Assembly (NCBI GenBank): GCA_017544725.1
Contig: JAFYDR010000305.1
Span: forward strand, 1-32,931
Source of the DNA: Kiritimatiellia bacterium
GTDB taxonomy: Bacteria; Verrucomicrobiota; Kiritimatiellia; RFP12; UBA1067
DNA: 32,931 nucleotides
Direction: 5' to 3'
Positions within the stretch are counted from its first letter, which is position 1. Each line of letters opens with the position of its first letter. Positions 1 to 32,931 of this stretch are shown one piece after another. The translations under genes and the position numbers were made by a program. The notes under the pieces were generated by a model, which saw only the letters and a list, made by a program, of their open reading frames with translations, did no database searches and was not told where the DNA came from.

Positions 1-322
1 AACACTCCTTGAACGGGAACTGCGAAAAGGCGATCGTGAACTTGCCCAGATCGTGCGATGCATAGAACACCTCCATCGATGTTCCGATGGAGGGCTTGTC
101 ATAGTTGATCAGCAGGATATCCGCATCGCGCACATCCTGCAGGTCAAACTCGACGATCTCGTTCGCGCTGTCCACCTCACGGTCTTTGAACGAACGCCGC
201 ATGGGATCCAGCAGGATAAACTGGTCGTTCAGCCGCACCTTCGCGATTTCGCGCCAGGTCTTCGATTGATCCGAAGATGCGTCCATGATCGGACCGCTCA
301 GATAGATTTTCTTTCGTGCCAT
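1..322 (-). CDS. Nucleoside 2-deoxyribosyltransferase-like protein (3' end cut by window edge)
   Basis: The first 107 residues of this gene are visible; it runs off the left edge. It opens with a short basic stretch and a YLSGPI motif, the beta-strand/loop that starts many NDT/PPNT-superfamily proteins. Further on is a D-I-L-L-I-N-Y-D-K-P-S segment leading into SIGTSMEVFYA. The GTSME glutamate is the position of the nucleophile in the N-deoxyribosyltransferase family, which swaps or hydrolyses bases on (deoxy)nucleosides. The ATG lies 8 bases after the stop of the RpiB-SHMT gene, with GGTGAG overlapping that stop, so the two are probably co-transcribed and translationally coupled. A nucleotide-salvage role fits the pentose/one-carbon neighbour. 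The substrate cannot be read from this fragment. It could also be a nucleoside-5'-monophosphate hydrolase of the same fold. Confidence 0.75.
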   Translation of the reverse strand, partial: MARKKIYLSGPIMDASSDQSKTWREIAKVRLNDQFILLDPMRRSFKDREVDSANEIVEFDLQDVRDADILLINYDKPSIGTSMEVFYASHDLGKFTIAFSQFPFKEC

Positions 323-330
323 GTCTCACC

Positions 331-2007
331 TCACGGAACCGGGAAACGCGCCACTAGCTGCGAGACCTCGGCGTGTACTTTCCTCTGCAACTCTTCATTC
401 TCGACATCGCCCAGGATGTTGCAGATCCAGTTTCCAATCTGCTCCATCTCCGAAAGCCCCATGCCGCGCGTCGTGACGGAAGCGGTTCCGATTCGGATGC
501 CGGATGTGACGAACGGGCTGTTCTGGTCGAACGGAATGGTGTTCTTGTTGCAGATAATTCCCGCATTGTCCAGCGCCGCCGCCGCGACCTTGCCTGTCAA
601 ACCGCTCTTGGCGACATTCACCAGCAACAGATGGTTGTCCGTACCGCCAGACACCAAGTGGAAGCCCCGCCGCAGGAAGATGTCCGCCAACGCTTTGCAG
701 TTCTTCACCACGTTCGCCGCATACTCCTTGAACGCCGGTTGCAGCGCCTCGCGGAAGCAGACCGCCTTACCCGCAATGATGTTCTCCAACGGGCCGCCCT
801 GCATTCCCGGAAACACCGCCTTGTCCAATGCCTTCCCGTACTTCTCTTTGCACATCACCAAGCCGCCGCGCGGTCCGCGCAACGTCTTGTGTGTTGTCGT
901 TGTCACGAAGTCAGCATACGGCACCGGACTCGGATGAGCACCGCCCGCGACCAATCCCGCGATATGCGCCATATCGACCACGAAGATCGCGCCGACTTTG
1001 TCCGCAATCGCACGAAAACGTGCAAAGTCGATCGTACGCGGGTAAGCGCTGGCGCCCGCCAAAATCAACTGAGGTTTGACCTCCAGAGCCTGTTTCTCCA
1101 GCGCATCGTAGTCCAGCATCTCCGTCTCCGGGGAAACGCCGTAAGGCACAATGTTGTATAGTTTGCCGGAGAAATTCACTGGCGAACCGTGCGACAGGTG
1201 ACCGCCCTGATCCAGACTCATCGACAGGATCGTGTCGCCAGGATTCAACACGGAGAAATAGACTGCCATATTCGCCGAAGACCCGCAGTGCGGTTGCACA
1301 TTGACATGCTCTGCACCAAACAACTCCTTTGCACGTTCAATCGCCAGCGTCTCAACCGCATCGACAGGGAGGCATCCACTGTACCAACGATGCGCGGGAT
1401 ACCCTTCCGCATACTTGTTCATCAGCACGCTGCCGGACGCCATGCGCACCGCTTTCGACGACGTATTCTCAGAGGCGATCAGGTTGATCGTCGTATCCTC
1501 CTGCGCAATCTGGCCTTTGATCGCATCGTAGATTTCTCGATCGACCTCCGCCAGATACGCTACCTCCGAGACACGCGCTCCACGCTCCGCCTTCTCTAGA
1601 CGACGGACGTGCCGTTCCCCGTTCGAGAACGGCGTAGAAAGGAACGTCTCCGCAATCTCTACGGCGGTCTCTGCTGACAACGAGCCGGGAAGAGTCAACA
1701 CGTTCGCGTTGTTGTGCGAACGAGTCAACTCCGCCTTCTCCGCCGTGTCGCAAACCGCAGCACGGATTCCCGCAAAACGGTTCGCCGCGATCGACATACC
1801 GATACCCGTCTTGCAGACAAGAATCGCCATATCCGCACGGCCTTCGGTTACCGCTTGAGCAGCCGGAACCGCATAGTCAGGGTAGTCCACAGAGTTCTCG
1901 TCATCCGTCCCCAGGTCTTCCACCTGATCTCCGCGCCTACGCAAAAAATCCAAAATCGCGGCTTTCACAGCCAAGCCGCCATGGTCGCATCCAAGTATGA
2001 CTTTCAT
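331..2007 (-). CDS. Fusion of ribose-5-phosphate isomerase B and serine hydroxymethyltransferase
   Basis: This 558-residue protein has two complete enzymes in one chain. Residues 1-140 are RpiB: GCDHGG at 6-11, catalytic cysteine C65 in [10 protein letters not shown] (most RpiBs have CGTGIG), and SHNNANVL near 98. RpiB interconverts ribose-5-phosphate and ribulose-5-phosphate. Residues about 150-558 are SHMT (PLP enzyme, serine + THF to glycine + methylene-THF): LIASEN at 177-182, NKYAEGYP near 198, DMAH at 345-348 and the PLP lysine K374 in [14 protein letters not shown]. About 410 residues is normal for a whole SHMT, and no stop or frameshift separates the halves. The SHMT substrate loop reads HRWYSGC where most have K-R-Y-Y-G-G-C. 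The ATG follows GGAGAAAA. An NDT-like gene follows 8 bases downstream. Both motif sets look intact, so both activities are probably live. Confidence 0.93.
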
Positions 2008-2042
2008 TTTTCTCCAAACGTGTGGGGTTGAAAAACGACTTT

Positions 2043-2072
2043 ATCATACCATTCTTCCCGCATTCAAGGCAA
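2043..2072 (-). promoter_or_regulatory. Candidate sigma70 promoter of the RpiB-SHMT gene
   Basis: On the minus strand, TTGCCT (2072-2067) is followed after 18 bases by TATGAT (2048-2043), about 35 bases ahead of the ATG at 2007. The -10 is good; the -35 is weaker. No riboswitch-like fold was recognised in the short leader. Confidence 0.45.
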
Positions 2073-2182
2073 GAATGGAATTCCAGCTATGGAGAAGCGC
2101 CGTTGCGAGGGCGCATCTGCGTATTTCACCCATTCCGTACACACGAGAGGATTTTGGAAACAACAGGAACAACTTGAAGACA

Positions 2183-2197
2183 GGCGGCAAAGCCGCC
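2183..2197. repeat. GGCGGC-type short hairpin
   Basis: Perfect 6-bp stem GGCGGC-AAA-GCCGCC. It is one of several hairpins with this core in the window (also 15669, 17648, 22363, 25476), here inside the MITE-like element. Confidence 0.7.
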
Positions 2198-2238
2198 AGC
2201 TGAGAAGCTGAAAAGCTGAGAGGCTAACAGAGAAGCGG

Positions 2239-2276
2239 GGCGGCAATGAAGAGAGAAAAATGAAGAATGAAGGATG
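2239..2276. repeat. Dispersed GGCGGCAATGAAGAATGAA-type intergenic repeat
   Basis: A 38-bp block that aligns with 15629-15666 in the same orientation with few mismatches. Both start GGCGGCAATGAAGA and continue with degenerate TGAAGAATGAA units. Related degenerate units occur at 15684-15708 and 29804-29833. It is non-coding; six-frame readings give only low-complexity peptides. Confidence 0.65.
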
Positions 2277-2537
2277 TCGCGTGTCGTTTGTTGCGTGTCA
2301 TCAAAAATATTCGAATGGGAGTGACGCGCTTCGTCGCATCCGTTGCGTGACGACGATGCCATGGTTGACGAAATCGAAAGTTATCCCCATGAACGTTCTC
2401 GCGCACGGTGAGAGCGAGTTAGCCCGCGCTCTAAAGACAAGTTGTTTTTTTAAGTTGTTTCTGTTGTTTTCATTTTCAAAAAACGACAGCGAAAAACACA
2501 GATGCGCCCGCCGTTGCGATGTTAGGCGCGCTTTTGC

Positions 2538-2566
2538 TTGATTCAGGATGATGATTTTGCTATGGT
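2538..2566 (+). promoter_or_regulatory. Candidate sigma70 promoter of the small protein-M16 peptidase unit
   Basis: TTGATT (2538-2543), 17-base spacer, TATGGT (2561-2566). It lies just outside the right direct repeat of the MITE-like element. Transcription would start near 2573 and leave a leader of about 138 bases before the ATG at 2711. Confidence 0.5.
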
Positions 2567-2710
2567 AGGTGGGTCTTGAAGACGAGTGTCCTCAAGACAT
2601 TTGCGAGGCGTAGGATTGGTGAATACTGCACACCTTACGAGATGCACGTGTACCTATTGCCAATCTTTTACGCCGATGGAACCATCCAATTCAATGGCAG
2701 GGAGGATAAA

Positions 2711-2947
2711 ATGAAAGAACAAAAGCTTGTCTGTTTTAATGTGGATACGAATCCTACAAAATGGGATGTACCATTGTATGCGGATTTTGCTGCGGGTTGG
2801 CGTATTGTTTCCTATCAAACGGCAGGTGCTGGTGCTGGTGGTAAATACAGAGACGTCTATGGATTTCTTGTCACTGTCTTACTCGAAAGAGATCCGGTAA
2901 AAAAGCCCACTTCGCCAAAGAAATCGCCCAAAAACAAAGCATTATGA
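2711..2947 (+). CDS. Small protein of unknown function (78 aa)
   Basis: I chose the ATG at 2711 because GGGAGG lies 6 bases upstream; an in-frame TTG at 2576 would add 45 residues but has no ribosome binding site. The protein has a compact front half with W18 and W30 and a central IVSYQTAGAGAGG stretch followed by YGFLVTVLLER. It ends in a lysine/proline-rich tail (KKPTSPKKSPKNK). There is no signal peptide, membrane segment or cysteine pair. It ends 24 bases before the M16 peptidase start, so the two probably share a transcript. Codon use resembles the neighbours. I do not recognise a family; the Gly-rich motif followed by a hydrophobic strand suggests a small folded beta-rich protein, which is a guess. 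Confidence 0.6.
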   Translation: MKEQKLVCFNVDTNPTKWDVPLYADFAAGWRIVSYQTAGAGAGGKYRDVYGFLVTVLLERDPVKKPTSPKKSPKNKAL

Positions 2948-2971
2948 CTTGATTGAAATAAGGAGGACGAT

Positions 2972-5827
2972 GTGATTGCGGAAATCGCTGCGGTGATGTT
3001 TGGGTTCAAAGTCGAGTCCATTACGAATGTTCCGGATGTCAATGGCCGGTTGTGGCGGATGACGTACGAGAAGAACGGGGCGGAGCTGGTGTGGCTTGAG
3101 CGCGATGACGAGGTGAAGACGTTCGTCATCGCGTTCAAGACGTTGCCGGAGGACGACACAGGCGTGGCGCACATCCTGGAACACTCGGTTCTGGCGGGTT
3201 CCGAGAAGTATCCGGTCAAGAGTCCGTTCGACGAGATGCGCAAGAGTTCTGTCCGTGTGTTCATGAATGCGATGACGGCGCGGGACGTGACCTTCTATCC
3301 GTTCTCGACACGCAACGACAAGGACTTCCTGAATCTTGCCGACGTGTACCTCGACGCCGTGTTCCATCCGCTCTCGATCCGAAACCCGTTGCCTTTCAGG
3401 CAGGAAGGCTGGCATTACGAGCTAGATGCGAAGACAAAGAATCTCTCCGTAAACGGCGTCGTTTTCAACGAAATGAAGGGTGTGTACGCTTTGCCGGACA
3501 GTATCGCCTATCGGGAACTGATCTGCGCCCTGTATCCCGATGTCGTCTATGGACATGACTCGGGCGGGAAACCGGAGAATATCCCGGACCTCACGTATGA
3601 GAAGTACCGTGCATTCCACAGACGGTTCTACCATCCCTCCAACGCCCGGATTTTTCTAGACGGCAGGATTGAAATCAACGACATCCTCAAAAAGTTGGAT
3701 GCCGTACTTTCACCATACGACCGGCTTGAGGTTAACGCACACATCGGTTTGCAGGCACCGGTTTCGAGGTCGTTGCGCCTACCGTATGAATCGGCGAACT
3801 GCGACCACAAGACGATATTTGTACTGGGATGGTCCGTTGGAACAATCACCGATGACCCCGCATATATCCATGCGCTGGATATCTTGGTCGAATATCTGTG
3901 CGGCTCGAATGAAGCTCCTTTGAAAAAAGCGTTGCTCAAGAAGCATTTGTGCAAGGATGTTTCGATGGGCAATATCGAGTACAAGCAGATCCCCCTGTAT
4001 CTTATCTTGAAGGACACATCCGATGAACAGCTTGACGAATGCAGGAAGGTTGTCCGGGAGACGTTGGAGAAAATTGCCACGGAAGGATTTGACAAGGATC
4101 GGCTAGGGGCCATCATCAACAGGGACGAATTCTCTGAACGAGAGTTGAATACAAGTCGCCCGAAAGGGTTGCATTATTTTTCACGGGTCTTGCGACAATG
4201 GTTGTATGGCAGAGATCCGTTACCGACGTTGAACCTGACGGAAACCTATCGCAGACTTCGCGAGGGGGTTACGGACGGCTGGTTCGAGAAGATCGTCCGC
4301 GAGCAGATATTGGCGAGCGGACACAAAATCGAAGTTGTTCTGACGCCTGACGCAGGGTTGACAAAGGTGAAGGCGGATAAGGTTAAACGTGCTTTGCAAC
4401 AGAAGCGTGATGCCATGTCCGCAGAGGATCTGGCTGGTATCGCGAGTGAGGTACAACGCCTAAAAGAGTACCAGTCCCGTCCCGATACAAAAGAGGACAT
4501 TGAAAAGATTCCTCGCTTGACGAGCAAGGAACTTGCGCCCAAGGGGATTCCCTCGTACGGGAAAATGAAAGAGGTTGACGGAACGACGTACATTCAAACG
4601 AAGTCATCCGCCGATGGCGTGTTCTATCTGACGTTTTACTTTCCGATGGATGGATTCGAGGAGTCTGAGCTTCTGGGGATGCCATTGTTCGCGAGGCTTC
4701 ACGGCAAGCTGAGGACTTCAAAACACTCGGCATTCGAATTGCAGACACTGGTCGCGGCCAATATCGGCAGGCTTTTCTACTCCACGGTATCTACGGAGCG
4801 TGGACGGTATTTCAAGGTCACGATGGCGGGCTTGACGGGCAAGGCGCAGACGGCATTGGATCTTTTGTATGAGATTCTGTTTGAAACGCGGTTCGACGAT
4901 ACCCGGGAAATCGAGACAATTCTCCGGCAGAAACAACTGGACGCCGAGCGTAACGTCTCAGGGGACGGGCGTGAGTTGGGATTGCGGGTTACGAAGCGCA
5001 CTTTCTCCGAACGATGGGCAAGTGCGGATGTCCTTCAAGGCGAGAAGCAGTTGCGGTGGTTGCAGAACGCCAAGGCGGATGAACGGATGTCAAAATTCTA
5101 TCAGGGTATCGGCGAAAGGCTCTTCACGAAGGACGGATTGGTAGTGTCGTTTACCGACAATCTGCCGCTGGATATGGAAGCCGTTGTCCGCAAGGAATTC
5201 AATCAGGGCAAACAACCCAAGGTGAACATCGCCATTGCAGAACCTACGGAACAGGCGTTCTCGATCGCCGGGGATACCAGTTTCGCGGTATGGTCTGCGG
5301 AACTACCGGCGGGTGTCAGGTTGACGGGACCGATGCGCGTTGCCTGTAAGATACTATCGCTCGAATACCTACATCGCGAAGTGCGCGAAATCGGTGGCGC
5401 GTATGGAATCATGATCCAGGCAACGGCGAACGGGACGATAGACGGGTATTCCTATCGAGACCCCAATCCCGTCCGAACCATCCAGACAATCAGCAAGGTC
5501 GGAGAAGCCTTGCGGAAGTTTGTCAATTCGGGAGCGGATCTCGACCGGTATATCGTTTCGACAATCGCAGCGATGGAACCCTATCGTCCTCCAGCAGAAG
5601 AGGCGGCACGTGCGGCAGAGATGCACACGGAGCGCTGGAGCAACGAGGATGAGGACCGAATCCGCGCTGAAGTGCTGTCCACGACAAAGGAACAACTGCT
5701 GGAGGTCGCAACTATGCTGGACACCATTGCCCCCAAAGCGAAGACTTGCATCGTCGGCGGTGCGAAACAACTGTCCAACGTAAAAGCGAAAACCGTTGTA
5801 CCGGTCGTTCCCAAAGATACAAAATGA
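2972..5827 (+). CDS. M16C metallopeptidase, presequence-protease (PreP)-like
   Basis: A 951-residue zinc peptidase of the insulinase superfamily, close to the usual PreP length. The inverted zinc motif is H67-I-L-E70-H71, in the PreP-type context VAHILEHSVLAGSEKYPVKSPF without a break. The third ligand is E167 in VFNEMKG. A second, inactive-type half follows, with an RPPAEEAARAAE-type C-terminal helix. PreP-like enzymes form a closed chamber and degrade unfolded peptides of up to about 65 residues. There is no signal peptide, so cytoplasmic peptide turnover is likely. The start is GTG with AAGGAGG 6 bases upstream; the overlapping ATG at 2970 is followed at once by a stop. It lies between the small protein (24 bases) and the RAYT gene (45 bases). 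It appears full-length and functional. Confidence 0.93.
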   Translation: MIAEIAAVMFGFKVESITNVPDVNGRLWRMTYEKNGAELVWLERDDEVKTFVIAFKTLPEDDTGVAHILEHSVLAGSEKYPVKSPFDEMRKSSVRVFMNAMTARDVTFYPFSTRNDKDFLNLADVYLDAVFHPLSIRNPLPFRQEGWHYELDAKTKNLSVNGVVFNEMKGVYALPDSIAYRELICALYPDVVYGHDSGGKPENIPDLTYEKYRAFHRRFYHPSNARIFLDGRIEINDILKKLDAVLSPYDRLEVNAHIGLQAPVSRSLRLPYESANCDHKTIFVLGWSVGTITDDPAYIHALDILVEYLCGSNEAPLKKALLKKHLCKDVSMGNIEYKQIPLYLILKDTSDEQLDECRKVVRETLEKIATEGFDKDRLGAIINRDEFSERELNTSRPKGLHYFSRVLRQWLYGRDPLPTLNLTETYRRLREGVTDGWFEKIVREQILASGHKIEVVLTPDAGLTKVKADKVKRALQQKRDAMSAEDLAGIASEVQRLKEYQSRPDTKEDIEKIPRLTSKELAPKGIPSYGKMKEVDGTTYIQTKSSADGVFYLTFYFPMDGFEESELLGMPLFARLHGKLRTSKHSAFELQTLVAANIGRLFYSTVSTERGRYFKVTMAGLTGKAQTALDLLYEILFETRFDDTREIETILRQKQLDAERNVSGDGRELGLRVTKRTFSERWASADVLQGEKQLRWLQNAKADERMSKFYQGIGERLFTKDGLVVSFTDNLPLDMEAVVRKEFNQGKQPKVNIAIAEPTEQAFSIAGDTSFAVWSAELPAGVRLTGPMRVACKILSLEYLHREVREIGGAYGIMIQATANGTIDGYSYRDPNPVRTIQTISKVGEALRKFVNSGADLDRYIVSTIAAMEPYRPPAEEAARAAEMHTERWSNEDEDRIRAEVLSTTKEQLLEVATMLDTIAPKAKTCIVGGAKQLSNVKAKTVVPVVPKDTK

Positions 5828-5872
5828 AAGACTCTCGCACTTGCGGCTTCTTCGAGGGGAGTGGAGAGAGAT

Positions 5873-7051
5873 ATGCCTGATTATCCCATGAAAGAAACCA
5901 TCCATTCCATGCTCCGACGGTGCGTTGACTGGGATTATACGCAACCCTGCATCTACATGATCACAGTGGTGTTGGCAGACCGACAGAGCCAAGCGTTAGG
6001 TGCTGTAATCGGCGATGGCATCGCCGATCACGGAACGCATGGGGGTGGACTGCCAACAGCGGCACATTGCGAACTGACTGACTTGGGGAAGGCTGTAGAG
6101 CAATGTTGGGAGGCGATACCGCGCTTCTATCCGCAGATACAGATTCTGGGCAAGCAGGTGATGCCCGACCATTTCCACGGTATCCTGTGGGTGAAGGAAC
6201 CGCTTGCCTCTCACCTAGGGCACATCATCAAGGGGTTCAAGCTGGGATGCAACAAGGCTGCGCGAAGGATTACCAACAATATTGGCGAACAAGAAACCGG
6301 CCTCTTTGCCGAAGGCTTTCAGGACACCATCCTTTTCAGCCAAGGACAGCTCGAAAAGATGATCAGCTACATCAAGGCGAACCCGTTACGTCTCGCCATC
6401 AAGCGGGCGATACCGGGGCTGTTCACGATGGTAAGGAACCTCAAGGTTTCGGTGATGATATCACCGGAAACAGAACCCGCTGACCAGCGGATTCTCCATT
6501 TCACGGCCATCGGGAACAGATCGTTGCTAAAGCGACCGATGGTGCAGGTGCAATGCTCACGGCGATACCTCAACTACAAGCGCGTTCCAAAGCCCGGCGG
6601 CGGGCTGATGATTGCGCGTGATGCGGGCGGGGAGCCGATCATCGAATCCGTCACGCACGAATACGAAGAATTGCGCGACAGGCTTTTGGCGACAGCCCGT
6701 CACGGCGCAGTACTCATCTCACCCTGCATTTCCGACGGGGAACGGCAGATTGCCCGCGAGGCATTGAAGGCGGGGTTGCCGCTCGTCACCATGCAAAACA
6801 AAGGGTTCTCGAAACTGCAGAAGCCAAGCGGTCGATATTTCGATGCCTGCGCCGCAGGGCAACTCCTCATGCTCGCCCCCGCCGCATGGCCATACATTGT
6901 CGGCGAAAAGCGGATGACCCGCGATGACGCCCTCGCCATGAACCGACTCTGCCAATGGTTGGCTGGGGAGGGAGCCGCCTCAATCGACTACAAAGGGCGC
7001 ACACCGATCAATATCGACCGGATGGCACTCGATGCCGCAAGAGGGGCGTGA
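5873..7051 (+). CDS. REP-associated tyrosine transposase (RAYT, Y1/HUH family) with C-terminal DprA/SLOG-like region
   Basis: A 392-residue protein. The HUH motif is H100-F-H102 in MPDHFHGILWV, and the nucleophile is Y166 in MISYIKANP; these define the single-tyrosine Y1 transposase fold that cuts and joins single-stranded DNA at REP palindromes. Residues about 45-60 (VIGDGIADHGTHGGG) are encoded by a perfect palindrome (6008-6028) matching the ones downstream of the gene. Residues about 190-392 form an extra region with HGAVLISPCISDGERQIAREA and GLPLVTMQNKGF, which resembles a Rossmann/DprA-like nucleotide-binding fold; its role is unknown. The ATG at 5873 has GGAGAG upstream; an in-frame GTG at 5861 is the alternative. 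RAYTs are usually domesticated single-copy genes that maintain REP families rather than true insertion sequences. Confidence 0.88.
   Translation: MPDYPMKETIHSMLRRCVDWDYTQPCIYMITVVLADRQSQALGAVIGDGIADHGTHGGGLPTAAHCELTDLGKAVEQCWEAIPRFYPQIQILGKQVMPDHFHGILWVKEPLASHLGHIIKGFKLGCNKAARRITNNIGEQETGLFAEGFQDTILFSQGQLEKMISYIKANPLRLAIKRAIPGLFTMVRNLKVSVMISPETEPADQRILHFTAIGNRSLLKRPMVQVQCSRRYLNYKRVPKPGGGLMIARDAGGEPIIESVTHEYEELRDRLLATARHGAVLISPCISDGERQIAREALKAGLPLVTMQNKGFSKLQKPSGRYFDACAAGQLLMLAPAAWPYIVGEKRMTRDDALAMNRLCQWLAGEGAASIDYKGRTPINIDRMALDAARGA
6008..6028 (+). repeat. REP-like palindrome inside the RAYT coding sequence
   Basis: Arms ATCGGCGATG and CATCGCCGAT around one central G form a perfect 10-bp stem. 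It is followed by CACGGAAC and a GGGGG-TGGAC stretch, echoing AACAGAAC and GGGGGAC after the copy at 7070-7090. It is read in frame as part of the transposase. Confidence 0.75.
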
Positions 7052-7069
7052 CAGCGATGGGCGAGGAGG

Positions 7070-7182
7070 ATCGGCGATAATATCGCCGATAACAGAACAC
7101 ACAAACGGAGGGGGACCCGCCGACGCCGATAACAGAACGCGAAAACGGAGGGAGTTCTGTTGTCGCCGATATTATCGGCGAC
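7070..7182. repeat. REP/BIME-like palindrome cluster downstream of the RAYT gene
   Basis: Three units are visible. Unit 1 (7070-7098) is a perfect 10-bp palindrome, ATCGGCGATA-A-TATCGCCGAT, followed by AACAGAAC. Unit 2 (7125-7138) is a half copy, GCCGATAACAGAAC, 40 bp after the matching bases of unit 1; both are followed by AAACGGAGGG. Unit 3 (7154-7182) is inverted: GTTCTGTT and then a perfect palindrome GTCGCCGATA-T-TATCGGCGAC. Units 1 and 3 form a head-to-head pair, as in BIMEs. The cluster lies between the RAYT stop and the convergent acyltransferase stop, where it could also act as a bidirectional terminator or mRNA stabiliser. Confidence 0.85.
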
Positions 7183-7211
7183 CTGGCGGTTTTACACGCC
7201 TAGCCCGCTTT

Positions 7212-9113
7212 TCAACTGGCGGCTTCGCCATCTTGCGGCTTTTGGTGGATACCGTGGTAGCGGAAGTATTGTTCGGCGAGCTCGTTGCCCATGTAGCGGC
7301 GGATGGTCTTCTCCTCGGAATCGGCGAGATCGACCACGACCAGTCCGTCGATAACGGAACTGAAGTCGGGATCGACGTTGAAGGCAAGGAACTTGCCATT
7401 GAGCTTGAGATACTGACGGAGAAGCACAGGGATGTCCTTGCCGTCCGGTTCAATCTCGGCAACGACGCCCGCCACCTGATCGATGTTGTCGATGCACTCC
7501 TGATAGGTTTGCAGGTACCACTGGAAGCGACGTTTCTCCTTGGGTGGCGTCGTCGGCTTGACGAGCGGGGAAAGCTTCGCGTTCATGTAGTTGAGCTTGA
7601 GCGAAGAAACCATCAGTGCACGCGAGGTCTCCAGATATTCGTTGGTGATGCTGACTGGTCCGAAGAGGACGCGGTAGCGCGGATTGTGCGCGAGGAAGAG
7701 GGAGATTCCCTTCCAAAGCAGGAAAAGCGAGGTAAATGCCTTCTGGTATTCCTGTCGGACAAACGAACGCCCCATCTCGACAGCGGGCGGCATCTCCTGC
7801 AACAAGCGGTCGTTGTATTCGAACAAGGTCCGCGTGTAGAGGCCCTTCACACCTTGATCACGAATAATTTCATCGGTCAACCCCAACCGATAGGCACCGA
7901 CAATCTCACGTTTGGACTTATTCCACATGAACAGGTGCCGGTAGGTCTGGTCAAAGGGATCGAGATCGATACTCTTGCCCGTCCCCTCGCCCACCGCACG
8001 AAAAGTCTCTTCGCGCAGACGCCCGATTTCCCGAAGAACATGGGGAAGCTGGGTGGCCGTCGCGACATACACCTCGCTATCACCCGATGCGATGAGTTTG
8101 CATTCGGACGGTAGATTCGCGAGATCGGACTCCAGTTCCTCCAGCGGGACCTGCGGAATAATCGGCTCCTGATTCCGCAACTCGTCCAACCGATTGGATG
8201 AACGCAGACCGAGCGGGAGAGAAACGGCGAGCGACCGTACCCATTGAATCGGGCCTTTCACGGTCTTGCCCGCGCGTTCGGCAAGCATCTCGGAACGGAA
8301 ACGGAGGAAGTGCAGAATCCGCTGACGGTCGTTCTGGAAACGGTCGAACACCTTGTTCGGCAAGGCGGAACCTACGGTGAACCGCAATGTCTTCTTGCAC
8401 TTGTTCGCAAACTCGCGCGGCAACAGGGCCGTACGGAGAAGCGGATGAATCATGCCGGCCAGTTGGAAGAACCAGCCATTGTGTCCGAAGAAGAAGGCAG
8501 GAACGACCGATGCCTTGCTTTTCAGAATGATGGAAGCGACATTCGGCTGCCACTTCGGATCGCGCACGCGCCACCAGTGCCAGTCGAAGTGTGAAACCTC
8601 GCCAGACGGGAAGATGATCAGCACATGACCTGCCTCCAACCAAAGCAGGCATTCCTTCATCGGACGAAGATTGGACTTGATCGAATTTGCACTTGCGAAG
8701 GGATCGACGAAAATGAAATCGTCCTTCATTTCGGGAATCGCACCGAGAAGGTAATTCGCCATCGCCTTCACGTCCGGACGAATCGTTTTCAGCCGTTCGA
8801 TCAAGATGACCCCCTCGATCCCGCCGAAGGGATGGTTTGAGACGACAACCACAGGACCGGTCTTCGGCAAACGTGACAGATCCTCGTCGGTCACACCGAC
8901 GGTGATTCGCATCGACTGCAACACGCGCGTCTCAAAGGGGATGTCGTCGGGTTTCGACAGCACATCGCGATAGATCGCGTTCAACTTGGGAAACGCCACC
9001 ATCCATTCGACAAGCGGTGCGAAACAATGCGCCAAACCGCGCAGGAAACGGTTTCGAATCTTATCAACGGGAAGCGCAAAGAACTTCCGCCTGGTCGTGT
9101 TACTCGGATTCAT
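7212..9113 (-). CDS. Bifunctional PlsC-type / OlsB-like GNAT acyltransferase (OlsF-like)
   Basis: A 633-residue protein with two acyltransferase parts. Residues about 60-320 are PlsC/hemolysin-type: NHPFGGIEG at 93-101 (the catalytic H94 box, with E100 where most relatives have Asp) and IIFPSGEVSHF, the block III acceptor-phosphate region. Residues about 355-600 resemble OlsB/N-acyl amino-acid synthases of the GNAT fold (REETFRAVGEGTG, IVGAYRLG, VEMGRSFVR, LFGPVSIT). This order matches OlsF, which makes ornithine lipids by N-acylating an amino acid and then O-acylating the product, so an aminolipid synthase at the inner membrane is the best guess. It is the last gene of the operon; its ATG overlaps the end of the ligase gene by 14 bases. 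The amino-acid substrate is unknown. Glycerolipid remodelling is the alternative. Confidence 0.85.
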   Translation of the reverse strand: MNPSNTTRRKFFALPVDKIRNRFLRGLAHCFAPLVEWMVAFPKLNAIYRDVLSKPDDIPFETRVLQSMRITVGVTDEDLSRLPKTGPVVVVSNHPFGGIEGVILIERLKTIRPDVKAMANYLLGAIPEMKDDFIFVDPFASANSIKSNLRPMKECLLWLEAGHVLIIFPSGEVSHFDWHWWRVRDPKWQPNVASIILKSKASVVPAFFFGHNGWFFQLAGMIHPLLRTALLPREFANKCKKTLRFTVGSALPNKVFDRFQNDRQRILHFLRFRSEMLAERAGKTVKGPIQWVRSLAVSLPLGLRSSNRLDELRNQEPIIPQVPLEELESDLANLPSECKLIASGDSEVYVATATQLPHVLREIGRLREETFRAVGEGTGKSIDLDPFDQTYRHLFMWNKSKREIVGAYRLGLTDEIIRDQGVKGLYTRTLFEYNDRLLQEMPPAVEMGRSFVRQEYQKAFTSLFLLWKGISLFLAHNPRYRVLFGPVSITNEYLETSRALMVSSLKLNYMNAKLSPLVKPTTPPKEKRRFQWYLQTYQECIDNIDQVAGVVAEIEPDGKDIPVLLRQYLKLNGKFLAFNVDPDFSSVIDGLVVVDLADSEEKTIRRYMGNELAEQYFRYHGIHQKPQDGEAAS

Positions 9114-10482
9114 TCGTGATTCCTTCCCTAGGTTGCAATCGATATGCCAGCATCAGTATGAAAACCAGCGGCAGACCGATTCCCCGCATCAACAGCGGAT
9201 GCCAGATCGAGGCAAAGGCAAACGCCGCGACCGATCCCGCGCACCCGTACGACAGGACACGGCGGGTGATTGATGAGAACTGCAAATCGGATCCGGTCTC
9301 GCGTCCGCGACAAGGCGTGAACGGCAACAGGAGGCAACTCAAGAAAAGGAAGAATCCGGGGAAGCCCGCCGTCGCGAAAAGGACAAGGTAGAGATTCTGG
9401 GAATCAGGCACGGATGGCCCTGTCTGGCGCGGGATGGAATCGTAGAACTGACCGATGTAGGTTTGGTACTGTCCGAGTCCGACGCCTATCCATGGATGTT
9501 CATATCCCATCTTGTACGCCGCTTGCCATTCGGCGTACCGCTTGTTGACCTCTCCGTATTCCTCGTCAAAAAGCGCGAGGGAGGTGAAGTGCGCTCGTTC
9601 GTTCTCCCGCGTGAGGTTGGGCAGGATTGCCGCCTGACACGCCACGATACAGCACGCGACCACAACGAAGAAGAGGAAGGAATTGCGTCCCGCCTTGCGG
9701 TCTTCCAGTTCCGCAGGAAGATCTAGCGGACGGTATTCATCGTGCCGCGCAAACGCAGGTACGCGCGTAACAACCGAGATGGCGGCGTAGATGAACAGGA
9801 TGCCGGTGACCGCCCAGTAACAGGCACCGTCCAGCATCACGAAAATCCCGCAGATAAAGAGGAAGAGTCCGCAGACACGCGAATACCAGTTCTTAGCGAA
9901 GACGAAAGCCGACGCCGCAAGTGGCAGAACGAGGCAGAGGATGCCGCCAAATGCGGCGGCCGTTTCGTACGACCCGCGTACCAGCGTATCGTCAATCTCC
10001 AGATTGACATACTGCCGAATGGCAAGGACAACATTCACCGCCACACCTAGAGAGAGCGCAAGGATTCCCCACTTGACGCGGCTGTTGTTTAGGTATGACT
10101 GGAAGACACAGGCACCAATCACAAAGTACTCGACATACTGGATCGTTTCCTTGATGGCGAGCATTTGTTTTCCCGTCGGCGAGAAAGCGCCGCACATTGC
10201 GATCACGCACCAGCCGCAGAAGATCAGGAAAGGCCACGGTGGCAACAGGTTCAGCAGAGAGGCACGGCGAGGTGTCCCCTCATCCGCGTCTCCGCCCATC
10301 CGTCCCGCAAGAAACTTCAAGACGCCGACACCTGCCGTAATGCAGAGCAAGAGGTCGGAAAGCGTGACGAACATCCCCTTCTGGATCTGTAACGCCCACT
10401 GCGTGGGGGAAACCAGCAACGTGAGAAAGACCAGAATGCCGAACAGCTTCTCTAATACACCCGTGACCTTCCGCAGACTCAT
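9100..10482 (-). CDS. O-antigen ligase-like membrane protein
   Basis: A 460-residue polytopic protein with about ten hydrophobic segments and a large periplasmic loop near residues 280-345. The loop carries YEHPWIGVGLGQYQ, the Wzy_C/WaaL-type motif, and later a PDSQNLYLVLFATAGFPG segment typical of O-antigen ligase/polymerase family proteins. Members transfer undecaprenyl-linked glycans to lipid A core or other acceptors, or polymerise them. The specific reaction cannot be told from sequence. Its ATG overlaps the stop of the CBM-like gene by 4 bases (ATGA), and its own 3' end overlaps the acyltransferase start, so translation of the three is coupled. With an aminolipid-type acyltransferase and exported oxidoreductases, the operon looks like an envelope-modification unit. 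Assignment within the family is tentative. Confidence 0.8.
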   Translation of the reverse strand: MSLRKVTGVLEKLFGILVFLTLLVSPTQWALQIQKGMFVTLSDLLLCITAGVGVLKFLAGRMGGDADEGTPRRASLLNLLPPWPFLIFCGWCVIAMCGAFSPTGKQMLAIKETIQYVEYFVIGACVFQSYLNNSRVKWGILALSLGVAVNVVLAIRQYVNLEIDDTLVRGSYETAAAFGGILCLVLPLAASAFVFAKNWYSRVCGLFLFICGIFVMLDGACYWAVTGILFIYAAISVVTRVPAFARHDEYRPLDLPAELEDRKAGRNSFLFFVVVACCIVACQAAILPNLTRENERAHFTSLALFDEEYGEVNKRYAEWQAAYKMGYEHPWIGVGLGQYQTYIGQFYDSIPRQTGPSVPDSQNLYLVLFATAGFPGFFLFLSCLLLPFTPCRGRETGSDLQFSSITRRVLSYGCAGSVAAFAFASIWHPLLMRGIGLPLVFILMLAYRLQPREGITNESE

Positions 10483-11015
10483 TTTCCGCCTCCCGTCTCT
10501 TCAACTCCCATCGGCGTGTAGCGGCGATTGGTTGTCAACAGAATCTGGTCAATCCTCACGCCGTCCTCACGGTTCGCGAACGTGATTTTGTGTTTGCCCG
10601 CTTCCAGCGTGATCGGCTTCGCCATGCGCGAAACCGGGTATTTGACCCAGTGCCAAGTGTGGAAAGTCATATCCTCGCCAAAGAGGATAGGCGGACGATC
10701 ATCGATCATCACGGTGAAGGAGTTGCTACACTCGCCGTTCCATTCCACCCTCGCCCACAGGATATACGCGCCATCCTCCGGAATCTCCACCTCATACTCG
10801 GCTTTCCCGCTGTTCAGCTTCGGTGGATTGCCCACACCTTCGGCGATTTCTAGGAACGCGCCGGACGCGCCGTCGCAGCCGTTCGTCTTGACAGTCATAG
10901 GCGGCTCGATCGTCTTGAACGTCTCCGCCTCGAAACAAACTTTCGCGTTTCCGCCCCATACGGTTGACGCAACGAGTGCCGTGCCCAGAACAATTCCCTT
11001 GTACAGTGATTTCAT
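10479..11015 (-). CDS. Secreted carbohydrate-binding-module-like protein (178 aa)
   Basis: I chose the ATG at 11015 because GGAGACGAGT lies just upstream and it opens a clean signal peptide (MKSLYKG, then IVLGTALVASTVWGG, cleavage near residue 22). The mature part starts VCFEAETF, the EAE beta-strand typical of CBM6/CBM35 and related jelly-roll domains. It continues with GKAEYEVEIPEDGAYILWARVEW, HTWHWVKY and an LEAGKHKITFANREDGVRIDQILLT-like ending, which is a full CBM sandwich with no catalytic domain attached. It likely sits in the periplasm or on the surface and binds a glycan. It lies 22 bases after the double-FAD gene and overlaps the ligase gene by 4 bases. A free-standing binding module beside a glycan ligase is suggestive but unproven. 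Confidence 0.8.
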   Translation of the reverse strand: MKSLYKGIVLGTALVASTVWGGNAKVCFEAETFKTIEPPMTVKTNGCDGASGAFLEIAEGVGNPPKLNSGKAEYEVEIPEDGAYILWARVEWNGECSNSFTVMIDDRPPILFGEDMTFHTWHWVKYPVSRMAKPITLEAGKHKITFANREDGVRIDQILLTTNRRYTPMGVEETGGGK

Positions 11016-11037
11016 ACTCGTCTCCTTTTCTTTGATT

Positions 11038-13992
11038 TCAGTCCTTTTTTCCACCCGCCAACACTTGGCGGCAATGGTTCGCATAGACGCGACGCGGATC
11101 GGCGGCATACGCCGTCAGCGTGGCCTTCCCCTTCCCTTCCCAGTCTCCCAACCGGTACAACGCCCTCGCCAAGCAAAGCTCGCGCAAGCAGAGCGTCCGT
11201 TCCTTGTCGCCAGCCTCGTTCGCGTAACGCGGTACGGCGGGCGGCATCCCGTCCATCGCAAGGGAATGCCCGCCGACCCTCGGTTTGGCTAGCAACTGCG
11301 CCAGAACAGGAGCTGCCGATTTGTCTCCAATGCTCTCCAGTGCCAGACAGACAGAACGGAAGTGGGAATAGCGGTTGTCTCCTCCCAACGCCTTCACCTT
11401 TTCCAGAATTGCCGGAACGGCCTTTGCGGAACGGCAACGACCGAGTGCGATGATGTAACTATCCATCATACTCACGCTACGATTGAACTGTCCCATACCG
11501 CGGAAGTTCCAGCCGGGATCCCACGGATTCTCCTTCACTTTGGCAATCAGGTCATCCTCGCCGTCCTTCTCTCCCATCATCGCCAATACATGTGCATAGA
11601 CCAAACGGTTGGTCGCTTCCGTTACCGTCCCATACGCCTTACGCAGCAACGGAATGGAGCGAACGGGATCGGTCAGCACCACGTTGAACCCCTTGTAGTT
11701 GTCGGTCATCTCCCGCACCGCACGGACGATCTCGCTGTCTGGAAGCGGGAAGGAATCCTTCATCGTCAGCACGTCCTTGCTCAGGATTCCGAGATCGACC
11801 AGTTCCCGCTGAACGGTCTTGATGTTTACGTTACGGACGCTCACACCGCTACGGATTGCGAGAGCTGCCGCCGTTCCCGCCGCATACCCCTGATTCTGTA
11901 CGTCAGGCTGCATCCGAATCACCGGCATCGCGTCGCGGTGCGCACTCATTCCAAGTCCAATCACCAGCAGACCGTCCACACGTTTCGGCAGGAAGGCGCG
12001 ATACGGAAGGTTGAGCGAAATCCCCTTGTGACCGGGATCAGCAATGAAAAAGAGCGGATGAATTGTCTGCCCGTGTGTGTCGAAGTTGCTAAACGGTTGC
12101 GATATCGTATCGGGATAGGTGCGATGGTTCATGATATCCATCGGCGACACGTAGAACGCGCCGATGAGCCGACGACGTTCACGCGTGTTGACCACCTGCG
12201 CTTGATCCCACACGTCGTCCGGCATACTGGCACGAGAGCGCAGGGCGAAGTAGCAAAGATCGGCGGCATCGGTATCATCGACGAAGCCAATGTCCGTGTT
12301 GGTGTAACGCGCACCGAGCGTACGTGGTGTCATTCCCGCACCTTGCACGCTCACTTCATCCGCCGTGATGAACTCCGTCTCCTCCCCTGCCAACGCAGGC
12401 AGCACGGCGTTGCCGGTCGCGTCGATGGCAACCTTGCAGCGGACTACACCGCGTTCGCCGTCCGGCATCACGACCACTACGCCGGTAACAGCGTTGTTCT
12501 CCAGCAGCACACCCGTCACCAGCGTACCGTACCAAACCTCGCCGCCGTTGGCGCGATTCTGGCGACGATACCATTCGACACGACTCTGTTCCGGAAGGAG
12601 TCCGGTTTCCTTCTCGCCCTTGTCGATCTCTTTGGTAAAGCCAACACGGTTTCCAAAACAGTACCAACCAATCAGTCCATCGGTTTGTACCCCGCCCATG
12701 GAGTAGAGGTAATCGCAGATGATCGTCTTCATCCCATGACGATTCGCAGCGATTCCGGCGGGAGCGCCCCCCGTTCCCGCACCCGCTACGAAAATATCGC
12801 AACTGGCGATCACCGGCAGATCGCACCCAGAAGACTCGACCGATCCTTGCGCGTTCTTCAAGTAGGGCGGCAGGTCGCCGTCCGCTTCCAGTACGCGTAC
12901 GGAACTACCGCCGACTGTCGCATTTCCCGCCACACGAACGTTGCCGACCGCAGGACGGCTGCGTGCGAGTTGCGCGGCCTGTGCGCCAATGAGATCGCCG
13001 GTCACGAGCGCGACGCGCGGGTTCGTCTGCCGTTGCCGCTCCGCTTCGTCGAAATGGGCGAGCAAACTCAGCACAAACACATTGTCAATGCCACGTGGCA
13101 GAAAGCCAGAGATGGCAGGCGATACGTCCGAGCGGAACGCCTGGGAAATCAAGCGGTCGGGCGGCACGAAGAGCATCGTGTCCGCCCCGACCAACTGCCG
13201 CCGAGTGAACGTGAGGTCACGCGCCTTCTGTTCCGCCTCGGCGAAAGAACGCGCGGAACCGTCCTTCATCGGCAGGGAGATTTCGCAGGAAAAGAGACGC
13301 CCCGTCACCACGTTTTTGTCATTCTTGTTCCAGCCGCCCATTTGGACACGCGCCGGGTACAACCCGATGTGCTCCTTCACGCGCATTCCATCCGCGCGCG
13401 GCGTATCCGCACTGATTACCATTCGCGTAAAGGTGTAGTTCCCGGCGGGGAATGGCGTGAATTCCGCTCCGGCGAGACGAGCGACATGCGCACGTTCCGT
13501 CGCGTCGATGATGCATTTCGCCTTCACAGCATGGCGACCGCTCCGGTCGGAGATGACGACACCTGCCGGTTTCCCCGCGTCATCAATCAACACCTCCGTG
13601 ACGAGTGCCCCTGTAAGGAACGGGATTTTAGCAGAGACCAATGCGTGATCCAGCGACTTCTTGACATGGAGCATCGTGTTCTTCGCGGTTTTCGGATCAC
13701 CGAAAAGCTTGCGTTCCAGATCGGTTTCGATCCACGAGGCATCGTAGGCAAGCAGTTTTCCAGCTAGATCCTCACCGAGGTACGGACGCGGGGAGACGAG
13801 AAAAACGGATGCGTTCTCGGCCTTGGCGCGAACAGCGGCGGCAACTGCGGCAGAGGTGCCGCCCACTACGACCACATCCACATTCTGCACCACCGGAAGT
13901 TGCCTCGCGTTCTCGCGCACGGTCTCGCCACTTGTTACAGCAGCCAGCGCAATCAAACCAACCAGCCGAATCATGTCGTGTATGTAGCGCAT
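11038..13992 (-). CDS. Exported double FAD-dependent oxidoreductase with C-terminal HEAT-like region
   Basis: A 984-residue protein. A short hydrophobic leader (about residues 7-22) suggests Sec export. The first flavin half starts near 35 with VDVVVVGGTSAAVAAAV, a degenerate GxGxxG, and includes CIIDATERAHVARLAG near 160-175. A second complete half starts near 398 with CDIFVAGAGTGGAPAGIAA, followed by YSMGGVQTDGLIG and later KVAIDATGNAVLPALAGEE; it ends with the family's MSAHRDAMPVIRMQPDVQNQGYAAGTAAA-type C-terminus. Both halves belong to the FAD_oxidored (PF12831-like) group. Residues about 790-984 are helical repeats (AVPAILEKVKALGG, SAAPVLAQLLAKP) resembling HEAT repeats. The first half may be structural only. 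The start is ATG 13992 behind GGGGAG; ATG 13974 is possible. It lies 27 bases after the Tat oxidoreductase. The substrate is unknown. Confidence 0.85.
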   Translation of the reverse strand: MRYIHDMIRLVGLIALAAVTSGETVRENARQLPVVQNVDVVVVGGTSAAVAAAVRAKAENASVFLVSPRPYLGEDLAGKLLAYDASWIETDLERKLFGDPKTAKNTMLHVKKSLDHALVSAKIPFLTGALVTEVLIDDAGKPAGVVISDRSGRHAVKAKCIIDATERAHVARLAGAEFTPFPAGNYTFTRMVISADTPRADGMRVKEHIGLYPARVQMGGWNKNDKNVVTGRLFSCEISLPMKDGSARSFAEAEQKARDLTFTRRQLVGADTMLFVPPDRLISQAFRSDVSPAISGFLPRGIDNVFVLSLLAHFDEAERQRQTNPRVALVTGDLIGAQAAQLARSRPAVGNVRVAGNATVGGSSVRVLEADGDLPPYLKNAQGSVESSGCDLPVIASCDIFVAGAGTGGAPAGIAANRHGMKTIICDYLYSMGGVQTDGLIGWYCFGNRVGFTKEIDKGEKETGLLPEQSRVEWYRRQNRANGGEVWYGTLVTGVLLENNAVTGVVVVMPDGERGVVRCKVAIDATGNAVLPALAGEETEFITADEVSVQGAGMTPRTLGARYTNTDIGFVDDTDAADLCYFALRSRASMPDDVWDQAQVVNTRERRRLIGAFYVSPMDIMNHRTYPDTISQPFSNFDTHGQTIHPLFFIADPGHKGISLNLPYRAFLPKRVDGLLVIGLGMSAHRDAMPVIRMQPDVQNQGYAAGTAAALAIRSGVSVRNVNIKTVQRELVDLGILSKDVLTMKDSFPLPDSEIVRAVREMTDNYKGFNVVLTDPVRSIPLLRKAYGTVTEATNRLVYAHVLAMMGEKDGEDDLIAKVKENPWDPGWNFRGMGQFNRSVSMMDSYIIALGRCRSAKAVPAILEKVKALGGDNRYSHFRSVCLALESIGDKSAAPVLAQLLAKPRVGGHSLAMDGMPPAVPRYANEAGDKERTLCLRELCLARALYRLGDWEGKGKATLTAYAADPRRVYANHCRQVLAGGKKD

Positions 13993-14019
13993 CTTTCCAT
14001 TCTCCCCTTCCGATGGATT

Positions 14020-15489
14020 TTACGCCCCTGCACCAAGAAACGCCTTTTGACTCCGGAGCGTGGCAACTAATTTCGTTCTGTCCACCTCTCGCGGCGAACA
14101 GTTGTCTCGCAACGCAATCGCCGCAGCTGTTCCTGCCGCCTGCCCCATCGCCATGCACGGCGGCATCACGCGAATCGCCCCAGCGGCTTCGGAGGTCGCC
14201 GAGACGGAACGTCCCGCAACCAGCAGATTCTCTACCCCCTTCGGGATGAGGCAACGGTAAGGGACGCCATACCAGTTTCCGTTCTGCACCGTCACATACT
14301 GGTTGCTAAGCGGACCAAAACGCCCGTGAATATCAACGGAGTTGGAGGCGAGCAAGATGCTATCCTTCGGCACGGAACCATTCAGCACGTCATCGGTCGT
14401 CAACCGATAGTCGCCGAAGATGTGCCGCGTCTCGCGAATACCGAGCGTCGATGCGGTGGAAAGCAGGATTGCGTCCTTGCACCCCGGCACGTACTTGCGG
14501 AAGAAATTGAAGATGATCTGCACCTGCCGCCGCCCTTCCGCCTCTGCGTCCGACAGACTCTGCGGATTCGTTCCATCCACACCCATGATACGCGAGGTGT
14601 TGATTGCCCACTGGTCTTCTCGCACACCTCGGAAGAGACCGATGGAGACGCGCTTCAGCGGCCAGTCCCCATGCTCACGCGCCTCCGTCACGCGCCAGTG
14701 AAGCGAACGGTAGTTCACCCCATCCTTGCGGTAAAAGTTGTTTATGTTCGCTTGGATGTCCGCCTCGACCTTCGCATACTCGACATTCCCGATTCGGAAG
14801 AACATGGAGGCGGGCTGGATACGACCTGCCGCCTTGTCGCCCAGTTCACACGTAACACCAGCGCGAAATGCGACATCGGCGTCCCCTGTCGCATCGATCA
14901 CAAGCTTCGCACGCACTGTCTCTAGTCCAGCTTTGGTGAGAATCCGCAATCCTGTGATCCGCCCTCCGTCCAACAACGGTTCGGCAAAGGTCGCGTGGAA
15001 AAGAACCTTCACCCCAGCCTCGCGGCACATCTCATCCAACACCAGCTTCAGCGACTCTGGCTCAAACGGGGTACAGTGGTCGTGCCCGATCTTGATCCAC
15101 GAGGTAAATGCGGTTCCCGCACGACAGTCACGCGGATGGATTGCGCCACCACACGCCACCAGACGATCCACAACCTCCTCGAAGAGACCGCGGATAATCA
15201 TCGTCTCGCCCGTCTTGTCATAGCAGGTCATAAACGGATTGACCAGTCCCTGCGTCGCCATGCCACCCAAACAACCGCCCTGTTCCAGCAACAGCACATC
15301 CGCACCGTTACGCGCGGCAGCGATCGCCGCGCAAACACCGGCGGGACCGCCACCGACCACAACCAGTTGCGCGGAATAACCGCCACTCGCCGAGACGGCG
15401 GGTGTTGCCGCCTGCGACGCAGATGCCGCCAACCCGGAAAGAGTCAACGCACCGGTTCCCGTCAGAAAACTACGCCGTTGTATCGTCAC
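14020..15489 (-). CDS. Tat-exported FAD-dependent oxidoreductase
   Basis: A 489-residue flavoprotein of the FAD_oxidored family. With the GTG start at 15489 (GGGGGAAT just upstream) the N-terminus is a twin-arginine signal: Q-R-R-S-F-L at 4-9, hydrophobic to about 22, then ASQA. A TTG at 15510 would add 7 residues. The dinucleotide-binding motif is VVVGGGPAGVCAAIAA at 43-58, followed by LLLEQGGCLGGMAT; VIDATGDADVAFRAG marks the second ATG motif. The C-terminus has ENLLVAGRSVSATSEAAGAIRVMPPCMAMGQAAG split over its usual helix. A Tat signal means it folds with FAD in the cytoplasm and then crosses the membrane. It is first in a five-gene operon and is a shorter relative of the next gene. No substrate can be assigned. 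Confidence 0.9.
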   Translation of the reverse strand: MTIQRRSFLTGTGALTLSGLAASASQAATPAVSASGGYSAQLVVVGGGPAGVCAAIAAARNGADVLLLEQGGCLGGMATQGLVNPFMTCYDKTGETMIIRGLFEEVVDRLVACGGAIHPRDCRAGTAFTSWIKIGHDHCTPFEPESLKLVLDEMCREAGVKVLFHATFAEPLLDGGRITGLRILTKAGLETVRAKLVIDATGDADVAFRAGVTCELGDKAAGRIQPASMFFRIGNVEYAKVEADIQANINNFYRKDGVNYRSLHWRVTEAREHGDWPLKRVSIGLFRGVREDQWAINTSRIMGVDGTNPQSLSDAEAEGRRQVQIIFNFFRKYVPGCKDAILLSTASTLGIRETRHIFGDYRLTTDDVLNGSVPKDSILLASNSVDIHGRFGPLSNQYVTVQNGNWYGVPYRCLIPKGVENLLVAGRSVSATSEAAGAIRVMPPCMAMGQAAGTAAAIALRDNCSPREVDRTKLVATLRSQKAFLGAGA

Positions 15490-15538
15490 GATTCCCCCAT
15501 TCTGTCCCAATCATCCCACGGACATGAAAAACGGATTT

Positions 15539-15567
15539 ATTCTACCAATCCTCACGCCTTCCGTCAA
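15539..15567 (-). promoter_or_regulatory. Sigma70-type promoter of the five-gene envelope operon
   Basis: On the minus strand TTGACG (15567-15562), 17-base spacer, TAGAAT (15544-15539). The start would be near 15532, about 43 bases before the GTG at 15489. The whole 15489-7212 operon is probably read from here, since internal gaps are 27 and 22 bases or overlaps. Confidence 0.6.
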
Positions 15568-15628
15568 TTCCGCGATTTCGCCACTTCAGGCACGAAGTGG
15601 GATTGCCGACAGGCGGCGAGCCGCTGGT

Positions 15629-15708
15629 GGCGGCAATGAAGAATGAAAAGTGAAGAATAAAGAATGGGGGCGGCGGAGCCGCCAATGACGAATGACGAGT
15701 GAAGAATG
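15629..15708. repeat. GGCGGCAATGAAGAATGAA-type repeat with GGCGGC hairpin
   Basis: 15629-15666 is the second copy of the block at 2239-2276. It is followed by a GGCGGC-GGA-GCCGCC hairpin (15669-15683) and further AATGACGAATGA / GAGTGAAGAATGAA units. It fills most of the 15568-15805 gap. After it, ATGTCGCGTGTC (15745-15756) repeats a motif also at 2274-2285. No gene is visible here. Confidence 0.65.
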
Positions 15709-15805
15709 AAAAAAAGGACATCAGTCGTGCCAGTCAAACGCGAAATGTCGCGTGTCATCGATAGCGATCGATTGCAATCGAACGGAGATGGGTACGCTTT
15801 TTCAG

Positions 15806-17359
15806 TCACAATCCGATGACATGGATTGTCTTGCCTTCGAACTCCACGTCACGGGAGTATATTTTCTCATCCCACGACTTTTCCTTTGACTTTTCGAAAA
15901 TCGGCATCCAACCCTCGGAGAGATTGAGCGTATCGAGATACTTCGCACACTGGCTATAGGATTTCTCTCCATTGAAGTTATCAGACGTCTTCACCTCGAT
16001 TGCGTAGCGCGCGCCACGGAACTCCACGCAGAGGTCAAGCCGCCCTGTCCCCAGTGCCATCTCGCGATTGATGTACCCGCCTCCGTTCGTGACGCGCTGG
16101 AGAAAGGCCATGAGGACGAGGTGCGGCACCGACTCGCGGTAACCCATGATGTTCTTGTCCGCTCCAGAGTTTTCGCGCCAGAACTGCTGGAACGCCGCCA
16201 TCAAGCCGGCCATGTCGAGTCCATCGTCTTTCACCCACGGCGTTTCCGGAATGCTACGGATCATGGCATCCTGCTCGCCGCGCGAAAGGTAGCGCCCGAT
16301 GATCTCAGCGTACATTGGATTCGCGGGAACGAGGGTACCGCGATCAATGCGTAGAAGCCCGAGGTCTGTAATGTAACGATAGTCCTCGTCGTTATACGAG
16401 ACGTCTGATTTGTCACCGGAAATCAGCGGTTCGACAATCCTTCTGACGCGCGGCTCGCGCATACGCTCCATGAGCGAATCGACATGCGTGTCGCGACGGC
16501 GGATAATCGCCTCCTTCGCGGTCTCGACATCCGCGACGGTGATCGTTTCGTCGTAACGTGAACCGTGGATTTTGGTCACGCACTCGTAAGCAATTGCGTT
16601 TACGAGCCACGGTTGACCTCGCGTAAGCTGCCAGACATCCTCGATGACGCCGTCAGCGAACGTCTGTCCTGTCTCCGCAGTATGCTGAGCGTAGAGTGCT
16701 TGGATGTCGAGTTCCGTGAAGTTCGGAATCAGCATATCTTCCGCGATAATGTTGAATGGACTGATCTGCCCAAGCGACTGGCCGTCCGGACGGATCTGCG
16801 CCTTGTAGTCGCGTACGTCCAGCATACCGACGAGGGCGACAGACTTCGGAAACGGCATCACGTCACGGTTGATATAGCCATCGCGGAGCTGGCGAAGGAA
16901 GGAGATCAAGGCATCGCCAACGGGGCAGTCCGCTTCGTCGAAGAACACGGCCACCGGTTTTCCTACGGCGCGACAGACATTCTGCAACACCGTTCTGACG
17001 GCAAGTCCGATTCCACCGCGATCCGACCTAAGGGCAGGTGCATCCGGAACAGGAACGTAAAGCGGGGACATCTCCACGTTGTCGGCAATGAGGTCACGAA
17101 TAGCAAGGTTGGTCTTGTCAGGATCGGTTCTGTTCTGCAGCGTTTCCAGCGAACAGTACAGCGCGAACATGTTACCCTTGTCGTTGATCTCGCGGACCAA
17201 CGCCTTGAGTACCGTCGTCTTGCCCGTCTGGCGGGGCGCATGGATGATGAAGTAGTTACCGTCCGTGACCAGTTCTCGAATACCGGGAAGTCGGTCTAAT
17301 GCCGGCAACATGTAGTGCTCATTAGGAAAACATGGACCTGTTGTGTTGAACTTTTTCAT
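15806..17359 (-). CDS. AAA ATPase with C-terminal PD-(D/E)XK nuclease-like domain
   Basis: A 517-residue soluble protein. The N-terminus reads FNTTGPC...HYMLPALDRLPGI, seen in a group of AAA-like proteins. Walker A is APRQTGKTT (41-49) and Walker B is VAVFFDEAD (136-144, D141/E142). A winged-helix-like middle follows (about 215-370). At the end is GTGRLDLCVEFRG (438-449) and then YAIEVKTSD (452-460): D442, E455 and K457 fit a PD-(D/E)XK core. These STAND/AAA plus nuclease-fold proteins are common in gut bacteria and often lie alone near repeats. A defence or mobile-DNA role has been suggested for relatives, but the function is not established. It stands alone between two repeat-rich gaps of about 300 bases. 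An intact Walker and nuclease set suggests it is active. Confidence 0.82.
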   Translation of the reverse strand: MKKFNTTGPCFPNEHYMLPALDRLPGIRELVTDGNYFIIHAPRQTGKTTVLKALVREINDKGNMFALYCSLETLQNRTDPDKTNLAIRDLIADNVEMSPLYVPVPDAPALRSDRGGIGLAVRTVLQNVCRAVGKPVAVFFDEADCPVGDALISFLRQLRDGYINRDVMPFPKSVALVGMLDVRDYKAQIRPDGQSLGQISPFNIIAEDMLIPNFTELDIQALYAQHTAETGQTFADGVIEDVWQLTRGQPWLVNAIAYECVTKIHGSRYDETITVADVETAKEAIIRRRDTHVDSLMERMREPRVRRIVEPLISGDKSDVSYNDEDYRYITDLGLLRIDRGTLVPANPMYAEIIGRYLSRGEQDAMIRSIPETPWVKDDGLDMAGLMAAFQQFWRENSGADKNIMGYRESVPHLVLMAFLQRVTNGGGYINREMALGTGRLDLCVEFRGARYAIEVKTSDNFNGEKSYSQCAKYLDTLNLSEGWMPIFEKSKEKSWDEKIYSRDVEFEGKTIHVIGL

Positions 17360-17476
17360 CGCATTATCACTTGCGGATGCCGCATATTATACAACAAGCA
17401 CCACGCCTTCGCAATGCGAATTCTCTTTCGCGAACTTCGCGGCTCTGTGTAACGACGCCCCCATCGTCGATCTCCT

Positions 17477-17512
17477 CACGCAGAGCCGCAGAGGTTCACG
17501 GAGACCGCAGAG
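17477..17512. repeat. Dispersed ACGCAGAG-CCGCAGAGG-type repeat
   Basis: A 36-bp block built from CACGCAGAG, CCGCAGAGGTTCACG and GAGACCGCAGAG units. A diverged copy in the same orientation lies at 29728-29764. Similar CAGAG-phrased dispersed repeats are known from many environmental genomes. It sits in the 17360-17664 gap between the two ATPase genes. Confidence 0.6.
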
Positions 17513-17599
17513 CCAACGCGTTTTATCACCATCACATGGAGAATGCGAGGGACACGCTTCTGCGCGTCCACTACACAAGGATTCAGCAACCTCTCTTCT

Positions 17600-17645
17600 C
17601 AGCCTCTCAGCTTAACCAGCTTACCCGGCTTAACACGCTTACCCC
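17600..17645. repeat. AGCTTAAC-CAGCTTA-type short repeats
   Basis: Degenerate 9-11-bp units (CTCAGCTTAACCAGCTTA, GGCTTAACACGCTTA). Related strings lie at 29860-29899, at 21002-21030 and, inverted, at 2198-2227. Non-coding. Confidence 0.5.
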
Positions 17646-17647
17646 GC

Positions 17648-17664
17648 TGGCGGCGCAGCCGCCA
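17648..17664 (-). terminator. GGCGGC hairpin abutting the AAA+ ATPase stop
   Basis: TGGCGGC-GCA-GCCGCCA, a perfect 7-bp stem, starts directly after the stop codon of the tandem AAA+ gene. There is no T-run after it on the minus strand, so it may be a 3'-end stabiliser or a repeat rather than a true intrinsic terminator. Confidence 0.4.
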
Positions 17665-19845
17665 TCAGAAACCGATGGAGGTGCCGCCCGCATATTCCTT
17701 CGGTTTCAGCGCACTCTCCTCGCGAAGTGCGGCGAGCCTGTCGGCATTTGACACAGCCGCGCCGAGGTAATACAACGACTGGCGTACGGTACGGAAGTCG
17801 CCCGGACAGAGCAGCGGAATCTTCTTCAATTCCTCCGACTCTTCCCCGGAGAGCTTGCTCCGAAACATGTGTTCGAAGAAATGGAGCTTGCCCGCATCGT
17901 CCAAGAAGTCGAACTGGAGCTTGAACGTGAAGCGACGCATCACGGCCGGGTCAAGGCTCTTGAAGAAGTTCGTGGCGGCAACCATGACACCATCGAAGTT
18001 CTCCATCTGCTGCATCAGCTCGTTCACCTGCGTCACCTCCCAACTGTGGTTCGCCCCGGCGCGGTCACGTAACAGTCCGTCAATCTCATCGAAGAAGAGA
18101 ATCGCCTTCTCCGCCTCCGCCTCGCGGAAGGCACTGCGGATGTTCTGCTCGCTCTGTCCCACATACTTGTCGAGAATGTCCGACCCCATCTTGACAATCA
18201 CGCGATGTCCAGTCCGTTCGCCCAGATACTTCACAAACTCCGTCTTCCCTGACCCAGGAGGACCCCAAAGAAGAAGGTTCATCCGAGGACGGTCTAGCGA
18301 GTCATCCTCGTTGTCGCCCGCGAGGTAGTTCTCCACGCTCACGGCAATCTGTTCAGGAGTGACCTTGCCTTTGATGTTCAGTCCCTGAAGCGAGTAATCC
18401 TTCGCCAGTGCGAACTTCCCGTGTGCATCCGTCCCCATGAGTTGGCAATGCTGTTTCATCAAGGTGGCAATCGTCTTCGCGACATCCTTCTTTTCAGGAT
18501 TAAGTTTTTTCACGTTCTCTAGAACGAGGGAGATACCGCCAGCGGAAGTGATGTACTTCGCGGCGAGTGAAGGAATATCGGGTTCCCCAATCAATTCACC
18601 GAGTTCGAGCTTGCCGACCACGTTCCGCCAAATCGCCTCACGCTGCATCGTACTGAGTTTCTCGAAACAAATCGAGTAATCGAACCGGCGGCGAACCGAC
18701 TCGTCAATGCGATAGGAAGGCGTGTTGGAAATCCAAATCGCGGGAACGCGCATGTCATCAAGAATCGAGTTGACAACCCCCTTCTCCGTGGACTTGCCGC
18801 CCCCCTTGCCAAAGAGGGCCAACACCCCTCCGTCCGAGTCGCGCAACAACTCGTCTGCCTCATCGACAATCATCAGCGAATCCGTCGTATCGACCTGCTC
18901 GTTGCAGAGCTGGATACCAATCATCCGGCTTTCCGCCGACATGTTCCTGCCGTTGCTGTCACCCTGACAAATCTCGAAGGGGACAAACCCCATTTCGGCG
19001 GCAAGAGTACGGGCGAACGAACTTTTCCCAGTTCCAGGCGCCCCGTAGAACAAGATGTTCAGCGGGCCCTTCCCCTTGTTCGCCTCCAACATCCGCTTCA
19101 GCATCGTGCCGTGTCGTTCCGCCAACGCCCCGTAGAACGACCACGGCAAAACATCCTTACCGTCCGCCTTGCGGTAGAACCGACGTTCAATCGCCTCTTT
19201 CTCCGCCCCGTTCATGAACCCGCCGTAAGCCCTGCTGAAATCCCAGTCTTCATCCAGCACGTTAAACTTACGCAGACGCCCGGTCGGTTCCAGCGTGGCA
19301 AGCACCTCGGAGTACGAGCGATTGAGCGCCATCGCGAAATACATCGGAACTTCAGCCGTATCAACGCGACGTGGGTAAGAGAGGCATGTCTCCTCTTTCA
19401 AATAAGCGAGGGTCAGAATCTCACGTTCGAGGTCGGAGAGCTTCAGAACGCGTTGCAACTCGTCGATACGTGCCTCCAAATCCTCCTTTTCCTTCCGCCG
19501 ACGCGCCAGTCCCGCCAGCACGATATTCCGCGCGGCCTTCAGCAAGAGCAGACACTTGTCGTGAGAGGACGGCACGTTCCAAAGGCAGGTAAGCATTTCC
19601 TGTACACTGTCCGTAAAATCGAGCCGATACCGACGCGGGCGGTCCTCGTTCATCTCCTTCAGTTCCTTGTCCGTGTACGCAGCCTGAATGAGCGCCACCA
19701 CTTGCTCCTGAGCAATATTCAAGGCAATCGGGTCAAAGAAGTCATTGTCGCGGACCTCCTCGTTCAGATTACATACCATGTTGTACCAGTATTCCAGTAT
19801 CTTGCGGATGCTGAATGTCTGGGGAATCAGTTTGAATGTTGCCAT
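17665..19845 (-). CDS. Tandem AAA+ ATPase (Cdc48/FtsH-type cores) with novel N-terminal domain
   Basis: A 726-residue protein. Residues 1-240 are a helical N-domain I cannot assign, with a charged coiled-coil-like stretch (RRRKEKEDLEARIDELQ). The first AAA+ module has Walker A GAPGTGKS (268-275), Walker B LMIVDEAD (324-331), SNTPSYRIDESVRRRFD with sensor/arginine finger (373-389). The second has GPPGSGKT (528-535), a KYVGQSEQNIR pore/helix (560-570), LFFDEIDGLL (583-592), AATN (623-626) and MRRF (636-639). Both look ATP-competent. This is the layout of a hexameric unfoldase or remodeller; no protease or membrane segment is attached. ATG 19845 has AAAGGA upstream. It follows an 86-residue gene by 221 bases and lies divergent from rtcB. 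The client is unknown. Confidence 0.85.
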   Translation of the reverse strand: MATFKLIPQTFSIRKILEYWYNMVCNLNEEVRDNDFFDPIALNIAQEQVVALIQAAYTDKELKEMNEDRPRRYRLDFTDSVQEMLTCLWNVPSSHDKCLLLLKAARNIVLAGLARRRKEKEDLEARIDELQRVLKLSDLEREILTLAYLKEETCLSYPRRVDTAEVPMYFAMALNRSYSEVLATLEPTGRLRKFNVLDEDWDFSRAYGGFMNGAEKEAIERRFYRKADGKDVLPWSFYGALAERHGTMLKRMLEANKGKGPLNILFYGAPGTGKSSFARTLAAEMGFVPFEICQGDSNGRNMSAESRMIGIQLCNEQVDTTDSLMIVDEADELLRDSDGGVLALFGKGGGKSTEKGVVNSILDDMRVPAIWISNTPSYRIDESVRRRFDYSICFEKLSTMQREAIWRNVVGKLELGELIGEPDIPSLAAKYITSAGGISLVLENVKKLNPEKKDVAKTIATLMKQHCQLMGTDAHGKFALAKDYSLQGLNIKGKVTPEQIAVSVENYLAGDNEDDSLDRPRMNLLLWGPPGSGKTEFVKYLGERTGHRVIVKMGSDILDKYVGQSEQNIRSAFREAEAEKAILFFDEIDGLLRDRAGANHSWEVTQVNELMQQMENFDGVMVAATNFFKSLDPAVMRRFTFKLQFDFLDDAGKLHFFEHMFRSKLSGEESEELKKIPLLCPGDFRTVRQSLYYLGAAVSNADRLAALREESALKPKEYAGGTSIGF

Positions 19846-20066
19846 AGTTTTTCCTTTCTTTTTGTGATTTACTGTCGTCTTGTTCCTTGTTCGGATGCCG
19901 ACGGAATCCGACGTGAATTCCACCGCATCCGTGCTAACGTTATGCAAATTGCAAAACCTCTCGGTTCTCGCCTTTCAACCACGGACTACATGGGGGATAC
20001 GGAAGATCGTAAATTCCGTTCGCGCTCTGTGAGTCCCGCAGTTTTGAAACCACCTCCGTTTGAAAC

Positions 20067-20327
20067 CTAGAACGGGAAATTCCGCCTGCCCCGTTTCACA
20101 CGGGAACTTGATTTCATCCCCGCCTTGAACGCCGCCAGCAATCCCTTTTTCGCCAAGATTTCTTTCGCCTCATCCTTTCCCACGCGATGGGCGTCCATAA
20201 TCAGCTTCAAAAGGATTTTCTCGACAATCCGATAGTTCGCCTTGTGATTCCAAGGACTGCTCTGCTCAGATTCGCTTCCTCCAAAAAATGATTTCGCATC
20301 CATCCATTCCACCAACTCATCTTCCAT
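20067..20327 (-). CDS. Small protein of unknown function (86 aa)
   Basis: It opens with ATG at 20327 behind GGAGAG at ideal spacing. The first 30 residues are acidic (MEDELVEWMD...GGSESEQSS). The middle is a predicted helical pair (NYRIVEKILLKLIMDAHRVGK, EAKEILAKKGLLAAFKAG), and the tail is basic (SSRVKRGRRNFPF). There is no signal or membrane segment. The acidic head and basic tail suggest a protein- or nucleic-acid-binding adaptor. It lies 221 bases upstream of the tandem AAA+ ATPase on the same strand and 10 bases after a smaller ORF, so it may be a partner of the ATPase. That is inference from position only. I do not recognise a family. Confidence 0.6.
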   Translation of the reverse strand: MEDELVEWMDAKSFFGGSESEQSSPWNHKANYRIVEKILLKLIMDAHRVGKDEAKEILAKKGLLAAFKAGMKSSSRVKRGRRNFPF

Positions 20328-20337
20328 TGTTCTCTCC

Positions 20338-20526
20338 TCACTTTACTTTCTTTTCCTGCCTCCACGCGGGTACGAGACAATCGGTACGCGCATCCACGGA
20401 AGGCAAAACTTCACCCACCAGACAAACCTCAAGCCGCGAAATGCGTTCGCATTCCCTCGGATTCGGTTTCCGAATGGATATCAAGCCACTGACCACGCAT
20501 TCCACATTCGTGGACAATACCACCAC
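20338..20526 (-). CDS. Possible small protein (62 aa), unknown
   Basis: An open frame from GTG 20526 to TGA 20338, ending 10 bases before the ATG of the 86-residue gene whose ribosome binding site it abuts. It contains three cysteines and a well-behaved ending (LPSVDARTDCLVPAWRQEKK). The codon choice looks natural, but the start is poor: no clear Shine-Dalgarno, and an upstream stop just ahead. It may be real and coupled to the next gene, or the remnant of a longer gene whose 5' part was disrupted between 20527 and 20741. No family recognised. Confidence 0.4.
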   Translation of the reverse strand: MVVLSTNVECVVSGLISIRKPNPRECERISRLEVCLVGEVLPSVDARTDCLVPAWRQEKKVK

Positions 20527-20666
20527 ATCCCGTCACGAGCCACGTCCCGACCAAACGAGACGACAAGCGTACGCAACGTACCACTGGTGATCAAGAACGG
20601 ATCATAACAACCGATCCGAAATCCGCGACAAACGCAGAGAATAACAGGGGCAAAAGCCCACAGTCT

Positions 20667-20741
20667 TTAGATGCCCGCCCTCATTGTAAAGGCACGGCAA
20701 CCCATTCTTTTTTTCAACGACATTCCCTTCATCATCTTCAT
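20667..20741 (-). CDS. Candidate 24-residue leader ORF with a very strong ribosome binding site
   Basis: ATG at 20741 is preceded by AAGGAGGAG at ideal spacing and lies about 60 bases after a TATAAT promoter. The peptide is short, basic and Met-rich (five Met; KKR at 10-12) and ends at TAA 20667. The same frame stays open for a further 70 or so codons after that TAA. This fits a leader peptide, a small protein, or a gene broken by a nonsense change. The 140 bases that follow contain several short hairpins (for example CGGATC...GATCCG near 20598-20618) and no other clear gene. Confidence 0.4.
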   Translation of the reverse strand: MKMMKGMSLKKRMGCRAFTMRAGI

Positions 20742-20805
20742 ATCGGTACTCCTCCTTTGTTTAAGTTCTCGTCGATGGCACAACTTATCACCATCAACAA
20801 TTTGC

Positions 20806-20832
20806 ATTATACTACAACATGGGAAAAATCAA
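20806..20832 (-). promoter_or_regulatory. Promoter of the small ORF-AAA+ ATPase unit
   Basis: On the minus strand TTGATT (20832-20827), 15-base spacer, perfect TATAAT (20811-20806). It is the best -10 in the window. The transcript would start near 20799 and run through the leader ORF, the 62- and 86-residue ORFs and the ATPase. The rest of the 20742-21202 gap is AT-rich and shows only AGCTGAAAGC-type repeats (21002-21030). Confidence 0.55.
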
Positions 20833-21048
20833 AGGTACGATCTTCAAATATTTTTTGTTTCTTCAATTTTTCGCCAATTTCATAGACAAAAACGCAAACT
20901 CATGCCAAAGCTGCTGAATAATTCCCCATCCACGTTGCCCGTATCAGACACGTGTCACGCGACATACGACATGCGCTCTCGTCACTAGCAGCCATCCTAA
21001 TAGCTGAAAGCTAGAAGCCAAAAGCTAAAACTACATTTCGTTTTATGC

Positions 21049-21078
21049 TTGACTTTTTTCGAACAATTTGAGACTTTA
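21049..21078 (+). promoter_or_regulatory. Weak candidate promoter of rtcB
   Basis: TTGACT at 21049-21054 with ACTTTA 18 bases later (21073-21078). The -35 is good and the -10 poor. The leader to the ATG at 21203 would be about 118 bases. No sigma54 (GG-N10-GC type) site of the RtcR-controlled kind was identified with confidence. Confidence 0.3.
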
Positions 21079-21202
21079 CGCGCCCATCTGCTACCACAAA
21101 GAGGTATGGAACGGATAATGGATCAAGTTTTGTTGTAACTTAAACGGGTACATCTTGCCCGCACAAGGAAAAATATCTTGATCAGAACAAAGGAGAGTTA
21201 AC

Positions 21203-22354
21203 ATGTACACGTTGGATGGAAGGTTCGCATCAGCATTGCTGACGATTGATAATCTTGATTCGGGAGCGATTTCGCAGTTGTACGGACTGCTCAACGCCCG
21301 CTCTTCAGAAGGATCGCACATTGCGATCATGCCGGACGGTCACGAGGGTGGCGCTTGTCTGGTGGGATTCACGCAACGATTCACAGACGGTGCGGAGACC
21401 CGTATCGTGCCGAATTTCGTGGGTGGTGACATTGCCTGCGGAATCTTCGCGTGGCCAATTGGAAAAGATGCGCCGGACTTGAATCGCCTCGACGCTTTCC
21501 TCCGCGCAAAATATCTGCATCGGGCAACGCGGGAGGATTCAGTCAGCAACTTCGTAAACGGCAACGATAAGGCGTATTTCGAAGAAGCCGATGCACGGTT
21601 GATAAAGAAGGAACGGTCCGTGTTCGGGAGTGAGCCGGATCACATACCGGCAATCCAGCAGTTGGGTACGCTGGGCGGCGGGAATCATTTCATCAGTCTG
21701 GAACGTTCCGAAAAGAGTGGAGAGATTTATCTCATCATCCATACGGGATCTAGACTGTTCGGGAAGTCCGTTTGTAAGCTCTTCCAGAAAATGGCGGCGA
21801 ACGCCCATGCCACGGGATGCCCGCAGGGACTGGAATACCTTTCACCGGCAGATGACGGGTACGAGTCGTATCTCGATTTCATGGATATCGGTATCGAGTT
21901 TGCGAAGCGGAACAAGGAAATCATCGCAGCGGAGATTTTGGATTACCTCAGGCTTGAGGCGCATGACGGCGCAGTGAAGACGAACCACAACTATTTCGAT
22001 CGGCGAGCACGCACGATTCGGAAAGGGGCGGTGTCGGCTATGGCCGGAGAAACGTACCTCTGCCCAATCAACATGCGGGATGGCACGTTCATCTGCGTCG
22101 GCAAGGGCAACCCGGAGTGGAACTGTTCCGCTCCGCACGGTGCAGGTCGATTGATGTCACGTGGCGACGCGAAGTCGGTACTGGACATCGAAGAGGTGAA
22201 ACGGAATCTCGGAGACCTCTACACCACGACGATCGAGACATCGATTGACGAAGCGCCCGATGCCTACAAGAGCCTCGAATTCATCCGTGAACACATCACG
22301 CCCACGGGCGAGATTGTAGATCACCTCAAGCCGATCTACAACTTCAAGGGATAA
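21203..22354 (+). CDS. rtcB: RtcB-family 3'-phosphate/5'-OH RNA ligase
   Basis: A 383-residue protein of the RtcB family, slightly shorter than the E. coli enzyme. Metal and catalytic positions are present: DGHEGG (45-50), VGGDIACGI with C79, GTLGGGNHF with H162, IIHTGSR with H180, TNHNYF with H262, and APHGAGRLMSR with H312, the histidine that receives GMP. RtcB joins 2',3'-cyclic-phosphate or 3'-phosphate RNA ends to 5'-OH ends, using GTP and Mn2+, and repairs tRNA and rRNA cut by ribotoxins. GGAGA lies 8 bases before the ATG. No archease, rtcA or rtcR gene lies next to it; its divergent neighbour is the small-ORF/AAA+ unit. The DIACGI and GGGNH forms differ slightly from the classic DIGCG and GTGNH and suggest an RtcB2-like subgroup. 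Confidence 0.92.
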   Translation: MYTLDGRFASALLTIDNLDSGAISQLYGLLNARSSEGSHIAIMPDGHEGGACLVGFTQRFTDGAETRIVPNFVGGDIACGIFAWPIGKDAPDLNRLDAFLRAKYLHRATREDSVSNFVNGNDKAYFEEADARLIKKERSVFGSEPDHIPAIQQLGTLGGGNHFISLERSEKSGEIYLIIHTGSRLFGKSVCKLFQKMAANAHATGCPQGLEYLSPADDGYESYLDFMDIGIEFAKRNKEIIAAEILDYLRLEAHDGAVKTNHNYFDRRARTIRKGAVSAMAGETYLCPINMRDGTFICVGKGNPEWNCSAPHGAGRLMSRGDAKSVLDIEEVKRNLGDLYTTTIETSIDEAPDAYKSLEFIREHITPTGEIVDHLKPIYNFKG

Positions 22355-22362
22355 AAGGCGGA

Positions 22363-22377
22363 GGCGGCGAAACCGCC
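22363..22377 (+). repeat. GGCGG hairpin just after the rtcB stop
   Basis: GGCGG-CGAAA-CCGCC begins 8 bases after the rtcB TAA. No T-run follows on the plus strand. It belongs with the other GGCGGC hairpins in the window. Confidence 0.5.
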
Positions 22378-22387
22378 AGACGGTGCC

Positions 22388-22434
22388 CTAAAACAAAATC
22401 GATGGCAACCGATCGTATTCGGTTGCCATCGATT
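22388..22434 (-). terminator. Intrinsic terminator for the pyrE operon (perfect 16-bp stem)
   Basis: Arms 22397-22412 (AATCGATGGCAACCGA) and 22419-22434 pair perfectly around the 6-base loop TCGTAT. On the minus strand the stem is followed by TTGTTTTA (22396-22389). It would stop transcripts coming from the GH20-like gene, and its hairpin may also end rtcB transcripts. The left end of MITE-like copy 2 is inserted against its right arm. Confidence 0.65.
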
Positions 22435-22435
22435 C

Positions 22436-22722
22436 GGACACATCTGCGTAATTCACCGTCGTCTTTTGAAAATGAAAACAACAGAAACAACTTAAAAAAC
22501 AACTTGTCTTTAGGGCGCGGGCTAACTCGCCGCGCTCCAATAGTTGATCCCATAAAAGCAACTGGGCAATGATACCAAATGATTATCGCGGTAAAGGCGA
22601 AGGAAAAGTGATGCGCGGACCGGTTGGTCCGCGTACCTCTTTCAGCTGTTGTATTCAGGTTGTTCCTGTTGTTTCCAAAATCCTCTCGTGCGCATGAGAT
22701 GGGTGAAAAACGCAGATGCGCC
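22436..22722. mobile_element. MITE-like inverted-repeat element, copy 2 (opposite orientation to copy 1)
   Basis: A 287-bp non-coding element. Its left module (22436-22540) matches the right module of copy 1, including GAAAACAACAGAAACAACTT, CAACTTGTCTTTAG and a GGGCTAACTCGC hairpin. Its right module (22645-22722), read on the minus strand, matches the left module of copy 1: GGCGCATCTGCG, ACGAGAGGATTTTGG, AACAACAGGAACAAC. The terminal repeat on the left is decayed (GGACACATCTGCG). Flanking CCATCGATTC (22426-22435) and CCATCGACTC (22723-22732) form a one-mismatch direct repeat. The interior differs from copy 1 and is shorter. It has no coding potential and lies between convergent rtcB and the GH20-like gene. 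Confidence 0.72.
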
Positions 22723-22813
22723 CCATCGACTCCACTTTCCGACAACAGAAAGTCCTGTCGATGGTGCTCTTCTCAAAACTCAAGGCTTCGAGCTCGAATC
22801 TGGCGGTAGCACC

Positions 22814-23830
22814 TTAGGCTTTCATAGCTGCCGCCACCTGATCAACTGCCTGAAGCAGTTTCTGTTCAGAGGCAGAGCTTGTAAAGAACCACGGCGCCAT
22901 GAGGAAGCCCTTCAGCAGTTTTGGAGAAAGATTCTTCGTGCAGAACTCCACGGTACCGCCAAAGTTGGTGTCGCAACTCCAGTTCGAGCCGCAAGGCACC
23001 TGGTCATACCCAGCCTTGTCCAACGCCTGATACGCCTTCACGTAGTTCACCTTGGAGGCGTCGAAAGAGGCACCGTAGTACCAATTGCTCTGCAAAACAC
23101 TCTTGGGCATGCGCTGCAGGAAGAGTTCGGGATGATGCCAGTAGTAGTCCGACCAAATCCAAGCGCGCGCACCGAGGTCCTCGACCTTCTGAACGAAGAA
23201 CAGAAAATCACGCCACCAGAGATCACCCTGACGAATCACGCAATAGGCGTATTTGCTCTGATGCCCCGCAGTCTCCTCGTCGTATCCCAAATGGAAGAAA
23301 CGAGGCTTGTCGAAAATCTCGTACACCTCTTTGATCACATCTGCGCAGACGCGGTAGTAGAGCGGCGTGGAGATTTGACGGGAGTAATCTTTCAGCCAAA
23401 TATCATGCGCGGTAGAAAAGTTCAGCTTGGGGATCACCTCCAGCCCCATTCCACGCAGACGTGCAAGTTCTTCCCGGAACCGTTCGATAGGCCATGATCC
23501 CTTGACCGCCAGTTCGGGATGGCTCTTGAGCTGAATCCCCTCGCCCACGTCGATCAAGACCATGTTCATCTTGGCTTCCGCCATGCGCCCGGTAACATTC
23601 CGCCACACCTTCTCGTCCATACGAAGATGGTCTGCCGCGCAAACGGTACTCAGTTCCTCCGGCGTCTTGCAGTTGCCCCAGCTGGACACGGGAATGTCCG
23701 ACCACATATTCGTACCGAAGTGGAGCAACATACCCCAGATCTTCTGCTGCGCGGCAGGTGCCGCACCCATTCCGACGGCAGCCATCGCCGCCGTACCCGT
23801 TGCCAAAAACTCACGTCGTGTCATTGTCAT
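22814..23830 (-). CDS. Tat-exported GH20-like TIM-barrel protein
   Basis: A 338-residue protein with a twin-arginine signal (T-R-R-E-F-L at 4-9, hydrophobic to about 24, cleavage after APAA). The mature part is a single TIM barrel. FFHLGYDEETAGH (178-190) has the H-x-G-x-D-E pattern of GH20 hexosaminidases, where D184/E185 would polarise the substrate acetamido group and act as acid. Trp-rich strands (WIWSDYYWHHPE, NWYYG, PWFFTSS) would line a sugar pocket. It lacks the usual GH20 N-terminal domain, so it may be a divergent member or an inactive relative. GGAGG precedes two candidate ATGs; 23824 has better spacing, 23830 is reported. It is last in the operon with pyrE and the permease, 31 bases after the permease. 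Confidence 0.75.
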   Translation of the reverse strand: MTMTRREFLATGTAAMAAVGMGAAPAAQQKIWGMLLHFGTNMWSDIPVSSWGNCKTPEELSTVCAADHLRMDEKVWRNVTGRMAEAKMNMVLIDVGEGIQLKSHPELAVKGSWPIERFREELARLRGMGLEVIPKLNFSTAHDIWLKDYSRQISTPLYYRVCADVIKEVYEIFDKPRFFHLGYDEETAGHQSKYAYCVIRQGDLWWRDFLFFVQKVEDLGARAWIWSDYYWHHPELFLQRMPKSVLQSNWYYGASFDASKVNYVKAYQALDKAGYDQVPCGSNWSCDTNFGGTVEFCTKNLSPKLLKGFLMAPWFFTSSASEQKLLQAVDQVAAAMKA

Positions 23831-23861
23831 GTTCCTCCGTTTCTCGTTGATTGCGATTTCG

Positions 23862-24806
23862 TCAGTTCAGTCGGATTCTTGGATCGAGCCGTGCGTAACA
23901 CAAGTCTGTCACTAGTTGAACCGCCTGATAGAGCAGTGCGCCCAGCACGACCACCGCACGCACCACGGCCATGTCCGACGAATTGATCGCGTTAATACTG
24001 ATATTCCCAAGACCGGGAATACCGAAGAAGCTTTCCAGCAGGAGCGATCCCGTAAAAAGGAAAGGGATTGAAAGGCTGATGTAGGTGAGAATCGGCAACA
24101 GACTGTTACGGAACACATGGATCAGCATAATCCGCCAGCCGGGAAGTCCCTTCGCCTGCGCCGTGCGCACGTACGGTTTGTACACCTCGTCGAGAATCAC
24201 CGCACGGAAGAAGCGGACATCGCGCCCCAGTCCACTAAAGATACCGATACAAACAGGCAACACGAGATAGAACGCGGACTCGAATCCCCAAATCGGGAAG
24301 AGATGGAGACGAAACGCCAGCAGAAACTGTCCGGACAAAACCCAGATCACATAGTTCACGCTCATCAGGATGGTAGAGAAAACCAAGATTGATCGATCCC
24401 ACTTGCCGCCACGCCAAGCGGCGCAGAGAAGAGCCAACCCAACACCCAGAATCGAACCGCCGATCAAGATCGGGACCGTCAGCATCAAGGACGCCCCTAC
24501 CCCCTCTTTCAGCACGTCGGCAACCGGACGCTGGTGTTCCGTCGAGATCCCCATGTCTCCCTTCGCCAACGCACCGACATAATGGCAGAACTGCGAGTCC
24601 TTCCAGTCAGGCGAACCGATGAAAAGCGGCTTGTCGTAACCGTACTTCGCGTCGAAGGCGGCAATCGCCTCCTTGGTCGCGTTCTTGCCCAGCACCACCT
24701 GCGCAGGCGATCCGCCGACAACATGGAAGAGCAGGAATGTCAAGAGGATGATTCCGAACGTGGTCGGAATCACCTCCAGCAGTCGCCGTATCAGGTAGCG
24801 TTTCAT
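23862..24806 (-). CDS. ABC transporter permease, DppB/OppB family
   Basis: A 314-residue inner-membrane protein with six hydrophobic segments. The N-terminus MKRYLIRRLLEVIPTTFGI and the GSPAQ segment are typical of peptide/nickel (dpp/opp) type permeases. The EAA loop is RTAQAKGLPGWRIMLIHVFRN, the ATPase contact site, and the end SLLLESFFGIPGLG plus CYARLDPRIRLN is the family C-terminus. Such permeases work with a DppC-type partner, one or two ATPases and a periplasmic binding protein. None is next to it; the flanking genes are pyrE (30 bases upstream) and the GH20-like gene. The missing partners must lie elsewhere, or the gene is an orphan. It is full length. Confidence 0.9.
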   Translation of the reverse strand: MKRYLIRRLLEVIPTTFGIILLTFLLFHVVGGSPAQVVLGKNATKEAIAAFDAKYGYDKPLFIGSPDWKDSQFCHYVGALAKGDMGISTEHQRPVADVLKEGVGASLMLTVPILIGGSILGVGLALLCAAWRGGKWDRSILVFSTILMSVNYVIWVLSGQFLLAFRLHLFPIWGFESAFYLVLPVCIGIFSGLGRDVRFFRAVILDEVYKPYVRTAQAKGLPGWRIMLIHVFRNSLLPILTYISLSIPFLFTGSLLLESFFGIPGLGNISINAINSSDMAVVRAVVVLGALLYQAVQLVTDLCYARLDPRIRLN

Positions 24807-24836
24807 AATACGCCGCAGTCTCCGTCCTTCCGTGCG

Positions 24837-25409
24837 TTACGACCCCGGATGGACAAACGGTTCGTGCTTCGCGCAAAGCGGACAGGCGTCCGGTTCCCAA
24901 ACCTGCGGTGCCATCTTGAGCAGAGAGAAAGTCGGATAGTCGAAATGCGCGTTGCCCGCACTACGATCCACCAGCACGAGCACGGCGGCAACCTCTGCAC
25001 CAGCCGCCTTCACGATATCAATCGTCTCCTGCACACGACCACCACGCGTGATGACATCCTCCGCCACGACATACCGTTCCCCTGGCTTCAGGGTGAAGCG
25101 GCGCATCACGAGTTGACCATCTTGCTTCTCCGCAAAGACGCACTTCGTATCAAGCGCACGCGCCACCTCGTGTCCCACCAGAATACCGCCAAGCGCAGGC
25201 GAGATGACGCCGTCCACCTTGCCGATGTCGGTCGCCTCATTCATCCGTTTGACCAGTTCTGCGCAAAGCTCGCCCGCGATACGCGGAAAACGCAGCACGT
25301 TAGCGCACTGGAAAAAACGGTCGCTGTGGAGGCCGGAACGCAATTGGAAATGTCCCGACAGCAAAGCACCGGTATCCGCCAAAACCTTCAAGATGTCCTG
25401 TTCGTTCAT
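24837..25409 (-). CDS. pyrE: Orotate phosphoribosyltransferase
   Basis: A 190-residue type I phosphoribosyltransferase. FQLRSGLHSDRFFQ (21-34) is the orotate/dimer loop, VISPALGGILVGHEVA (68-83) the PPi loop, and YVVAEDVITRGGRVQE (113-128, E117/D118) the PRPP-binding motif. The flexible loop carries AEKQDG. It makes OMP from orotate and PRPP in pyrimidine synthesis. The C-terminus adds a CPLC pair and is a few residues longer than the classic enzyme. GGAGAGG stands before the ATG. It is first in an operon with the permease and the GH20-like gene, an unusual combination for a housekeeping pyrimidine gene. Confidence 0.92.
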   Translation of the reverse strand: MNEQDILKVLADTGALLSGHFQLRSGLHSDRFFQCANVLRFPRIAGELCAELVKRMNEATDIGKVDGVISPALGGILVGHEVARALDTKCVFAEKQDGQLVMRRFTLKPGERYVVAEDVITRGGRVQETIDIVKAAGAEVAAVLVLVDRSAGNAHFDYPTFSLLKMAPQVWEPDACPLCAKHEPFVHPGS

Positions 25410-25436
25410 AAGAATTCCTCTCCTAAAAACGAAGTT

Positions 25437-25465
25437 ATCCTACCATATCCACAACACGTCTTCAA
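25437..25465 (-). promoter_or_regulatory. Promoter of pyrE
   Basis: On the minus strand TTGAAG (25465-25460), 17-base spacer, TAGGAT (25442-25437), with the start about 20 bases before the ATG. It lies immediately after the terminator of the fab operon. Confidence 0.55.
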
Positions 25466-25475
25466 GGTCAAAACC

Positions 25476-25499
25476 AGCTGGCGGCAAATGCCGCCAGCT
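25476..25499 (-). terminator. Terminator-like hairpin at the end of the fab operon
   Basis: AGCTGGCGGCA and TGCCGCCAGCT pair perfectly around AA; the hairpin overlaps the stop codon of the HAD gene. On the minus strand it is followed by GGTTTTGA, a short T-run. It shares the GGCGGC core of the other intergenic hairpins. Confidence 0.55.
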
Positions 25500-26151
25500 A
25501 GAATTGGTCTGCGCGAAATGCAGAGAGGTCGGATAGGACAAGATCGGCGATGGGCGTCAACTGGTCTGTTGCGAGTCCGCATCGGTCTAGTGCGACGCAG
25601 CGCATTCCCGCATTTTTCGCGGAGAGGACTCCGGCTGGCGAGTCTTCGAAAACGACGCAGTCTTCAGGCGGAATGCCTAACCGTCTAGACGCCTCTAGAT
25701 AACAGTCGGGTGCAGGTTTGCCGCGTTCGTAATCCTCTGCTCCCAAAATGAACGTGAGCCGATCGGCGATGCCGAGTTGCCGTGCGGCTTCCTCCACATC
25801 GTCGTGGCAGGACCCCGAAACAATACAGCAGGGGGCGATTTCGGAGAGACGACGCAGGGTTTCCACCGAAGACCGAATGACTTGATTTTCGGGATCCGTA
25901 CAGAGCTTCTGGTAATAACCGCGCAGAGCGGCAGATACGTCATTGATTACGGTTCCCGCCAAAGGAGGAAACCGTGCGCAGAGTTTGGCGTAGATATCGA
26001 ACCAGGAGTGACCGAAGACGAGTCGGAGGATTTCCTCCGTAGAAACAGAAAAGCCGCGATCCGCCAGATACTGGCGAATCGCGACTGCCCAAGTTTGCTC
26101 CGTGTCGATCAACGTGCCGTCGAGATCGAAAAGAAACGCACGATTCGGCAT
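25498..26151 (-). CDS. HAD-family phosphatase (beta-phosphoglucomutase/Gph-like)
   Basis: A 217-residue soluble hydrolase. Motif I is FLFDLDGTLIDTE (6-18; nucleophile D9, acid/base D11). Motif II is CCIVSGSCHDD, motif III the lysine in ERGKPAPDCYLEA, motif IV CVVFEDSPAGVLSAKNAG. A helical cap domain between motifs I and II places it in HAD subfamily IA. Relatives hydrolyse sugar phosphates, phosphoglycolate or nucleotides; the substrate cannot be read. The ATG at 26151 lies 4 bases after the ychJ stop, with only a weak AAGG, so translation is probably coupled. It is the last gene of the fab operon; a link to lipid synthesis is not evident and it may be a housekeeping passenger. Confidence 0.88.
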   Translation of the reverse strand: MPNRAFLFDLDGTLIDTEQTWAVAIRQYLADRGFSVSTEEILRLVFGHSWFDIYAKLCARFPPLAGTVINDVSAALRGYYQKLCTDPENQVIRSSVETLRRLSEIAPCCIVSGSCHDDVEEAARQLGIADRLTFILGAEDYERGKPAPDCYLEASRRLGIPPEDCVVFEDSPAGVLSAKNAGMRCVALDRCGLATDQLTPIADLVLSDLSAFRADQF

Positions 26152-26155
26152 GGCT

Positions 26156-26656
26156 TTAGACCTTGCCCTGTCCACAACATTTCTTGTATTTCTTCCCGCT
26201 TCCGCAGGGGCACGGATCGTTGCGCCCGACTTTGGGCGCTTCGCGGTGAATCGGTTTCGGTCCAAAGATTTTGCCGTCAATGAACCGCCATTCCCCGTTC
26301 TGCTTCTCAAAGAAGGAAAGCTCGTGGTGGTTGAAGTTCGTTCCGTTCACCTCGTAGTGCGCCACGAACTCAACGGAACCGCGCTCGTCGTTCTCGCCGC
26401 CCTCCGTGATGTTGAGCACCTCGATTCCCGACCATTTGGCGGATTCCGCCCACTTCCGGCTTTCCTCCGCATTGAACTCCTTCTGGACCTTCGCGCCGGA
26501 AGTCCGATAGAGGTAATCGATCGCGCCGAGCGCGTACGCGCTGTACCGCGAACGCATCAAGTCCGCCGCCGTTTTCGGTTTCTCTTTTCCGGAGAGGAAC
26601 GGTTCGCAACAAGTCTCGTAAACCAGACCGCTGCCACAAGGACACAAGTCGCTCAT
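26156..26656 (-). CDS. ychJ: YchJ-family protein with two SEC-C zinc motifs
   Basis: A 166-residue protein with a SEC-C motif at each end: [13 protein letters not shown] (5-17) and [15 protein letters not shown] near the C-terminus. The middle is an NTF2-like YchJ domain ([48 protein letters not shown]). SEC-C motifs bind zinc and in SecA contact SecB and the ribosome; the role of YchJ proteins is not settled. Its start is 2 bases from the fabZ stop, so it is part of the fab operon. It is full length. No signal peptide; cytoplasmic. Confidence 0.92.
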
Positions 26657-26657
26657 C

Positions 26658-27113
26658 TTAGATTCCCACCTTCTCTTTCGGAACCAGCATGCAGCTGAAC
26701 TCGGCCTCCGCGGCCAAATCCTCGCCCACGTAGCACTTGCCGCTCAGCTTTGCGACACGTGAGGTCACCTTGTCGTTCGTGATGACGAGCCGCACGGTAT
26801 CGCCGGGGCGAACCTGCCGCCGGAACTTCGCCTTGTCAACGCCGATCAACAAGAAGAGCTCTCCCTGTTGCACCTTGCCGGTGGCGACCAATCCCGCGCC
26901 GCCACACTGGGCCATCGTCTCGACGAGGATCACACCTGGCACCACCGGATACGTGGGGAAGTGTCCTTTGAAAAACCAAGTGTCGGGCGTGTACGTGTAC
27001 ACGCCTTCCGTTCCTTCCTCATCCGCACGGATCAACTTCTCGACAAACAAGAAGGGCGGTCTGTGGGGAAGCAGCTGTTCAATCGGGGTTTCAACGCCAT
27101 TCAATTCACTCAT
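26658..27113 (-). CDS. fabZ: 3-hydroxyacyl-ACP dehydratase
   Basis: A 151-residue hotdog-fold enzyme that dehydrates 3-hydroxyacyl-ACP in fatty-acid elongation. [12 protein letters not shown] (14-25) is the family start. The catalytic pair is H51 in [11 protein letters not shown] and E65 in VETMAQCGG. The sequence [16 protein letters not shown] fits the substrate-tunnel strand. Length is normal. It follows fabF by 14 bases and precedes ychJ by 2 bases. FabA-type isomerase features were not seen, so straight FabZ is the best call. Confidence 0.93.
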
Positions 27114-27127
27114 TTTTCACCATCCGT

Positions 27128-28366
27128 TTACTGATACTTCTTGAACACGACACACCCGTTATGTCCGCCGAATCCCAGAGAGGTCGAGATCGCCACGTTC
27201 AGCGGCGCGGCAACGCCCTTGTTCGGCACGATGTCGAGATCGCATTCCGGATCGGGGTTGACGTAGTTGATGGTAGGCGGATAGAAGTCGTCATGTACAG
27301 CGAGCGTGCTGAAGACGGCCTCGATCGCGCCGGCCGCACCGAGCATGTGTCCGGTCATGCTCTTGGTGGAGGACATCCGCAACTTCCGCGCGTGCTCTCC
27401 GAAGACACCCTTCATGCAGGTGGTCTCCATCGCATCGTTGAGTTTGGTGGAGGTACCATGCGCATTCACATAGTCCACCTCTTCAGGCTTCACGCCCGCA
27501 TCCGCGAGGGCAAGCGAGACAGCCTTGATCGCACCGGCAGCCGACGGATCGGGAGCGGTGAGGTGATGGGCATCACTCGTGCTACCGTAGCCAGCGAACT
27601 CGGCGTAAATCTTCGCGCCGCGAGCCTTGGCGTGTTCCTCGGACTCCAGAATCAGGATCGCCGCGCCTTCGCCCATGATGAACCCATCGCGCGTTGCGTC
27701 GAACGGACGGCAAGCAGTCTGCGGCGTATCGTTGTAGCTGTGGCTCAACGCCTTCATGGAACAGAAACCCGCAATGCAGTATTCGGTAATCGTCGCTTCC
27801 GTGCCGCCTGAGACAACCACATCCGAACGTCCGGAACGGATCATATCAAGCGCGTGGCCGAGAGCATCCGTACCCGACGCGCAAGCGGTCGCCAGCGTGT
27901 GGGAGGGGCCCTTGGTCCCCAGCAAAATCGAGACATTTCCAGCAGCCTCGTTCGCGATCAGTTTGGGAATCAGCATGGGGGAAAGTCTCGCGGGACCTTT
28001 TTCAAAGAGGGTGAAATATCCCTCCTGATCCACTTCGCGTCCACCGATTCCGCAACCGAGCATGACGCTCACGCGATCTTTGTTCAACGTTTCGCAGGTG
28101 TCCAGTCCCGCGTCCTTCCATGCGTCCATCGAGGCTGCAACCGCATATTGGGTGAAGAGCGCCATGCGCTTGGAGGTCTTGAAATCGACATAGTTCTTGA
28201 TGTCGAAGTTCTTCACCTCGCCGGCGACCTTCGAATCGACGCGACTGGCGTCGAACTTCGTGATCGGGCCGATTCCGCTGACCCCGTTTCGGATGTTTTC
28301 CCACGCTTCAGCAACGGAATTGCCGACCGGTGAAATCACGCCCAGTCCAGTGACTACTACCTTCAT
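27128..28366 (-). CDS. fabF: 3-oxoacyl-ACP synthase II
   Basis: A 412-residue condensing enzyme with the Cys-His-His triad: C162 in TACASGTDALG, H303 in NAHGTSTKLND and H340 in KSMTGHMLGAAG (K335 conserved). It elongates acyl-ACP with malonyl-ACP and is the main KAS of fatty-acid synthesis. I chose ATG 28366 since GGAG lies 7 bases upstream and the protein then starts MKVVVTGLGVISPVG, as in the family; an in-frame ATG at 28387 is unlikely. It sits 14 bases after fabH and before fabZ. The malonyl transferase, ketoreductase and acyl-carrier-protein genes are not in the window. Confidence 0.95.
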   Translation of the reverse strand: MKVVVTGLGVISPVGNSVAEAWENIRNGVSGIGPITKFDASRVDSKVAGEVKNFDIKNYVDFKTSKRMALFTQYAVAASMDAWKDAGLDTCETLNKDRVSVMLGCGIGGREVDQEGYFTLFEKGPARLSPMLIPKLIANEAAGNVSILLGTKGPSHTLATACASGTDALGHALDMIRSGRSDVVVSGGTEATITEYCIAGFCSMKALSHSYNDTPQTACRPFDATRDGFIMGEGAAILILESEEHAKARGAKIYAEFAGYGSTSDAHHLTAPDPSAAGAIKAVSLALADAGVKPEEVDYVNAHGTSTKLNDAMETTCMKGVFGEHARKLRMSSTKSMTGHMLGAAGAIEAVFSTLAVHDDFYPPTINYVNPDPECDLDIVPNKGVAAPLNVAISTSLGFGGHNGCVVFKKYQ

Positions 28367-28380
28367 CTCATTCTCCTTCA

Positions 28381-29346
28381 TTACCATCTGATCAATGCCC
28401 CCGCGTAGGCGAGCCCCGCACCGAAGGCGACCGAGGCGATCAAGTCGCCCTTCTGGATCGCGCCACGCTGCACAGCCTCGTCCAGTGCGATCGGCACCGA
28501 CGCTGCGGATGTGTTCCCGACATTTTCGATGTTCAGGAAAAATTTCCCCATAGGTTGACCCACGCGCCGGGCAACCGCCTCTATGATGCGGGCGTTCGCC
28601 TGATGCGAGACGACGAGCTTCAGGTCGTCGTACGTCTTGCCCGAACGGGAAAGCATCTCCCCGATCATCTCATCGAAAACCTTCACCGCAAAATTGAACA
28701 CGGCACGCCCATTCATACGGAGCTTGCCTTCCGGTGGGTCTCCCGGAACGATCAGCGTCCCGCCCGTGTGCTGCAACACCGGCGGGTTCGCCGTCCCGTC
28801 CGCACCGATGATCATCTCCAAGATACCGCCTGGCTGGTCATCGGCCTTCAACACCGCGGCGCCCGCCCCGTCCCCGAAGAGGATGCACACGTTGCGATCT
28901 TTCCAATCCAAAGTCCTTGTCATGGTTTCCGCGCCGACCACGAGAACCGGGCGAGGATCCGTCTGCATCAGCCCGTAGGCGATCCGCAGCGAATACAGGA
29001 AACCGGAACAGGCGGCCTGCACGTCAAACGCGCCGACACGCTTGCAACCGAGCCTTCCCTGCAACAGGCAGGCGACGGACGGATAACCGTAATAATCACC
29101 GGTGGAACTGGCAACGATAATCGCACCCAGCTCTTCCGGCTTCACGCTCGCGCGTTCCAGTGCCTTCACGGCGGCCTCGTAAGCCATCGTGGAGGTCTGT
29201 TCATCGTCGGACGCGATATGACGCGCGTGGATTCCCGTGTGGGAAAAAATCCACTCGTCACTCGTATCCAACGATTGCGCGATCTCGTCATTCGTCACAA
29301 TCCGCTTGGGCAGATACGACCCAGTTCCTGCAATATGAACAAACAT
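28381..29346 (-). CDS. fabH: 3-oxoacyl-ACP synthase III
   Basis: A 321-residue KAS III that starts fatty-acid synthesis from acyl-CoA and malonyl-ACP. The triad is C113 in AACSGFLYSL, H248 in SHQANARI and N278 in NVGNTSAAS. The N-terminus VHIAGTGSYLPKRIVTN is typical. I chose ATG 29346 (AAAGGA 8 bases upstream); an ATG at 29406 would add 20 untypical residues and would lie upstream of the likely transcription start. It is first in the operon fabH-fabF-fabZ-ychJ-HAD. Confidence 0.95.
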   Translation of the reverse strand: MFVHIAGTGSYLPKRIVTNDEIAQSLDTSDEWIFSHTGIHARHIASDDEQTSTMAYEAAVKALERASVKPEELGAIIVASSTGDYYGYPSVACLLQGRLGCKRVGAFDVQAACSGFLYSLRIAYGLMQTDPRPVLVVGAETMTRTLDWKDRNVCILFGDGAGAAVLKADDQPGGILEMIIGADGTANPPVLQHTGGTLIVPGDPPEGKLRMNGRAVFNFAVKVFDEMIGEMLSRSGKTYDDLKLVVSHQANARIIEAVARRVGQPMGKFFLNIENVGNTSAASVPIALDEAVQRGAIQKGDLIASVAFGAGLAYAGALIRW

Positions 29347-29378
29347 TGAAATTCCTTTCGGTCGGAAAGTCGGAATCC

Positions 29379-29406
29379 ATAATGACATTTTTTTGATTTT
29401 TGTCAA
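29379..29406 (-). promoter_or_regulatory. Promoter of fabH (proximal)
   Basis: On the minus strand TTGACA (29406-29401), 16-base spacer, CATTAT (29384-29379); start near 29372, leader about 26 bases. A second, distal candidate is TTGACC (29465-29460), 16-base spacer, TAAAAT (29443-29438). Confidence 0.55.
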
Positions 29407-29450
29407 TATGGAAGTTTGTCACGCTCCCGACAAAATAATTTTAGCAGAAC

Positions 29451-29587
29451 GACCGTACAGGTCAATTTTTTTCTGCGGAAAAATATGTCTCACCCCCATT
29501 TTTCAGGGTTTTCCGCATCGTTTCCAAGGTCGCGATCGTGCAAGAAATGACCGTTCAAACCGGTCTTTCAGACCTTGAAATTTTTTT
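29451..29587 (+). other. Two plus-strand hairpin-T-run structures without an upstream gene
   Basis: GACC-GTACA-GGTC followed by AATTTTTTT (29451-29471), and TTCAA...GGTCT-TTC-AGACC-TTGAA followed by ATTTTTTT (about 29554-29587), both look like weak intrinsic terminators on the plus strand. No plus-strand gene lies before them, so they may bound a small RNA or be chance folds in AT-rich DNA. The remainder of the 29347-29921 gap holds repeats only. Confidence 0.3.
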
Positions 29588-29727
29588 CTCTGTCCCCGTC
29601 CAATCGGCGGCATTTGATTGCGACCGACAGCTAGCGATTGGTTTACGACCGTACCGCAAAACATCGAATTCGCTGCCTATAACTTCGGGCCGCTTGAGGC
29701 GGCGGTGACGAGTGAAGAGAGAAATTT

Positions 29728-29764
29728 CACGCGGAGACGTGGAGGTTCGCATGAGGCCGCAGAG
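29728..29764. repeat. Second copy of the ACGCAGAG-type repeat
   Basis: CACGCGGAGACGTGGAGGTT, then CGCATGAGGCCGCAGAG: a diverged copy of 17477-17512 in the same orientation. It is preceded by GTGAAGAGAGAAA, part of the TGAAGAATGAA repeat family. Confidence 0.55.
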
Positions 29765-29777
29765 AATGCGGATGGGA

Positions 29778-29865
29778 AACGTTCTCGTTGCCTAGCTTCG
29801 CTCGGAATGAAGAATGAAAAATGACGAATGAAAGCGGGAGGGGCAACGTCCTCGTTGCCTAGCTT
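29778..29865. repeat. Direct repeat of AACGTTCTCGTTGCCTAGCTT
   Basis: A 21-bp sequence at 29778-29798 recurs at 29845-29865 with one change (TTC to TCC). Between them lies an AATGAAGAATGAA block. AGCTTAACACGCTTCACCAGCTTA continues to about 29884. Confidence 0.6.
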
Positions 29866-29921
29866 AACACGCTTCACCAGCTTATCATGCCTAACTGGCT
29901 GACGCGTTTCCCACCTCCTCG

Positions 29922-32804
29922 TTATCGGTTGGTAAGGGGAGCAGGCGTGGCGATGACACGGAAAAACCGGTGCGTGGAATTGGTTGGCGAAACCCAGTCT
30001 GGATCGGTCAGCTTTGTCTTTCCCTGTACCGTGTAGATTCGGTTTGGAAGGTTCGCCTCCCAAGTAATCTTTGGTGTTTGCGGATCGAGCATCTCGATGA
30101 AAGCCGTCAACTCTCCAGAAACATCTGTTTCAGATGTATCAAGCGAGACACCGCCCGACGTCGGCAGGCAACGTTGAACAACGGCAGTGAACGTTGTCGT
30201 GTCACTTCCCCCGTCTGGATTCTTTACCGTCACGGTAATCGTGTACCGTTCTTCCTTTGTCCCATCCGCCAAGGTTCCGCACAGGATCGCGCCAGTCGCT
30301 GAAGTCGGCGTCACCGAACCGGTATTCGCAGTGGAGAGCGTCGGCGTCACCGTATAAGTGTACGTCAACACACCACCATTCACATCCTCTTGCTGCGGTC
30401 CGTTCAGTTCCTTGCTCCAATCGCCGTCTTCACCAGCCGTGATGACAATCTCGTCTCCGTTCACCACTTCCTTGCCGTCGATTAGAACCGTCGCGAAAAA
30501 CGCCGCCGGGGAGACGATCACCCGACGGAGTGCATAACCGTTGGTCTCATAGAGTTCCCCACCGAATGGAAGGGGAAGGAGCGAATCCGCATCGACACCG
30601 CCAGCTACCAACAAGAGAAGTTCCGAAGTCGATGACAATGATTCATCAGCACCGAAACAATCCGAACGGACCTTACCTTGAATCGCCGCCATCTGCGAGG
30701 TCTGAGGCAGAACGAAATTCGAGAATCCGGATTTCGGAGTTCGTCCGATTTTGCAAATCAGGGAATCATCGTTCAGTCTCCGCAACAGCAGTGCCAGTTC
30801 GGCTCCAGCCTCATCCGATCCGAGAACCGCGCTCAGCGTGTCGGCACCTACTCGCAACCTCAACTTCGGTAAATTCACCAACCATGCGCAGACCGACAAC
30901 CCCTTGAACCACGGACAGAACGACTGGTTACGAAAACGAGACAAGTCGGTAAAAGGAACGGACAAATTGTCGGCGCGATTACTGACCATCACAGAAAATG
31001 TCACGCCGGAATTCAACGAGGCGGGCAACCCGGCATCCACGAGCGAATATTCCGAAGCACCTGCAAATCTCTGGAGCAATTCCGCAAAGGCGTCGGCGTC
31101 ATCCGCAACCGAATCTCCGCCCAACATGGTCTCGGCATAACGCCACGGTGAAAGTCCACCACGCAACGGTTCGAGAAGCTCGACACGGTTACTGTTGATC
31201 ACCCCTGCGAACTGTGCAGGCTGAGGTGTGCCAACCGCTTCGTCCCCACCTGCCCATGCAGTCCAAGTATTGGTTCCTTCGAAATTGTACCCGAGTCCAG
31301 CATATCCTTCCGAATCCCCGACGGTGGCGATGAACCAGCCGAGCAGAGACAGAACACGCGACTTTTCGTCGCCAATCTTCACAGGGTAAAACGACGCATT
31401 GGGACGCACCGCGAAATTGAAATCAGCGAAGAGCTGGGAACGTTTCGTCAACGACCGATTCCAGCTAGATTTGTACAGTTCGGAACGGGTACACCTTGCC
31501 GAGGAAATCGAGTGGATCCAGTTCGTCGTAAAAATGACGGAACTCATCTCGAGAAGTTCGGAATCGACTTCCTCCTGTATATCGCCCTTGTCCATCGTGT
31601 AGGGATCGATGGCGACAAACCGAGCAAACGGAACAAACGCCAATGGCGATGATACAGAATCCAATGTGTACTGTGTGATTGCACTTCCTGCGAGGTGCGC
31701 CCCCATGCCGACACCGATCATCGTGATGCGCGCTGGATCCGCGTTCAGCAACTGGAGATGACGCGCAATCGTCTGGACCACATGTTGGAAACCCTTGTAT
31801 GGGGTGGCACGTGAATTCGCGCTGTAATACCAGTTGACGCCCAACACCATGCCCTTCGATTGCAACGCTTGCGCCAACGGCAGGATGTCACCCCGATCCA
31901 ACCGCTTGTCCCCGACATCGTGAACCAACACAAAAATGGGACCTTCGGAGGCAAGCGACTCGAAAATATCCGGGCTTGATTGAAACGCCCCCTTCACCAT
32001 CAGACGCCACTTCCCGCACTCGGGGCAAAGCCACCAGATTGTTCCATCGTAACTGTCCCCTGTCGCATCATCAATTTTGTAACTCGATCCACGATGGGAA
32101 CAGCTCGCCGTAAGCTTCGGTTTGATAGTTGCGACGGATGAAAGTTGGGCAGTCGCGGAGGCAACCGTCCGTCCCGAATATGCGTAGTACACCTGTTGCG
32201 CGAAGGACGTGGCAGTCTTCCAGAAATCGGCGTACAAAGGCTGATCACCGCTCGAAAGATAGGTCGCGAATTTCGAGTAGAACTGTTCCCACGTTGTTCC
32301 GATATTCGTTTGGAGATAGGCAACAAGCGTATCGTCACCAGTTGCATGACTCTGCAACCATCCGGGATCGAATAACGCGTCAAGCGGGAATTCAGCATCC
32401 GTACCCGGTTGTCCCGCCTCGCTGAAAATCACATTCCAGTTCACGTCTCCGGAAACACCCGCAGTCACAGAGAATTCGACGGAACCGGACTCCTTCGCCT
32501 TCAACGTTCCAGGTGCATACGGGTTAACCGAAGACAAACCGAGCAACCAAACCCGATTAGTATAAACATTCCCCGACACGGTGAAGACCTGTCCCGTCGA
32601 AACGACCTCGAAAATCGGTGCGGGGCAGGGATTAGACTGTCGCGTATTCTGAAAGTCCAGCCGAGCTGTGAACGTCTCGCCGGAATAGACATTGACCGGT
32701 GTTTGGAGCGTTGCGGTAACTTTAGGCTGATAGGAAGCTGCCACCCCGAAAAACGGAACGCAAAAGGCAACCAAACCAACACCCACGCCGACAATCGATT
32801 TCAT
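29922..32804 (-). CDS. Large secreted protein with pancreatic-lipase-like domain lacking the nucleophile serine
   Basis: A 960-residue exported protein. The ATG at 32804 follows GAGGGG by 8 bases and opens a signal peptide (residues 1-23). Residues about 28-125 look like a CARDB/Ig-type beta domain. Near 235-263 is a possible zinc ribbon (CSH...CPEC). Residues about 288-410 are an alpha/beta-hydrolase core: FVLVHDVGD, then ITMIGVGMGAHLAGSA with G366 where lipases have the nucleophile Ser (G-x-S-x-G), and FVAIDPYTMD with the acid D400. So the fold is kept but catalysis is probably lost. A beta-rich C-terminal part (about 790-905) has PKD-like strands, and the last 40 residues form a W...Y.V....L....W....RFFRV motif common in PVC exported proteins. 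Its role is unknown; binding or structural functions are likely. Confidence 0.75.
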   Translation of the reverse strand: MKSIVGVGVGLVAFCVPFFGVAASYQPKVTATLQTPVNVYSGETFTARLDFQNTRQSNPCPAPIFEVVSTGQVFTVSGNVYTNRVWLLGLSSVNPYAPGTLKAKESGSVEFSVTAGVSGDVNWNVIFSEAGQPGTDAEFPLDALFDPGWLQSHATGDDTLVAYLQTNIGTTWEQFYSKFATYLSSGDQPLYADFWKTATSFAQQVYYAYSGRTVASATAQLSSVATIKPKLTASCSHRGSSYKIDDATGDSYDGTIWWLCPECGKWRLMVKGAFQSSPDIFESLASEGPIFVLVHDVGDKRLDRGDILPLAQALQSKGMVLGVNWYYSANSRATPYKGFQHVVQTIARHLQLLNADPARITMIGVGMGAHLAGSAITQYTLDSVSSPLAFVPFARFVAIDPYTMDKGDIQEEVDSELLEMSSVIFTTNWIHSISSARCTRSELYKSSWNRSLTKRSQLFADFNFAVRPNASFYPVKIGDEKSRVLSLLGWFIATVGDSEGYAGLGYNFEGTNTWTAWAGGDEAVGTPQPAQFAGVINSNRVELLEPLRGGLSPWRYAETMLGGDSVADDADAFAELLQRFAGASEYSLVDAGLPASLNSGVTFSVMVSNRADNLSVPFTDLSRFRNQSFCPWFKGLSVCAWLVNLPKLRLRVGADTLSAVLGSDEAGAELALLLRRLNDDSLICKIGRTPKSGFSNFVLPQTSQMAAIQGKVRSDCFGADESLSSTSELLLLVAGGVDADSLLPLPFGGELYETNGYALRRVIVSPAAFFATVLIDGKEVVNGDEIVITAGEDGDWSKELNGPQQEDVNGGVLTYTYTVTPTLSTANTGSVTPTSATGAILCGTLADGTKEERYTITVTVKNPDGGSDTTTFTAVVQRCLPTSGGVSLDTSETDVSGELTAFIEMLDPQTPKITWEANLPNRIYTVQGKTKLTDPDWVSPTNSTHRFFRVIATPAPLTNR

Positions 32805-32836
32805 ACTCATTCCCCTCACTTGTGTAAAAGGGCGCG

Positions 32837-32865
32837 AGTATAGCACTCGCCCATTTCCCTGTCGA
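32837..32865 (-). promoter_or_regulatory. Promoter of the large secreted protein
   Basis: On the minus strand TCGACA (32865-32860), 17-base spacer, TATACT (32842-32837) preceded by TGC, an extended -10. The start would be near 32830, about 26 bases before the ATG. Confidence 0.6.
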
Positions 32866-32931
32866 GTGAGTTTTGTACAAAAAACGGTCTTCTACTTTGG
32901 GCAGTTGACAATGCGGCAAAAACTTTCTCGC

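Follow-up and report, generated by a model that had tools for sequence, protein, structure and literature searches.

The insertion sites of a family of short repeated elements in the genome of an uncultured rumen bacterium are non-random: the -35 box of a sigma-70 promoter lies 27 bp from the tip of the element, and hence 18 bp from the target-site duplication. The short elements share their tips, the 9-bp duplication and this insertion geometry with 1.8-kb transposase-bearing elements of related genera. We consider it highly probable that the short elements are non-autonomous miniature elements (MITEs) moved in trans by a DDE transposase of the ISKra4 group, which aims its insertions at promoters. 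The first-pass annotation of the DNA did not include the main point of this study, namely the constant spacing between the element and a sigma-70 promoter downstream of it.

An inserted element and its family in the host genome

The host genome is a Kiritimatiellae-type MAG of 3.8 Mb (366 contigs, about 75% complete). The window, i.e., the whole 32,931-nucleotide stretch analysed, corresponds to contig C249, and its features of interest are listed in Table 1. The first-pass annotation had described a non-coding block of 400 bp lacking a transposase, with a perfect 11-bp flanking duplication and ends forming inverted repeats over about 65-95 bp, and had taken it for an insertion. The block is 401 bp long and its interior contains only mechanical ORFs. 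A single gapped local alignment of the two ends covers about 61-70 bp; the ends comprise a 19-bp tip block (89%) and an inner 24-bp block with an AACAAC motif (88%). The 11-bp repeat CGCCGTTGCGA is exact at both positions (2098-2108 and 2509-2519). However, since the inverted repeat ends in ...GCGCCC (GGGCGC...GCGCCC), the first C of the right repeat is the tip base, and the duplication proper is the 10-bp sequence GCCGTTGCGA, one base longer than the 9 bp usual in the family. No known RNA family was found in the window. The possibility that the block is a REP/RAYT unit or an integron attC site was set aside on its features (target duplication, long terminal repeats). Elsewhere in the window, the ORF at 5861-7051 (+) carries an HFH motif recalling REP-associated Y1 transposases, with no Pfam match at E<=0.001.

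Table 1. Position and nature of the features of the window discussed in the text (offset, distance from the element tip).
Feature	Coordinates	Strand	Details
RpiB-serine hydroxymethyltransferase (SHMT) fusion	334..2007	-	one 558-aa frame; Pfam LacAB_rpiB 3-139, SHMT 152-528
Predicted promoter of the divergent rpiB-SHMT gene	2043..2072	-	TTGCCT-18-TATGAT; on the other side of the element
Target-site duplication, left copy	2099..2108	+	GCCGTTGCGA; 2098-2108 (11 bp) when the C shared with the tip is counted in
Non-autonomous element (MITE)	2109..2509	.	401 bp; tips GGGCGCATCTG/CAGATGCGCCC, inverted; further copies in the host genome by blastn; 45-copy comparison
Left terminal/subterminal inverted repeat	2109..2178	+	tip GGGCGCATCTGCGTATTTCACCC and TGGAAACAACAGGAACAACTTGAA; conserved among copies
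Right terminal/subterminal inverted repeat	2449..2509	-	tip GGGCGCATCTGTGTTTTTCGC and TGAAAACAACAGAAACAACTTAAA (minus strand)
Target-site duplication, right copy	2510..2519	+	GCCGTTGCGA
Predicted sigma-70 promoter	2538..2566	+	TTGATT (2538-2543)-17 bp-TATGGT (2561-2566); 9.6 bits, offset 28
Small ORF	2711..2947	+	78 aa, no family; GGGAGG before it; first after the targeted promoter
M16C (PreP-like) peptidase	2972..5827	+	Pfam; next gene after the targeted promoter
Second family copy	22436..22723	.	288 bp; 9-bp duplication CATCGATTC/CATCGACTC at 22427-22435 and 22724-22732

Using blastn, the block was found at about 40 places in its own genome, with the left 75 bp and the right 96 bp in common (the last 96 bp being the most conserved part of the family) and variable middles. 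The tip pattern GGGCGCATCTGYGTNNTTC gave 310 matches with up to 3 mismatches, versus 14 for the reversed-pattern control, which corresponds to about 150 elements, including solo and decayed ends; for 41 of 141 tips, no partner lay within 700 bp. The 45 complete copies, of 202-475 bp, can be grouped by size into several classes, the best defined of which (about 263 bp) shows an internal identity of 84-95%. No two of the fully aligned copies are identical, indicating that the burst did not happen very recently. Of the 45 copies, 38% are flanked by a 9-bp duplication (8 or more of 9 positions matching), versus 0.0% of mispaired flanks, and no other length is comparably raised; a clear duplication is missing in more than half of the copies. 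An element with 45 complete copies, common ends and such duplications cannot be attributed to chance. The first-pass annotation had proposed a search for further copies with 10-11-bp flanking duplications; there are many such copies, with duplications of 9 bp. A REP-like palindrome, GCGCGGGCTAACTCGCCCGCGC, and other intergenic repeats are nested inside many of the MITEs (for example at 2406-2440 in the window and in L070), and the core of this palindrome occurs in 24 of the 45 copies.

The goat rumen isolate 'Kiritimatiellae bacterium isolate RGIG3447' (apparently genome G001, as the two give identical places), a congener whose neighbouring peptidase is 83% identical, offered five orthologous loci with aligned neighbouring genes, and the element is absent from all of them. 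At the window locus, the congener is 89% identical up to position 2086 and the alignment resumes in the peptidase gene, the block being missing. Other copies were compared using joined flanks: for L220, L025, L079 and the second copy in the window, the neighbouring genes could be aligned on either side (83-88%), with no element between them. At L220, the alignment of the congener's left flank reaches the edge of the duplication, and the promoter is present in that flank, so that the promoter came first. The intergenic DNA is too diverged for a perfect two-sided empty site in congeners. The RpiB-serine hydroxymethyltransferase locus also occurs in a congener. Together, the 45 copies with common ends, the 9-bp duplications and the loci without the element uphold the proposal of an insertion. 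The family combines terminal inverted repeats, a duplication of constant length, multiple unrelated sites and absence from orthologous sites, as MITEs do, and it has autonomous relatives with the same ends in genomes other than the host (G004, G036 and G241).

Insertion at a fixed distance from sigma-70 promoters

The outward flanks of 138 distinct tips of the host genome, taken unselected, were scanned for sigma-70 promoters. In 47 of them the -35 box starts exactly 27 bp outside the tip, that is 18 bp past the duplication, and offsets 22-30 account for 83 promoter hits versus 3.3 expected, while the opposite strand yields at most 3 hits at every offset. The same picture emerged from a model-free analysis of base composition, where p fell below 1e-4 only at offsets 18, 27-29, 31, 51 and 53 (best p 1e-13); offsets 27-29 and 31 spell TTG.C, and offsets 51 and 53 lie within TATAAT. 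The sigma-70 promoter is the only strong sequence signal in these flanks. In 36 of 44 complete copies, one end or both has a promoter at offset 24-30, and either orientation of the element occurs.

The promoters look real, on two grounds. First, a gene with a Shine-Dalgarno sequence follows 56 of 70 promoter-bearing flanks versus 23 of 61 flanks without a promoter (p=1e-6); a test of downstream genes by ORFs only, with no Shine-Dalgarno filter, discriminated poorly. Second, one targeted promoter precedes the tmRNA. In the window, the predicted promoter begins 18 bp past the duplication, at offset 28 for a family-wide peak at 27; a plain consensus scanner did not list it, so that this single case rests on the family-wide pattern. 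For the second window copy, the promoter score at offset 27 is just 5.2 bits.

A duplication is lacking in all nine copies that are flanked by promoters on both sides (e.g., L016, L017, L022, L080, L206, L212, L223 and L243) and present in 18 of 27 one-promoter copies (Fisher p=0.001). This suggests that the former arose from two different insertions, brought together by misassembly or by recombination between copies, which explains part of the missing duplications and does not weaken the insertion model. Such chimeric or recombined junctions, and the many tips found at contig ends of this fragmented MAG, are what one would expect if the copies as a whole were an assembly artefact. We give this explanation almost no credence, for there are copies with intact duplications, a promoter on one side and gene-conserved flanks, and several independent MAGs contain related copies.

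Transposase-bearing relatives and the probable helper

A helper encoded elsewhere in the genome had been postulated in the first-pass annotation, which suggested looking for a full-length, transposase-encoding element with identical ends. Such elements exist in related genera; none was found in the MAG of the host, about 75% complete. A tip-pattern search over 57 family genomes led to G004 C42:7193-8996, an element of 1804 bp with MITE-type ends that encodes a 438-aa transposase and a divergent 110-aa DUF6788 protein. A complete copy of 1805 bp, flanked by the duplication CCGCGTTTT and also carrying the DUF6788 gene, was found in G036 C78, its transposase being 93% identical to that of G004, and G241 contains a decayed copy (70%, duplication ATTGCTTAT). 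The 22-bp tips are the same in the G004 and G036 elements and in the MITEs. The DUF6788 gene is present in the two intact close copies of the 1.8-kb insertion sequence (IS); such a divergent gene lies beside the transposase gene in L093 (494-2297) and L099 (111-1915). More distant transposases (about 40-45%) have related tips such as GGGCGCATCCCCGTT, indicating that the ends change with the enzyme.

The following lines of evidence bear on the class of this transposase. First, it matches the ISKra4 model with E=2.5e-43 and 148.8 bits, which is under the curated cut-off of 205 yet above the scores obtained with the ISLre2 (50.6) and ISH6 (39.5) models, so that we file it as ISKra4-like and not as a member. 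Second, the DDE triad (D185, D274 and E393) is invariant in an alignment of 11 sequences, and the fold is RNase-H/Mutator-like: the sole PDB match of the AlphaFold model (pLDDT 83.9) with E below 0.001 is the transposase of ISCth4 (6xg8, E=1.1e-9), an IS256-family enzyme. Third, as in ISKra4 elements, the ends are symmetric inverted repeats flanked by 8-9-bp duplications (9 bp in L099, L245 and L104; 8 bp in L100). Fourth, the insertions lie upstream of sigma-A promoters, at 27 bp from the tip, versus the published 13-17 bp from the junction. Neither a best match to ISLre2 nor one fixed orientation relative to the promoter, the marks of TnGBS/ISLre2 (p-MULT 3), was found.

The -35 box starts at exactly 27 in six independent IS ends (L099, L093, L114, L267, L285 and L245), and also in L104, an ISKra4-like element with 30% identity and the duplication TGCAAAAGA. 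Two relatives, L250 and L246, have spacings of 16 and 21, so the subgroup is not uniform in this respect. In the same genus, the ISKra4-type element L119 (G002 C90; duplication GGAAAGTCA) has a promoter 17 bp from its tip, which is the published spacing, in this one case. Cyanobacterial plasmid relatives, tried as spacing controls, had clear ends in one of six cases (duplication TTTGTTGAC) with no strong promoter. Viral contigs contained no relative of the transposase and no tips.

The agreement of ends, duplication length and target spacing between MITEs and IS is the strongest evidence for the class of the helper. One may object that a different, unseen transposase moves the MITEs, its ends and target preference being shared by chance, because the sequence common to MITEs and IS is just the terminal 22 bp or so and no helper was found in the host MAG or in congeners. 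The searches for the ISKra4 transposase (tblastn, ISKra4 HMM) and for the DUF6788 gene (DUF6788 HMM) were indeed negative in the host MAG, about 75% complete; no intact copy of either gene was found in a 97%-complete congener; and the one tip pair 0.7-4.5 kb apart among the host loci analysed encloses no recognisable transposase. Two tips 2 kb apart in G001 C107, considered as a candidate IS, enclose a host gene and no transposase. However, in G026 an IS end and its DUF6788 gene are located at the edge of a contig, and the assembly lacks the transposase, showing how a helper escapes a MAG, so that its absence from the host MAG is weak evidence. As tips, 9-bp duplication and 27-bp promoter spacing all match those of the ISKra4-like IS in G004, G036 and G241, we regard an unseen transposase of another kind as improbable. 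The limited common sequence, about 22 bp at each end, does not establish descent of the MITEs from this particular IS.

The location of most copies upstream of promoters and their conserved subterminal blocks could also be explained if the elements were domesticated regulatory modules kept by selection, the spacing reflecting function and not target choice. We judge this very improbable, for the autonomous IS has exactly the same spacing, the copies occur in either orientation, the duplications show insertion, and orthologous loci lack the element.

A proposed promoter-reading transposition system

We propose that the MITE is mobilised in trans by a DDE transposase of the ISKra4 group (prokaryotic Mutator-like, p-MULT 4), with the inverted ends GGGCGCATCTGYGT as its recognition sequence. 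The transposase, or its complex with both ends, would read the promoter-bound RNA polymerase or the promoter DNA, and would cut at about -63/-54, just upstream of the polymerase footprint. Such cuts would leave untouched the proximal UP region, represented by the A/T signal near offsets 18-22. The result would be copies lying in intergenic DNA, core promoters left intact and regulatory sites farther upstream separated off; contact with sites beyond about -62 would probably be lost upon insertion. The copies would have spread while the lineage had the helper, which may since have been lost from the host genome or may have remained unassembled.

Insertion upstream of sigma-A promoters has been reported for TnGBS/ISLre2 elements and for some of the ISKra4 group; the insertions are flanked by 8-9-bp duplications and, where the ends are symmetric, occur in both orientations (Guerillot et al. 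2014, PMC3942029). The present elements agree with this in every respect. The published spacing is 13-17 bp from the IR-genome junction (PMC3942029), and a later paper gives 15-16 bp (PMC4701971). The present elements resemble ISKra4 (PMC3942029) in their DDE transposase matching the ISKra4 model, near-perfect inverted ends of about 20 bp, 8-9-bp duplications, location upstream of sigma-A promoters in either orientation and occasional extra genes. They differ in the score of the transposase, below the curated cut-off, in the divergent DUF6788 gene, in the large accompanying MITE family and in the -35 box starting 27 bp from the tip, versus 13-17 bp from the IR-genome junction. TnGBS/ISLre2 elements likewise insert 15-17 bp upstream of the sigma-A -35 box, with a Mutator-like DDE transposase (PF06782) and 8-9-bp duplications, but they are ICEs or IS with asymmetric ends and a fixed orientation, mostly from Firmicutes, and their transposase is less similar. 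With the MITEs of other bacterial IS families, the present ones share small size, the lack of coding sequence, inverted ends, flanking duplications, high copy number and a helper acting in trans. A non-exhaustive literature search yielded no paper describing bacterial MITEs targeted to promoters, and both the high-copy promoter-targeted MITE family and its longer spacing appear to be undescribed. If the published figures count from the end of the IR, the present family lies about one helical turn farther out (27 from the tip, 18 from the duplication). A bolder reading, which we advance only tentatively and hold to be rather doubtful, is that these elements form a separate promoter-reading branch of Mutator-like transposition. 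It would address the same face of the promoter complex as ISKra4/TnGBS but farther upstream, with a -35 spacing about one helical turn longer, and its genome-wide set of MITEs would mark, and possibly insulate, more than 100 promoters.

Only a small number of transposases are known to target promoters. Here, roughly a hundred natural insertions in one genome allow the target geometry to be resolved at single-base precision, with a sharp 27-bp peak and a promoter logo emerging from unselected flanks, and the spacing common to MITEs and IS links the non-autonomous family with the class of its helper. Whether the transposase touches RNA polymerase can now be tested directly, and an enzyme that inserts next to promoters while sparing genes is a candidate for laboratory use. 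In this uncultured rumen lineage, the tips can be used as a promoter finder.

Follow-up and report, generated by a model that had tools for sequence, protein, structure and literature searches.

MITEs derived from bacterial insertion sequences (IS) are short, non-coding elements that are bounded by terminal inverted repeats (TIRs), occur in many copies with target duplications and have their TIR in common with an autonomous IS. In REP/REPIN systems with RAYT nucleases, palindromic non-coding repeats are tied to a single nuclease family.

The prokaryotic Mutator-like superfamily (p-MULT) includes the ISKra4, ISLre2 and TnGBS lineages, and its elements have inverted repeats of 18-39 bp and duplications of 8-9 bp (PMC3942029). 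ISLre2/TnGBS and some ISKra4-group elements insert 13-17 bp upstream of sigma-A/70 promoters (Guerillot et al. 2014, PMC3942029), and a few ISKra4 elements carry passenger genes of unknown function (PMC3942029).

The two elements described here lie in a 32,931-bp stretch of DNA (the window) from a Kiritimatiellia bacterium (GCA_017544725.1, the home genome) and belong to a promoter-targeting MITE family of an ISKra4-like IS. We are confident that they are gene-less MITEs that use the transposase of a TIR-sharing IS in trans, insert upstream of promoters and have an interior derived from a GxxExxY element. The interest of the family lies in its fixed promoter geometry and in its connection with GxxExxY.

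Two copies in opposite orientation

Copy 1 is a 401-bp MITE on the plus strand (2109..2509) with an exact 10-bp repeat, GCCGTTGCGA, on both sides (2099..2108 and 2510..2519). Copy 2 is a 288-bp MITE on the minus strand (22436..22723) with a 9-bp direct repeat, one position mismatched, on either side. The preliminary description had presented the second as a flipped copy of the first with the same A-to-B order, and the inverted repeats, the coordinates and an alignment of the two, in which the ends are near-identical and the middles unrelated, agree with this. The span that it gave for copy 2, 22426-22732, is a real feature, in which the element proper occupies 22436-22723 and the remainder is its duplications. 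The A and B end sequences it named are likewise present but internal, and the true ends are a TIR of about 22 bp, GGGCGCATCTGCGT[AA/TT]TTCACC, which it left unnamed and which is common to both sides of both copies. In copy 1, this TIR is found at 2109..2130 (A end, plus strand) and 2488..2509 (B end, minus strand). At its A end (22702..22723, minus strand), copy 2 has GGGCGCATCTGCGTTTTTCACC, which differs from the TIR of the autonomous IS described below, also 22 bp long, only at the AA/TT position; its B end (GGACACATCTGCGTAATTCACC) is at 22436..22457 on the plus strand.

Further inside copy 2, the A-side arm GGAAACAACAGGAACAACCTGAATACAAC (22648..22676, minus strand) pairs with the B-side arm (22474..22508, minus strand; GAAAACAACAGAAACAACTTAAAAAACAACTTGTC in plus-strand reading), and these are followed by inner hairpins A (CGCGGACCAACCGGTCCGCG, 22614..22633) and B (GCGCGGCGAGTTAGCCCGCGC, 22513..22538), both on the minus strand. 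A and B had been taken for separate modules; they are instead both inner arms of one palindrome or inverted repeat.

As first described, copy 2 abuts a terminator hairpin, a host terminator-like structure with a 17-bp stem (22396..22435, minus strand), and its direct repeat has a single mismatch (CATCGATTC/CATCGACTC, 8/9 identical). The left duplication CATCGATTC (22427..22435) falls within the terminator stem and the right one, CATCGACTC (22724..22732), in a second hairpin, CATCGAC...GTCGATG. Since both repeats overlap hairpin arms, the duplication of copy 2 is ambiguous and weak evidence when taken alone, and has to be judged together with the family.

Other repeats and one unusual gene were observed in the same stretch. 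Dispersed short-period repeats of the AATGAAGAATGAA, TGACGAGTGAAGA and GCTTAACCAGCTTACC types are present at 2239-2276, 15629-15715, 17603-17648 and 29706-29882, and also occur in the interior of copy 1 and around many MITEs genome-wide. A palindromic cluster at 7071-7181 has two 40-bp tandem copies within a 28-bp inverted repeat, TCGGCGATAATATCGCCGATAACAGAAC. At 331-2007 (minus strand), a single 558-aa ORF fuses a ribose/galactose isomerase (RpiB) domain with serine hydroxymethyltransferase.

The family in the home genome

With copy 2 as query, a search at the DNA level returned 50 matches in this genome, at 100% for the copy itself and 75-95% elsewhere. A 15-mer of the TIR, allowing at most one mismatch, has 170 matches in the genome (1 for the reversed control pattern), and a second TIR form has 95 (0 for the control). 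We located and paired the ends in fetched stretches of the home genome, whose assembly is 75% complete. All 64 inward-facing pairs consist of one A and one B end, with no A-A and no B-B pair, which together with the abundance of the TIR is far beyond chance. The 64 complete pairs are short, mostly 250-475 bp, without an intact gene, and carry the TIR at both ends. Traces of the family in this genome number at least about a hundred.

Target duplications were scored at a 5-point threshold and detected in 27 of 62 pairs, compared with 1% in a control that mixed left and right flanks from different copies; exact duplications are typically 8-10 bp and at most 13 bp long, and further 9-bp cases are found in relatives. 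Asymmetric ends that come in pairs, direct repeats beside them and interiors that vary are thus features of the family genome-wide, as had been supposed from the two copies alone. By interior, the elements divide into class I (284-299 bp, including copy 2), class II (about 262 bp), class III (about 325 bp) and several smaller or one-off classes, copy 1 among the latter; interiors differ across genera as well as within the home genome.

Whether A and B always pair had been raised as a check, and their occurring mostly alone had been named as the outcome that would speak against a family. In total, 128 ends are paired and 63 are not, 22 of the latter running into the end of a locus or contig and 41 being unpaired within the sequence examined, so that solo or truncated copies are the minority. 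These 41 ends are unexplained and count against our reading; they are also what could be said for A and B as independent repeat modules that are neighbours by chance. We give that view practically no credence, because all 64 pairs are heterotypic, inward-facing and within a narrow size range, and the paired flanks carry duplications.

One 2.8-kb A-to-B pair on contig C45 was considered as an autonomous copy and rejected, as it spans a 705-aa ORF resembling a host membrane protein; it probably represents two separate insertions. When the GTDB contig collection was scanned for exact patterns, a single chance-like match appeared, in a Prolixibacteraceae record.

A probable partner insertion sequence and the promoter geometry

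An autonomous IS with the same TIRs is present in relatives of the home genome. In G004, a TIR pair lies 1.8 kb apart around a 438-aa ORF, and in G036, from another genus, an ORF 93% identical to it lies between the same TIRs. In both genomes, each end of the IS matches the 22-bp consensus TIR perfectly (22/22 bp). The G036 copy has a 9-bp duplication, CCGCGTTTT, so that repeat and duplication lengths (22 and 9 bp) are within the p-MULT ranges of PMC3942029. The transposase matches Pfam UPF0236 and the models of ISKra4 (E 2.5e-43, 148.8 bits), ISLre2 (E 1.7e-13) and ISH6 (E 2.8e-10), the homology seen in p-MULT elements. We call the IS only ISKra4-like because 148.8 bits is below the curated NF033572 cut-off of 205; by these similarities, its product is a predicted ISKra4-like transposase of the prokaryotic Mutator-like superfamily. 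The IS carries neither the arms nor a GxxExxY gene.

The home assembly, which is 75% complete, yielded no transposase of the ISKra4-like kind and no other partner for the MITEs; such an enzyme has presumably been lost or is missing from the assembled part. A MITE need not have its partner in the same genome, because the source can have disappeared or have escaped assembly. In relatives, the TIR also occurs with other interiors. The same TIRs surround other armed interiors in G001 (L329-L333) and G019 (L334-L336), of the ACGCAAAGTCCGCGAAG and CCACAATTCCACATTG types.

Of 148 ends in the home genome, 47 have a sigma-70-like -35 box that begins exactly 27 bp outward of the TIR, namely 31 of 77 B ends (background 0.28 per position) and 16 of 71 A ends (background 0.19). 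An independent set from relatives, comprising flanks of the IS, of GxxExxY-type and of gene-less elements, gave the same distance in 42 of 155 flanks (background 0.5 per position). Both autonomous IS copies share this rare habit, with their -35 box at 27 bp, in TTGACG-17-TATACT and TTGTGG-17-TATAAT. Copy 1 has a promoter-like TTGATT-17-TATGGT beyond its B end, starting 28 bp from the TIR (2538..2566, plus strand). At copy 2, no promoter can be recognised where one would be expected; on its B side, TTGCCA stands at 27 bp without a -10 box. A fixed distance to promoters is thus found here as in p-MULT elements, at 27 bp rather than the published 13-17 bp. The difference is about one helical turn and may in part reflect the counting convention (18 bp without the 9-bp duplication).

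Because the TIR, the duplication and the target geometry are the same throughout, one kind of transposase appears to move the IS, the GxxExxY elements and the MITEs, for which the sequence comparisons argue strongly, and we infer that a transposase of the ISKra4-like kind moved the copies in the window. The transposase that positions the family at a fixed distance upstream of promoters is very probably a borrowed one. The MITE is a short, non-coding and non-autonomous element with TIRs of about 22 bp, subterminal inverted AACAAC arms and target duplications of 9-10 bp. In the proposed mechanism, it would be mobilised in trans by the transposase of the same-TIR IS, a putative ISKra4-like DDE enzyme of the prokaryotic Mutator-like group, which would insert the DNA upstream of sigma-70-type promoters so that the -35 box comes to lie 27 bp beyond the TIR. 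An abundant mobile element of this kind leaves the promoter intact and rebuilds the DNA directly upstream at many genes simultaneously, so that regulatory change by transposition becomes directly testable.

The fixed position upstream of promoters could also be expected of structured regulatory or terminator-type repeats under selection (REP/BIME-like, or an RNA element) that are not transposons. The element indeed folds as one long nested palindrome (DNA z = -5.8), and eight pairs within its conserved hairpins show double changes. However, the arms are nearly invariant and the covariation term is minimal (-0.17 kcal/mol), so that selection on RNA is unsupported; an RNA function was rejected on this ground, and an Rfam search of the window returned no match. 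The promoter, moreover, is found on either side of the elements (B only in 19, A only in 15, both in 6 and neither in 18), and target duplications exist together with an IS of the same TIR and habit. We thus judge regulatory repeats to be a very improbable explanation of the family, although some copies of the transposed MITEs could have been co-opted by the host.

GxxExxY elements and comparison with described systems

Four relatives (G019, G028, G004 and G032) carry a GxxExxY gene with a promoter, hairpins and AACAAC arms, all lying within these TIRs or what is left of them. The gene scores 124 and 119.3 bits against the GxxExxY family model (curated cut-off 35), and 115.6 and 109.4 against PF13366 (cut-off 22); the G032 copy is decayed, with an internal TGA. 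Many contig ends in G004 coincide across the first ~140 bp of the GxxExxY element, which suggests a recent multi-copy expansion. Deletion derivatives that retain the arms and part of the gene were detected in G015 (C58) and G004 (C177 and C28), the C177 derivative with a 9-bp duplication, GACCACCGT.

Since the arms are common to the MITEs and absent from the IS, the MITEs would derive from the GxxExxY-carrying element and not directly from the IS. Their arms and hairpins would be the outer parts of this longer element of related genera, which encodes a putative PD-(D/E)XK protein, and internal deletions and replacement of the middle may have produced the gene-less classes of the home genome. 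The gene-less forms there thus probably descend from the GxxExxY form by internal deletion. The earlier suggestion that the ends mobilise varied cargo was right in substance, as the interiors vary and include the GxxExxY gene in relatives; mobility itself, by contrast, would depend on the IS transposase.

A second GxxExxY subfamily has inverted ends of its own (AACTCCGAAGG...CCTTCGGAGTT type) and was seen once without a TIR of the 22-bp type (L149, G028:C223, 1-660) and once inside one, in G004 (L157, G004:C40, 389-1250).

Across the phylum, nearly every GxxExxY (PF13366) gene examined sits between inverted arms of repeated 8-9-bp motifs (e.g. CCACGAAACACACGAAAGGACACGAAG). The loci comprise L116-L145, L348-L375 and L394-L413, from relatives and the whole phylum. 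Median arm scores in two sets are near 28 and 22, whereas an identical geometry moved to other positions of the locus never scored above 15.6, and arm similarity increases with protein similarity (Spearman 0.34; 0 of 500 permutations). In twenty loci from genomes in one or two contigs, the units are mostly 430-560 bp. They show no obvious outer duplication across the phylum. This arm-flanked arrangement was less expected than the MITEs; in our literature search, no paper described GxxExxY genes as units flanked by arms or borne by transposons, and PMC3942029 was the only relevant source that came up for ISKra4 MITEs or GxxExxY elements.

An alternative is that the GxxExxY nuclease, and not the IS transposase, mobilises the elements of the family by recognising their AACAAC arms, with the window copies as its non-autonomous derivatives. 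It would account for four genera having the gene inside these arms and the family's TIRs, and for inverted arms that vary with the protein throughout the phylum. The IS, on the other hand, has the same TIRs, 9-bp duplication and 27-bp geometry with no arms and no GxxExxY gene, and G010 and G026 have TIR elements and no PF13366 gene that we could detect. The lack of an obvious outer duplication at arm-flanked units elsewhere also argues against it. GxxExxY was rejected as the mobiliser in the home genome, where neither of two clear PF13366 genes has convincing copies of the MITE TIRs. We therefore consider mobilisation by the nuclease very unlikely and retain the IS transposase.

A bolder reading, which we hold to be less likely than not, is that GxxExxY genes and their inverted 8-9-bp-motif arms form an undescribed, phylum-widespread class of selfish units, the arms of each being recognised by its own PD-(D/E)XK protein. 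On that view, a promoter-targeting IS would have taken up such units within its TIRs in several genera, and the elements of the window would be what remains of them. GxxExxY proteins, which are common, multi-copy and of unknown function, here gain an anatomy, inverted arms varying with the protein, and a testable role.

Compared with described systems, all the traits of MITEs from bacterial IS are present here, but only the TIR is common with the IS, and the interior is modular and would come from a GxxExxY-carrying element. The link of palindromic non-coding repeats with one nuclease family recalls REP/REPIN-RAYT systems; unlike these, the elements here are much longer and TIR-bounded, with 9-bp duplications and an IS partner with a DDE transposase. 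For the GxxExxY family itself (TIGR04256 / PF13366 PDDEXK_3), the likeness is that four related genera carry a gene of this family inside these arms and TIRs. The differences from p-MULT elements are the -35 box at 27 bp from the TIR (13-17 bp published), the relatives' transposase below the curated ISKra4 cut-off, and abundant forms that have either no gene at all or GxxExxY but no transposase. In the other respects, the family resembles the p-MULT lineages (PMC3942029), with a 22-bp TIR within 18-39 bp, a 9-bp duplication within 8-9 bp, a transposase similar to the ISKra4, ISLre2 and ISH6 models and insertion upstream of sigma-A/70 promoters.
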